Below, in pieces: positions 1 through 49,096 of a DNA stretch of 49,096 nucleotides. How positions within the stretch are numbered: the stretch's first letter is position 1; each line of letters starts with the position of its first letter. The DNA comes from Nanobdellota archaeon. GTDB taxonomy: Archaea > Nanobdellota > Nanobdellia > Woesearchaeales > GCA-2686295. The position numbers and the translations under genes are program-made. The notes beneath the pieces were generated by a model. It was not told the origin of the DNA, ran no database searches, and worked only from the letters and a program-made list of their open reading frames with translations. The DNA lies in assembly GCA_018817005.1 (NCBI GenBank), contig JAHIUF010000067.1, positions 1 through 49,096 on the forward strand. Direction: 5' to 3'.

Positions 1-97
1 AAACTTTTATTGTTTTTGTTGTCCCTTAAAAATTTATCTTTTTTTTTGGGGTCTCAAAAACTTTTATTGTTTTTGTTGTCCCTTAAAAATTTATCTT
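1..97. repeat. 40-bp perfect direct repeat, two copies
   Basis: Bases 1-40 recur exactly at 58-97, a period of 57 bases. The unit is AT-rich, with a GTCCC core followed by a run ending in TTATCTT. The spacer (41-57) is a T-run followed by a GGGG. The first copy touches the window edge, so more copies may lie outside. No coding frame runs through it. It may be a tandem duplication in a gene-free spacer or the end of a longer array; the function is unknown. Confidence 0.85.
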
Positions 98-161
98 CTA
101 ACTTTTAACTAATTTCCCCTTTTTATTTGTTAACTACCTGAGTATTTAAGCTTTTGGTTTT

Positions 162-281
162 TCAGTATAGGAATAACGCTACTATGATGAGGATTACACC
201 TATTCCAATTGCGACTAATGCTAATTTTTGGTCGTCGCTGAAATTATTCAAATTTATGTTTTTAGGTTGTGATAAATTCAA
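162..281 (-). CDS. Possible 39-residue single-span membrane miniprotein
   Basis: This minus-strand ORF opens with TTG at 281-279, just after an in-frame TAA, and ends at TGA 164-162. The predicted peptide is polar at the start and then has an uninterrupted hydrophobic stretch (about residues 20-39: LALVAIGIGVILIIVALFLY) running to the C-terminus, as in a tail anchor. An uncharged helix of this length is not what random AT-rich DNA usually encodes. The only start available is TTG, and I see no strong ribosome site or TATA box at the right distance. It could instead be the 3' remnant of a decayed membrane-protein gene. Otherwise bases 98-422 hold only the coaDE promoter. Confidence 0.35.
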   Translation of the reverse strand: MNLSQPKNINLNNFSDDQKLALVAIGIGVILIIVALFLY

Positions 282-391
282 TTTATATTATTTCTTTGTT
301 GCTTTTTATTTAAACTTTGTGTAGTACTTTATAATGGTTTATATCTTTTTGCATGTAATTCACATGCTTTTTTCTGTTTTTTCTAAAAATG

Positions 392-400
392 TTTATAAAC
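392..400 (+). promoter_or_regulatory. TATA box of the CoaD-CoaE gene
   Basis: TTTATAAAC is centred about 27 bases before the ATG at 423. This fits an archaeal promoter that starts transcription at the start codon. It supports ATG 423 over the in-frame TTG at 417. Confidence 0.7.
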
Positions 401-422
401 TATTTTCAATTTCTACTTGCTA

Positions 423-1559
423 ATGAAAGCAATCTATGTATTTTCGGGTGATCCAATAACTTATGGTCATATTAATGTAGTCAAAAGAGCAGCAAGTGTT
501 TTTGATGAATTGATTGTGGGAATTGGTATAAATCCAGACAAAAAATACTTGTTTTCGCTTGATGAAAGAACTTTAATGGCAAAGAAAGCTTTAGCAAACA
601 TTCCTAATGTTAAAGTTACTTCTTTTGAGGGCTTGCTTATTCATTATGCTTATGAAAATGATATTAGTGTGATAGTTAAGGGTGTTCGTAATTCAAAAGA
701 TTTTGATTATGAGAATGTTTTGCATGAATTGGGTGAAAGTCAAAAGTTAGGAATAGATACACATATTTTATTTGCTGATTCAAAACTTGCTCATGTTAGT
801 TCTAGTGCTGTGAAAGCCATGCAGAAAGATCAGGGTTTAATTTATAAATTTGTTCCTATATATGTCAAGCAGTGTTTGGAAGAAAAAATATCTGAGCAAT
901 ACGTTTTAGGTTTGACTGGTGAGATTGCTTCTGGAAAATCTTTTGTTGGAAATAAGTTTGAAGAAATCGGCAAAAAGAAAGGTTTAATGGTTCATAATAT
1001 TGACTTTGATAAAATTGGTCATTATATTTTGGAGTCGGATGATGAGTTAAAATATTCTAAGATTCGTGAAGATCTCATAAGTTGTTTTGGAGAAAAGATT
1101 AGACTTGTTGGTGATAAGATTAATCGTAAAGTTCTTGGCGATATTGTTTTTAACCATGAATCTGCTCTTCAAAAATTAAACGAAATAATGTACAACCCCG
1201 TGCTTGTAAAACTTCGACGTGAACTTTATGGGAAAAAAGGTTTGATTATTTTGAATGATGCTTTAATTGCTGAAGCACAAAGGTCTTATCTTTGTAATAA
1301 TAATGTTTTGATTTTAAAAGTTGACAAGGCAACTCAAAGTCGCCGTTTGGAGAAAAGGAGTTTGACGCATCATCAAATTCATCGCAGACTCGAAAGTCAA
1401 TACAATTTTTTTGTTAAAAAGAGAAAGATTGAAGAAAAAATCTCTCACGACCAGAATGGTCAAATATGGACTTTAGATAGATCTGATGGTGTGCATGGGG
1501 ATGAAATTGAAAAAATATTTGACAAAATCATTTTTGATATGAATATTAATAAAAACTAA
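423..1559 (+). CDS. coaDE: Bifunctional phosphopantetheine adenylyltransferase / dephospho-CoA kinase (CoaD-CoaE fusion)
   Basis: This 378-residue protein appears to join the last two steps of coenzyme A synthesis. Residues about 1-155 match bacterial-type CoaD: a nucleotidyltransferase motif GDPITYGH, then KGVRNSKDFDYE, then SSSAVKAM near the end of the domain. From about residue 160 a P-loop, GLTGEIASGKS, opens a CoaE-like kinase domain, with an aspartate-rich DFDKIGH segment and a basic lid region (RRLEKR). Archaea normally make CoA with a different adenylyltransferase family and an unrelated GTP-dependent kinase, so a bacterial-type pair fused in one chain is unusual here and suggests acquisition by transfer. 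The domain order is that of animal CoA synthase. The start is ATG 423, chosen from the TATA spacing. The kinase half is more diverged than the first half, so its activity is less certain. Confidence 0.85.
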   Translation: MKAIYVFSGDPITYGHINVVKRAASVFDELIVGIGINPDKKYLFSLDERTLMAKKALANIPNVKVTSFEGLLIHYAYENDISVIVKGVRNSKDFDYENVLHELGESQKLGIDTHILFADSKLAHVSSSAVKAMQKDQGLIYKFVPIYVKQCLEEKISEQYVLGLTGEIASGKSFVGNKFEEIGKKKGLMVHNIDFDKIGHYILESDDELKYSKIREDLISCFGEKIRLVGDKINRKVLGDIVFNHESALQKLNEIMYNPVLVKLRRELYGKKGLIILNDALIAEAQRSYLCNNNVLILKVDKATQSRRLEKRSLTHHQIHRRLESQYNFFVKKRKIEEKISHDQNGQIWTLDRSDGVHGDEIEKIFDKIIFDMNINKN

Positions 1560-1586
1560 ATTAATGAAAAATAAATTGAACATAAA

Positions 1587-2222
1587 ATGAAAGAACAATT
1601 TGAAGAACTATGGTTGAAAGTTGGAGCAAAAAGTGATTCATCAGTTTTTTATGATGCTCTTTTTAAGGTGCATTCTGATAAGAATAGGCATTATCATGAT
1701 TTAACTCACATACTAAATTCTCTTGTTGAATTTGAATCTTGCAAGAAATTTTCAGAAAATCCTTTGGCTTTGGAATTTGCTATTTGGTATCATGAGTTTG
1801 TTTATGAGCTTCCTAATCCGATTGATTTTTCTAATGAGGAAAAAAGTGCGATGTCAGCTCATGCAGTTGCTACAACTACAGGTTTAAACAAGTCTTTTAT
1901 TGATAAAGTCGTTGATTTAATTTTAGTAACTAATCATAAGACTCAACCTAAAAATATTGATGAAAAGTTAATTGTTGATATTGATTTGTCTGTTTTTGGT
2001 TATTCTGAAGAAGAATTCGCTGCTTATCATGAGGGTATTCGAAAAGAATATTTTTTCGTTGAACATGACATTTATTGTGAGAAGAGGGTAGAAGTGTTGA
2101 AGGGTTTTTTGAATCGAGAAAACATTTATCAAACGCCTTTTTTTCGTCGAAAATATCAAAAACAGGCTAAAAAAAATCTTTCTAGAGCAATAGCTAGTTT
2201 AGAAGCAGGTTTTGATTTTTAG
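1587..2222 (+). CDS. HD-domain metal-dependent phosphohydrolase (COG4339-like)
   Basis: This 211-residue cytosolic protein resembles the predicted HD-superfamily hydrolases of COG4339. Visible motifs in order are RHYHDLTHI (about residue 35), a second metal-binding segment AIWYHEFVY (about 66), NEEKSA, then VTNHK and a DIDLSVFG segment. The spaced H...HD...H...D pattern is that of a divalent-metal HD fold. The substrates of this group are not well established; nucleotides are a reasonable guess. It starts 27 bases after the CoaD-CoaE stop and probably shares its transcript. Its stop codon overlaps the stop of a convergent zinc-ribbon ORF on the other strand. Confidence 0.75.
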   Translation: MKEQFEELWLKVGAKSDSSVFYDALFKVHSDKNRHYHDLTHILNSLVEFESCKKFSENPLALEFAIWYHEFVYELPNPIDFSNEEKSAMSAHAVATTTGLNKSFIDKVVDLILVTNHKTQPKNIDEKLIVDIDLSVFGYSEEEFAAYHEGIRKEYFFVEHDIYCEKRVEVLKGFLNRENIYQTPFFRRKYQKQAKKNLSRAIASLEAGFDF

Positions 2223-2341
2223 AATTTGCAGGTTGTTTTTCTGTTCATACAATGTCTACACTGGTATGTTTGAAATTGCATGTTACCTGTAGAAACTGTA
2301 TCTACTAATCTCATACCAAAATTACACTCATCGCACAACAT
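2219..2341 (-). CDS. 40-residue zinc-ribbon microprotein
   Basis: The ATG is at 2341-2339 and the TAA at 2221-2219. The peptide carries two CxxC knuckles, CDEC near residue 3 and CRHC near residue 29, with a further C near the end (TTCKF). About 22 residues separate the knuckles, typical of a treble-clef or rubredoxin-like zinc ribbon. An archaeal TATA box (TTTATATA read on the minus strand, 2373-2366) lies about 28 bases before the ATG, which suits a leaderless mRNA. The stop overlaps the stop of the convergent HD-domain gene by 3 bases. Small zinc ribbons in archaea are often RNA-, ribosome- or transcription-associated, but no specific role can be read from this one. Confidence 0.6.
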   Translation of the reverse strand: MLCDECNFGMRLVDTVSTGNMQFQTYQCRHCMNRKTTCKF

Positions 2342-2365
2342 TTCAATATTTATAAGCACAATCAA

Positions 2366-2373
2366 TATATAAA
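2366..2373 (-). promoter_or_regulatory. TATA box of the zinc-ribbon microprotein
   Basis: Read on the minus strand as TTTATATA, centred about 28 bases from ATG 2341. It is independent evidence that this short ORF is expressed. Confidence 0.55.
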
Positions 2374-2403
2374 GTTTTCTATACGAGTATACTTATTTAC
2401 GCA

Positions 2404-3495
2404 CTAAGTTAGGTGTATCTCTAAAACATCGTTATCTTTTAATGTGTGATTTAAAGAAAGTTTTTGTCCAGGAAACTTTGCGCTTGGACCTGTAACTCTG
2501 GCAAACTTAAATAGTCTTACCATGTCTTTGTGGAGCTTTTGACAAACATCTTTTATTGTTGAGTCATTGGTGATTATGAGTGGTTCATTCATATCTGCTT
2601 CTTTTCCCGGTTCTTTCATCCAAATTCTCATGAAATTAAGTTTTTTAAAAATCAAATCTTTAATTTCGTTAATGCCTCGTTTTTCTTTTGCAGAAATCGT
2701 TATTTCTGCATTAATTTTTTTCACAACTACTTTTAATTTTTTATCACTTACAGTGTCTGCTTTGTTGATGGCAATAATTCCTGGTAAGTATTTTTTGTTA
2801 TCTTCAATACAATCAATTAATTCATCAACAGATATGTCTTCTCTTATAACGACATCTGCGTTATTAATCTTGAATTCGTTCAATACTGCTTTTATTGTGA
2901 TTTGGTTTAAAGATAATTTTACTGTGGCTCCAATTCTAATACCGTCTTTCATGGTTTTTTTAATCTTGACATCAGGTCTCTTTTGATTTATTCTGATGTG
3001 TGCATCACGTACTTCATTTAAGAGGATTGGTAAATGTTCAGGATAATTAGCGTCAATAATTATTAGCACTAAATCTGCGTTTCTCATCACAGACAAAACT
3101 TCTCTTCCTCGTCCTTTTCCTGATGCTGCGCCTCTGACGACTCCCGGAACGTCAAGAATTTGTATTTTGGCATGTTTGTATTCCATTAATCCAGGAATTA
3201 CATTTAAGGTTGTAAAATCATAAGCTCCGACTTCTGAATTTGCATTTGTGATTTCGTTTAAAAGAGTACTTTTTCCAACTGAAGGAAATCCTAAAAGTAG
3301 AACTGTGCCGTCGCCTGTTTTTCTAACTGAATATCCTTCACTTTTGCCGCCGCCTTTTCCTCTTGATTCTTGTTTTTCTTTGAGTTTTGCAAGTTGAGCT
3401 TTGTAAAGTCCTATTGCGTGTTGTGTTCTCTTATTATATTTTGTATTAGTAATTTTGTCTTCAAGTTCTTTAATTTTATCCGTATATGTGACCAT
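2404..3495 (-). CDS. drg: DRG-family GTPase with C-terminal TGS domain
   Basis: This 363-residue archaeal/eukaryotic-type developmentally regulated GTP-binding protein has the usual family length. An N-terminal helical segment (IKELEDKITNTKYNKRTQ) precedes G1 GFPSVGKST, a glycine-rich switch region after G3 DVPG (GAASGKGRGRE), G4 NKAD and G5 SAK. The last ~75 residues form a TGS domain ending in DNDVLEIHLT. DRG proteins bind ribosomes and aid translation. A TTTATAAA box at 3519-3526 lies about 27 bases before the start, fitting a leaderless mRNA. It is the clearest archaeal marker in the window. Confidence 0.95.
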   Translation of the reverse strand: MVTYTDKIKELEDKITNTKYNKRTQHAIGLYKAQLAKLKEKQESRGKGGGKSEGYSVRKTGDGTVLLLGFPSVGKSTLLNEITNANSEVGAYDFTTLNVIPGLMEYKHAKIQILDVPGVVRGAASGKGRGREVLSVMRNADLVLIIIDANYPEHLPILLNEVRDAHIRINQKRPDVKIKKTMKDGIRIGATVKLSLNQITIKAVLNEFKINNADVVIREDISVDELIDCIEDNKKYLPGIIAINKADTVSDKKLKVVVKKINAEITISAKEKRGINEIKDLIFKKLNFMRIWMKEPGKEADMNEPLIITNDSTIKDVCQKLHKDMVRLFKFARVTGPSAKFPGQKLSLNHTLKDNDVLEIHLT

Positions 3496-3518
3496 TATAT
3501 CTTCTGGAAACTTTTTTG

Positions 3519-3526
3519 TTTATAAA
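3519..3526 (-). promoter_or_regulatory. TATA box of the DRG GTPase gene
   Basis: A self-complementary TTTATAAA centred about 27 bases upstream of the DRG start codon (3495). Confidence 0.65.
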
Positions 3527-3583
3527 TTTTAATAATTTACAACCCAATTAGACAATTCATTATTAAGTAGTAAAAATAGAAAG

Positions 3584-3686
3584 ATTTATATATTAGATAT
3601 TATAACCTGCGTGTATGACCAACAAAACTAGTAAGAATTATGTAATTGGACATGATTTTACTAGTTTCAAATTCTTTAACTTTTAA
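3584..3686 (+). other. Orphan promoter with a 23-codon ORF and hairpin (small gene or sRNA)
   Basis: GATTTATATATTA at 3584-3596 looks like a TATA box and lies about 26 bases before an ATG at 3615. The ORF it would serve runs to TAA at 3686 (23 residues beginning MTNKTSKNY). Inside it, AAACTAGTAA (3625-3634) pairs perfectly with TTACTAGTTT (3658-3667) across 23 bases. Downstream, AAGGTTT pairs with AAACCTT around 3687-3712. This may be a micro-ORF or a small RNA; I cannot tell which. The rest of 3496-3865 holds the DRG promoter and the start signals of the next gene. Confidence 0.3.
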
Positions 3687-3852
3687 TAAGGTTTTGCTGT
3701 TAACCTAAACCTTCATTCTTCTTGCATGGATCTGAAAAATCCAAAAAAGCATTCTGAAGGGAAACGTTAACATTCTTTTCAAACATTAAAACAATTGAAT
3801 CAAATAAACAATATAAATAAAAAAATAATGGTCGGCAGACCAAAAAAAATGC

Positions 3853-3857
3853 GGAGG
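3853..3857 (+). promoter_or_regulatory. Ribosome binding site GGAGG
   Basis: GGAGG lies 8 bases before ATG 3866. A TATA-like ATATAAAT at 3811-3818 gives a short leader, so this gene uses a leadered, Shine-Dalgarno start unlike its leaderless neighbours. Confidence 0.6.
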
Positions 3858-3865
3858 AAAATAAA

Positions 3866-4306
3866 ATGATTTTAACAATAACAACAATAACTTGTTTGAC
3901 TGCAATAGTAATTATTTGTGTAGGGGTTATGATGATTAACCAGTTCGTTCCAGGTTATCCTAGTAGTAGTTGCCCTGATTCAAAAAGAGATTACTATAAG
4001 GAGGCTCTAGAAAAGAAGTATGAGGAGCAATGTAGAAATAAGTACCTTATTGACTTAAAAGAGCAGAGTCTTGACAAGTTGAGAGTTCTTGACAAACTAT
4101 ATGCAGGGACTAAAAAAGGCGACATAATTCATGAATATAGAAGAGAAAGGATTCTCGAGTTAAGGGATGAAAAAAGACAGGAACAAAGGGATGATAGAAA
4201 GAAAATCGAACTTTATGAAGTGCTGAAAAAAACAGTTGTAAAGTTGAAGCCCGAAAAAATACCGCTTAGTGATTTAGAGCGTGTGTTGAAATTATTGCAA
4301 AAATAA
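3866..4306 (+). CDS. Membrane-anchored charged coiled-coil protein, function unknown
   Basis: This 146-residue protein is not a family I recognise. Residues about 1-27 form a hydrophobic helix with almost no positive charge ahead of it. A short loop (PGYPSSSCPDSKRD) follows, and then about 110 residues dominated by K, E, R, L and Q in a pattern suggesting a long helix or coiled coil (YRRERILELRDEKRQEQR). One membrane anchor with a soluble charged domain is the likely topology. It has a good ribosome site, and its stop is followed by a long T-rich tract likely to end transcription. It appears monocistronic. Confidence 0.7.
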   Translation: MILTITTITCLTAIVIICVGVMMINQFVPGYPSSSCPDSKRDYYKEALEKKYEEQCRNKYLIDLKEQSLDKLRVLDKLYAGTKKGDIIHEYRRERILELRDEKRQEQRDDRKKIELYEVLKKTVVKLKPEKIPLSDLERVLKLLQK

Positions 4307-4308
4307 TT

Positions 4309-4360
4309 AATTTTTTTTCTTTTTTTTCTTCTTTTATTTTTTCTCTTTTTTTTATTTTTT
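4309..4360 (+). terminator. T-rich terminator tract
   Basis: About 50 bases made almost wholly of T with scattered C and A directly follow the membrane-protein stop codon. Archaeal RNA polymerase terminates at runs of T. No hairpin precedes it. Confidence 0.6.
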
Positions 4361-4408
4361 AAAATTTAAAAAAATTTATATAAACCTATCATGTTTATTT
4401 TATTTATA

Positions 4409-5359
4409 ATGACAAAGATTCTTGTAACAGGGGGTGCTGGTTTTATCGGATTTCACGTTTCAAAAGCACTTGTCGCGCGTGGAGATGAAGTTGTTATCGT
4501 TGATAACTTCAATGATTACTATGATGTCGGTCTAAAAGAAGCAAGAGCAAAAGAGCTTTTCGGTGCGACCATAATAAGGGCAGATATTTCAGATTATAAA
4601 ACTATGAATAAAATATTTGAAACACATTCTTTTGATAAGGTATGTCACTTGGCAGCACAAGCTGGTGTTAGGTATTCTGTAACCAATCCTTTTGTCTACG
4701 AGAGAAGTAATATTTTAGGAACATTAAATCTTTTGGAACTTTGCAGGAATCATGGTGTCAAAGATTTTGTTTTTGCATCATCTTCGTCTGTTTATGGTAA
4801 TAATAAAAAACTTCCTTTTTCTGAGGATGATAGGGTTGACAACCCGATATCACTTTATGCTGCAACAAAAAAATCGAATGAAGAGATGGCTTATGTTTAT
4901 CATCAACTTTACAATCTGAACTGCACGGGTCTGAGATTTTTCACAGTTTATGGTCCCTATGGTCGACCTGATATGGCATTGTTTCTTTTTACAAAAGCAA
5001 TTATTGAAGGACAAGAAGTTGCTGTGTTTAATAATGGTGAGATGGCAAGGGATTTCACTTATATTTCAGATATTGTTTCAGGAGTATTAGCTGCAATCGA
5101 TAAGCCTTTTGGTTTTGAAATCTTTAACCTTGCGAGAGGCGAGAGTATAAGGCTTCTTGATTTTATTTCGGAAATAGAAAAAAACTTTGGTGTTTTAGCA
5201 AATAAAAAGTTTTTGCCAATACAACTAGGAGATGTTTCGAAAACAAGCGCAGATATATCCAAAGCGAAAAAACTTTTGGGTTATAATCCAAAAACAAGCA
5301 TTTCTGTTGGCGTTAAACAGTTTATAGACTGGTACAAATCTTTCTATAAGGTTGTTTAA
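4409..5359 (+). CDS. UDP-glucuronate 4-epimerase-like NAD-dependent sugar epimerase
   Basis: This 316-residue extended short-chain dehydrogenase interconverts nucleotide sugars, most likely UDP-glucuronate and UDP-galacturonate. The NAD-binding glycine motif GGAGFIGFH is at residue 8. The catalytic pair is YAATKKSNE (YxxxK), with a preceding SSSSVYG. The stretch FFTVYGPYGRPDMALFLFTK is the signature of the CapI/GAE group. A longer reading from ATG 4391 is possible, but a TTTATATAAAC box at 4375-4385 is about 29 bases before ATG 4409, and MTKILVTGG is the natural family start. The product would supply acidic sugars for cell-surface glycans or glycoproteins. It stands 80 bases ahead of the exported-protein operon. 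Confidence 0.88.
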   Translation: MTKILVTGGAGFIGFHVSKALVARGDEVVIVDNFNDYYDVGLKEARAKELFGATIIRADISDYKTMNKIFETHSFDKVCHLAAQAGVRYSVTNPFVYERSNILGTLNLLELCRNHGVKDFVFASSSSVYGNNKKLPFSEDDRVDNPISLYAATKKSNEEMAYVYHQLYNLNCTGLRFFTVYGPYGRPDMALFLFTKAIIEGQEVAVFNNGEMARDFTYISDIVSGVLAAIDKPFGFEIFNLARGESIRLLDFISEIEKNFGVLANKKFLPIQLGDVSKTSADISKAKKLLGYNPKTSISVGVKQFIDWYKSFYKVV

Positions 5360-5439
5360 TAAATTGTTTGACGGATTATTTAATGACAAATTTTAAATAT
5401 GAGTCTTAATTTTTAAGTAGTTACGTTTAGAGGGTTAGT

Positions 5440-6966
5440 ATGAGGACTAAAAAAATATTGTTATTATTGGCATTTTTAATAGGGCTTTCTCAACCATTAA
5501 AAAGTCAAGAAAACAACCAAAATTTTGAACAGCAAAAATCCAAATACAAAACTGAAACATATTATGAAATAGATCAAGAAAACTTCTTAAAACAACTAAA
5601 ACAAACAGCTGATTTTAACATTGGAGAAAAAATCATACCAAACATAGACGAACCAGGAAAAAAAGATACACTCGGAATTTTGGAACTCTCACAAAATTGG
5701 CGTTTTGGAACGTACTCGTTAAAACTTGATGATGAGAGAAATCGCATAAAAGATTATTTTTCAGGATTGTTAAGACTTGCAAATATTAAAGGCTCTGCAG
5801 ACTTAGGAGTGAAAATTGGAAATCCAAAAAAAGACTTTATCTACGCAAATGTATTTGGAGAGCGAACAGATGTTCTGAATAATTATTATGGTTTTGAAAC
5901 CTACGGAAATTTCAAAAATTATTTTGCAAAAGGATTTTACGACAAAACTCGCGATGATGCTCGAACATTAAGAACTATTGTTACAGAAAATGAAATAATA
6001 GGACCAATAATTACCAAAATCGAAACTTTGAAAGAATCCAGAACAACAGAAAAAGGGTTAAATGCTTCATTTAAACCTGAACAAATATTTTTAACAACAA
6101 CTGCTTCTTTTGAAGAAGCCGAAAAATCAGATTTACAAGATATTACAATCACCACAATAAATGATGTGACAGGAGTTTCAATTTCTAATTTGGCAGATAT
6201 TAAAAATGTTGCAAACACACAAATGTATAAATTATCAGGAAGAAGTATTTTGTCAATGGATGTTTTTGCAGAATTATCAACTTATTACTTTAAAAATCAA
6301 ATATTAATTTTTGAAGAAGATAGTCTTTTAGAAAAAGATTATTTTAACAAACTAATGCTTGGAACAAGTGTTGGATTTCAGGATATCTTATTACTAAATT
6401 ATACGAGTTACGATTTTGAAAACAAAAAATTAAACCCACAAATTTTGCTAACAAAATCTTTTGAACAAGGAAACAACTTAACAAATATTTTTCTCAGCTA
6501 TGAAAAACCCAATAATAAATTCTCAACAACAATAATAGTTAATTCTGACGTTTCAGATTATGAAAAACTCGAATCAAGAATACTCTCTGATGAAACATAT
6601 GACTTTACTAGAAATGTAGAAGATTCACAGCGTTTGGTTCCAAGAGTGCATGACAGAACAAAAGAATTTTTTGACTACGAAAAAAATAGGCTTTTTTCTA
6701 CAATGGATTATAGCAAGTTTCAAAACAGAACCACCATTTCTTCTTCAGACTTGAAATTATCGGCTGAAAATACAACTAAATTAGCACAAAAAAACTATGC
6801 ATTAATGTTAACCTTTGGAGGCAGATATGCTGATAAACAATTAAACAAACATTCATCACTCTCAGTCGGATTTAAATATGACCCATTATATCTAATGATT
6901 GGGTTGAGAAAGGATAGTCAGTATAAAACAAATACTTTGACTTTAATAACTGGTTTGAAACTATGA
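5440..6966 (+). CDS. Exported beta-rich protein of unknown family, first gene of a surface operon
   Basis: This 508-residue protein is not a family I recognise. It starts with a classical signal peptide (about residues 1-22: KKILLLLAFLIGL... ending KSQE). The mature part is mostly short alternating hydrophobic/polar segments split by N, D and K turns, and the last 60 residues look like consecutive beta hairpins (SLSVGFKYDPLYLMIGLRK, then TLTLITGLKL). That resembles a bacterial beta-barrel or beta-sandwich, but it lacks the usual terminal aromatic residue. A GAGGG ribosome site lies just upstream of ATG 5440. Its TGA overlaps the ATG of the next gene (ATGA), so the two are translationally coupled. 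Confidence 0.7.
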   Translation: MRTKKILLLLAFLIGLSQPLKSQENNQNFEQQKSKYKTETYYEIDQENFLKQLKQTADFNIGEKIIPNIDEPGKKDTLGILELSQNWRFGTYSLKLDDERNRIKDYFSGLLRLANIKGSADLGVKIGNPKKDFIYANVFGERTDVLNNYYGFETYGNFKNYFAKGFYDKTRDDARTLRTIVTENEIIGPIITKIETLKESRTTEKGLNASFKPEQIFLTTTASFEEAEKSDLQDITITTINDVTGVSISNLADIKNVANTQMYKLSGRSILSMDVFAELSTYYFKNQILIFEEDSLLEKDYFNKLMLGTSVGFQDILLLNYTSYDFENKKLNPQILLTKSFEQGNNLTNIFLSYEKPNNKFSTTIIVNSDVSDYEKLESRILSDETYDFTRNVEDSQRLVPRVHDRTKEFFDYEKNRLFSTMDYSKFQNRTTISSSDLKLSAENTTKLAQKNYALMLTFGGRYADKQLNKHSSLSVGFKYDPLYLMIGLRKDSQYKTNTLTLITGLKL

Positions 6967-7913
6967 ACTATAAAAATAAAACTATGAACTATAAAATGAA
7001 AAAATTCGCGTTTGTGTTGGGATTTGGATTATCAATTGCAGGATTAGGCTTTTCTTCTATTCAGACATTTGCACAAGAGCCAAAAAACCAGATTGAATTA
7101 ATACAATCAGCGCAATCAATAGAATCAATCGATGAGCAAGTATTGTATGAATTAAAGAAAAAATTATTTTCCGCAGAGATACCTTATTTTTTGGAAGAAT
7201 TAAGAAATGAAAATATTAAAAGATTCTATGATAACTGGAAAGTCAACAATCCAGAATTGAAAACTGCAAGCATTGATTATATCATAGCAAAACTTTCAAC
7301 TGAACCACCATCAGAACATTGGGGGATTGTAAATTATAATGGCTCCTTGCCAGAAGAAGGATGGGCTGCTCAGATAAAAGATTTAAACGATGTGGAATTG
7401 GGCAGTATGAATGGTGGAATAGTAATCAACAGCGGAACTGCATGGTATGATGTTTTAGCAAGCACTGATGATCAAACAACCATTAAAGATGAAGGTGCAT
7501 TATTGAATGAAACAACATACCCGTTTATTAATGGTGTTCCTGCAAATGAAACCTTAACGCATGAGCCAGGTACAAATGAACAAACAGATTTAACAGTTAC
7601 AACAACTGGAATTCTTGAACCAAAACAAAATTTAAATCATAGTTTACAATCAAAAAATTATCCAAACCCTTTTAATAATTACACAACCATAGAGTATACT
7701 CTTAAAGAACACTCTTTTGTGAAAATCAACATATACAACTCAATAGGTGAACACGTGAAAAATCTGAAGAATGGCTCTCAACAACAAGGAGTTTACAAGT
7801 TACCATGGGATGGAACAAGTCAAAATAATGAATCAGTAAGTTCAGGTGTTTATTCATATGTGATTGAAACAAAAAACTTTCGCGATTGTAAACACATAAC
7901 TCTGATAAAATGA
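6963..7913 (+). CDS. Secreted protein with a C-terminal domain like the T9SS type A sorting domain
   Basis: This 316-residue protein has a signal peptide (KKFAFVLGFGLSIAGLG...TFAQ), a helical region, and then a domain of about 110 residues (WGIVNYNG to TDLTV) related to the first domain of the fourth operon gene. The last ~90 residues contain NYPNPFNN, TIEYTL, INIYNSIGEHV, LPWDG and SSGVYSYVIE, ending in a basic ITLIK. That is the pattern of the FlgD-like/type A C-terminal sorting domain used by the Bacteroidota type IX secretion system. The start is ambiguous because ACTATGAAC is duplicated: ATG at 6963 overlaps the previous stop, and ATG 6984 and 6996 are also in frame. I keep 6963 because ATGA coupling recurs at each junction of the operon. 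Function unknown. Confidence 0.72.
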   Translation: MNYKNKTMNYKMKKFAFVLGFGLSIAGLGFSSIQTFAQEPKNQIELIQSAQSIESIDEQVLYELKKKLFSAEIPYFLEELRNENIKRFYDNWKVNNPELKTASIDYIIAKLSTEPPSEHWGIVNYNGSLPEEGWAAQIKDLNDVELGSMNGGIVINSGTAWYDVLASTDDQTTIKDEGALLNETTYPFINGVPANETLTHEPGTNEQTDLTVTTTGILEPKQNLNHSLQSKNYPNPFNNYTTIEYTLKEHSFVKINIYNSIGEHVKNLKNGSQQQGVYKLPWDGTSQNNESVSSGVYSYVIETKNFRDCKHITLIK

Positions 7914-9592
7914 AAAAAATTTATTTTTTACAAACAATAATGTTATTTTTGTTGTTGATGAGGATCACATCAGCAGTTACAGTAACATTTACTGCTTTGA
8001 ATAATAACACCCTAAGTCCCATACCAAATGTTATAGTAACTTTTGAAGGATTAACAGTTAGTTATTCAGAAACAAAAGTAACAGATAGCTTCGGAAAAGC
8101 GATTTTTTCAGGAGTTGAAAACATGGCTTTATACGCATATAATTTAGTTCATCAGGATTATAATTCAGAAGCAAACACTCTCTTTGTTAACAGTGATAAA
8201 TCGATAACTGTTGAGCTTGAACCAAAACCAGCAAATCAATGGGATGATATGTATTTTTCAGATGGAAATATTGAAATAATCACACACCCAACAGACGCTG
8301 ATAAGATTTATTATGGTGGCGAAAGAATGAATCAAATATCAACACTTACAAATGTTAGAATGTCTGGTTATATAAGACTGGATTCTCAGACGAGTATTAG
8401 ATCTCAGGTTTATCAAGAGGATGGAACACCTACTGATTGGAAAAGTACGCACACACCAGACCCGCCTCAATATTTACTTTTAAAACCTGGTGGTTGGATA
8501 AAAACAACAACAAACAATGCAGAATTCAGAGAATGCGTTGGTAAAGCAATCATAAATATGGAAGGAATAAATGTTGAGCTTTCAGGCGATGAATATGTTT
8601 GTATTGTAGAAACAAGGCATGAAAACATGGTTCCATACTATTTAGATGGTAACTACTACTCAAACTTTACTGTTACTTACAAACTGGATAATAATCCATC
8701 AATACAAACTTTTGGTTATGAAAGTCCAGTATATACTATAATAAATGAGAACACGGGCATCAATCACCCGCCACTCTTGAACGATATCACAGGCACTATT
8801 GGTTTTGAAGGTGAAGAATTAAGACTTGCACCAATAGCAGATGATCCTGACAATGATGAATTAATAGTTACTGTTAATGATTCTAGATTTGAATTCTCAG
8901 TTTTTGATGGAAATAGTTACATTTATATCTGGCAGACTTCAGAAAGTGATGTAGGCAGATACTCTGTTGAATTCACTATTAGTGATGGAGAGTACAGTGT
9001 TTCAAAAAAAGCTAATGTTACAGTATTGAAAGAATACAAAATAGAACTTTTTGAAGGATTAAATTTAATATCTCTTCCGGCAATTCCAGTTACAGGAGAC
9101 TTGTATAATGAACCAGTTTTTCATGACTTAACCGAAGAAGTGTTTGCGCCAATTATTGATTCTTTAGAAACAATTTTTGCTTTTTATCAAGGTGAATGGT
9201 TAAATTATAATCCTGAAAAACCAGCTTTTTTAAATACATTAAATAATGTTTATGAAACGATGGGTTTTTGGGTGAAAATGAACGAGCCAAAGACATTAAC
9301 TTATGGTGGACTTCCAAAAAAAACCTTGGAGTTCAATTTGCAGCAAGGATTAAACTTGATAGGTTATCCTGTTTTAAATAATCTTGCGATAACTGTTGCT
9401 TTGGAAAATGTTGCAGGAACTTATACAAACATCATGACTTATGATGCTTCAACAAATGAATGGTGGACTTATAATCCTAATAAACCAGCATTTCTAAACT
9501 CGCTAGATGAAATGATGCCGAAGTACGGTTATTGGCTTAGAACCACTGGTGATGCAACTTGGAATTTAGAAGGAGGAATGTTTTCACAATGA
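7910..9592 (+). CDS. Secreted multidomain protein with paired GLNLIS-type repeats
   Basis: This 560-residue protein has a signal peptide (about residues 1-22). Residues about 25-100 look like a carboxypeptidase-regulatory or Ig-like fold (SPIPNVIVTFEG). A middle region of unknown type follows, then an Ig/cadherin-like unit opening NHPPLLNDITG (about residue 285). The C-terminal third holds two copies of a surface-protein repeat: GLNLISLP...YNPEKPAFL...GFWVKM and GLNLIGYP...YNPNKPAFL...GYWLRT. Such GLNLISLP/GYW repeats occur in archaeal and bacterial cell-surface proteins. ATG 7910 overlaps the preceding TGA (ATGA). The protein is probably extracellular; no C-terminal anchor is visible. Confidence 0.78.
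   Translation: MKKIYFLQTIMLFLLLMRITSAVTVTFTALNNNTLSPIPNVIVTFEGLTVSYSETKVTDSFGKAIFSGVENMALYAYNLVHQDYNSEANTLFVNSDKSITVELEPKPANQWDDMYFSDGNIEIITHPTDADKIYYGGERMNQISTLTNVRMSGYIRLDSQTSIRSQVYQEDGTPTDWKSTHTPDPPQYLLLKPGGWIKTTTNNAEFRECVGKAIINMEGINVELSGDEYVCIVETRHENMVPYYLDGNYYSNFTVTYKLDNNPSIQTFGYESPVYTIINENTGINHPPLLNDITGTIGFEGEELRLAPIADDPDNDELIVTVNDSRFEFSVFDGNSYIYIWQTSESDVGRYSVEFTISDGEYSVSKKANVTVLKEYKIELFEGLNLISLPAIPVTGDLYNEPVFHDLTEEVFAPIIDSLETIFAFYQGEWLNYNPEKPAFLNTLNNVYETMGFWVKMNEPKTLTYGGLPKKTLEFNLQQGLNLIGYPVLNNLAITVALENVAGTYTNIMTYDASTNEWWTYNPNKPAFLNSLDEMMPKYGYWLRTTGDATWNLEGGMFSQ
9569..9592 (+). promoter_or_regulatory. AGGAGG site and ATGA coupling that set the start of the fourth operon gene
   Basis: AGGAGG near 9570 lies just upstream of ATG 9589, whose ATGA overlaps the TGA at 9590-9592. 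This favours 9589 over a longer reading from ATG 9559, which would put basic non-signal residues before the signal peptide. Confidence 0.55.
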
Positions 9593-12500
9593 TAAATAAC
9601 AAAATAAAAGCATCAAAAACATTGAAAATATTGAAAATATTTTTGTTTTTATTAATCATTAACATCGTTTTAACAAGTGTATCTGCGCAAACTGCGGTCT
9701 CGACTTATTGGGGTCTTATAAATGATGGAACTATTGAAGATGGAATAACAGTTCAGGCATGGATAGACATTGATTCCGATTCAACCGTTGATATGTCAGG
9801 CTCACAAACAAATGATGGTACAGAAATTTTTGCAACAACTTACACACAACAAGGATATTATAATTTGATAACACCTGGTGATGACCCAGAAACAACAAGC
9901 ATTGTTGAAGGTGGCAATAGTGGTGACACAATAACTGTATTAGTTGATGGGATTGTTGCAACTCCAACTCTCACGTGGGTTCATACATCAGATGACAAAG
10001 TTGATTTAACTGTTAGCATGGTGAATTCTGCGCCAATAATTGATTCTTACAATCCATCCACGAATCCTCAATTACTTGAAAATAGTTTTTTAGAGTTTAA
10101 CATCACAGCACATGATCCAGATGATAACGAATTATTTTATACATGGCTTTTGAATGGAACAGTTGTTTCAACAACCAATAGTTTTTTATTTCATCCAGAT
10201 TATGACTCTGCAGGTTATTACAATGTAACAGTTATTGTTTCAGATAGTGAATTATTAGTTTCTCATAACTGGTTTTTGACAGTTGGAAATGTTAATCGAG
10301 CACCAATTTTTGCATCTTTAGATCCAATACTAAATCCTATTACCTGGGAACCTTTTGAAGTGAATTTTTCTGTTGATGCTGTAGATTTGGATGGAGATTT
10401 TATTTATTATACTTGGTTATTAAATGGTTCTTTGGTTTCGGAAATAGATTCTTATTTTTTTTCTGGAGATTATGATTCTGCAGGTTATTACAATTTAACA
10501 ATTATAATATCAGATGGCGAATTATTGAATTCCCATGAATGGTTAATAACTGTTAATAATAATAACAGAGTACCAGCCATTGATCTTGTAAGTCCGAATG
10601 AATCAACAATTTATTTTTATGAAAATGAATCACAGGAATTTATGGTTCTCGCAACTGATCCTGATGATGATGAACTGAGTTACGAATGGTTGCTTGATTC
10701 AAAGGTTGTTTCACAGACAAATAATTACTTATTTGAATCAGATTTCGAGAGTAGCGGTACATATGATTTGTCAGTTATTGTTTCAGACACTCTTTCAAAT
10801 GTTACGCATGATTGGAAACTTACGGTATTAAATTTTAATCGCGCACCGACAATTACCTCTAATCCGATAATCGCAACATTAGAAGACTTTGTTTATTCTT
10901 ATTATGTGGAAGCTGATGACCCGGACATGGAAGTATTAACATATTCTTTAGTTGAACATCCTTTTACTATGACAATAAATTCTGAGTCAGGATTAATATC
11001 TTGGCTTCCAATACAATCAGATGTTGGAGTTCATTTTGTAAAACTTGCAGTTTTTGATGGAACTGACTTTGTTTATCAAGAATTCAACTTAACGGTTGAA
11101 AACACTAATGATGCGCCGCAATTAAACCTTATTGGTGACAAACAAATTTACGAGAATGAAACCCTGAGTTTTTTTGTTTCAGCCAGCGATGAAGATAACG
11201 ATACTTTGACTTTTACAGCCACAAGTTTACCTATCAGTTCATCTTTTGAAAACCAACAGTTTTTATGGACACCAAACTTTGAACAATCAGGAACTTATAA
11301 TATTACTTTTTTTGTTAACGATTCCCAACTTTCAGATTATGAAACAATAACAATCAATGTTTTTGATGAAGACAGAAAACCAATAATCCAGAGTTATTCT
11401 CCGGACACAAACATCACAATCCTTGAGAACACAAGTCAATTGTTTTATATTAACGTAATGGATCCTGATAACGACACAATTACTTATGAATGGTATGTTG
11501 ATGGTGACTTGTTGGATTGGGTGTCGGGTAGTACATTTCTACTCAATGCTTCTTTTGAATCAAGTGGTCCATATGAAATATTTGATGGTGACTATGAGAT
11601 TGCAGTTAAAGTAGGTGCAGGAGGCTATTTCATTCTCAAGAAGTGGTTTTTAACGGTTGAAAATGTTAATCGTCCTCCTGAAGCTAAAAACTCTTCTATA
11701 ACAATTGTTTCTGATGAAGAAGAAGAAGTGGTTTTGGATTTGGACTTATATTTTTCTGATCCAGATAAGCATGATGATTTAACATTTGAAGTTTCAAATC
11801 CTAATAATGTGATGCTTGAAATCAACCATGATACGAATGAGATGTTCATGAATCCAGCAATTGACTGGTTCGGTAATGAATCAATTAATATTACTGCAGT
11901 TGATTCTGAAGGATTGAATGCAACTATTGAATTTATTTTTGAAGTTAAACCAGTAAATGATTTGCCGATTTTTGAAAACTATGAACCAGTTCATCTTTAT
12001 GAAGGAGAATTAGTTGAACTGTTCATTGAAGCGTTTGATGCTGATAATGATACTTTGACTTATTCTGTTTTTGATTTACCTGATGGTGCTTCTTTTCATG
12101 AACAAGCATTTTCTTGGGGGCCTAATTTTGACCAAACAGGAAATTATAACATCACTTTTAGAGCGGATGATGGAATAGGATTTGCAGAGGTTGTTCTGCA
12201 AATAACTGTGGGTGATGTTTATATCAATGTAGCTCCTAAGATAGAATCTTTTTACCCAGAAACCAATCTTGTAATTAATGAGACTGATTCACAATTATTT
12301 TCAATAGTTACAAGTGATGACAATAATGATGAATTAACATATCAATGGTTTGTGGATTCAGAATTGAAATCAGAAAATTTAGAATTCTTGTTTACAACGA
12401 ACTACAACTCAGAAGGCGAACACGTTGTGCAAGTATTTGTTAGTGATGGTGAACTTAACACAACACATTCGTGGATTATTACAGTTCAAGACTTTGAAAT

Positions 12501-13269
12501 ATACGAAGGCCTTAGCGGAAACACAACAGATTTTTCTAATATTGTGAATCCGAAAAATGCTACAAATATTGTTCTTGAAGCACCAAAATATGGAAAGATA
12601 AGTTTTGGTTCCCAACCAATTGATATATCAAATATAGTTGCAAACCCAACAATTATTAACAATGCAGTTGTTGTCAAAAAAGGGTTTGTGGGTGTTAATT
12701 CTCAGCTATTACCAGAGCTGGCAAATCAACCGGCAACAATAACTATGAATGATGTTGAATCAAATTTCATAATATATTACAGTTCTTATTTTACAACTAA
12801 TGCTGGACTTATAGGTGAGCCTTGTTCGCCTTCAAAATGTAAAAATGTTATTTATAATTCTCAAACAAAAATTTTGACTTTTGATATAGATCACTTTTCA
12901 GTTTACAAAGTTGAATCAAAAAAATCTGTTCAAAAAACAACAGTTGTGAAATACAAACCTGAAATCAAAATATCAAAAATAAGGGTTCTGGATTATGTTG
13001 TGGAGCCTGGTTCAAAATTAGAGGTTTATGTTTCATTGGAAAACGCAGGCACTATAAAGGCTGATGATTTTTCACTCACGGTTTTTGTTCAAGATCTCGC
13101 TTTGAAGAAAAAAATAGATGAGTTTGACTTGTCAACATCTAAAAAAAAGTTTGTTAATTTTGATGTTGATATACCTTTTGATGCAAAACCTGGAATATAC
13201 TATTTAAAAATAAGCGTCTGGGGAGATGAAGCCAAAACTTCTAAGCACATACCATTCTTTGTTTACTAA
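9589..13269 (+). CDS. Large secreted Ig/cadherin-repeat surface protein
   Basis: This protein has about 1226 residues. A signal peptide (LKIFLFLLIINIVLTSVSAQ) is followed by a domain of about 105 residues shared with the second operon gene (WGLINDGTIEDG...DDKVDLTV). Then come about nine Ig/PKD/cadherin-like units, recognisable by linkers such as NSAPIID, NRAPIFA, NDAPQLN and NVAPKIE, many with DPDDNEL or DPDNDT calcium-site-like acidic turns. Near the C-terminus are a beta-rich region with one CSPSKC pair and a CARDB-like unit ending HIPFFVY. No transmembrane helix ends the chain. Neighbouring repeats at about 10199-10256 and 10469-10527 are very alike in DNA, a sign of recent internal duplication. 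It is likely an adhesin or cell-coat component. Confidence 0.85.
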   Translation: MINNKIKASKTLKILKIFLFLLIINIVLTSVSAQTAVSTYWGLINDGTIEDGITVQAWIDIDSDSTVDMSGSQTNDGTEIFATTYTQQGYYNLITPGDDPETTSIVEGGNSGDTITVLVDGIVATPTLTWVHTSDDKVDLTVSMVNSAPIIDSYNPSTNPQLLENSFLEFNITAHDPDDNELFYTWLLNGTVVSTTNSFLFHPDYDSAGYYNVTVIVSDSELLVSHNWFLTVGNVNRAPIFASLDPILNPITWEPFEVNFSVDAVDLDGDFIYYTWLLNGSLVSEIDSYFFSGDYDSAGYYNLTIIISDGELLNSHEWLITVNNNNRVPAIDLVSPNESTIYFYENESQEFMVLATDPDDDELSYEWLLDSKVVSQTNNYLFESDFESSGTYDLSVIVSDTLSNVTHDWKLTVLNFNRAPTITSNPIIATLEDFVYSYYVEADDPDMEVLTYSLVEHPFTMTINSESGLISWLPIQSDVGVHFVKLAVFDGTDFVYQEFNLTVENTNDAPQLNLIGDKQIYENETLSFFVSASDEDNDTLTFTATSLPISSSFENQQFLWTPNFEQSGTYNITFFVNDSQLSDYETITINVFDEDRKPIIQSYSPDTNITILENTSQLFYINVMDPDNDTITYEWYVDGDLLDWVSGSTFLLNASFESSGPYEIFDGDYEIAVKVGAGGYFILKKWFLTVENVNRPPEAKNSSITIVSDEEEEVVLDLDLYFSDPDKHDDLTFEVSNPNNVMLEINHDTNEMFMNPAIDWFGNESINITAVDSEGLNATIEFIFEVKPVNDLPIFENYEPVHLYEGELVELFIEAFDADNDTLTYSVFDLPDGASFHEQAFSWGPNFDQTGNYNITFRADDGIGFAEVVLQITVGDVYINVAPKIESFYPETNLVINETDSQLFSIVTSDDNNDELTYQWFVDSELKSENLEFLFTTNYNSEGEHVVQVFVSDGELNTTHSWIITVQDFEIYEGLSGNTTDFSNIVNPKNATNIVLEAPKYGKISFGSQPIDISNIVANPTIINNAVVVKKGFVGVNSQLLPELANQPATITMNDVESNFIIYYSSYFTTNAGLIGEPCSPSKCKNVIYNSQTKILTFDIDHFSVYKVESKKSVQKTTVVKYKPEIKISKIRVLDYVVEPGSKLEVYVSLENAGTIKADDFSLTVFVQDLALKKKIDEFDLSTSKKKFVNFDVDIPFDAKPGIYYLKISVWGDEAKTSKHIPFFVY

Positions 13270-13382
13270 TCAATGCAAATGTGTGAGTTCATAGTTAGAA
13301 TTATCTGGTTTTTTGTTCGTTCCAATGCTTTTATAGTTATTTGTAATTTATCATCTGAGAGTCTTGATAAAACATCATCCAT
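13266..13382 (-). CDS. Possible 38-residue protein overlapping the UvrD-like stop codon
   Basis: ATG 13382-13380 lies inside the last codons of the helicase gene, and TAG 13268-13266 overlaps the stop of the convergent surface-protein gene. The peptide (MDDVLSRLSDDKLQITIKAL...) has a helix-friendly, coding-like composition, and the overlapping start is typical of translational coupling. It fills the only gap between the two convergent genes. No homolog is recognised and 38 residues is short, so chance remains possible. Confidence 0.35.
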   Translation of the reverse strand: MDDVLSRLSDDKLQITIKALERTKNQIILTMNSHICID

Positions 13383-15501
13383 TAATCAAATCAAGTATTT
13401 CTTCACCATACTTCATTATCTTTGTTGCACCAAAACCATGAATATCTTCTAATTCAACAGTTGATAAAGGCATTTTTTGAGCTAGGTCAATAATTGTTCT
13501 GTCATGCAAAATCATAAATGCAGGAACACCTGATTCACGACTAATATTTCTTCGCCAATCCTTTAACCGTTCAACAACAGCATTCACATTTGGGTTTACC
13601 TTGAAAGTTTTTGACTGAGAAGAACTTTTTAAGCTAATTTTGTTCTGGTCTAATATCTTCAACATTTCAGAATTAATAAAACTTGTAGGTCTAGTGCCAG
13701 AATAAGTTAAAAACAAGGTATTCTTTGCCCTGCTCATAGCAACATAGAAAAGCCTTCGTTCTTCTTCTTCTTTATCATACTCATCAACCTTAACCATATC
13801 AACAACAGGATGCTCAGAACCTCTACAAGGAAAATTAAGACCATTGCAACCAATCACAAAAACAGTGTCAGCTTCCAATCCTTTTATAGCATGAATAGTT
13901 GCAAGAGTTACATCATCAGAACCAGCCAACACGCTTCTTCTTTGCTCATCACTCCTGACAATATGTTTTATATTTCTGGATTTTAATAATTGAGAAAGTT
14001 CATTAAGTTGCCTGTTAGTCCTTGCAAGAACAAATATCTCATTTTTAGGAATTGCTGATGCCAGAATCATCTGAACAACGAATTCAAATTCTTTTATTTC
14101 AGAATCAAATTTCAACAATTTTAAATTTTTTTCACCTTTAACAACTGATTCCAAATCTGCAAGCCCCATTGAGCTAATAGATTTGTTTATTAAATCAACA
14201 AGGTGATTTGTAGAACGATAATTCTTTGTTAAAGTTATAATTTCGCAATCAGGATACTTATCTTCAAAGTTGAGAATATATTTGATATCTGAACCTCTCC
14301 AACCAAAAATAGATTGCCTTGGATCACCAACACAAAATAAGTTTTTGGAATTAAACAAATCAATAAGTTTTGTCTGAGTAGAATTAACATCCTGATACTC
14401 GTCAATCAGCACGTGTTCAAATTCAGGAATAAAAGAAGACATTTTTTCAAATAAAGAAATGGTATCAATTAATTGGTCTGCAAAATCTCTAAGATAATTT
14501 TTTTCCATATAATGCTCAATGAAATTGCACACATCAAAAACAAGCCGAGCGCTTGATTCATGTTTCACATCACTCGTCTCAAAAGAAGATTCATCAATAA
14601 GCTTATGCTTAAATTTAAAATAGTCCCTTATAAAAAAACAGTCATTCATAAAGATATTTGCAAGCTGCTCATCAGTCTTTCCTTTTCTTTGAGCACTTGT
14701 AAAATAAATTGCTGTCGCTCTATGAATATCTATTTTTAAAGAAGCTAATGCACGATTAACAATCATAATTTTATCTCTGTAAGAGATAACTCTCACAGAT
14801 TCATCATATAGAACATCATTGTGTTCTCGTAATATCTTTTCACAGAAAGAATTGAAGGTTTCAATTTTTACCAACCCAAAAGTATCGAATCCCGAAAGCC
14901 TATTAATCATTTCCTGCCTTGCCTTCCTGGTAAATGTTATTGCCAATATTTTTTTAGGATTAACATAGCAATACTTAACTAAGAATTCAATTCTCTTTGT
15001 CAGCACAGAAGTTTTTCCGGATCCAGCGCCTGCAATACATAAAATATGTTGTTTATTGCTGATAATCACCTTTTTCTGCTCGTCATTATAATCAGATAAA
15101 AAACTTCCAAAAGCCTGAAAAACTGCTTTTTCTTTATCAGTTATCTCTGTTTTTGTCTCCTTGAAATTATAAGATAATTTTTTTTTATACAAACTTGGTT
15201 CTAAAATCTCCTGACGACCTTTAGGCGTGAGCTCAAATACTTTCCAGAACTTATTGGCATTAAGAGAAACTGTTTTTATAAGATTGTTAAGCATCAAACT
15301 ATCAATCATTGCTTCAAGTTCAAAGGTTTCATAAGCAAGACTTCCAAAAGAATTCTGATAATCCAAATGATTTTTTTTAACAGACTCATTATTAATCTTT
15401 CCCTGAAGAAAATCTATGAGCAATTTTTTGCCAACACCAAAAGGTATTTCCTGCAAAGCTTTTAAGACAAAAATGTAATCCACGTTTTTAGAATCACTCA
15501 T
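13375..15501 (-). CDS. UvrD/PcrA-type DNA helicase with RQC-like and HRDC domains
   Basis: This 708-residue superfamily 1A helicase unwinds DNA with ATP. Residues about 10-100 resemble the winged-helix RQC domain of RecQ (ending FELTPKGRQEI). The motor begins with DYNDEQKKVI and Walker A GAGSGKTS (about 158-165), then AITFTRKAR, LIDEYQDVNSTQ (Walker B), GDPRQSIFGWRG (motif III), TKNYRS (motif IV), IHAIKGLEADTV (motif V) and RRLFYVAMSRAK (motif VI). The last ~70 residues match HRDC (about 636-708). RecQ accessory domains flanking an SF1 motor are uncommon outside a few microbial lineages. It probably acts in repair or replication restart. I see no clear TATA box upstream. Confidence 0.88.
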   Translation of the reverse strand: MSDSKNVDYIFVLKALQEIPFGVGKKLLIDFLQGKINNESVKKNHLDYQNSFGSLAYETFELEAMIDSLMLNNLIKTVSLNANKFWKVFELTPKGRQEILEPSLYKKKLSYNFKETKTEITDKEKAVFQAFGSFLSDYNDEQKKVIISNKQHILCIAGAGSGKTSVLTKRIEFLVKYCYVNPKKILAITFTRKARQEMINRLSGFDTFGLVKIETFNSFCEKILREHNDVLYDESVRVISYRDKIMIVNRALASLKIDIHRATAIYFTSAQRKGKTDEQLANIFMNDCFFIRDYFKFKHKLIDESSFETSDVKHESSARLVFDVCNFIEHYMEKNYLRDFADQLIDTISLFEKMSSFIPEFEHVLIDEYQDVNSTQTKLIDLFNSKNLFCVGDPRQSIFGWRGSDIKYILNFEDKYPDCEIITLTKNYRSTNHLVDLINKSISSMGLADLESVVKGEKNLKLLKFDSEIKEFEFVVQMILASAIPKNEIFVLARTNRQLNELSQLLKSRNIKHIVRSDEQRRSVLAGSDDVTLATIHAIKGLEADTVFVIGCNGLNFPCRGSEHPVVDMVKVDEYDKEEEERRLFYVAMSRAKNTLFLTYSGTRPTSFINSEMLKILDQNKISLKSSSQSKTFKVNPNVNAVVERLKDWRRNISRESGVPAFMILHDRTIIDLAQKMPLSTVELEDIHGFGATKIMKYGEEILDLING

Positions 15502-15584
15502 GCATAATAAGAAGAAATCATCCTTTTAAGAAATTTACGGAAAAGAACAAGAGAACTAAAAGAAAAGTTTCATGAACTAAAATC

Positions 15585-15630
15585 ATTGTGAACTGCTTGG
15601 GGTTTCGCTTTGGGCTCAACCGCCGAGCGT
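15585..15630. other. GC-rich hairpin island, candidate structured RNA
   Basis: Within very AT-rich DNA, about 45 bases here are clearly GC-rich. On the plus strand CGCTTTGG can pair with CCGAGCG (7 bp including one G-T pair, one bulged T, loop GCTCAACCG). The island lies between the RhlE-like gene and the helicase gene, about 90 bases ahead of the latter. Structured RNAs in AT-rich archaea often appear as such islands. It may also be a 3' end signal of the RhlE-like transcript. It does not fold as a tRNA by eye. Confidence 0.3.
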
Positions 15631-15674
15631 CTATATTGTTAAGATAAGTGAACATAGTTAAATAATATTATTCA

Positions 15675-16961
15675 CTATCTTCTACGACTATGTGTAGGTC
15701 TGTTCTTGGGTTTAATGCGTTTTGAAGAAAAGCGTCTTGGTCCTGTATTAGGTGATTTTTTAGATTTAGAATGTCTAACAAATGGTTTTTTTGGAGCTGG
15801 TTTAGCAGCTGTACCTTCTGCGTTCTTAGCTGTTTCCGAATGAAATTTATGGTCCATAACAGGTATTTTTTGTCTTATTAATTTCTCAATATCTCGAAGA
15901 AAATCCCTTTCATCAGCTGCACAAAACGAAAATGCAGTTCCATCAGCTCCAGCCCGAGCAGTTCTTCCAATTCTGTGAACATAACTTTCTGGTTCATTTG
16001 GAAGTTCATAATTTATGACATGTGAAATATTATCAATATCTATTCCTCTTGCAGCAATATCAGTCGCGACTAATATATTAATTCTGCCAGTTTTAAAATC
16101 ATTGATTGCCTTAGTTCTTGCATTCTGTGATTTATTTCCATGAATCGCATCAGAAGACAACCCATTTTTATTAAGGAATAATGATATTCTATTTGCTCTG
16201 TGTTTCATTCGACTAAAAACCAAAACACTTGTAAGATGTTTTTGTCTCAGAAGTTCAAGTAGTAATTGTTCTTTTGAACCTGTATCGACAAAAAAGATGT
16301 TTTGTTTTACACGCTCAACAGTTGTTGCCTGAGCTGCAACTTCAACATGAATAGGGTTTCTAAGCAAGCTATTTGCAAGTGTGTTAACTTGAGGAGACAT
16401 TGTTGCTGAGAAAAACAATGATTGCCTTTCATGTGGTAATTTTGAAATTATCTTTTTTATATCATGAATAAAACCCATATCTAGCATTCTGTCTGCTTCA
16501 TCCAATACAAAGAATTCAATGTTTTTTAGAGAGAGTTTTCCTTGATTCAACAAATCCAATAATCTGCCAGGTGTTGCAACAACTATATCCACTCCTTTTG
16601 ATAATGTTTGAACCTGTTTTCCTTGTCCCACACCGCCAAAAATCACAGTATTCTTAAATTTAAGAAATGCGCCATATGTTGAAAAGCTTTCGCCAATTTG
16701 AGCTGCAAGTTCGCGAGTAGGGGCAAGCACCAAGGTTTTAATTATTCTTGGATACTGTTCAGTCATCCTTTGCAGTATAGGCAATACAAATGCAGCAGTT
16801 TTACCCGTACCTGTTTGTGCGATACCGATTAAATCCTTACCCTCTAATAAACTAGGGATGGATTTTGATTGAATAGGAGTTGGAATAATATAGTTTTCTT
16901 TATCTATAGCAGTTTGAAGTTCAGGCATTAAATTCAAATCTTTAAATGTTGTTTCGTTCAT
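15675..16961 (-). CDS. DEAD-box RNA helicase, RhlE-like
   Basis: This 428-residue ATP-dependent RNA helicase shows Q-motif TPIQSKSIP (about residue 30), AQTGTGKTA, APTRELAAQ, TPGRL, VLDEADRML, FFSATM, VATDIAARGIDI and HRIGRTARAG in order. The last ~55 residues form a basic tail rich in K, R, S and P (ending RPTHSRRR), typical of RhlE/DeaD proteins that bind RNA without sequence preference. A TTTATAAC box at 16991-16984, about 27 bases before the start, suits a leaderless mRNA. The closest resemblance is to bacterial RhlE, common in small archaea by transfer. Confidence 0.92.
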   Translation of the reverse strand: MNETTFKDLNLMPELQTAIDKENYIIPTPIQSKSIPSLLEGKDLIGIAQTGTGKTAAFVLPILQRMTEQYPRIIKTLVLAPTRELAAQIGESFSTYGAFLKFKNTVIFGGVGQGKQVQTLSKGVDIVVATPGRLLDLLNQGKLSLKNIEFFVLDEADRMLDMGFIHDIKKIISKLPHERQSLFFSATMSPQVNTLANSLLRNPIHVEVAAQATTVERVKQNIFFVDTGSKEQLLLELLRQKHLTSVLVFSRMKHRANRISLFLNKNGLSSDAIHGNKSQNARTKAINDFKTGRINILVATDIAARGIDIDNISHVINYELPNEPESYVHRIGRTARAGADGTAFSFCAADERDFLRDIEKLIRQKIPVMDHKFHSETAKNAEGTAAKPAPKKPFVRHSKSKKSPNTGPRRFSSKRIKPKNRPTHSRRR

Positions 16962-17060
16962 TAAAGTAAATAATTTAGGTTTAGTTATAAATTGAATGTT
17001 TATAGGATGGTAAGAAAAACTGTGAGGATAAGTGCTCCGAACGAACTTAAAAACAAATAA

Positions 17061-17945
17061 TTATTTAACATACCCCGTATATTCTTTCAAATATCTCTTA
17101 ATTAAATACATAACAAATATTCTATCTAATTCTTTTGTTTGACTTTTTTCTAAAGCATTGTAATAAGCAGCTCTATTCGAATATTCTATGTTTAACATAG
17201 GAAAGCCATTTCTATTTAGAATGAAATTCATTAGTAATCTACTAATTCTTCCATTCCCATCGGTAAATGGATGAATTGTTACAACTTTTAAATGAATTAA
17301 AGCAGCAAGTTCTAAAATGTAAATTTTATTTTTATTATTATTGTACCATTGAAAGAATTTTCTTAATAAATAATCCAATTCAACTGGTTGTGGCGGCTCA
17401 AATTTTGAGCCTGCTATAGCTATAGGATGATTTCTAATGATTCCTGCAATTTCTAGATCAACTGTTTCAAAAAGCTGTTTATGCCATTTCAACATTAGTT
17501 TCAAGCTCAAATCTTCTGTTTCTTTAAGCATACTTTCAAAGACAACTTTATGAGCTTCTGTTTCTTTAACATCTTTAAAAGGTTTATTTCTTGGTGTTAT
17601 TCCTTCTTCTAATAATCTTACAGTTTCTTTTAATGTTAGAGTGCCACCTTCTATTCTTTGAGTGTTATAGGTAAACTTGATTAAGAAGTTTTCAACATAT
17701 TTTTTTTTAGCAGATTTTGGAAATGATTCAAATTCTTTTGAAAAATTCTTTTTTATTTTATTCAAATCATCAAACCATACTTTCTGGTTGACTTTTTCAA
17801 TGAACTCTGCTTTGAGTTTTTCGATGTTATCAGGAATTTTTGAACCAAGATATCTAGATTCAAGTTTAACTTTATTATTAAACCTATAAGAATGCTCCAA
17901 ATAATAATATTTCTTGCCTCTTTTTACTCGCACAATTACATCCAT
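17061..17945 (-). CDS. Class II Fic-family protein (putative AMPylator)
   Basis: This 294-residue protein carries the complete Fic catalytic motif HPFTDGNGRISRL at about residue 205, which transfers AMP or another nucleotide monophosphate to hydroxyl groups of target proteins. An upstream TQRIEGG fits the inhibitory [S/T]xxxE[G/N] helix of class II Fic enzymes, so activity is probably self-restrained. The C-terminal helices after the motif are intact. I moved the start from 18017 to ATG 17945 because the minus strand has an ATATTTATATATTT box at 17980-17967, about 28 bases upstream. A small HTH gene lies just upstream on the same strand. Fic-HTH pairs are often toxin-antitoxin or self-regulated modules; that role is inferred here. 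Confidence 0.9.
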   Translation of the reverse strand: MDVIVRVKRGKKYYYLEHSYRFNNKVKLESRYLGSKIPDNIEKLKAEFIEKVNQKVWFDDLNKIKKNFSKEFESFPKSAKKKYVENFLIKFTYNTQRIEGGTLTLKETVRLLEEGITPRNKPFKDVKETEAHKVVFESMLKETEDLSLKLMLKWHKQLFETVDLEIAGIIRNHPIAIAGSKFEPPQPVELDYLLRKFFQWYNNNKNKIYILELAALIHLKVVTIHPFTDGNGRISRLLMNFILNRNGFPMLNIEYSNRAAYYNALEKSQTKELDRIFVMYLIKRYLKEYTGYVK

Positions 17946-17966
17946 GGAAAATAAGTTACCATTACA

Positions 17967-17980
17967 AATATATAAATATT
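17967..17980 (-). promoter_or_regulatory. TATA box of the Fic gene
   Basis: Minus-strand ATATTTATATATTT centred about 28 bases before ATG 17945. It lies inside the longer ORF reading, which argues that the extra N-terminal codons are not translated. Confidence 0.65.
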
Positions 17981-18038
17981 GTGTTTTTAAGAGAAATGTA
18001 ATGCCCCGAGCAGACACTTGATTAAATTATTCAAACAA

Positions 18039-18203
18039 TCAGTTGCTATCAAAACCCTTCTCTTTCACTATCGCTGTAAGCTTTTGAGTTATATTCACTT
18101 GAGTATTTTTTGTTAACTTTTTTGGATGTTTGATTGCTAGGTTAATAACTGATTTATGACATCCTACCGCGTCTGCGAGCTCTGATTGAGTCATATTAAG
18201 CAT
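18039..18203 (-). CDS. Small XRE-like HTH protein upstream of Fic
   Basis: The 54-residue peptide contains MTQSELADAVGCHKSVINLA, a good helix-turn-helix of the Cro/XRE kind, followed by a basic stretch (KHPKKLTK). ATG 18203 is used here, but the same frame extends upstream through RLLLLE to an in-frame TAA (18224-18222), and four codons before that is another ATG (18236) reading MPTN. A full-length ancestor reading MPTN-x-RLLLLEMLN is plausible, with a CAA-to-TAA change having cut it. So the gene is either truncated and restarted at TTG/ATG, or decaying. It lies 94 bases upstream of the Fic start and could be its regulator or antitoxin. Confidence 0.55.
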   Translation of the reverse strand: MLNMTQSELADAVGCHKSVINLAIKHPKKLTKNTQVNITQKLTAIVKEKGFDSN

Positions 18204-18240
18204 TTCCAATAGTAGGAGTCTTTAGTTGGTTGGCATGTTG

Positions 18241-18253
18241 AACCTCTTAGGTT
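18241..18253. promoter_or_regulatory. AACCT-CTT-AGGTT palindrome before the HTH gene
   Basis: A perfect 5-bp inverted repeat with a 3-base centre. It contains a possible ribosome site (GAGGTT on the minus strand) for ATG 18236. It might be an operator for the HTH protein or a hairpin hiding the ribosome site. The remaining gene-free bases, 18254-18392, hold only the promoter of the giant surface-protein gene. Confidence 0.35.
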
Positions 18254-18317
18254 GTTGTTATTTTTAGGTGATGTTTTTTGTTTTTTCAGACCTAAAAAAT
18301 TCCTCTTGAAAATCGAA

Positions 18318-18331
18318 ATATTTATATAAAT
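18318..18331 (+). promoter_or_regulatory. TATA box of the giant surface-protein gene
   Basis: ATATTTATATAAAT is about 70 bases before the start codon, so the mRNA has a leader of about 40 bases. That leader carries a GAGGGTGA ribosome site at 18379-18387, 6-8 bases before ATG 18393. This favours ATG 18393 over the in-frame GTG at 18384, which lies inside the ribosome site. Confidence 0.55.
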
Positions 18332-18392
18332 CAGCCTTTATATTAAACATCAGTCATAGATAATCTTATCTAGGCATGAGAGGGTGAAAAAT

Positions 18393-21300
18393 ATGAGGTT
18401 TTTAAGAAACTTAACAGTAATATGTGTCTTTATTATTCTGTTATCGTCGGTGTTTGCAGCCTTGGAAGTTGATAGAATTTCGGTTGAACACCAAAACATG
18501 GGCGATGTTGATCATGGAATAATTGGAAACACCTATGAATTATTTGTTGATGTGATAAACACAACAAATGAAACAATGACTTTTCTAATGTCAGAAGTCA
18601 GTCTTACAAGCTCTGATGGGGAAGATGTTGTATCATTAACAGATGCTTACTACAACGATGATGATTCATTAGTTTGTGGAGACCCAACTGTTTGCGCACT
18701 CGTTGGAAACTTTTATGTAACCCTCGTATTTGAAATAAACCTCTCAACAACAAGCGGAGAAAGAACTTTCACCCTCGAAATAAACTCTTCAGCTGTTGAT
18801 TTTGGAGAAGTAAATGATTCAATAAGCGTAACAAGCGTACTTGACGAGATAATGGATTGTTTTGGAACAACAACTGCGATTATAAGAGGAAATTACATTA
18901 ATGTCACAATAGACGATATAAACTTTGCAGATACACCATTTGAATATTTACAAGCAGATTATGGGGAGTTCTTTGGATTATTTAATTTTAATACACTATA
19001 TAATGGCTTTACGTTTGAAGGATATGTAATCAATACGAGTAATGATTTATACACGAGTACTTTTGTAGCAACAAACACAAACCTAAAAACATTTTTCAGA
19101 GAATATTGTAAGCAAAAAAATATTTTTTCAGACACGATTTGTGATTCAGAAATACCAGAAAATGAATCATTCACAAATATAACTGTTGCAAATGCAATAA
19201 TCGAATACGCAAATGATGCTAATTCTTTGAAACAATCAAACTTTGATTTTAACGGCAACATAACAAAATCAGGCTCACAGATTTTTGCAGAAGCATATTA
19301 TGGACAAACAACACAAGACATAATCGATGAGATGGAATCAATCCTAAACTATACTACATCAACAGTTCCGCTAATACTCTTAGATTCGATTGAAGATGCA
19401 TATTTCAAAGATTTAAACATGAACGTTCAAAACACTTCAACAGCAAACACTGTTTTTCAAAAGAACGGACTTTCAACAACAGCTGGTTCATATAATACCT
19501 ACTTACAATATACGGATCAATATGGAAATGTTGGTTTGAGAGAAGTAATAGTTCAAGTAATAAATACTGTACCAACAACTCCAACAATGAATATACTGCC
19601 AACAATCGCTTATGCAGTATCAAACTTGACATGTGTGGCTTCCAATAGTTCAGACGTAGATGGAGATACAGTAACATATATCTATGATTGGTATAAAGAT
19701 GATGTATTACAAACAGCACAAACATCAAGTACTGTCCCTTATATATATACTAAATACGGAGAAAATTGGACTTGTGCAGTAACACCTTTCGATGGTGTGG
19801 CAAATGGACCATCTGTAACTGATTCAGTGGTTATTTTAATGGGAACGAATACTGCTCCACAAATAACTGGTGTTATTCAAAACGTAACAACTCCTGAAAA
19901 TACACCAATAGATGCACAAAACCTATCAAGCCTAAGATATGACTTGGAAGACCATGTTAATAACTTGATTTGGAGTTTGATAGGCGTAAACAATAATTTA
20001 TACTTTGCAACAATAGTCAATAATCTATTATCTATTAGTCCTGTTTCTGGACAACACGGCTCAGACTCACTAATTGTTAGATTAACAGACCAAGGCGGTC
20101 TTTCAGATAGCCAAGAAATTTTAGTGAACATCACTTCTGTAAATGAAAATCCGATTATAACAACAGTTCCAACAACTACTGCAACTGAAGACCAACAATA
20201 CCTGTATGATGTAAACGCAGTTGATGGAGATGATGATACATTAACATATTCACTACAAACAGCACCAAGCGGTATGAATATTAACTCAACTTCTGGTTTA
20301 ATAACATGGACTCCAACAAACACGCAAGCAAACACGCAAGGAGGAATATACTCGGTTGTTGTAATGGTTTCTGATGTAGAAGCAAATGATAATCAGTCGT
20401 TTTCAATAACTGTAACGCCAGTAAATGATGCTCCGACTATTTCAGGATTACCAAATCCTTCAGGATTTGAAGATCAACAATTCACATTAGACGTAAGTCC
20501 TTATATTGATGATGTTGATGATACAAAGGCATTATTGACCATAACAACCAATTCATCATATGCAACGATGTTTGGACAAACAATAGTATTTCAATATCCT
20601 GACGGAATAACATCAGAAAATGTTTTAGTAACAGTAAAAGATGATGATGGATTATCAGCATCAGACACAATAGTTGTGAGCATAACAGCGATTAATGATG
20701 CGCCATCAACACCAGTAATTTCAGTAACGCCAAAATCACCTGCAGCCACCAACTCATTGACTTGTACAGTAGTAACTCCAAGTACCGATATTGATAGTGA
20801 AACTATAACTTATAATTTTTATTGGTATTTAAATGGCTTATTACAAGAAAACACTTCAACAACACAAACATCAAATATTCTATCTTCAAGTCTCTTAGGA
20901 GGACAAGTTTGGAGTTGTAATGTTACTGCAACAGACGGCACGAACTCAACAACTGAAGTTTCAGATTCTGTAACTGTTGGAAATACTGCACCAACAACAC
21001 CTGTTGTAGATGTTACACCAAATGTTGCTTACACAACCAATAATTTGGTTTGTAGTATAATAACAAGTAGCACTGATGCAGACAATGATACAATTACTTA
21101 TAGTTATAGATGGTACAAAAAGACTTCAGGTCAAACACAGTTCTATCTACAGCCACAAACAACAGCAACGCTTGCAAATAGTAATACTATCAGAGGCGAT
21201 ACATGGAAATGTGAAGTAAGAGCATATGATACAAAAGCCTACAGTACTGCAGTATATGATACTGTAACAATTATGAATAGTAAACCAACAATATCAAGTC

Positions 21301-24300
21301 CCACACCATCAACTTCTACTGTAACAACAAACGAACAAACAAGCAAAGTTTTTAGTATAACACCTGCTGATGTTGATTCAACAGATACTTTGACTGTGAA
21401 ATGGTATAAAGGAACATCTGTTGTTGGAACTGGAAACTCATACACTTATACACCAACATATACTTCTGCAGGAACATACACTATTAAGGTAGTAGTTTCA
21501 GATGGTTTATTAACAGTTGAAAGATCATGGATTTTGGGAGTTACTGATGTTAATAGAAATCCAGTTATTGGAACAATCGGTTCAAAGACTTGTAACGAAA
21601 GATCAACTTGTACTATTTATGTTTCAGCAACAGATCAAGATACAGATGATTCAATAAAGTTTTATGATGACACAACCTTGTTCACTATAAACGTTAATAC
21701 AGGTGCAATAAGCTTCACAGCGCCAAATGTATTGGTTGATTCAACTAGTAATGTTCGAATAACAGTTGTTGACACTAAAGGTGGATATGGCACTGAAATA
21801 TTTCCTTTGACAATAAAGAATGTTAACAGAGCACCAATTTTAAATCCTGTAGGATCACTTTCAGCAGCCGAAAACCAAACATTTTCAAAACAATTAACTG
21901 CAAGCGACCCAGATAGTGATAGTCTTATATATAGTGATAACGCAACACTTTTTAATATTACATCTAGTGGTTTGATATCATTTGCACCAACACAAGCAGA
22001 TGTTGGAGTTCATACAGTCAGAATAAGTATTGATGATTCTCACGGAGGATATGACTATGAAGATATAACTGTGCATGTGTTAAACACTAATAATGCACCA
22101 GTAATTAACGATTATTATCCAGCAGTTTCAACAGTAAGTCTGAATGAATTACAATCACAAACATTTAATGTAAGTGCAACAGATCAGGATGGAACAACAT
22201 CAAACATTAAATGGTACAAAAATAGTGTGTTAGTGGGTCAAACAGATACTTACACAATGACTACTAGTTATACAAGTGCAGGACGATATACAATACTTGC
22301 AATGGTTGATGATGGTATACTTAGTGATACTCAATCATGGACTGTAAATGTTGCAAATGTCAATAGAGCACCACAAATAACAGCTATACCGTCACAAACA
22401 GCTTATGAAGGACAACCATTCACTTACTCAGTTCAAGCAACAGATGCAGATGGAAACACTTTGGTTTATTCAACAGACAGTTCATTATTCAGGATTGGAC
22501 TTCTAACTGGTAAAATACAATTTACACCTGTTCAACCAACAAATGAAGTGGATACACACACTATAACTGTTTATGTTGCTGATGGAACAACCAGAAAAAG
22601 CACAACTTTTGAATTAAAAATTACAAATGTAAATGATGCGCCAGTTCTTCCAGTAATAGGATCAATAACAGCAGTTGAAAATGAATTATACACGAAAACA
22701 ATTTCTGCAACCGACAAAGACGGTGACGTGTTAATATATGATGATAACACTGGCTTGTTCGACACAAACCCTTCAACAGGCGTGATAAGCTTTACGCCAG
22801 GATTCCAAGACTCAGGTTCATATCCTGTCAGAATAACTGTAAGAGATACTCACGGATCAATGGATTATGAAGATATAACTGTAACTGTTCTTGAAACAAA
22901 CCAAGCGCCAAATATAACAGCTTACACACCGGCAGTTGCAAGTGTTAGTATGAAAGAAGATAATTCAACAACCTTTAATGTGAGCGCTACAGATTCTGAC
23001 GGAACAACTCCATCTTATAAGTGGTATTTGGACTCAACAATTGTAGGAACTGATTCAACATATACCTTTGAAGGAAACTTTACAACCAGTGGAACTAATG
23101 CCGGAAATTATAACGTAACAGTTGTTGTTTCAGATGGAAGCTTAACAGACACTAATGTTTGGGCTTTACAAGTAAATAGAACGAGAGATTCAGACACTGA
23201 TTATATACCTGACTACATAGATAACTGTAAATTAATATACAACCCTGATCAGACAGATCTTGATAACTCAACACCTGAAGGTTTGCTTTGTGAAAACAAC
23301 ATTGATGGAGATGATATTCCTGATGATGAAGACTTCATACTTGGAAGTGCTGAAAATATGGAGTTAAATTTCGAAAACGCTGAGTTTAAAATAGAAAATA
23401 GCACAGATTTAAATCAGGAAATAAATGGAACAAAAGAAGTATCTTTAACTTATAAAGAGTATGATACTGAAACCGGTCTGGCAACAGAGTATGAGTTAGT
23501 ATCTTTTAATTTTGACTTTAATGAATCTCAAACATTAGATCTTGGAAATGTAACTGTAAAAACACAAGATGAAGATGCAACTGCAGGAAGCGTTATTATT
23601 GCAGGAATAAATCTTGAATCACAAAGCGAAACAAAAACAGTTTATGTTCAAGATTTAGACAACACTAAAAATAGTGTTTGCATAAAAGATGCAGAGATTG
23701 CGTCAATTACAGAAATCAGAGGAACATGTAATGGTGCAAATGAATTCAAATTACCTTGTACACAATCTGGACACTCTCGAACTGTTAATGGGAACACATA
23801 TACTTGTACTGATTTAGGTGACAGGTATAAAATAGAGGGTCTGCTTCATTCAGGTGTGAGAGAACTTGCTTGTACACCGTCTTGGAGTTGTGATTCTTGG
23901 TCATCTTGTGTTGGTGGAGTGCAAACTTGTAGTGGCTGGACTGATGCTAATAGTTGCGGCGAGACCTATTCTGACTCTAACACTCAGAGTTGTGCATCTG
24001 GAAGCTCATATCAAAGTGTTGTCTCAGAAGAAGAAGTTGTTGTACCAATAAAAGTTGGTGTTTGGTTAGAACTACGTCCTGGTGTTAAAAGAACATGGGT
24101 TGTTGGTGGAGACATATATATAGACTCTATCATCTTTGAAGTTTCAGAATTAGTAACTAATGTTAAGTTTTCTGTTGAACAGCCAGAAACACCCACAATA
24201 GCAAAAGAAGGAAAGATTTTCAAATATTTTAATATAGAAAAAACAAATATTGAAAACTCACAATTTGCTTTTGTATATATAAATTTCAGGGTACCAAAGA

Positions 24301-25271
24301 CTTGGCTTACAGAACAAATGCTTGATTCTGAAAAAATATCTTTATTCAGATATACAGAAAATTCTTGGGAAGAACTTCCAACAACGTTTTCTAGTGAAGA
24401 TGCAGATAATGTTTATTATGAATCTGAAAGTGCAGGACTTAGTCTTTTTGCAATTGGTGAAAAAAAAGTGATAGTAGAAGTGCCTGAAGCTGAGGATTTA
24501 GAATCAACAGATAAAGAAAAACCTGTTGTAGAAGTGGAAGATGATGTAAAAGATGCAAAAGAGATGACAGATTTAGAAGAAAAATTAAAAGATTTAATAA
24601 CCATTAAGCCCATACCTAAGATTTTCTTAAAAGGAGTTCTTGGAGTAGTCTTGCTGATTTTAATATTGCTTTTAATAGTGTCTTTCCTCAAGTTTTTGGA
24701 CAGACCTCCAAAACCTCCGACATCTGAATCTAAAAAGAAATTAAAAGACGCTGCTAAAGAATCAACAAAGAAAGACCAAACACCTATAAACATTAACCAG
24801 GTTGAAGACTACATTATTGACAACTTATCTAAAGGTCATTCAAAACAAAGGATAAAAGAAGCATTGCTTACAACTGGTTGGAATTTAAAACAGATAGATC
24901 CTTTATTAAGACAATACTCTGTTTCTTTTTCCACAGACAAGAATGTAGATTCTTTGATTGATAAACATCTGAAAAAAGCTGAGAAGCATTATCAGAATTC
25001 GCTGAAACACGAAAAGAAAATACGAGACTATAAAAAAGCACAAAAACTTGCTAAGGTGAAGAAATCTGAGAAAAAAGTGTTGTATCATAAGAAGCAAATG
25101 GAGTTTCACAGGAAAACCGCTCAACATCATTATAAACAAGTGAATTTAAAGAAGGCATTAGATCTTCATAAAAAAGGCGAACGCTTCTATAATGCTGGTA
25201 ACATGACAAAAGCCCAGCATCATTACAAACTGGCGCAGAAATATCGAGAAGAAGCAGAGAAGAAACTTTAG
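18393..25271 (+). CDS. Giant (2292-residue) membrane-anchored Ig/cadherin-repeat surface protein
   Basis: A signal peptide (LTVICVFIILLSSVFA) precedes an N-terminal beta-rich region of about 400 residues. About 13 Ig/PKD/cadherin-like units follow, marked by linkers such as NTAPQIT, NDAPTIS, NRAPILN and NQAPNIT. Then comes a thrombospondin type 3-like calcium stretch (RDSDTDYIPDYIDNC, DGDDIPDDED), a cysteine-rich TSP1-like unit (WSCDSWSSCVGGVQTC), and a PGF-pre-PGF-like domain ending GLSLFAIGEKK. One transmembrane helix (GVLGVVLLILILLLIVSFL, about residue 2085) is followed by a basic cytoplasmic tail. In the tail, VEDYIIDNLSKGHSKQRIKE plus the residues after it form a UBA-like three-helix motif, and K/H-rich helices end the chain. 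It therefore spans outside to inside. It is likely an adhesin or cell-envelope organiser with an intracellular partner. Confidence 0.88.
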   Translation: MRFLRNLTVICVFIILLSSVFAALEVDRISVEHQNMGDVDHGIIGNTYELFVDVINTTNETMTFLMSEVSLTSSDGEDVVSLTDAYYNDDDSLVCGDPTVCALVGNFYVTLVFEINLSTTSGERTFTLEINSSAVDFGEVNDSISVTSVLDEIMDCFGTTTAIIRGNYINVTIDDINFADTPFEYLQADYGEFFGLFNFNTLYNGFTFEGYVINTSNDLYTSTFVATNTNLKTFFREYCKQKNIFSDTICDSEIPENESFTNITVANAIIEYANDANSLKQSNFDFNGNITKSGSQIFAEAYYGQTTQDIIDEMESILNYTTSTVPLILLDSIEDAYFKDLNMNVQNTSTANTVFQKNGLSTTAGSYNTYLQYTDQYGNVGLREVIVQVINTVPTTPTMNILPTIAYAVSNLTCVASNSSDVDGDTVTYIYDWYKDDVLQTAQTSSTVPYIYTKYGENWTCAVTPFDGVANGPSVTDSVVILMGTNTAPQITGVIQNVTTPENTPIDAQNLSSLRYDLEDHVNNLIWSLIGVNNNLYFATIVNNLLSISPVSGQHGSDSLIVRLTDQGGLSDSQEILVNITSVNENPIITTVPTTTATEDQQYLYDVNAVDGDDDTLTYSLQTAPSGMNINSTSGLITWTPTNTQANTQGGIYSVVVMVSDVEANDNQSFSITVTPVNDAPTISGLPNPSGFEDQQFTLDVSPYIDDVDDTKALLTITTNSSYATMFGQTIVFQYPDGITSENVLVTVKDDDGLSASDTIVVSITAINDAPSTPVISVTPKSPAATNSLTCTVVTPSTDIDSETITYNFYWYLNGLLQENTSTTQTSNILSSSLLGGQVWSCNVTATDGTNSTTEVSDSVTVGNTAPTTPVVDVTPNVAYTTNNLVCSIITSSTDADNDTITYSYRWYKKTSGQTQFYLQPQTTATLANSNTIRGDTWKCEVRAYDTKAYSTAVYDTVTIMNSKPTISSPTPSTSTVTTNEQTSKVFSITPADVDSTDTLTVKWYKGTSVVGTGNSYTYTPTYTSAGTYTIKVVVSDGLLTVERSWILGVTDVNRNPVIGTIGSKTCNERSTCTIYVSATDQDTDDSIKFYDDTTLFTINVNTGAISFTAPNVLVDSTSNVRITVVDTKGGYGTEIFPLTIKNVNRAPILNPVGSLSAAENQTFSKQLTASDPDSDSLIYSDNATLFNITSSGLISFAPTQADVGVHTVRISIDDSHGGYDYEDITVHVLNTNNAPVINDYYPAVSTVSLNELQSQTFNVSATDQDGTTSNIKWYKNSVLVGQTDTYTMTTSYTSAGRYTILAMVDDGILSDTQSWTVNVANVNRAPQITAIPSQTAYEGQPFTYSVQATDADGNTLVYSTDSSLFRIGLLTGKIQFTPVQPTNEVDTHTITVYVADGTTRKSTTFELKITNVNDAPVLPVIGSITAVENELYTKTISATDKDGDVLIYDDNTGLFDTNPSTGVISFTPGFQDSGSYPVRITVRDTHGSMDYEDITVTVLETNQAPNITAYTPAVASVSMKEDNSTTFNVSATDSDGTTPSYKWYLDSTIVGTDSTYTFEGNFTTSGTNAGNYNVTVVVSDGSLTDTNVWALQVNRTRDSDTDYIPDYIDNCKLIYNPDQTDLDNSTPEGLLCENNIDGDDIPDDEDFILGSAENMELNFENAEFKIENSTDLNQEINGTKEVSLTYKEYDTETGLATEYELVSFNFDFNESQTLDLGNVTVKTQDEDATAGSVIIAGINLESQSETKTVYVQDLDNTKNSVCIKDAEIASITEIRGTCNGANEFKLPCTQSGHSRTVNGNTYTCTDLGDRYKIEGLLHSGVRELACTPSWSCDSWSSCVGGVQTCSGWTDANSCGETYSDSNTQSCASGSSYQSVVSEEEVVVPIKVGVWLELRPGVKRTWVVGGDIYIDSIIFEVSELVTNVKFSVEQPETPTIAKEGKIFKYFNIEKTNIENSQFAFVYINFRVPKTWLTEQMLDSEKISLFRYTENSWEELPTTFSSEDADNVYYESESAGLSLFAIGEKKVIVEVPEAEDLESTDKEKPVVEVEDDVKDAKEMTDLEEKLKDLITIKPIPKIFLKGVLGVVLLILILLLIVSFLKFLDRPPKPPTSESKKKLKDAAKESTKKDQTPININQVEDYIIDNLSKGHSKQRIKEALLTTGWNLKQIDPLLRQYSVSFSTDKNVDSLIDKHLKKAEKHYQNSLKHEKKIRDYKKAQKLAKVKKSEKKVLYHKKQMEFHRKTAQHHYKQVNLKKALDLHKKGERFYNAGNMTKAQHHYKLAQKYREEAEKKL

Positions 25272-25335
25272 AGACTTTTAAAAAAAAGAAGAGGTGAGAT
25301 TAGCGGTAGCTTTGGCTATGAAAAAGGTGAAATAA

Positions 25336-26235
25336 ATGAAATGGTATCAGGAATTGGGTTTGAAAAAAAACCCCTTTGAAACAAACCCTTTTAAGTTAAA
25401 GGATTTAGATTCGCAGTTTTTAAAAGAACCGATAAAAGAACTTTTATACAGGGTCAATGCTGGTAACATGGTTTTAATAAGAGGATCTGAAGATAGTGGC
25501 AAGTCCTCGCTTCTGAAGATAATTATCGATAAATTCCAAGGTGAAGGAAAAGTTGTTTATCTGGATGGAAAGAACCTAAGTAAAAGAATAAACATAGAAA
25601 AAATTCTGACAAGAAATCAAGGTTTCATAAAGAATGTTTTTGGCAAAAAACCTGTGAATATGATACTGTTACTCGATAATGTTCAATATTTGAGTTCGAA
25701 AAACGCTGAGCGAATAAAATATTTTTATGATCAAAATTATTTAAAATCAGTAGTTTTTACAACCACAAACCAGTCGGGCGTTAAATTTCAAAAGAGTATA
25801 ATTGATAGGATTGGAAAAAGAATTATTGTGTTAAAAAAACCCTTGTTTAATGATGTTTTAAAAATCACTCAAGAAAGATTAAAATCAGAATTAATTCTAA
25901 ATACAGTTATTATTCGAGAGATATTTAAGATTTCAGATGAGAATCTCAAAGAACATTTAAGAAATTGCGAGGTTGTTTTATCACATCTCGTTAAAAAAGA
26001 TAAAGATTTTATATCTGTTGTTGAGTTAAAAAAATTATTTGATAAGAAAAAAATTTTGAAAAAAACGAAAGAAACGAGTATATCAGAAAAATGTGATTTT
26101 TGTGGAAAAAAACTTCAAAAAATAAAATCTTTTTGGAGGTGTCCTGATTGTGATACTTATTGCTTAAAATGTGGTGCAATAGTATCTCCTAAAGATAAAG
26201 TTTGCCCTTTATGTGGTGTAAACTTTTTGGAGTGA
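25336..26235 (+). CDS. ExeA/AAA_22-like ATPase with C-terminal zinc ribbons
   Basis: This 299-residue AAA+ ATPase opens WYQELGLKKNPFETNPF, the start typical of ExeA/TniB-like and archaeal ORC-like ATPases. Walker A reads GSEDSGKSS, with DSGK where GxGK is usual. Walker B is MILLLDNV. The last ~50 residues hold four CxxC knuckles (CDFC, CPDC, CLKC, CPLC), a double zinc ribbon. It follows the giant surface-protein gene by 64 bases with a GGTGA ribosome site and probably shares its transcript. A role in membrane-linked assembly or in DNA handling cannot be separated from sequence alone. Confidence 0.78.
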   Translation: MKWYQELGLKKNPFETNPFKLKDLDSQFLKEPIKELLYRVNAGNMVLIRGSEDSGKSSLLKIIIDKFQGEGKVVYLDGKNLSKRINIEKILTRNQGFIKNVFGKKPVNMILLLDNVQYLSSKNAERIKYFYDQNYLKSVVFTTTNQSGVKFQKSIIDRIGKRIIVLKKPLFNDVLKITQERLKSELILNTVIIREIFKISDENLKEHLRNCEVVLSHLVKKDKDFISVVELKKLFDKKKILKKTKETSISEKCDFCGKKLQKIKSFWRCPDCDTYCLKCGAIVSPKDKVCPLCGVNFLE

Positions 26236-26240
26236 GAAAA

Positions 26241-26951
26241 ATGACTTTAGAAAAAGATTTATGGTATAACAATGTTGGCTTTTACAATAATCCCTTTAGC
26301 ATTAAGCCTGCTGCTTTTCATGATGAGATTGTAGGGAATGAAGAAGAACTAAAAAAGATTAATGAAAACATTTCAACAGGTGCTGTTTGTTTAGTTACTG
26401 GTTCTTATGGTACTGGAAAAACAACTATTCTTAAAAGAATAATTCATCAATTTAAAGGTAAAAAAAGAGTTATTTATTTTAGTTGTAATAGAAAAGATAA
26501 AGAACTGAATTTCAACAAATTCTTAATAGAAAAAAGCTTTTTTCATAAACTCTTTAAAGTACGAGCCAAAAACATGATTTTGTTATTAGATGAAATACAA
26601 GACCTTTCAAAACATGAATCTGATGAACTTGTAAAGTTATATGAACAAAAGTTCATCTTTTCAATAGTTTTGGTATCGAAGAATGAAAAAAGACTTTCTT
26701 TTTCACCAAAATTAAAAAAGTTGATTGGTAAAAATATTTATGAACTTCGAAAGCTTTCACCTCAAACAACTATTCAGTTTGTCAGAAAAAGAATCGGGAG
26801 TTCTAAAATTTTATCAGATGTCATAATTAAGAGGATTTCAAAGTTGAATTCAAATCCTCGAGCCATACTCGAAAATTGTGAAGATGCATGCCTAATAGCA
26901 ATGAATGAAGGTTCTTCCAAGGTTCAATTAAAACATCTGAAAAAAATATGA
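26241..26951 (+). CDS. Second ExeA/AAA_22-like ATPase, tandem paralogue
   Basis: This 236-residue paralogue of the preceding ATPase opens WYNNVGFYNNPFSIKPAAF. Walker A is GSYGTGKTT and Walker B MILLLDEIQD, both canonical, unlike its neighbour. It lacks the zinc ribbons. The longest ORF begins at 26202 inside the previous gene, but ATG 26241, 5 bases after that gene's stop and preceded by GGAGTGAG, is the better start. The pair may form a mixed ring or a regulator-motor pair in which only this copy has a fully standard P-loop. Confidence 0.78.
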   Translation: MTLEKDLWYNNVGFYNNPFSIKPAAFHDEIVGNEEELKKINENISTGAVCLVTGSYGTGKTTILKRIIHQFKGKKRVIYFSCNRKDKELNFNKFLIEKSFFHKLFKVRAKNMILLLDEIQDLSKHESDELVKLYEQKFIFSIVLVSKNEKRLSFSPKLKKLIGKNIYELRKLSPQTTIQFVRKRIGSSKILSDVIIKRISKLNSNPRAILENCEDACLIAMNEGSSKVQLKHLKKI

Positions 26952-26980
26952 TTTTCCTTTTTTTGAAAAATTTTTTAAAT
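26952..26980 (+). terminator. T-rich terminator after the ATPase pair
   Basis: Two T-runs directly after the stop codon precede the promoter region of the phosphorylase gene. Confidence 0.45.
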
Positions 26981-27029
26981 AAAAGAGTTTATACACTAGT
27001 TTATAACGGATAGAAAGAGGGTGAAATGA

Positions 27030-28724
27030 ATGTTTAAAAACAAAACTGTTAATTTTAAGGATTTGCTAGTATCATATTTTAGCATGGAAATAGGCATACA
27101 TCCAAAAATACCTACTTATTCAGGCGGTCTTGGTGTTCTTGCGGGCGATATGCTTAGAAGTTGTGCTGATCTTGAATTGCCAGTAATAGGCGTTACTCTT
27201 CTTTATAAAAAAGGGTATTTCAAGCAAAAAATAAACAGTTCTGGAGAGCAGGTTGAAGAAGAAATGCATTGGAATCCTGAAGAATTCATGAAACTTTTTT
27301 CAAATAAAATAACTGTGAAGATGGAAGGACGAGATGTAAAAGTGCGAGCCTGGCTGTATGAAGTAAGGGGTGTTACTGGTCATGTTAATCCAATAATATT
27401 TTTAGATACTAACCTCCTTGAAAACTCTGAAGAAGACAGAAAAATAACCCAGCAATTATATGGTTCTGATGACAAGTATCGTTTGTCACAAGAAATAATT
27501 CTTGGAATTGGCGGTGTTAGGATGCTTGAAAGCCTTAAATGTAAAAATCTTAGAAAGTATCATATGAATGAAGGACACTCTGCATTATTAGGACTTGAAC
27601 TATATCAAAAACTTAAATCAACAAATTCAGATGCGATGGCTACTGTTCGTGAAAAATGTGTTTTCACAACTCACACACCAGTTCCTGCAGGGCATGACCA
27701 GTTTGATAAAACTTTAGCAGAACAAATGATTCCCGAGATGCTCACGGACGATATAAAAAATGAACTTTTTCTAAATGGAAAGTTGAACATGACTTTTCTC
27801 GGTCTTAGGTTTAGTGAATATATTAATGGTGTCGCAAAAAAACACGGTGAAGTATCAAGATCTATGTTTCCAGGATATCATATTGAATCAATAACTAACG
27901 GTATTCATTCGCAGTTTTGGACAACCTCTTCTTTAAGAAAACTATTTGACAAGTATTTAAAGGGCTGGGAGGGTGATCCTTTTAGTCTAAGATATGTGTT
28001 AAGCATTCCTAAAGAGGAAATCTGGCAAGCGCACATGGAAGCAAAGAGGCTACTAACTAATTTTGTTAATAAAAACTATGGTGTTGAGATGAACCCTGAT
28101 ATTTTTACAATCGGTTTTGCAAGAAGAGCTGCAACCTACAAAAGAGGAGACATGCTTTTTTCAGATATAGAGAGATTAATAAAAATTGCGAAAAAATCAA
28201 AAGGATTGCAAATAATTTACGCTGGAAAAGCTCATCCACGTGATTATGAGGGAAAACAATTAATAAAAAGAATTATTGAAAAAATGAACTCTGTAAAAGA
28301 TCAGATTAAAGTTTGTTATATGGAAAATTATGATATTGAAACTGCGCAAGTATTAATTCCAGGAGTTGATGTTTGGCTTAACACACCTATGCGCCCAAAA
28401 GAAGCATCTGGAACTTCAGGTATGAAAGCAGCACATAACGGTGTTCCGCACTTTTCAACTCTTGATGGCTGGTGGCTTGAAGGTCACATTGAAAATGTTA
28501 CTGGCTGGAGTATTGGATCTCACCCAATGATTTCCAAAGAAGCCAATCATGATGAGGACGTTGAAGATATGTACACAAAACTTGAATACATAATTATTCC
28601 TAAATTCTATGATGATCACAGTTCTTGGCTTGACATAATGAGGCATGCAATAGCAATTAATGGTTCTTTTTTCAATACTCACAGAATGGTACAGCAATAT
28701 GTACTAAATGCCTACTTCGAGTAG
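27030..28724 (+). CDS. Alpha-glucan (glycogen/maltodextrin) phosphorylase, short form
   Basis: This 564-residue GT35-family enzyme releases glucose 1-phosphate from alpha-1,4-glucan using phosphate and a pyridoxal phosphate cofactor. YFSMEIGIHPKIPTYSGGLG opens the catalytic core. HMNEGHSALLGLE, TTHTPVPAGHD and FARRAATYKR follow. The cofactor-binding segment EASGTSGMKAAHNG is near residue 460, with the lysine that should carry the cofactor. The length fits the short archaeal/bacterial AlgP type rather than the ~800-residue glycogen phosphorylase. A GAGGGTGA ribosome site lies upstream of ATG 27030. Its product could feed the GlgC and phosphomutase enzymes nearby, or be drawn from glycogen they make. 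The stop codon is inside a strong hairpin. Confidence 0.92.
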   Translation: MFKNKTVNFKDLLVSYFSMEIGIHPKIPTYSGGLGVLAGDMLRSCADLELPVIGVTLLYKKGYFKQKINSSGEQVEEEMHWNPEEFMKLFSNKITVKMEGRDVKVRAWLYEVRGVTGHVNPIIFLDTNLLENSEEDRKITQQLYGSDDKYRLSQEIILGIGGVRMLESLKCKNLRKYHMNEGHSALLGLELYQKLKSTNSDAMATVREKCVFTTHTPVPAGHDQFDKTLAEQMIPEMLTDDIKNELFLNGKLNMTFLGLRFSEYINGVAKKHGEVSRSMFPGYHIESITNGIHSQFWTTSSLRKLFDKYLKGWEGDPFSLRYVLSIPKEEIWQAHMEAKRLLTNFVNKNYGVEMNPDIFTIGFARRAATYKRGDMLFSDIERLIKIAKKSKGLQIIYAGKAHPRDYEGKQLIKRIIEKMNSVKDQIKVCYMENYDIETAQVLIPGVDVWLNTPMRPKEASGTSGMKAAHNGVPHFSTLDGWWLEGHIENVTGWSIGSHPMISKEANHDEDVEDMYTKLEYIIIPKFYDDHSSWLDIMRHAIAINGSFFNTHRMVQQYVLNAYFE

Positions 28725-28870
28725 GCATGTACATATTGGGCGCTAGAAATCTTTGATTTCTTCGCACAACAATACGTGCTCAATGCTTATTTTGAATAAG
28801 TCTTTGAACTTATTGAGTGCCAAAAATATTTTTTATTTTTGAGCACAACAATATGTTTTGAATAGGTAAA
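28692..28870 (+). repeat. Three diverged copies of the phosphorylase 3' end with hairpins
   Basis: The gene ends QQYVLNAYFE-TAG (from 28692). A second copy at 28764-28799 reads AQQYVLNAYFE-TAA, and a third at 28843-28863 reads AQQYVLN. Eight of the ten codons of QQYVLNAYFE differ between copies 1 and 2, all silently. Hairpins: 28695-28738 (10 bp outer, 7 bp inner), 28745-28761 (7 bp), 28786-28800 (6 bp) and 28817-28846 (11 bp with one bulge). Copy 2 is in frame with copy 1 across the TAG: 24 sense codons lie between the TAG and the TAA. Confidence 0.75.
28695..28738 (+). terminator. Strong hairpin spanning the phosphorylase stop codon
   Basis: CAATATGTAC pairs with GTACATATTG, and inside it TGCCTAC pairs with GTAGGCA around a TTCGA loop that ends next to the TAG. 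It may protect the 3' end, slow termination or modulate stop-codon reading. It is not followed by a T-run. Confidence 0.5.
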
Positions 28871-28974
28871 ATTTGTTTTTTAAAATATACAAATATATAC
28901 AAAACGTGTTTTAAGAAATTTACATGTGTTAAACATATATATTCATTTCACTATTGTATATATTGGAGAAGAAA

Positions 28975-29994
28975 ATGACTGCTGCCATTGATAAAACACT
29001 TTATGATGTTCTTGAAATAAGCCCGCGAGCGACAAAACCAGTAATTGAAGCAGCATATAAAACACTTATAAAAAAATATCATCCCGACAAAAACAAAGGT
29101 GATGAAAGAATTGCAAAAACACTAAACGAAGCAAAAACAATTCTTCTAAATGACAATAAACGAAAGGGATATGATAAAGAAAGACAAACATTTGAAGGAA
29201 AAATAATAAATAACTATCAAATACTTGAAAGAATTACAGAAGGACGATATGGTGATATCTATAAAGGCGAACACTTAATTCTAAAATCTCCTGTATGCAT
29301 CAAACACTGCAAAAATATATCTCCTCAAGACACCGACTTGTTTTTTTCAGAAGCAAAGGTTATGTGGAACTTAAGACACTATGGGGTGCCAATAGTTAGA
29401 GATTTTTTTAAATTTGAAGATGGGACGCCCGGCATTGTTATGAGTTATATAAACGGTCCAACACTCGAAAAAATTGTTGAGAAAAACAAACAACTGGATC
29501 CAGAACACGTTATGTGGATTGCAGAACGAACAGCAAACATACTCAAATATCTTCATTATAATGGTGTGATTCATGGAGATGTTAAGCCAGCAAACATAAT
29601 AATACAGCCCGAAAATCACATGCTTGTTTTAGTTGATTATGGGTTTGCATCAATAATACCACGCGAACTTGAAGATGTTAAAGGTGCAACTCTTTATTAT
29701 TCTGCACCAGAACAAAGATCAGGAAACATAATTCTTCCAGAATCAGATTTCTATTCCTTAGGCATGACCATGGTTTATTCTTTAGGTGGTAATGTCAAAA
29801 CAAGAACATTACCTGAAAAAATACCCGAACCAATCTGTGACCTAATTGAATGGCTTACAGAAAGAGACGTAGATAATAGACCACACTGGGATTATGAGGA
29901 TCTTTGTGAAGAAATAATTGATGTTAGAAAGCAAGTCTTTGGAAGAACAAGATCAAAAATGAAGCCAATACCAGGCTTTGAAATGGAGGGATAA
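28975..29994 (+). CDS. J-domain/Ser-Thr protein kinase fusion
   Basis: This 339-residue protein has an N-terminal DnaJ J-domain (about residues 8-72, with LYDVLEISPRA and the HPDK loop that stimulates Hsp70) joined to a protein kinase. The kinase has a degenerate glycine loop (ITEGRYGDIYKG), the ATP lysine in CIKHCK, a catalytic loop HGDVKPANI (G in place of the usual R), DYGFA (DFG variant) and SAPEQ. All residues needed for catalysis seem present. A CATATATATT box near 28935 and a TTGGAG ribosome site support ATG 28975 over the in-frame 28954. It leads a tight operon with a vWA protein and a pyruvate-kinase-like enzyme. It may phosphorylate proteins brought by Hsp70 or by the vWA partner. 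Confidence 0.88.
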   Translation: MTAAIDKTLYDVLEISPRATKPVIEAAYKTLIKKYHPDKNKGDERIAKTLNEAKTILLNDNKRKGYDKERQTFEGKIINNYQILERITEGRYGDIYKGEHLILKSPVCIKHCKNISPQDTDLFFSEAKVMWNLRHYGVPIVRDFFKFEDGTPGIVMSYINGPTLEKIVEKNKQLDPEHVMWIAERTANILKYLHYNGVIHGDVKPANIIIQPENHMLVLVDYGFASIIPRELEDVKGATLYYSAPEQRSGNIILPESDFYSLGMTMVYSLGGNVKTRTLPEKIPEPICDLIEWLTERDVDNRPHWDYEDLCEEIIDVRKQVFGRTRSKMKPIPGFEMEG

Positions 29995-29996
29995 AA

Positions 29997-30926
29997 ATGT
30001 CTGAATCAGGTGATTATAACCCTGGACCGTGGCGAGGGCACGATTTTGGCTCTGCCAGAAAAACATATGACGCGCACGTAGGAAGAAGCTATAGCGTAGC
30101 GAAGTCGCAGAAAAAAACAATAAAAGATGTTGTTGAACCAACATTGAAAACCAACAGCAAATCGCCATTGGTTATTGCTTGTGATGTTACGGGTTCAATG
30201 GGTTCCTGGCCTGCAACAATCTTTTCAAAACTACCATACCTCGACTTGGAAGGAAAAGAATATCTTGGTCCTTCAATGGAGATAAGTTTTGCAGCAGTAG
30301 GAGATGCTTATTGTGATGACTATCCATTGCAAGTAAGACCTTTTGCTGGGGGAAAAGACCTTGAAAACAGGTTGAAAGAATTAATAATTGAAGGTGGCGG
30401 CGGTGGAACTGCTCAGGAAAGTTATGAACTTGCAGCAATGTATTACGCAAATAATGTAGATATGCCAAGAGCTAAGAACAAGCCAATATTTATCTATATC
30501 GGTGATGAAGGGTTTTATGACTTTGTGAATAGTGACCAAGTTAAAAAACACTCATACGTTACTATGAGCTCAAGAACGAGTGGTAAAAAAGCATTTGAAA
30601 ACTTAAAAAAGAAATATTCGGTGTATCTTATAAGAAAGCCTTATGAAACAGGCAGAGGTAATGGTTTAAGTGTTATGGACCAGCGTATTTATGACCAATG
30701 GGCAGAGGTTCTTGGAGCAGACCATATAACGATGCTTCCAGAAGCAAGTCGTGTCGTTGATGTAATCTTTGGAATACTTGCGAAAGAGACTGAAAGAATT
30801 GATTATTTTCACGATGAGTTGAAAGGACGACAGACAGACGCACAGGTTAGTACTGTTTTGAAATCTCTTAAGCCAATACACGGAGGTCTCATAACAGAGG
30901 ATAGTAGGCTTATAAGAGGCCTTTAG
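29997..30926 (+). CDS. von Willebrand factor A domain protein
   Basis: This 309-residue soluble protein begins 2 bases after the kinase stop, with GGAGGG just upstream. The vWA metal site is clear: DVTGSMG (DxxGSxG variant) at about residue 63, a glycine run GGGGGTAQES that should carry the MIDAS threonine, and IYIGDEG for the third metal loop. No signal peptide or membrane helix is visible, so it acts inside the cell. The N-terminal 40 residues are glycine/tyrosine-rich (GPWRGHDFGSARKTYDAHVG). Cytosolic vWA proteins usually scaffold protein complexes; the linked kinase is its natural partner or modifier. Confidence 0.85.
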   Translation: MSESGDYNPGPWRGHDFGSARKTYDAHVGRSYSVAKSQKKTIKDVVEPTLKTNSKSPLVIACDVTGSMGSWPATIFSKLPYLDLEGKEYLGPSMEISFAAVGDAYCDDYPLQVRPFAGGKDLENRLKELIIEGGGGGTAQESYELAAMYYANNVDMPRAKNKPIFIYIGDEGFYDFVNSDQVKKHSYVTMSSRTSGKKAFENLKKKYSVYLIRKPYETGRGNGLSVMDQRIYDQWAEVLGADHITMLPEASRVVDVIFGILAKETERIDYFHDELKGRQTDAQVSTVLKSLKPIHGGLITEDSRLIRGL

Positions 30927-30938
30927 AGGTGGTAAATT

Positions 30939-31874
30939 ATGAAAGACTTGGAATTATTAGTAACTCTTTGGCCAAGTTTTCTTCATTTTGAGGAATTCGC
31001 CAAAGATGATAGGCTTGCAGGAATCAGACTTAATACAGCGATGGTTAAAAGTTTTGAACTGGATGATGAGTTTAAAAAAGCAAATGATATTAAGGGTACA
31101 GTTCCTTTATGGTTTGACATAAAAGGTACACAGTTAAGAATCACCGAAGTCTATCCCACAAAAGACCATTTAGAATTAACCCTTAATCATCCAATAGATG
31201 TTCAAACGCCTTCAGGAGTGCTTTTCAAAGCAGGGGCAGATTACGCTATGCTTAAAGAGGTTGTTGATGGCAACCACTTGATATTTGACGGCGGTCCTGA
31301 ATACATGGTTTATGAGGGTGAATCTTTACATATTAGACATCCAAGTCTTGAAGTTAAAGGTCCGATTTTTCTTGATTATGAGATTGAAAAGATTGAAAAA
31401 GCAAAAAAAGCAGGTTTTACAAAGTTCTTTTTGTCATATGCTGAGAGCAAAAAAGCTATTGATGAATTTAGAAGTTATGTTGGAAAAGAATCTGAAATAA
31501 TTGCGAAGATTGAGAATAAGAAAGGTCTTGAATACGTTGCTAGTGAGTTCAAGCCCGAGCCAAATCTTTCACTCATGGCAGCAAGAGGCGATCTCTATGT
31601 CGAGGTCGATAAGCCTCATCACATGTTGGACGCGCTGAAATTGATTGTTCAAAAAGATCCGAGAGCCTATGTTGGTTCAAGAATTCTTTTGTCCATTATC
31701 AATCAGCCCGTTCCTTCATGTGCTGATCTTTCAGATGTTGCATGGCTTTATGATATTGGTTATAAGCGTATGCTTCTTTGTGATGAACTTTGCTTAAAAG
31801 GTGATCTTCTTGGAGTGGCTGTTAATGTTTTTGATCATTTTAGGAATAGTTATGCTAAAGAAAAATTATTTTAA
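30939..31874 (+). CDS. Short pyruvate-kinase-like enzyme in the kinase-vWA operon
   Basis: This 311-residue protein matches pyruvate kinase along its catalytic part: VTLWPS near the start, GIRLNTA, WFDIKGTQLRI, an intervening beta domain, IIAKIENKKGLE, LMAARGDLYVEV, SRILLSIINQPVPSCADLSDV. The catalytic lysine (AKIEN), metal-binding glutamate and aspartate, and the substrate arginine (IRLN) appear kept. The threonine of the family TQMLESM segment is replaced by serine in SRILLSI. The ~150-residue C-terminal allosteric domain is absent. A GAGGTGG ribosome site lies 6 bases ahead of ATG 30939. It may be a divergent pyruvate kinase or a relative with another phosphate or enol substrate. Confidence 0.72.
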   Translation: MKDLELLVTLWPSFLHFEEFAKDDRLAGIRLNTAMVKSFELDDEFKKANDIKGTVPLWFDIKGTQLRITEVYPTKDHLELTLNHPIDVQTPSGVLFKAGADYAMLKEVVDGNHLIFDGGPEYMVYEGESLHIRHPSLEVKGPIFLDYEIEKIEKAKKAGFTKFFLSYAESKKAIDEFRSYVGKESEIIAKIENKKGLEYVASEFKPEPNLSLMAARGDLYVEVDKPHHMLDALKLIVQKDPRAYVGSRILLSIINQPVPSCADLSDVAWLYDIGYKRMLLCDELCLKGDLLGVAVNVFDHFRNSYAKEKLF

Positions 31875-31891
31875 TTTTTTTTAATTTTTTT
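31874..31891. terminator. Bidirectional T/A-rich terminator
   Basis: Two T-runs lie in the 17-base gap between the convergent pyruvate-kinase-like and kinase-like genes. Confidence 0.5.
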
Positions 31892-32458
31892 TTAAATATA
31901 TTTGTCTTCTTCGAAATCTTTTTCACTACAGAATATATCTTTTAATCCCATAAGGTCTACGTGTTTATCTAATGCAAATCTTCCTTTGTCAAAACGTTCT
32001 CTTATTCTTGCAAACCCTATGTCTATCATTGTTGCTTTGGAAAAATCTGGAGACACAACTATGTTTAGTTTTCTTATGTCGAGACCTGCAATGCCTAATC
32101 CATGCAATTCTCTTATTGTTTCTATTATCTGGTCTGTTAGTCTTGGACTCCCTATTTTATAAGGAAAATCTTCTACAGTTTTTCCTGGTGCGTATTCTTT
32201 TAGTATTGCTATATGGTTTTGTTTTATTTCGTATTGTTCTACTAGCTTTGTTATTCCTTGAACGTCTTTTGCTTTTAATAGTATTCTTGTTTCGTTTTCT
32301 ATTCCATATTTTTGAATGTTTTGATCTAGTTCTCCCACTTTTAGTATGTATAGGTTGTTCTTTCTTTCTACTTTGAACACCGCTGATACTCCGTAATCAT
32401 ATTTTTTTAGAATTTCAAGATTTGAATCAAAGCATGTTATGAGTTCTTTATATTCCAT
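31892..32458 (-). CDS. Small protein-kinase-fold phosphotransferase
   Basis: This 188-residue protein is a compact member of the kinase-like superfamily (compare RIO, Bud32 and lipopolysaccharide kinases). LYILKVGE carries the likely ATP lysine. The catalytic loop reads HGLGIAGLDIRKLNI, with D, K and N in HxD-type positions, and MIDIGFA replaces DFG. It has no activation segment or C-lobe beyond that. A TTTATAAA box at 32481-32488 is about 27 bases before the ATG, suiting a leaderless mRNA. It converges on the J-kinase/vWA operon and so may be part of the same system, though it has its own promoter. Its substrate (protein, sugar or small molecule) is unknown. Confidence 0.75.
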   Translation of the reverse strand: MEYKELITCFDSNLEILKKYDYGVSAVFKVERKNNLYILKVGELDQNIQKYGIENETRILLKAKDVQGITKLVEQYEIKQNHIAILKEYAPGKTVEDFPYKIGSPRLTDQIIETIRELHGLGIAGLDIRKLNIVVSPDFSKATMIDIGFARIRERFDKGRFALDKHVDLMGLKDIFCSEKDFEEDKYI

Positions 32459-32583
32459 ACACTTTTTAAGTTGATTTGAGTTTATAAACTTTTCGTTTTT
32501 AACTACTATTAAATGGTAAAAAAAAATCCATTTTTATGAAAATCTTTAAAAAGGATTATTGTCTAAGTTTGATAAATAACGCT

Positions 32584-32600
32584 TTGGAGGTGTTAAATTG
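32584..32600 (+). promoter_or_regulatory. Full-strength ribosome site fixing a TTG start
   Basis: GGAGGTG at 32586-32592 sits 5 bases before TTG 32598. It is the best anti-16S match I saw near a start and makes the TTG start convincing. Confidence 0.75.
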
Positions 32601-33377
32601 AAAAAAATATTTGTATTAGTGTTGTGCCTTTTGCTGTTGACAACAACTGTTTTGGCACAAGAACAACGAGGTACGGACAACGAACCACAGCAAGGTGCTG
32701 ATGTGACTGGAGGAGAAGTTGTTCCTGAATCTGAATTAATTAGTGCTGAGTCGGAAGTAGAGAATGAAGATGAAATACAAGGAGAAGCACAAATGTTGAC
32801 TCGAGAACAGATGAAAACAAATGTGGATCGTGTGCAAGTAGGTGAAATGCTTCGAGAAAGAATTGTTGCAAGAGCAGGTTCCCCAGAAGAACTAAAAGAA
32901 ATGGTTCAAATGCGAATGCAAGAGATGAATCAAGAAATGGTGAATGTGGGTGCAAAGCAAAAAGAAATGTATGAAAATCAAAACAAGGTAAGGCTTGCTG
33001 TTCACTCATTTCTCGCAATGGAAAATCTCACAGGTGGAATTGGAAAACAAGTTTCTGAAATTGCAAGAAACTTTGATAATTCTATAGAAAAAACAATACA
33101 AGCAGAAGAGAAAATAGAGAAAAGAAGTGGTTTTGCAAAGTTTTTTATCGGTGGAGATAAAAAAGCCGCTGAAGAATTAGAGACGCAAGTTGTGCAGAAC
33201 AAAGAAAAAATCCAAGAACTAAAACAGCTTAGTGAAGAATGCACTGATTGTGATGAGGCTGTAAAAGAAATGATGCAAGAACAAATCCAAAACATGGATG
33301 AAGAACAAATTCGATTAGAAAGTCTTGCAACAACCCAAAAATCTAAGAAAGGTTTACTTGGTTGGATTTGGAAATAA
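32598..33377 (+). CDS. Secreted glutamate-rich coiled-coil protein of DPANN type
   Basis: This 259-residue protein starts with TTG. A signal peptide (KKIFVLVLCLLLLTTTVLAQ) precedes an acidic low-complexity stretch. A long helical part rich in E, Q and M follows (MVQMRMQEMNQEMVNVGAKQ), then ENLTGGIGKQVSEIARNFDN, EKIEKRSGFAKFFIGGDKKA, and a C-terminal basic aromatic tail (SKKGLLGWIWK). I associate this layout with uncharacterised conserved proteins of small DPANN archaea. Two cysteines (ECTDCDE) could form a disulfide. The role is unknown; an envelope-associated helical protein is likely. Confidence 0.75.
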   Translation: MKKIFVLVLCLLLLTTTVLAQEQRGTDNEPQQGADVTGGEVVPESELISAESEVENEDEIQGEAQMLTREQMKTNVDRVQVGEMLRERIVARAGSPEELKEMVQMRMQEMNQEMVNVGAKQKEMYENQNKVRLAVHSFLAMENLTGGIGKQVSEIARNFDNSIEKTIQAEEKIEKRSGFAKFFIGGDKKAAEELETQVVQNKEKIQELKQLSEECTDCDEAVKEMMQEQIQNMDEEQIRLESLATTQKSKKGLLGWIWK

Positions 33378-33384
33378 ATATTCG

Positions 33385-33397
33385 TTTTTTTTTTTTT
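33385..33397 (+). terminator. T-run terminator
   Basis: Thirteen T in a row follow the coiled-coil gene's stop codon, with a small CAAAG/CTTTG hairpin just beyond. Confidence 0.55.
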
Positions 33398-33508
33398 GCA
33401 AAGAAAACCTTTGTATTTATTCTGATTACAAAAATTTGAATGATTTAGGCTTTGAATTTTTTGTAAAACAAATACATTTATAAAGAACTCAAAGTTAATC
33501 ACTATATA

Positions 33509-34882
33509 ATGACAATCGAAAACACTTTAGCGTTCATAATGGCTGGAGGGCTTGGAAGCAGACTCAAAATATTGACTCGTGACAGGTCCAAATCTTCAGT
33601 CGGAATTTTAGGAAGATACAGAATATTTGATTTTGTAGCAACAAATGTTGCAAATTCAGGAATACCAAGAGTAATCGTTGCAACACAATCTCAACCACGT
33701 TCACTAAACAACCATATAGGTGTTGGTGAACCATGGGGTTTTAATGATAGAAATAAAAATATTGAGATATCTCAACCCTATGTATCATTATCAGGACTCG
33801 TAACTTTAGATGGGACTGCAGATGCGGTGAGAAAAAACATAAATCGAATAAATAGCAGATATCCAACAACAGAAACAGTTATGGTCTTAGGAGGAGATCA
33901 TGTATATGTTGCTGATTATAAGGACGTAATAAATTTTCATAAAAAGAAAGAATCTGACTTAACAATAATGACAACTCTTATACCGGATGAAAAAGCATCT
34001 GATTTTGGAATTATACGAATCAATGATAATGGAAGAATAATGGAGTTTGCAGAAAAACCAAAAGATGAAGAAACACTAAGAAAATTTCGATTAACACCTG
34101 AAACAAAAGAGCAGATAGGTATAAAAGATTCTAATCTTAATTATTTAGCATCAATGGGAAACTATGTTTTTGACTGGAAAAAACTAAACTGTTATCTTGA
34201 ATCATTTGAAGGAAACGATTTTGGCTATGATATAATACCTGCAATAAAAGAATCTGGTGGAGATATACATGCTTATGTTTTTGAAGGATATTGGCGCGAT
34301 GTTGGAAAGATAAAAGATTATTTTGAAACCAATATGGAAGCTGTAAAAAATGAAACTGTAGATTTAATTGCAGGACAGGTTTCAACCTCTGAAAGAAACC
34401 TTCCGGGAGTAAGAATTGGTTTGAATGTTTCTATAGATGGATTCATTGGAAGTCCTGGTGTATATATTGGTTCCGGATCAAAAATTAAAGATGTTGTTAC
34501 AGGATTTCAAGTTCACATTGGTGAAAATTGTGATGTTTCAAAAGTCGTGCTTTTAGGCGCAAACAGAAATCAATACTCCAATAATGGAAAGCTTTTGCGA
34601 GAATATAAAACAGTTATTGGAGATAATTCAAAACTTGAAAATATTATTGTAGACAAAAACGTTTTCATAGGGAAGAATGTTTATTTAAGTCCTGAATTCG
34701 GAACGCCTGAAGAAAGAACTGCGAACCTTGAAAAGATAGGTTTAAAGCCTTACCTTGATGATAATCCTGAAACTTTTTCAAACTCAGACTTTTATATGGA
34801 TAATGAAACGAACATCTTAGTTTTGGGGAAACAACAAGAACCTTTTGATAGACCTTTAATTCCTGATGGATTTAGAGGATGA
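33509..34882 (+). CDS. glgC: Glucose-1-phosphate adenylyltransferase (ADP-glucose pyrophosphorylase)
   Basis: This 457-residue enzyme makes ADP-glucose from glucose 1-phosphate and ATP, the committed step of glycogen synthesis. Visible features are the nucleotide-binding loop MAGGLGSRL (followed by LTRDRSK), GTADAVRKN, LGGDHVY, FAEKPKD and YWRDVGKIKDYF. The C-terminal left-handed helix has hexapeptide-like repeats and ends in a GlgC-like tail. The first loop has GLGSRL in place of the GxGTRL of many relatives. A TTTATAAA box at 33477-33484 fits a leaderless start at ATG 33509. With the phosphorylase 5 kb upstream it implies an alpha-glucan store. Its stop abuts that of a convergent gene. Confidence 0.9.
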   Translation: MTIENTLAFIMAGGLGSRLKILTRDRSKSSVGILGRYRIFDFVATNVANSGIPRVIVATQSQPRSLNNHIGVGEPWGFNDRNKNIEISQPYVSLSGLVTLDGTADAVRKNINRINSRYPTTETVMVLGGDHVYVADYKDVINFHKKKESDLTIMTTLIPDEKASDFGIIRINDNGRIMEFAEKPKDEETLRKFRLTPETKEQIGIKDSNLNYLASMGNYVFDWKKLNCYLESFEGNDFGYDIIPAIKESGGDIHAYVFEGYWRDVGKIKDYFETNMEAVKNETVDLIAGQVSTSERNLPGVRIGLNVSIDGFIGSPGVYIGSGSKIKDVVTGFQVHIGENCDVSKVVLLGANRNQYSNNGKLLREYKTVIGDNSKLENIIVDKNVFIGKNVYLSPEFGTPEERTANLEKIGLKPYLDDNPETFSNSDFYMDNETNILVLGKQQEPFDRPLIPDGFRG

Positions 34883-35392
34883 TTAATTTCTTTTTTTAAT
34901 AATTTCAACTGCTTTTGCGCAAGTTTCTTCAAGTGTTGAATAAATTGGAACATTTGGACAATCTTGAGAAAATCTTCTTCTGATATATCTTGCGTTTGTA
35001 AATCCTTCTTCAATGCCAATAACTAGTTTTGATTTATGGGCTTGATGCATCATTTTCCATTCAGCGAGTTCAAATCTTGTTGTTTGGGCGTAAGCTCTTT
35101 CGCAAAGGTGTTCTTCTTCTTTTGCAAGCCAGAACATAACAACTCCATTGTTACCTGCTTTTCGTAAGTGAAAAGTTTCCCAGTCAACTTGCTCTTCATA
35201 CATTGCTTTTGGAAAATCCTTTGAATGGCTCTCTATCGGTCTTCTTGGTGAAGCAATATAAATGTCTGGTTCTCGCTTAGAGATGTATTCCATGGCTTTT
35301 TGGTGCCATTTTGGTGCCCCTTGTATTGGCCCTGCTAGAAATATTAGTGGTTTATCATACTTGTAAAGATACTTTGGTGGTGTAATTATCAT
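34883..35392 (-). CDS. Nucleoside 2-deoxyribosyltransferase-like protein
   Basis: This 169-residue protein shows IFLAGPIQGAPKWHQKA at residue 17, a SPRR segment, QVDWETFHLRKAG, a hydrophobic VVMFWLAKE strand and FELAEWKMM, and ends with IGIEEGFTNARYI. These match the Nuc_deoxyrib_tr family (DUF4406-like), which exchanges or removes bases from deoxynucleosides or nucleotides. The family catalytic glutamate would lie in the FELAEW segment. The TATA-like ATATATAA about 28 bases upstream supports the start. Nucleotide salvage is the likely role. Confidence 0.8.
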   Translation of the reverse strand: MIITPPKYLYKYDKPLIFLAGPIQGAPKWHQKAMEYISKREPDIYIASPRRPIESHSKDFPKAMYEEQVDWETFHLRKAGNNGVVMFWLAKEEEHLCERAYAQTTRFELAEWKMMHQAHKSKLVIGIEEGFTNARYIRRRFSQDCPNVPIYSTLEETCAKAVEIIKKRN

Positions 35393-35482
35393 TCTATTTC
35401 TTTAGAAATTACTTTTTAATTATATATTTTTATATTTTTTTCAAGATAAATTTATTAATGATGAATTACTTCTTGTTTTTGT

Positions 35483-36229
35483 ATGAATAATGTTATTGGT
35501 ATGTCCACTGGTTCGCTTTATGTTTGTTGTCGTTCTTTTGATGAAAGAATTAGCATTTTTAATGAAGCGGGTGTTGATAGTATAGAACTTTTATTTGGTC
35601 AGTCATGTGAGTTGAATGCTAAGCTTTCTGACAAATCCATTGAAACATTGCACAATTATTCTTTTGTTTCTATTCATTCTCCTTTCAAAAATGATTTTGG
35701 AGATAGTTTTAATTATTGTAAGGATATTCAGACTAGGAAAGTTTTGGATAAAATACAGACTTTTTACGATGATTTTTCTGCAAAAGCAGTTGTTGTTCAT
35801 CCAAATCAGGTTTCTGACTGGAATGTTTTTTTTGATTATGATTTTAAGGTTTCTGTAGAAAACATGCCTAAAAAACATGGCGTGGAATTAAAGGATTTAG
35901 AACAGATAATGAATTATTTTCAACAATTTTCTTTAGTTCTTGACACAGCTCATGCTTTGACTTATAGTGTTTCTTTTTTGCAGGATATTGTTAATTGTTT
36001 TGCAGATAGAATTTCACATGTACACCTTAGTGATAGGCGTTATTCTGATTATTTTGAGAGCGTCAAGGATCATCAGTTGTTTTCAGGTTGCACTGATTTG
36101 TCTAAATTTAATGTTGTTAAATCTCTTTCTTGTCCAAACATTATCGAAATACAAATTATTGATGATGAGAATTTTAAACAAACTGTTTTTGATGAGATTA
36201 GTTTTGTAAAGAATTATTTTAAAAAATAA
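35483..36229 (+). CDS. Xylose-isomerase-fold (AP endonuclease 2 family) TIM-barrel protein
   Basis: This 248-residue protein has the look of sugar-phosphate isomerases/epimerases: MNNVIGMSTGSLY, then IELLFG (first metal-strand region), SIHSPF, VVHPNQ, VSVENMP, LVLDTAHA, HVHLSDR and an EIQII strand near the end. The metal residues E, H, D, H and E are all placed as in the fold. It is short for endonuclease IV (~280) and lacks its DNA-binding loops, so a small-molecule sugar substrate is more likely. It is divergent from the deoxyribosyltransferase-like gene, with a GATAAATTTATTA promoter element at 35445-35457. Confidence 0.75.
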   Translation: MNNVIGMSTGSLYVCCRSFDERISIFNEAGVDSIELLFGQSCELNAKLSDKSIETLHNYSFVSIHSPFKNDFGDSFNYCKDIQTRKVLDKIQTFYDDFSAKAVVVHPNQVSDWNVFFDYDFKVSVENMPKKHGVELKDLEQIMNYFQQFSLVLDTAHALTYSVSFLQDIVNCFADRISHVHLSDRRYSDYFESVKDHQLFSGCTDLSKFNVVKSLSCPNIIEIQIIDDENFKQTVFDEISFVKNYFKK

Positions 36230-36232
36230 AAT

Positions 36233-36712
36233 TTATCCTCTTGTTCTTTGTTCAAGAGTTTTTTGTTCTTCTCTTGTTGCTTTTCTTCTTTCGTGGTTAT
36301 CTGAGAATCTTTCTTCGTTTTGATTTATTATATACCAATCTTCGACATTTATTCTTTCATATTGTTCTCTTGTTAAATAAATTGTTTTACTTTTTTCTTT
36401 TCCTTTCTCGTCGTAGTTTCGTATTTTAATAATGAAATCTTCATCGTCATACATGTACATCGGAACAATTGTTGTTATTGTGCTTTTTCCACAATGCATT
36501 GTTATTGGCATCAGAAATATCCAACTGTTTTCTGGTTCGTATATTTTATTGTATACTTCTCCTTCTGTCATTTTGTAGCAGCTGTTTAACATTATTATTG
36601 TTCCTGCAGTGATTCCGAGTGTTGTTTTGGTGTTTAGTTTATGTGGTAGAAATTCTTGCGTAATATAATCGATTTTATTTTTCAAACTTAGGATTTTTTC
36701 TTTTAAGCTCAT
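36233..36712 (-). CDS. Orphan membrane/lipoprotein-like protein
   Basis: This 159-residue protein is not a family I recognise. After a charged N-terminal helix there is a hydrophobic segment ending MLNSCYKM (about residue 46), which resembles a lipobox with an unusually long leader. The rest is a beta-rich region (TIVPMYMYDDEDFIIKI), then a charged tail ending EQKTLEQRTRG. AAGGTGA before the ATG is a good ribosome site. It shares its divergent promoter region with the small gene at 36823. It may be one of a cluster of lineage-specific envelope genes. Confidence 0.6.
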   Translation of the reverse strand: MSLKEKILSLKNKIDYITQEFLPHKLNTKTTLGITAGTIIMLNSCYKMTEGEVYNKIYEPENSWIFLMPITMHCGKSTITTIVPMYMYDDEDFIIKIRNYDEKGKEKSKTIYLTREQYERINVEDWYIINQNEERFSDNHERRKATREEQKTLEQRTRG

Positions 36713-36822
36713 TTTTTCACCTTGTTTTTTATGTTGGTGTTGATTTTAGTATTTAAAGTTTTCTATTTTTACCACTCATTAATGAAAACATTTAAAAAGT
36801 CTTTTTCTTTTCCAAAAGTAAA

Positions 36823-37104
36823 ATGATACAACTAAAACAATATTTGAAGCATCTAAACGAGAAAAGTCGACTTGAAAGAGACTTGGTGTTAAACATTGAT
36901 TATGTGCGATATAACGAATATGATACAATAGCTGAAGCTCACAAACAAATGAAAACAATTCATTCCTTGATATCTAACGCTGCAGAATTCAATGACAAGA
37001 CAACAACAAAGAGAATTCCAATAGAAAGATTTGAAAACTTGGCTTTAATGTTAGAACAAAACATTGACGAGGAATATTTTTTAAGCAATACTCCTGTAAG
37101 ATAA
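36823..37104 (+). CDS. 93-residue orphan protein
   Basis: A helical, charged soluble protein (KQYLKHLNEKSRLERDLV...) of no recognised family. An ATTTAAAAAG element at 36790-36799 lies about 27 bases before the ATG, so the start looks leaderless. The next gene follows after 14 bases with GGTGAT as its ribosome site; the two are probably co-transcribed. Confidence 0.6.
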   Translation: MIQLKQYLKHLNEKSRLERDLVLNIDYVRYNEYDTIAEAHKQMKTIHSLISNAAEFNDKTTTKRIPIERFENLALMLEQNIDEEYFLSNTPVR

Positions 37105-37118
37105 AAAGGTGATACGAA

Positions 37119-37490
37119 ATGGCTGAACTAAAAAAACCCAATAACACAATTGACACACAAATAGAAAAAGAATACGCTCCAAAAGATCGTTTTTCAGCAG
37201 GCATGTATGATGGTCTAACTTCAGCATTGGACCCTTTAGGCTCAATATTTTCTATGATTACGAACATCAAAACATACGGTGGTTGTGGTATGAAATCCAA
37301 AACTATTGCAGATAAAAACACAGTTGATGACAAATCTTCTATGTCGTATTATGCTGCAAAAAGATTCGGTGTAGGTCTTGGAATAATAGCAAATGTTCTA
37401 AGTCTATTTTCTTGTCAAGCAGCAACTTTGGTTTATGATGTGGCAGTATATGGACAGCTGAAAAAGATGAATCGTCACAAGTTTCAATAA
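37119..37490 (+). CDS. 123-residue orphan membrane protein
   Basis: The N-terminal 40 residues are polar. Two hydrophobic stretches follow (DPLGSIFSMITNI, then FGVGLGIIANVLSLF) with cysteines (YGGCGM, FSCQAA), and the protein ends in a basic tail (LKKMNRHKFQ). GGTGAT lies before the ATG. No family is recognised. It is followed by a T-run at 37491-37499. Confidence 0.6.
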   Translation: MAELKKPNNTIDTQIEKEYAPKDRFSAGMYDGLTSALDPLGSIFSMITNIKTYGGCGMKSKTIADKNTVDDKSSMSYYAAKRFGVGLGIIANVLSLFSCQAATLVYDVAVYGQLKKMNRHKFQ

Positions 37491-37541
37491 TTTTTTTTTA
37501 TAGATAACTTTTTATTTATGTGCTTTTTTCTTAATTCAAGA

Positions 37542-37976
37542 ATGAAAAAAAATCTTGCTTTTATAACCTTGTTTTCAGTATTGTTAGGTTTAAATAGTTG
37601 TCCAGATTATGATAAGCTTGCAGCGAGAGGTGGACTTATAGGCACGAAAAAGAAATATGTTTTAGTTGATTATGATGGTGGGAAAATTGTCGATGTTTAC
37701 AAACTTAATGGTCGTGCACTCTCTTGGTCTGCAGAAGAAAAAAAATATTCATATATTGACACTCCAGGAAACAAGGTTCAGATAACTGCTGATAAAATTT
37801 TTAGTCTTAAAAATGAAGATTCAACTGTTTGGAATCAATATACTGATTATCATGCAGATTTAGACACTGTTTCTTATCATGAGAAAAGAAAACTTGAGCT
37901 TGAAAAAATACTCAAAAAAAATGTCCCTGATACGTCCGTGATTGACACTAATACTATTCATTGGTCTTTTTTCTAA
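37542..37976 (+). CDS. Putative lipoprotein, function unknown
   Basis: This protein has 144 residues from ATG 37542. MKKNLAFITLFSVLLGLNSC is a lipoprotein-like signal with LNSC as lipobox, followed by a short tether and a beta-rich domain (KYVLVDYDGGKIVDVYKLNG). I chose 37542 over 37518 because TTTTTATTTATG at 37508-37519 lies about 28 bases ahead and because MKKN is the natural signal start. Its stop overlaps the stop of the convergent gene by 4 bases. Confidence 0.65.
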   Translation: MKKNLAFITLFSVLLGLNSCPDYDKLAARGGLIGTKKKYVLVDYDGGKIVDVYKLNGRALSWSAEEKKYSYIDTPGNKVQITADKIFSLKNEDSTVWNQYTDYHADLDTVSYHEKRKLELEKILKKNVPDTSVIDTNTIHWSFF

Positions 37977-39136
37977 AGTTTAAAATTTATGATTTCTTGA
38001 ATTGACTTCTCCAAACCTTTGAAGAATTCTTCTTTTTTGAGATTGTTGAATATGCCTGTGTTGATTAGTGATTCTTTTTTCTGAGAGAATGAATCTACTT
38101 TGAGATAGAATTCTTCTCCTTCTTTTATGATTTTTCTAATGTTAGTTCTAATATTATGTGAAGTTCTTAGAAATATGGGTGCTATTTTACAATTTAGGTC
38201 TGGCCCTATATATATTTCTGCAGGATATATTTCTGCAGAAAAAGGTCTTTTATTTAGGGCTCGCGGACTTTTCCATATAGATATGTGTTTTAACTGATAT
38301 GGGCCATCGCAACATTCATGACCATATATTCCCCAATATATTTCTTTTATTTTATTTTTTTGTGCGTATTCACTTATGAATTTTTGCAGCTTTGTATCGT
38401 TTCTTATTGTGTCGAGTGCTTCAACTATTTGAAAGTATTCAGAGGGCTCTTCTAATTTTTGTTCCATAAGCTCATAAATTTTATTTGGAAATATATTTGT
38501 AGATTGGTTTTTAGACGTTTTTATTGGTCTTTCTTGACCATTCGAATCCTTATCTGTTATTATGTGTCTAATGATTTTTTTTTTGTTATTATTTTCTTTT
38601 GTTTTATAAAGCCTTGTTAGAACAGTATGATAATTTCCGGTGATTGCAACAGTATCTGACTTTATTTCGAACGCAGAAACATCATTTATATATTTTTGTG
38701 GTATTTGTACAAGTACCTCTGCAATTGATGGCTTGAAAAATCCGTGGTATGCCCATGTATGTTTTGTTTGGATATCTGCAAGTTTTTCTAGATTTTCAGC
38801 TTTTTTTGTAGGTTTTGGATCCCAAGCATATGCAATATTATACAAATTTACATCTTTTATAAAATATAAGTCTCTTCTTTCATCATCGCTTTGTTCTTTA
38901 AGGTCATCAAATCTTACAACTGGTTTTATGTTTTCGTATAATGCTTCTATTTCTTCATCTTGCTCTATTTTATATAGGTCAGTATATTTTTCTCTCAAAT
39001 TTTGTTTTGATTTTATTGGCCAGTCCATCCCGGTTATCTCTTGAGTTTCAAATCCTACATTTTCACTCGATGGCATTTCACTACATAGCTTTTGTTCGAG
39101 TTCTTCAATTCGATTATTGTGGGTTTTCTTTTTCAT
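37973..39136 (-). CDS. 387-residue orphan protein
   Basis: A soluble-looking, mixed alpha/beta protein without signal peptide or membrane helix, and no family recognised. Notable spots are a WAYHGFFKPSIAEVLVQIP segment, a GIYGHECCDGPYQ loop with paired cysteines, and AEIYPAEIYIGPDLNC. AAGGTGA before ATG 39136 is a good ribosome site. It is divergent from the NrtR-like regulator gene and shares that intergenic region. Confidence 0.6.
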   Translation of the reverse strand: MKKKTHNNRIEELEQKLCSEMPSSENVGFETQEITGMDWPIKSKQNLREKYTDLYKIEQDEEIEALYENIKPVVRFDDLKEQSDDERRDLYFIKDVNLYNIAYAWDPKPTKKAENLEKLADIQTKHTWAYHGFFKPSIAEVLVQIPQKYINDVSAFEIKSDTVAITGNYHTVLTRLYKTKENNNKKKIIRHIITDKDSNGQERPIKTSKNQSTNIFPNKIYELMEQKLEEPSEYFQIVEALDTIRNDTKLQKFISEYAQKNKIKEIYWGIYGHECCDGPYQLKHISIWKSPRALNKRPFSAEIYPAEIYIGPDLNCKIAPIFLRTSHNIRTNIRKIIKEGEEFYLKVDSFSQKKESLINTGIFNNLKKEEFFKGLEKSIQEIINFKL

Positions 39137-39195
39137 TTATTTTCACCTTGTATTCGAAACACTGTTGTAAAGTATAACTAATATTTAAACTTTGC

Positions 39196-39225
39196 GTTTT
39201 TCTTACGTAAAGTTAACGTAAAAAC
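39196..39225. promoter_or_regulatory. Imperfect palindrome upstream of the NrtR-like gene, candidate operator
   Basis: GTTTTTCTTACGTAA and its near mirror TTAACGTAAAAAC frame a TTACGTAA-AG-TTAACGTAA core, 8 bases ahead of the TTTATAAA box at 39235-39242. NrtR regulators bind palindromes near their own promoters. Self-control of 39264 and possibly of the divergent orphan gene is inferred. Confidence 0.4.
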
Positions 39226-39263
39226 TATGTAACATTTATAAATGCGAACTGTTTTATTAAAAC

Positions 39264-39872
39264 ATGGAATATGAAACTGCAAGAGTTGCAATTGATGTGG
39301 TTATACTGACAGTAAAAGATGGTGTCTTACAGGTTTATCTAAACACCAGAGAAAAAGAGCCACAAAAAGACTATTTAGAGCTTCCCGGAGGTCTTCTCAC
39401 AAAAAACGAAACTGCAGAACAAACCCTTAAAAGAAAACTTTCAAAAATCCTAGACTACGAAGATATTTTTTTTCAAGAATTTGAAGTTTTTACAACACCA
39501 AACAGGGATCCAAGAACAAGAACAATATCTATTGGGTATCTGGCACTCATAAACCAAGAAAAAATAACTGCATCAAAAAATTGGTATGTTTACAGCGATT
39601 TAAAAAAACTCGCTTTTGATCACGAAGAAATAATACTAAAAGCGATTTTCTACCTGAAAAAAAATTTGAATTCTAAAATTATAAAAGAATTTTTGCCGAA
39701 GTATTTTCCTATCAACAGACTACAAGAGATTTATGAACTCATTGAAGAACAAACTTATGATAATAGAAATTTTCGAAAGAGAATTATTTCTGCAGGAATC
39801 GTATTAGAAACAAATAATAAAGAAACAAACGTTTCTCACAGACCAGCAAAATTATATTATTTCAACAAATAA
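39264..39872 (+). CDS. NrtR-like Nudix-domain regulator with winged-helix tail
   Basis: This 202-residue protein has an N-terminal Nudix-type fold (VAIDVVILTVKDGVLQVYL, GLLTKNETAEQTLKRKLSKI). The Nudix box should read REUxEE but is RKLSKI, so hydrolysis is probably lost, as in NrtR-type transcription regulators that sense an ADP-ribose-type ligand. The C-terminal part (LPKYFPINRLQEIYELI...NRNFRKRI) matches the NrtR winged helix. Its promoter has a TATA box 27 bases before ATG and the palindrome described above. What pathway it controls is not seen here; NAD or sugar metabolism is typical for the family. Confidence 0.82.
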   Translation: MEYETARVAIDVVILTVKDGVLQVYLNTREKEPQKDYLELPGGLLTKNETAEQTLKRKLSKILDYEDIFFQEFEVFTTPNRDPRTRTISIGYLALINQEKITASKNWYVYSDLKKLAFDHEEIILKAIFYLKKNLNSKIIKEFLPKYFPINRLQEIYELIEEQTYDNRNFRKRIISAGIVLETNNKETNVSHRPAKLYYFNK

Positions 39873-39905
39873 TTTTATAAAAACGAATCTCCTCTTCGAA
39901 GTTGT

Positions 39906-41159
39906 ATGATAAAAATATTTTTCAAAACTTATGGATGTGCTCATAATCAATCAGACTCAGAAGTTATGATGGGACTATTGCTTGACGCAGGTCATAAAAT
40001 TGTGAAAACAAAAAAAGAAGCGGATATTTTGATATATAATACTTGCACTGTAAAGGATCCTTCAGAAAAAAAGTTTTTATCAGAGCTTCGAAACACAGAT
40101 AAAAAAATTGTTGTTGCAGGGTGTATTCCTCAATCAGAACCTGAACTTAACGAACTAAAAAACTATTCTCTTGTTGGTGTCAAACAAATTCACCGAATAG
40201 TTGAAGTTGTCAAAGAAACACTTGCTGGAAATATAGTGCAGTTACTGATGCATACAAAAAGTAAAAGACAAAACTTGCCAAAAGTCAGAAGGAATAATTT
40301 GATTGAAATAATTCCTTTATCAAATGGTTGTCTTGGAAACTGTGCTTATTGCAAAGTCAAATCTGCACGAGGAGATCTTGAATCTTTTTGCGAAGATGAA
40401 ATTATTGAACAATTTAAAACAGCGGTTTTAGAGGGTGTAAAAGAGTTTTGGCTTACAAGTGAAGATACAGGAACTTACGGTCTTGACATAGGAACGAATC
40501 TCCCAAAGTTATTAAAAAAAATTCTTGAAATTCCTGGCGATTATAGGATTCGGCTTGGGATGATTAACCCTCAATACGTTAAAAAATATTTAAAAGAACT
40601 AATTACTATATACAAAGATTCACGTATGTTTAAATTTATTCATATCCCTGTACAGTCGGGAAGCAATCCTGTTTTGAAAATTATGAATAGAAAATACTCT
40701 GTTTCTGATTTCAAAACATTTGTTTTAAAGTTACGAAAAAACATCCCGAACATCACTATCGCAACAGATATTATTTGTGGTTTTCCAACAGAAACAGATA
40801 AGGATTTCAAGATGACTTTGGAGCTTGTCAAAGAATTTCAATTTCCAGTTTTAAACATTTCAAAATTTTATCCACGTCCAAAAACAAAGGCTGCTTTAAT
40901 GCCTTTGTTGATAACAGAAATTCCAAAAGAAAGGTCCAAACAACTTGTTCTTCTCAATAACTCGTTACGTTGTAATGATTCTTGGCTTTCTTGGGAGGGT
41001 GATGTTTTTGTTGATGAAAAGGGAAAAAACAATTCTTTTATTGGTAGAAATGATTTTTACAAGCTCGTTGTTTTGAAAGGCGAAGAATTGCTTGGAAAAA
41101 GAATTCGCGTAAAGATTATTGCTGTTCGCAGGAATTATTTGGAAGGGGAAGTTATCTGA
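39906..41159 (+). CDS. tRNA threonylcarbamoyladenosine methylthiotransferase (CDKAL1/MtaB-type)
   Basis: This 417-residue radical-SAM enzyme adds a methylthio group to t6A in tRNA. N-terminal domain: KTYGCAHNQSDSE, YNTCTVKD and VVAGCIPQ give the three cysteines of the auxiliary cluster. CLGNCAYC is the radical-SAM cluster motif. HIPVQSGSNPVLKIMNRKY and a C-terminal TRAM-like region complete it. The sequence form (GCAHNQSDSE, short) is the archaeal/eukaryotic CDKAL1 type rather than bacterial MiaB. TTTATAAA at 39874-39881 lies about 28 bases ahead of ATG 39906. Its 3' end overlaps a convergent gene by 25 bases. Confidence 0.92.
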   Translation: MIKIFFKTYGCAHNQSDSEVMMGLLLDAGHKIVKTKKEADILIYNTCTVKDPSEKKFLSELRNTDKKIVVAGCIPQSEPELNELKNYSLVGVKQIHRIVEVVKETLAGNIVQLLMHTKSKRQNLPKVRRNNLIEIIPLSNGCLGNCAYCKVKSARGDLESFCEDEIIEQFKTAVLEGVKEFWLTSEDTGTYGLDIGTNLPKLLKKILEIPGDYRIRLGMINPQYVKKYLKELITIYKDSRMFKFIHIPVQSGSNPVLKIMNRKYSVSDFKTFVLKLRKNIPNITIATDIICGFPTETDKDFKMTLELVKEFQFPVLNISKFYPRPKTKAALMPLLITEIPKERSKQLVLLNNSLRCNDSWLSWEGDVFVDEKGKNNSFIGRNDFYKLVVLKGEELLGKRIRVKIIAVRRNYLEGEVI

Positions 41160-42025
41160 AACAGCTCACTTGTTTTTAATTGCTCTCGATATTTTTCTTC
41201 GAAATTATTTACATCTTCTGTAGTGAATATTTCAGAGTCAGTTATTGTATTATAAGCACAAAAAATCATTGTAGGACAGTTTTTCATTGTGTTTGTATCT
41301 TTTAAATAACATTTTTTTATTGCGTCTTTTACTTCTTGCCTTAAATTTTTTCCATTTAATAGATTTTCAATTATTAACATTCTATGGAAGTAATCTTGTA
41401 TTTCTGTTGGTGAAATTTCAAATGTTTTATTGACTGTTTTTAGAGCTTTTGCATAATCTTTTTTTAGAACATATGTTTCTGCTAAGTGCCAGTAAGCTAT
41501 TTTATTTGTTGAATCAAACTCTATTGCTTTTTGATATAATTGTTCCATTTCATCAAAACCTATTTTGTTTCTTTTATCTGCTCTTGCTAGTTTCATATCG
41601 CCTAAGTATCTGTATGTTTCAGAAAACTCCAATCCTTTGTTTATACTTTTTTGATAATATTTTTTTGCAAGGTTAAGGTTGTTTTCTTGTTTGTAAAAGT
41701 CTCCCATTAATAAATCAGAAACACCATCTTTTAAATTCAGGGAAGAGATTGTGTTTGGTATTATTTCTATTGGAATGTTTGGCTCTTTGAAAAATTTTAT
41801 TAGTGTATCTATCAGTTCAGGGTTAGAATAATTTTCTTTTAGTTTTTCGTATGTTTGTATTCTTTTTTTTATAATTGGGAAATTTAATGCATTGTATTGG
41901 GTTGTATCTTCTATTGCGTATTCTTTTGATAGTTCGGAAACTATTGTTGAGTCTTGATTCGTGGTTTTCGCATAAATTGTTCCTCCGATTAAAATTGCGG
42001 TTCCGACTATTATTTCTTTAAGCAC
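41135..42025 (-). CDS. Membrane-anchored TPR-repeat protein
   Basis: This protein has 296 residues from GTG 42025. A hydrophobic N-terminal segment (EIIVGTAILIGGTIYA) precedes TPR units, visible as AKKYYQKSINKG, LYQKAIEFDSTNKIAYWHLA and DYAKALKTVNKTFEISP. The longest ORF begins at 42073, but the codons of its extra N-terminus (IFIYLI) are themselves a TATA box (minus strand ATATTTATATATTT, 42058-42043) placed about 26 bases before GTG 42025. The leaderless GTG start is therefore preferred. TPR proteins scaffold complexes; the partner is unknown. It overlaps the convergent tRNA-modification gene by 25 bases. Confidence 0.75.
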   Translation of the reverse strand: MLKEIIVGTAILIGGTIYAKTTNQDSTIVSELSKEYAIEDTTQYNALNFPIIKKRIQTYEKLKENYSNPELIDTLIKFFKEPNIPIEIIPNTISSLNLKDGVSDLLMGDFYKQENNLNLAKKYYQKSINKGLEFSETYRYLGDMKLARADKRNKIGFDEMEQLYQKAIEFDSTNKIAYWHLAETYVLKKDYAKALKTVNKTFEISPTEIQDYFHRMLIIENLLNGKNLRQEVKDAIKKCYLKDTNTMKNCPTMIFCAYNTITDSEIFTTEDVNNFEEKYREQLKTSELFQITSPSK

Positions 42026-42041
42026 ATTTTTTTGAATCCTG

Positions 42042-42059
42042 ATTAAATATATAAATATT
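42042..42059 (-). promoter_or_regulatory. TATA box inside the longest reading of the TPR gene
   Basis: Centred about 26 bases before GTG 42025. Translating through it gives the odd peptide IFIYLI, which argues for the shorter protein. Confidence 0.6.
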
Positions 42060-42116
42060 TGCTTTTTTACCATTATTTAGTAGTTATAGTGTATTATATT
42101 TTTTGAAGTCACCAAC

Positions 42117-42140
42117 TGATGAAAACATCACACTTCATCA
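42117..42140. promoter_or_regulatory. TGATGAA/TTCATCA inverted repeat, candidate operator
   Basis: A perfect 7-bp inverted repeat with a 10-base centre, 16 bases upstream of the TTTAAATA box (42157-42164) of the RHH-nucleotidyltransferase gene. Placement and symmetry suit binding by the ribbon-helix-helix domain of that very protein. Confidence 0.35.
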
Positions 42141-42189
42141 TACAGGAATCAAAAGATTTAAATAAAAGAGATAATTTTGCCAAAACAAG

Positions 42190-43026
42190 ATGAAAGAAAG
42201 GGTGACGCTAACAATTGAGAGAAGTATTCTCGAGCAGATCGATAAAACAATTGACAAGACTAGAGTAAAGAATCGAAGCCACGCAGTGGAAATGCTTCTT
42301 AGAATGAGTCTTGGAAGTAACAAGCCAACAAAAGCATTAATACTTGCTGGCGGAAAAGGCACAAGACTAAAAGAACTTGCAAATGGACTTCCAAAGCCAC
42401 TTATTCTAATCAAAGGGAAACCAATTATTCAATACACAATTGAACTCTTAAGAAAATTTGGAATAAATGATATAATACTTTCAGTAGGATACAAATCCCA
42501 AATGATAAAAGATCACTTTAGAGATGGTAACAAATTAGGAGTGAACATAACCTATATTGAAGAAGATAACCCTTTAGGAACTGCAGGCCCATTAAAACTT
42601 GCTAAATCTTTTCTGAACGAAACATTTATTTTATGTAATGCTGATGAATTAAAAGACATAGACCTTAACGATATGTTTACATTTCACAAATCCAACAGAG
42701 GACTAGTAACAATTGCTCTAACAACTGTTGATAACCCTTGCATGTACGGTGTTGCTTTGTTGAATGGTAATAAAATAATGACATTCATAGAAAAACCCGA
42801 ATTAAAAAATGCTCCGTCAAATCTTATTAATGCAGGACTCTATATAATGGAACCTGAAGTTATAGACTTCATTCCTGAAGGTTACGCAATGTTAGAGAAT
42901 GATGTATTTCCAAAGCTTGCACAAGAAGAAAAACTATTCGGTTATCCATTTTCAGGTCAATGGTTTGACACAGGAACACCTCAAAGATTTAAACTTGCTG
43001 AAGAGAAATGGAACGGCATTCTATAA
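42190..43026 (+). CDS. RHH domain fused to a sugar-phosphate nucleotidyltransferase
   Basis: In this 278-residue protein, residues about 1-42 (ERVTLTIERSILEQIDK...RSHAVEMLLRMSL) are a ribbon-helix-helix DNA-binding unit of the CopG/Arc type. From residue 48 a RmlA/mannose-1-phosphate guanylyltransferase-like domain begins: ALILAGGKGTRLKELANGLPKPL, then EEDNPLGTAG, CNADEL, FIEKPEL and QWFDTGTPQRF. It would join a nucleoside triphosphate to a sugar 1-phosphate. No C-terminal left-handed helix is present. A TTTAAATA box fits a leaderless start. It precedes the large phosphohexomutase gene by 23 bases and likely uses its product. The fused DNA-binding unit suggests self-control by substrate. Confidence 0.85.
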   Translation: MKERVTLTIERSILEQIDKTIDKTRVKNRSHAVEMLLRMSLGSNKPTKALILAGGKGTRLKELANGLPKPLILIKGKPIIQYTIELLRKFGINDIILSVGYKSQMIKDHFRDGNKLGVNITYIEEDNPLGTAGPLKLAKSFLNETFILCNADELKDIDLNDMFTFHKSNRGLVTIALTTVDNPCMYGVALLNGNKIMTFIEKPELKNAPSNLINAGLYIMEPEVIDFIPEGYAMLENDVFPKLAQEEKLFGYPFSGQWFDTGTPQRFKLAEEKWNGIL

Positions 43027-43027
43027 G

Positions 43028-43043
43028 ACCTCTTCTGAGGTGA
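43028..43043 (+). promoter_or_regulatory. Ribosome site hidden in an ACCTC/GAGGT hairpin
   Basis: ACCTC (43028-43032) is complementary to the GAGGT of the GAGGTGA ribosome site (43037-43043) across a TTCT loop. The upstream arm mimics the 16S tail. This could attenuate translation of the large mutase relative to the nucleotidyltransferase. Confidence 0.4.
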
Positions 43044-43049
43044 GATATT

Positions 43050-45236
43050 ATGAGAAGCACCAGATTAGAGAATGTTAAAGGGGAAGAGATAGAACGTTTG
43101 AAGAAAGAGTATTTCAAACAAATCGATGCTAATACTCCTAAAGAAATAAAAAATAATCTAATCTTTGATTTGGACAATCCAAAGTCTCACAAAATTAAAT
43201 TAACAAAAAAATTAATAGAGAAATATGAATTAAGAGAGTGGCTTACTAATTATAAAAAAGAAGCGATTGTTTCAACAGGTGGAATTAGAGGTCCTCAGAA
43301 TGTTCTTTATCCATGGGATACCAGGTACCCTATGAATCAACTTGGAATTGCTCTTGCCACTCTCGGGAAAGCTTTTGTTTTAAAAGAAGACTTACCTGTT
43401 GATAAAATTAACAAAATATGTTCAGGGGAAGTAAGATACAACACAGATGATTATATAAACTTAATAACAAGAATCCAAGCAGCCCAAAAAATAAAAACCC
43501 ATCTTCCTTTTAACAAACAAAAAACATCTATCTGGATGACCTCGTTCTTAATATTTATGCTTGATTACGATGGTGGTGAATATGTCACAAGTAGTCATGC
43601 TATTAGTAGTAAAATTGCAACAAAAGATCTAGATAATCAGGGAAGTCAATTCATACCTGAAATGTCAGCCAGATTTGTTAAAAAAATTGAAGAAGTGTTA
43701 GATGCAGCTGAAAATGAGAGTTATAATATTGAATTAGAATCTGCAAACTCACCCTTAATAACTGAAGATTTTGATGGATTGGAAATGTATTTTGATTATC
43801 TAAAAAAAGGTGTTGCAACTGATGTGGCAATTAATCTAATTAAAGAAGAAGCTGATGCTGGACTAGAAATAATGTTTGAATGTGTTGGTGGTTGTATGTA
43901 TCCAATAATGAGTGAACTTTTTAATCTTTTAGGAATAGAAAAAGCTTTTGTTTGGAATAATATTGAACTTGATCCGTTTTTTCATGGCATTGGAAAGGTG
44001 ATGGAGAATCCTATCACTAAAAACAAAGAATTCTTTGATTATGGCTGTGATACAACAATGATGGAAGTTGTAAAAACAATGGGTTATGATAAATTATTAA
44101 AAGATAAATCTGAAGGATACATTATACTAATGGTGGATCCTGATGGTGATCGTATAGTGGTGGGTCAAGTTGAATCAATTTCTCGTAAACCAAAAATTGA
44201 ATCTTTAGGAATCCAATTTATTGAAATAGATGATGAAAGAATTTTAACAGTTTATACACCGAATCAATCATTTTTTTTAACAATGAATTATCAAGCAACT
44301 CAGTTAAAAAATGCTGGTTTATGGAATGATCATCCGAGATTTATTATCACAACAACTCCCTCTGCAGCCTCATGGGTTGAATGGGCAAACGCTAATGATG
44401 TAAAGGTTGTATACGTGCCTGTTGGATTTAAAGAAATTGCTAATATGATGAAAAAAATTGAGAAACAAATAACTGATAATCCTGACAAGAAAGTTGAAGT
44501 TGTAGATATTTTTAATAGGAAAATAAATTTAGGAATTCAACCAAGAATGTTATTCGCAGGGGAAGAAAGTGGAGGGATGATTATAGGTCCAGAACATTTA
44601 ATAAAAAGTCAATCGGGAAGAATAGCAATTGCAATGAGAGAAAAAAGTGCTGGTGAAGCATCAATAATACTGGCCGCAATGATTGCTCAACTGCACAGAG
44701 ATAAGAAATTAATTTCCGACCACTTAGAATCTGTTTTTGATAAATTTCATATTAAACGAAGATATGATCTAAAACGAGAACAAAGATTCTACAATGAAAG
44801 CAATCCCAATCCTGAACAATTGAAGAAAGATAAAGCCTCAGGTGAAATTCAAAGAGATAAGATTGATGATTTTTATTTAAGCATTTCTTTAGCTTTGAGA
44901 GAAGAAAAAATAACTTTAGAACAAGCAAAAAAACTTATTTCTGAAGTTGCACCTAATATTGATTTTAATAATCTAAATAACATTGTATTTGTTGGAGATG
45001 GAACTTATTTTGATTTTAAAGATAAATTTGTTGAATTAAGAAAATCAGGAACCGATGCGATTATTAAATGTTATAGTGCTGGAGAAAGCAAGCAAAATTG
45101 TATTGCATATGCAAATGCAATAATTGGTTATGATGGAACTATAACTGAAAATTTCAAGAAATTAATTCCCGAAGAGATTCATGGCAATTGCAAAAAAATC
45201 GCTTTAAATATTCTTAGAGAATTTCAAAATATTTAA
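43050..45236 (+). CDS. Long (728-residue) phosphohexomutase-family enzyme
   Basis: The alpha-D-phosphohexomutase fold is recognisable by VSTGGIRGP (domain 1), EYVTSSHAISSK (phosphoserine loop; family TASHNP), MVDPDGDRIVVG (metal loop) and FAGEESGGMI (sugar loop). At 728 residues it is far longer than usual (450-550). There is an N-terminal extension of about 70 residues, long insertions (a GGCMYPIMSELFNLLG region is still family-like) and a C-terminal domain (IVFVGDGTYFDFKDKF...). It probably interconverts sugar 1- and 6-phosphates. It is co-transcribed with the upstream nucleotidyltransferase. The loop sequence TSSHA suggests that catalytic serine use is kept. Confidence 0.82.
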   Translation: MRSTRLENVKGEEIERLKKEYFKQIDANTPKEIKNNLIFDLDNPKSHKIKLTKKLIEKYELREWLTNYKKEAIVSTGGIRGPQNVLYPWDTRYPMNQLGIALATLGKAFVLKEDLPVDKINKICSGEVRYNTDDYINLITRIQAAQKIKTHLPFNKQKTSIWMTSFLIFMLDYDGGEYVTSSHAISSKIATKDLDNQGSQFIPEMSARFVKKIEEVLDAAENESYNIELESANSPLITEDFDGLEMYFDYLKKGVATDVAINLIKEEADAGLEIMFECVGGCMYPIMSELFNLLGIEKAFVWNNIELDPFFHGIGKVMENPITKNKEFFDYGCDTTMMEVVKTMGYDKLLKDKSEGYIILMVDPDGDRIVVGQVESISRKPKIESLGIQFIEIDDERILTVYTPNQSFFLTMNYQATQLKNAGLWNDHPRFIITTTPSAASWVEWANANDVKVVYVPVGFKEIANMMKKIEKQITDNPDKKVEVVDIFNRKINLGIQPRMLFAGEESGGMIIGPEHLIKSQSGRIAIAMREKSAGEASIILAAMIAQLHRDKKLISDHLESVFDKFHIKRRYDLKREQRFYNESNPNPEQLKKDKASGEIQRDKIDDFYLSISLALREEKITLEQAKKLISEVAPNIDFNNLNNIVFVGDGTYFDFKDKFVELRKSGTDAIIKCYSAGESKQNCIAYANAIIGYDGTITENFKKLIPEEIHGNCKKIALNILREFQNI

Positions 45237-45871
45237 TCAAGAATGCTCTTTTTAATTTCTGTAAAATTCTTAATATTAAATAAGGTTTTTTCAAGTTTAT
45301 TGTATGATGTTAAAATTCCAATACAATTTATTCCTGCTTTTTTTGCAGCTTTAATGCCTGCTGGTGAATCCTCAAAAACAACACATTCTTTAGGTTCAAA
45401 ACCAGATTTTTTAGATGCTAACAAATAAATTTGCGGGTTAGGTTTTGCTTTTATAACTGACTCACCAGTTATAATTATGTTAAAATATTTTCTTAAATCA
45501 AATTTTGATAGAATAAAATTAACTGATTTTTTTGAACCAGAACTAGCCAATAAAACTAGTTTTTTGTTTTTTTTTAATAATTTTAAGAAATTAATCAATC
45601 CTGATATTAATTCAAGCTTTTGTTTGGATAATGATTTATATATGCGAAACCGCTCTTCCTTTAATTGTTCAATAATGTTGGCTTCTTTGGTTTTAAAAAA
45701 ATGAATTATTATTTCTTCTGCTTTCCTTCCGAGAGTTTGTTGAAGTATTTCTTCATCTTCAAAATTAACAGCGTATTTTTTCAGGAGTTTTTTCCATGAT
45801 TGTATTTGAAAAGAAGTATTATCCACTATAACTCCATCCATATCAAAAATAAATGCTTTAAACATAATCAT
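45233..45871 (-). CDS. HAD-superfamily sugar phosphatase / beta-phosphoglucomutase-like
   Basis: This protein has 212 residues from ATG 45871. HAD motifs in order are FDMDGVIVD (nucleophile D), LASSGSKKS (motif II), KAKPNPQIYL (motif III lysine) and VFEDSPAGIKAAKKAG (motif IV). The helical cap after motif I is of the beta-phosphoglucomutase/Gph type. The longest ORF begins 14 codons earlier, but AAAAATATAAGC (45899-45888) lies 22-26 bases ahead of the ATG used. Stop codons overlap with the convergent mutase. Likely substrates are sugar or polyol phosphates. Confidence 0.85.
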   Translation of the reverse strand: MIMFKAFIFDMDGVIVDNTSFQIQSWKKLLKKYAVNFEDEEILQQTLGRKAEEIIIHFFKTKEANIIEQLKEERFRIYKSLSKQKLELISGLINFLKLLKKNKKLVLLASSGSKKSVNFILSKFDLRKYFNIIITGESVIKAKPNPQIYLLASKKSGFEPKECVVFEDSPAGIKAAKKAGINCIGILTSYNKLEKTLFNIKNFTEIKKSILD

Positions 45872-45946
45872 ATTCTTTTTCTTTTTGCTTATATTTTTTT
45901 CTATTTTTACCAAAAATTTAAAAATCGTTGGATTAAACCTTTTTAT

Positions 45947-47299
45947 ATGTTAGTAGAATCATTTTCAGGCATAAGAGGTCTTTATAATCAAGAATTCATA
46001 GAAGCGGCCAAAAAATATGCTAAAGCTTATGCTGATTGGCTTGGGAAAGGCAAGATAATCATTGGAATTGATGGAAGACCTTCGGGAGAAGAAATATTCA
46101 AAACTGTAACTAGAATATTTTGCAAAGAAGGATTGGAAGTCATTTATGCAGGAATAGCTCCTACACCTGCAATTCAACATGCTGTGAGAAAATTCAAATT
46201 AGTTGGTGGATTAATAATATCAGGATCACATAATGAACCAGAATATAATGGCTTGAAATTTCTGCAAAATAATGGTGCTATCTTAAACCCTGAAGATGTA
46301 GACATTTTAATAAAAAATTCAAAATCAGTAAACTTTGAAGAAGGAGAACTAAAATTTGAAAATAAGAACAACGAAGTAATAGAATCTTACACTAATTTCA
46401 TCTTAGAAAAAGAAGATGTCTCAAAGACTAAAATTAAAGTTTTGGTGGATCCAAATGGGCTTGCAGCAGTTCTAGTATTAAAAAAACTAAAAGAAATATT
46501 GGGAAATAATTTGATTTTGGTAAACGAGGAAATTGGAATGATAAATAGATTGGTGGAGCCAAATCACGAATCAATGCAGTACTTGGTGGAGTTACTAAAA
46601 GAAAAAGACATCGACATGGCTTTTGGTTTTGATGGAGATGCAGATAGAGTTGAAATAATTCTCAAAGATGGAACAATGGTTGATGGTAACTACGTTTTAG
46701 GATTAGTGATGGATTATGTTTTATCAACACAAGAGCTCGGAAAAACTATCGTAATCAATGATGTTACTTCAAACCTAATATATCATCTTGCAAAACCTTA
46801 TCATGCTAAAATAGAAGAAGTAGAAGTTGGAGAAATAAATGTAGTGAACAAAATGGTTGAAACAAAAAGCATTCTTGGTGGAGAAGGAAGTAATGGCGGG
46901 GTTATAGTTCCACCAAACAGATGCAGAGATGGAATCTTGACAATGTTGCAAATAATGAACTTTTGCAAAAAGAAAAATTCTTCCATCAAAAAAATAATAG
47001 ATTCATATCCGAAATATTTTTCTCACAGAACAATCAAGGTGTGCACTCCTAATCAAGTACCAAAACTAAACAAAGCATTGCAAGAATACTTTTCGAAAAA
47101 AGGAATAACTATACAAACAAGAGGTGATGAAACAGGGAGTGTAAAAGCTTACTATCAAGATTCATTTTTATGGTTTAGAACATCAAAAACTGAATTTGGA
47201 CAATATAGAATTATAACAGATGCGCCTAATATTGAAAAATCAAAAGAATTACTGGTCGAAGGAGCAAGAATATTTGATAATTTAGTAAAAAATTTATAA
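45947..47299 (+). CDS. GlmM-like phosphoglucosamine/phosphomannomutase
   Basis: In this 450-residue enzyme, FSGIRGLYN opens domain 1. ISGSHNEPEYNGLKF is the phosphoserine loop, FGFDGDADRVEI binds the metal, GEGSNGGVI contacts sugar, and TRGDETGSVKAY lies in domain 4. This fits the archaeal phosphoglucosamine/phosphomannomutase group. A much longer reading from 45800 exists, but the AAAAATTTAAAAA box at 45911-45923 is about 28 bases before ATG 45947, and MLVESFSGIRG is the family start. It may feed UDP-GlcNAc or GDP-mannose synthesis for surface glycans. Confidence 0.88.
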   Translation: MLVESFSGIRGLYNQEFIEAAKKYAKAYADWLGKGKIIIGIDGRPSGEEIFKTVTRIFCKEGLEVIYAGIAPTPAIQHAVRKFKLVGGLIISGSHNEPEYNGLKFLQNNGAILNPEDVDILIKNSKSVNFEEGELKFENKNNEVIESYTNFILEKEDVSKTKIKVLVDPNGLAAVLVLKKLKEILGNNLILVNEEIGMINRLVEPNHESMQYLVELLKEKDIDMAFGFDGDADRVEIILKDGTMVDGNYVLGLVMDYVLSTQELGKTIVINDVTSNLIYHLAKPYHAKIEEVEVGEINVVNKMVETKSILGGEGSNGGVIVPPNRCRDGILTMLQIMNFCKKKNSSIKKIIDSYPKYFSHRTIKVCTPNQVPKLNKALQEYFSKKGITIQTRGDETGSVKAYYQDSFLWFRTSKTEFGQYRIITDAPNIEKSKELLVEGARIFDNLVKNL

Positions 47300-47374
47300 A
47301 TACAGTTTCAATTTTTAATATTAAACGCTGACAAAACACTTTTTATTAGGGGGTGAGGGTTTGAAGTTTTTTTA

Positions 47375-48343
47375 ATGACGACCCTAAAAACTAAGCAGGT
47401 AAAATTTGTTTATCATAATGAAGATTTGTCTGAACTAGAGAGCTATTTTTCTGAGAATCATATTTTTCCGATAGAAAAATATCGATTGTTATATGATCGT
47501 TTGATTTCTGAAAAAGTATTAGCTCCAGATAATGTTATTAGTCCTTTAGAATTATCTCTTGATGATTTGGCTATTGTTCATGATAAGGCTTATATTAAGA
47601 AACTTAAGATTCGTTCTCAGTTTCAAAAAAGATTTTTTTGGATGGGAAAAGAGAATCCTATATCCAAAGAAAATATTCGTTTACAAAGCATTATTTGTGA
47701 TGGGTCGTACAAAGCTGCTCAATTAGCATTGGCGCATAGAGTTGGTATTCATCTGGGCGGTGGTTTTCATCATGCAAAAAAGGATTCTGCTTCTGGTTTT
47801 TGTATTTTTAATGATGTGTCTTTTGCTGCAAAAAAACTTTTGTTGGAAAACATTGTTAGTCAAGTTATGGTAATTGATTGTGATGTTCATCAGGGTGATG
47901 GTACTGCGAAAATTTTTGAAGGTGATGATTCAGTTTATACTTTTAGTATTCATCAACAGGATAATTTTCCTCATTTGAAAGAGCGTAGTGATTGTGATGT
48001 TGGGCTTTTTTCTAATGAAATTGTTACAGACAAGTTATATCTTGAGTCGTTGAAGTTTTTGAGTTATCTTGTCAATACAAAAAAACCCAATATAATTTTT
48101 TACATTGCTGGTGCTGATCCCTTCATTGGTGATAGGCTTGGTGGTTTTAAGCTTTCTAAAGAAGGACTGTTGGCGCGTGATAAATTTGTCTTTAAGGTTT
48201 CTGGAAAGACACCTGTTGTTTTAGTTCTTGGCGGAGGGTACTCTGAAGATGTATCTGATGTTGTTGATATTCATTTTAATACTGTTAAAGAAGCAGTTTC
48301 TCATTATAAGAATGGGGGTTTGTTATCTTTTTTAAAAATCTGA
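47375..48343 (+). CDS. Histone-deacetylase-fold amidohydrolase
   Basis: This 322-residue zinc enzyme of the HDAC/AcuC/acetylpolyamine amidohydrolase superfamily shows HLGGGFHHAKKDSASGFCIF and ND (histidine pair and substrate pocket), DCDVHQGDGTAKIF (zinc aspartate and histidine) and YIAGADPFIGDRLGG (third zinc ligand). The conserved tyrosine of many HDACs may lie in GGGYSEDV. It would remove acetyl groups from protein lysines or polyamines. TTTTATTAG about 28 bases upstream suits a leaderless ATG; a GGGGGTGA lies 20 bases ahead. Archaeal substrates are unknown. Confidence 0.88.
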   Translation: MTTLKTKQVKFVYHNEDLSELESYFSENHIFPIEKYRLLYDRLISEKVLAPDNVISPLELSLDDLAIVHDKAYIKKLKIRSQFQKRFFWMGKENPISKENIRLQSIICDGSYKAAQLALAHRVGIHLGGGFHHAKKDSASGFCIFNDVSFAAKKLLLENIVSQVMVIDCDVHQGDGTAKIFEGDDSVYTFSIHQQDNFPHLKERSDCDVGLFSNEIVTDKLYLESLKFLSYLVNTKKPNIIFYIAGADPFIGDRLGGFKLSKEGLLARDKFVFKVSGKTPVVLVLGGGYSEDVSDVVDIHFNTVKEAVSHYKNGGLLSFLKI

Positions 48344-48350
48344 AAAAAAT

Positions 48351-48797
48351 TTATAGTTTGCATTCAGTAATGTACTGTCCGAACAATTTTTTTCCTTTAT
48401 TAGAATATTGTGTTGCGGTGTTAACATAATCGTTCATCATAACTGCTAATGCAGTTTCAAGTTCTATTTGTTTCACGTCATAATTGTTTTTTTGAAATTC
48501 TTTTATCGCAATTTTTGCTATGTTTGTAGGATGATATAATTGTGTGTTTATGTTTGGTTGTATTGTTACTTTATGACCGATGGTTTCTTTTATTTTACAC
48601 TCTTGTTTTCCAACTATCAATGCTTTTTTCTTGTAAGTTTTAATTAAGGTGTAGAATGATATGTTTACGAGTCCTCTTGCACTATAAAACTCTTTTGAAG
48701 AATCTTCAAAAATGTTTTTTATTTCTATTTGAAAATTTCCAACCCTTCCATTTTTAGGTTTGATTTTCTTGATTTTTTCTTGATTTTCTTCGCTCAT
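48351..48797 (-). CDS. 148-residue orphan protein
   Basis: A soluble alpha/beta protein with a lysine-rich start (EKIKKIKPKNGR), then strands such as GNFQIEIKNIF and ISFYTLIKTYKKKALIVG, and a C-terminal helical part (ELETALAVMMNDYVNTA). No family is recognised. TTTATATATT on the minus strand is centred about 27 bases before the ATG. It converges on the HDAC-fold gene with a 7-base gap. Confidence 0.6.
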   Translation of the reverse strand: MSEENQEKIKKIKPKNGRVGNFQIEIKNIFEDSSKEFYSARGLVNISFYTLIKTYKKKALIVGKQECKIKETIGHKVTIQPNINTQLYHPTNIAKIAIKEFQKNNYDVKQIELETALAVMMNDYVNTATQYSNKGKKLFGQYITECKL

Positions 48798-48980
48798 TTA
48801 GGGTTGGTAATAACTTTTAATATATAAAGGTTACTATTTTTACCACCACACAGTAGGTTTTATTTTTTTTAGAAAGATTTTTATAATCAAAAATCAAAAA
48901 TTTTTTGGACATAAATTTCACTAACATAAAATTTATATAGTCAAACAACAAAAGATACGAATAGGGAAAAAGAGGGTATT

Positions 48981-49096
48981 ATGAAGACAAGACACAAAGG
49001 TCCAATTGCTGCAATACTTTTACTGATATTTTTTCTAATATATTTCTATCGGGAAATATTCTATCTGACCCTTCAACAAAACTATGAGCTTGTAAA
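48981..49096 (+). CDS. 5' end of a membrane-anchored protein gene (cut by window end)
   Basis: ATG 48981 follows a weak GAGGG ribosome site and an AAATTTATATAG promoter element at about 48927. The first 38 residues contain a membrane helix (AAILLLIFFLIYFY) after a short basic start. The rest lies beyond the window. Confidence 0.6.
   Translation, partial: MKTRHKGPIAAILLLIFFLIYFYREIFYLTLQQNYELV

Follow-up and report, generated by a model that had tools for sequence, protein, structure and literature searches.

The stretch of archaeal DNA analysed here, a window of 49,096 nucleotides, contains three adjoining genes that encode a J-domain/Ser-Thr kinase fusion (J-kinase), a cytosolic vWA protein and a short pyruvate-kinase-like protein (PKL), and the question raised by this locus is whether the three form one system and, if they do, what its chemistry might be.

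The locus and its three proteins

The three open reading frames are separated by gaps of 2 and 12 bases and each has its own ribosome-binding site (Table 1), so that the layout given in the preliminary description is confirmed from the sequence. A fourth gene at 31892-32458, encoding a compact Bud32/RIO-like kinase, converges on the trio across a 17-base gap, and this second, facing kinase had been described together with the trio. In the surveyed loci it matched only the J-kinases and their relatives and was not seen adjoining any other copy of the trio, which places it outside the conserved unit.

Table 1. Features of the three-gene locus, in window coordinates.
Feature	Coordinates	Strand	Evidence
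RBS of J-kinase gene, GGAGA	28965..28969	+	Sequence
J-domain/Ser-Thr kinase fusion, 339 aa	28975..29994	+	Pfam PF00226 (5e-15) and PF00069 (2e-31); catalytic columns checked
J domain with HPD; kinase domain	~28999-29175; from ~29215	+	Within J-kinase gene
RBS of vWA gene, GGAGG, within the 3' end of the J-kinase gene	29985..29989	+	Sequence
vWA protein, cytosolic, 309 aa	29997..30926	+	AlphaFold2, Foldseek, phrog_2971, near-invariant columns
RBS of PKL gene, GAGGTGG	30926..30932	+	Sequence
Pyruvate-kinase-like protein (PKL), 311 aa	30939..31874	+	PF00224 (1e-10), model, Foldseek, active-site table

Pfam places DnaJ on residues 9-67 and Pkinase on residues 81-274 of the window's J-kinase, whose catalytic residues are intact, and no Pfam match was found C-terminal to its kinase domain. 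The vWA protein has no match in Pfam or in a PDB sequence search; its fold is confirmed by an AlphaFold2 model (pLDDT 90.7), for which Foldseek returns integrin beta I and vWF A3 domains with E-values down to 3e-6. It has a DVTGSMG metal site (D63, T65, and S67) and a GDE loop (D170 and E171), and it matches phrog_2971 (2e-27), a family of unknown function. In the case of the PKL, the Pfam match to the pyruvate kinase (PK) barrel covers only residues 133-268, and the AlphaFold2 model (pLDDT 93.8), whose best Foldseek matches are pyruvate kinases (E 3e-17), contains the barrel and a short B domain, with the C-terminal domain missing.

Recurrence of the cassette and exchange of its enzyme

Among 99 relatives, with the window genome counted, the vWA gene is present in seven, and nearly every readable vWA locus has an adjoining PKL gene. 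Wider sampling of the phylum gave vWA matches in 16 of 371 genomes, scattered over many families, and the cassette is therefore accessory. Two of the weakest of these matches, L247 and L248, are not the trio; the distant vWA gene in L247 adjoins a gene whose product has a J-like HPDK motif. The window genome (1.66 Mb, 91% complete), taken to be archaeal because TFB-like genes lie on other contigs (L055 and L057), has three loci, the window locus together with C24 and C41, and four genomes (G000, G010, G146, and G344) contain both the J-kinase type and a second type in which the kinase has no J domain. The kinase is absent in the context represented by L057 and L058, where the order is vWA, PKL, Ham1, thymidylate-synthase-like, and QueC-like, with several further genes of unknown function.

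The vWA gene is also found by tblastn in 206 phage records, mostly of Mycobacterium phages with additional Rhizobium and Vibrio phages, and on Rhodococcus, Agrobacterium, and other plasmids, and the full J-kinase-vWA-PKL trio is present in the 485-kb huge phage LR745208.1. The full-range vWA alignment had no conserved stretches, and scans were made with sub-alignments; five IMG/VR scans gave ~150 loci, and the scan with the sub-alignment of the NAD-operon type, described below, gave no viral match. In loci not of the PKL type, vWA is followed by a gene for a homolog of adenylosuccinate synthetase (AdSS-like). Once dereplicated, the vWA loci of archaea, bacteria, plasmids, and phages number 142, with 53 kinase-vWA-AdSS loci, 52 vWA-AdSS loci, and 22 kinase-vWA-PKL loci, the rest being minor variants. 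Scored by the same-strand enzyme near vWA, 110 of the 142 have an AdSS-like gene and 28 a PKL gene, two have both (L014 from Clostridia, and L053 from the archaeon G022, where L053 and L054 are two contig ends read as one locus), and all but six have at least one. The kinase is present in most loci (~60%), its J domain being usual outside NAD operons, and in kinase-less loci the upstream gene, wherever it could be checked, has no match to the kinase profile. Intergenic gaps are mostly short.

This association recurs in over 15 archaeal loci and over 100 phage contigs, far beyond what chance would give. The homologs are adjacent in distant genomes and not scattered, and the earlier suggestion that J-kinase, vWA protein, and PK-like enzyme belong to one system, recurring as they do across archaea and phages, is thus strongly supported: the trio is well established as a real, horizontally moving gene cassette. 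Since vWA and enzyme form the constant pair, the most likely role of the vWA protein is as a scaffold or regulator of the enzyme. The PKL type forms a single clade in the vWA tree (SH-aLRT 99) with the two-enzyme Clostridia locus L014 as its sister, the kinase tree agrees on both points, and the two loci with both enzymes branch beside the PKL clade.

Active sites and the state of the kinase

The window PKL keeps the PEP/Mg2+ residues R30, N32, D60, R67, K190, E192, and D218, and across 37 PKLs, mostly 300-340 aa in length and without a C domain, R32, R73, K220, E222, and D246 (E. coli numbering) are kept in 36-37. In the same numbering, T278 is serine in all 37 and Q279 is nearly always arginine, all or nearly all of the proteins have other residues at the K+ ligand positions S36 and T67, and 34 of the 37 differ at H37, which contacts ADP. 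The AdSS-like proteins are altered in a comparable manner, in that the GDxGKG loop is found in 106 of 110 and the catalytic His is invariant in the aligned set, while the aspartate-binding loop TTGRxRR of PurA is not kept (TTGR is found in 1 of 110) and a QGxxR pattern stands where PurA holds aspartate. The roles of these residues are those generally known for PK and PurA. From the residues retained versus those replaced, both enzymes seem to keep the phosphoryl-donor half of the site and to change the acceptor half, and the retained PEP/Mg2+ site fits the earlier guess of a PEP-linked enzyme.

Another proposal, that the PKL is a minimal pyruvate kinase of ordinary glycolysis lying beside signalling genes by chance, draws on the fact that the window genome, at 91% completeness, yielded no full-length PK, but we consider it highly improbable, as the comparative data contradict it. 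The K+ and ADP contacts differ in the PKLs, there are three PKLs in the window genome, phages carry a PKL with the same partners, and full-length PK coexists with the PKL in relatives, for example at L056:736-2148, where one contig holds it together with a PKL trio. The PKL was therefore rejected as the sole ordinary PK, an identity that the preliminary description had itself named as the outcome that would speak against its proposal.

The same residues bear on whether the PKL and AdSS-like proteins are enzymes at all, as they might instead be former enzymes that bind PEP or GTP/IMP and report the energy or nucleotide state to the vWA protein and J-kinase. Such a metabolite sensor would account for donor-side sites kept and acceptor contacts lost in both proteins, for the interchange of two unrelated metabolic enzymes beside the same vWA family, and for the absence of the PK regulatory domain from the PKL. 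It appears rather unlikely, however, given that the equivalents of Lys220 and Asp246 and the Asp, His, and GDxGKG of the AdSS-like proteins are invariant or nearly so, beyond the needs of binding alone.

The state of the kinase follows the identity of the enzyme. Its catalytic residues are intact in 33 of 33 kinases accompanied by PKL alone, one of which has N171 changed to Q, and are broken in 58 of 58 kinases accompanied by AdSS (56 with AdSS only and two with both enzymes). A live kinase with PKL alone and a dead one with AdSS is a strong pattern in the alignments and not statistical proof, because few independent events underlie it; starting from a live ancestor, there were one or two losses of activity, all of them in the presence of AdSS. 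The preliminary description had suggested chaperone-guided phosphorylation, and this does not hold for the system at large, since a kinase that is dead in every AdSS-containing version cannot supply a universal function.

About 50 of the 56 AdSS-only kinases have kept the HPD motif of the J domain, and this persistence beyond kinase activity suggests another possibility, in which J-(pseudo)kinase and vWA protein form a co-chaperone module that guides Hsp70 to the enzyme, or to NAD enzymes encoded nearby, for maturation or protection, with kinase activity secondary. The vWA domains of MoxR systems are described as co-chaperones (PMC8195603, PMC7824862), and the J-like neighbour of the distant vWA gene in L247 points the same way. 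We nevertheless think this reading unlikely, as the NAD-operon kinases have no J domain and the 52 vWA-AdSS loci have no detectable kinase. The J-less kinases also count against the mechanism proposed below, since they show that some loci do without a kinase that recruits Hsp70.

NAD context, proposed mechanism, and known systems

In about a dozen related archaea, the J-less kinase-vWA-PKL trio lies in NAD-synthesis operons, with genes for NadE, nicotinate phosphoribosyltransferase, and nicotinamidase-like, NUDIX, ADP-ribosylglycohydrolase, and NAD-kinase-like proteins. By manual count over the archaeal J-less loci, the gene immediately before the kinase encodes NMN adenylyltransferase in 11 of 13, the exceptions being L052 and L239. 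NAMPT, NMNAT/NUDIX, or NADAR genes also lie close to a minority of phage loci, though NAD genes are in any case often found in phages. The window's own J-kinase-type copy has no adjoining NAD genes, and the NAD link is drawn from paralogs of this locus, of which C24 lies in the window genome itself, and from that minority of phage loci.

It is quite possible, if short of an even chance, that the cassette is a self-contained mobile module for vWA-scaffolded, J-kinase-controlled phosphotransfer in NAD or nucleotide metabolism. The conserved gene neighbourhood, the exchange of enzymes, the rule for live and dead kinases, the active-site residues, and the paralogous NAD context are observed, whereas we infer that the proteins form a complex, that Hsp70 is recruited, what the substrate is, and which way control runs. 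The vWA protein, the component that varies least, would be a Mg2+-dependent scaffold holding the small phosphotransfer enzyme (PKL or AdSS-like) and the J-domain kinase, with Hsp70 brought in by the J domain. Where the enzyme is a PKL, the live kinase may control the complex or supply an NTP-dependent phosphorylation step, while in AdSS-containing loci GTP chemistry would replace the kinase step and the kinase would remain only as a carrier of the J domain, so that kinase and AdSS-like enzyme might be alternatives for the NTP-dependent step. The substrate of the enzyme would most likely belong to the NAD/ADP-ribose pool, as a nucleotide or dinucleotide. Tentatively, the cassette may represent a new class in which vWA protein and J-(pseudo)kinase govern a repurposed PK- or AdSS-like enzyme for a new phosphotransfer on NAD- or ADP-ribose-type nucleotides, serving cellular NAD homeostasis and phage infection.

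A role in conflict, either helping phages to overcome defence or defending the host, with NAD or purine nucleotides as the means and an aim comparable to that of phage NAD-restoring pathways, would suit the patchy and mobile spread (16 of 371 phylum genomes, more than 200 phage records, and plasmids) and the NAD, ADP-ribose, and NADAR genes near some loci. We regard it as distinctly doubtful, because PADLOC gave no family match for the vWA, PKL, or AdSS-like proteins, its only matches being generic ones to the kinase, and because the archaeal J-less trio lies in an apparent housekeeping NAD operon.

Two described groups resemble the phosphotransfer module proposed here, and the cassette was placed in neither, as it does not have their defining features. 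The TerY-P triad consists of a vWA protein, a PP2C phosphatase, and a Ser/Thr kinase (PMC11090510, after Anantharaman et al. 2012), and the cassette is similar to it in being a small operon with a Ser/Thr kinase and a cytosolic vWA protein, the vWA fold being recognised here by model and Foldseek. It differs in that PP2C is absent by Pfam on the window genes and inspection of recurrent neighbours, that the kinase has an N-terminal J domain and no C-terminal zinc ribbon or OB fold, that a PK-like or AdSS-like enzyme is present, and that the vWA protein has no Pfam match. In the vWA-MoxR ternary conflict systems, the vWA protein is a Mg2+-dependent scaffold or co-chaperone (PMC7159879, PMC8195603). 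The cassette shares with these systems a variable third component and, as proposed here, the scaffold or co-chaperone role of vWA; however, no MoxR AAA+ ATPase was recognised on inspection of recurrent neighbours, and there is no fused effector. Work on jumbo-phage chaperone and NAD systems (PMC7824862) and a survey of viral NAD-ADPr genes (PMC9503650) contain related ideas, but the available text of these two, like that of PMC11090510, PMC7159879, and PMC8195603, does not mention the combination. A literature search, thin on subscription journals, found separate gene annotations or related but distinct systems only, and the cassette is apparently undescribed so far.

Its phage genes are catalogued singly, as phrog_2971 (vWA, unknown function), phrog_3043 and phrog_2361 (kinase), and phrog_1211 (AdSS), whereas no description was found of their link in one system, the PKL swap, or the dead/live kinase rule. 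PurZ is a phage-borne AdSS homolog of 2-aminoadenine synthesis; the AdSS-like protein described here differs from it in pairing with a vWA protein and a J-pseudokinase and in the replacement of its aspartate loop. The cassette thus joins three phage gene families that are hypothetical or doubtfully annotated and that occur in hundreds of phages, among them the much-studied mycobacteriophages of cluster C. It predicts two enzyme activities that would be new for these familiar folds, and offers a testable rule, a live kinase only where AdSS is absent, with NAD as the metabolic context. A mycobacteriophage announcement gives the kinase and PurA-like genes as separate entries, and the occurrence of the AdSS-type version in phages of Mycobacterium smegmatis provides a genetically tractable model.

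vWA-PKL and kinase-PK pairings outside the trio

At two loci that carry vWA and pyruvate-kinase-like (PKL) genes with no kinase, L057 and L058, the gene order is vWA, PKL, Ham1, thymidylate-synthase-like and QueC-like, with several genes for uncharacterized proteins of up to 760 aa; this operon spans two families within the order and looks like a pathway for a nucleotide derivative. Locus L247, where a distant vWA gene abuts the gene for a protein with a J-like HPDK motif, also lacks a kinase; the HPDK-motif protein gave no match in a Pfam search, and the locus is possibly a J-vWA pairing of independent origin. Locus L059 is a further kinase-PK pairing, in which the kinase differs from the trio kinases and vWA is absent.

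Genes within or flanking the trio

In several archaeal loci where a trio without the J-domain lies within an NAD-synthesis operon, the gene for an uncharacterized protein of ~290 aa sits between vWA and PKL, and its L245 copy had no Pfam or NCBIfam matches. The Bud32/RIO-like kinase of the window was not seen beside the remaining trio copies at the surveyed loci, and nothing indicates that the two genes flanking the trio, alpha-glucan phosphorylase and glucose-1-phosphate adenylyltransferase-like, belong to it.

Features of the window and of the surveyed loci
Feature	Location	Remark
Bud32/RIO-like compact kinase	window 31892-32458	convergent with trio
Alpha-glucan phosphorylase	window 27030-28724	one flank of trio
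Glucose-1-phosphate adenylyltransferase-like gene	window 33509-34882	other flank of trio
Nucleoside 2-deoxyribosyltransferase-like gene	window 34883-35392	PF15891, 2e-9
Repeat protein, 2295 aa	window 18384-25271	secreted-looking; membrane segment at C-terminal end
~290-aa protein gene between vWA and PKL	L240:8628-9491	
~290-aa protein gene between vWA and PKL	L244:7357-8256	
~290-aa protein gene between vWA and PKL	L245:8928-9818	
~290-aa protein gene between vWA and PKL	L246:7253-8113	
vWA-PKL operon	L057:8350-19901	conserved
vWA-PKL operon	L058:10086-18216	conserved
Distant vWA gene and abutting gene for protein with J-like HPDK motif	L247:2154-4163	
Kinase gene (513 aa) overlapping PK-like gene (334 aa)	L059:6257-8792	

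Pyruvate kinase content

A full-length pyruvate kinase was not found in the whole genome from which the window derives (91% complete), and one is present in its relatives.
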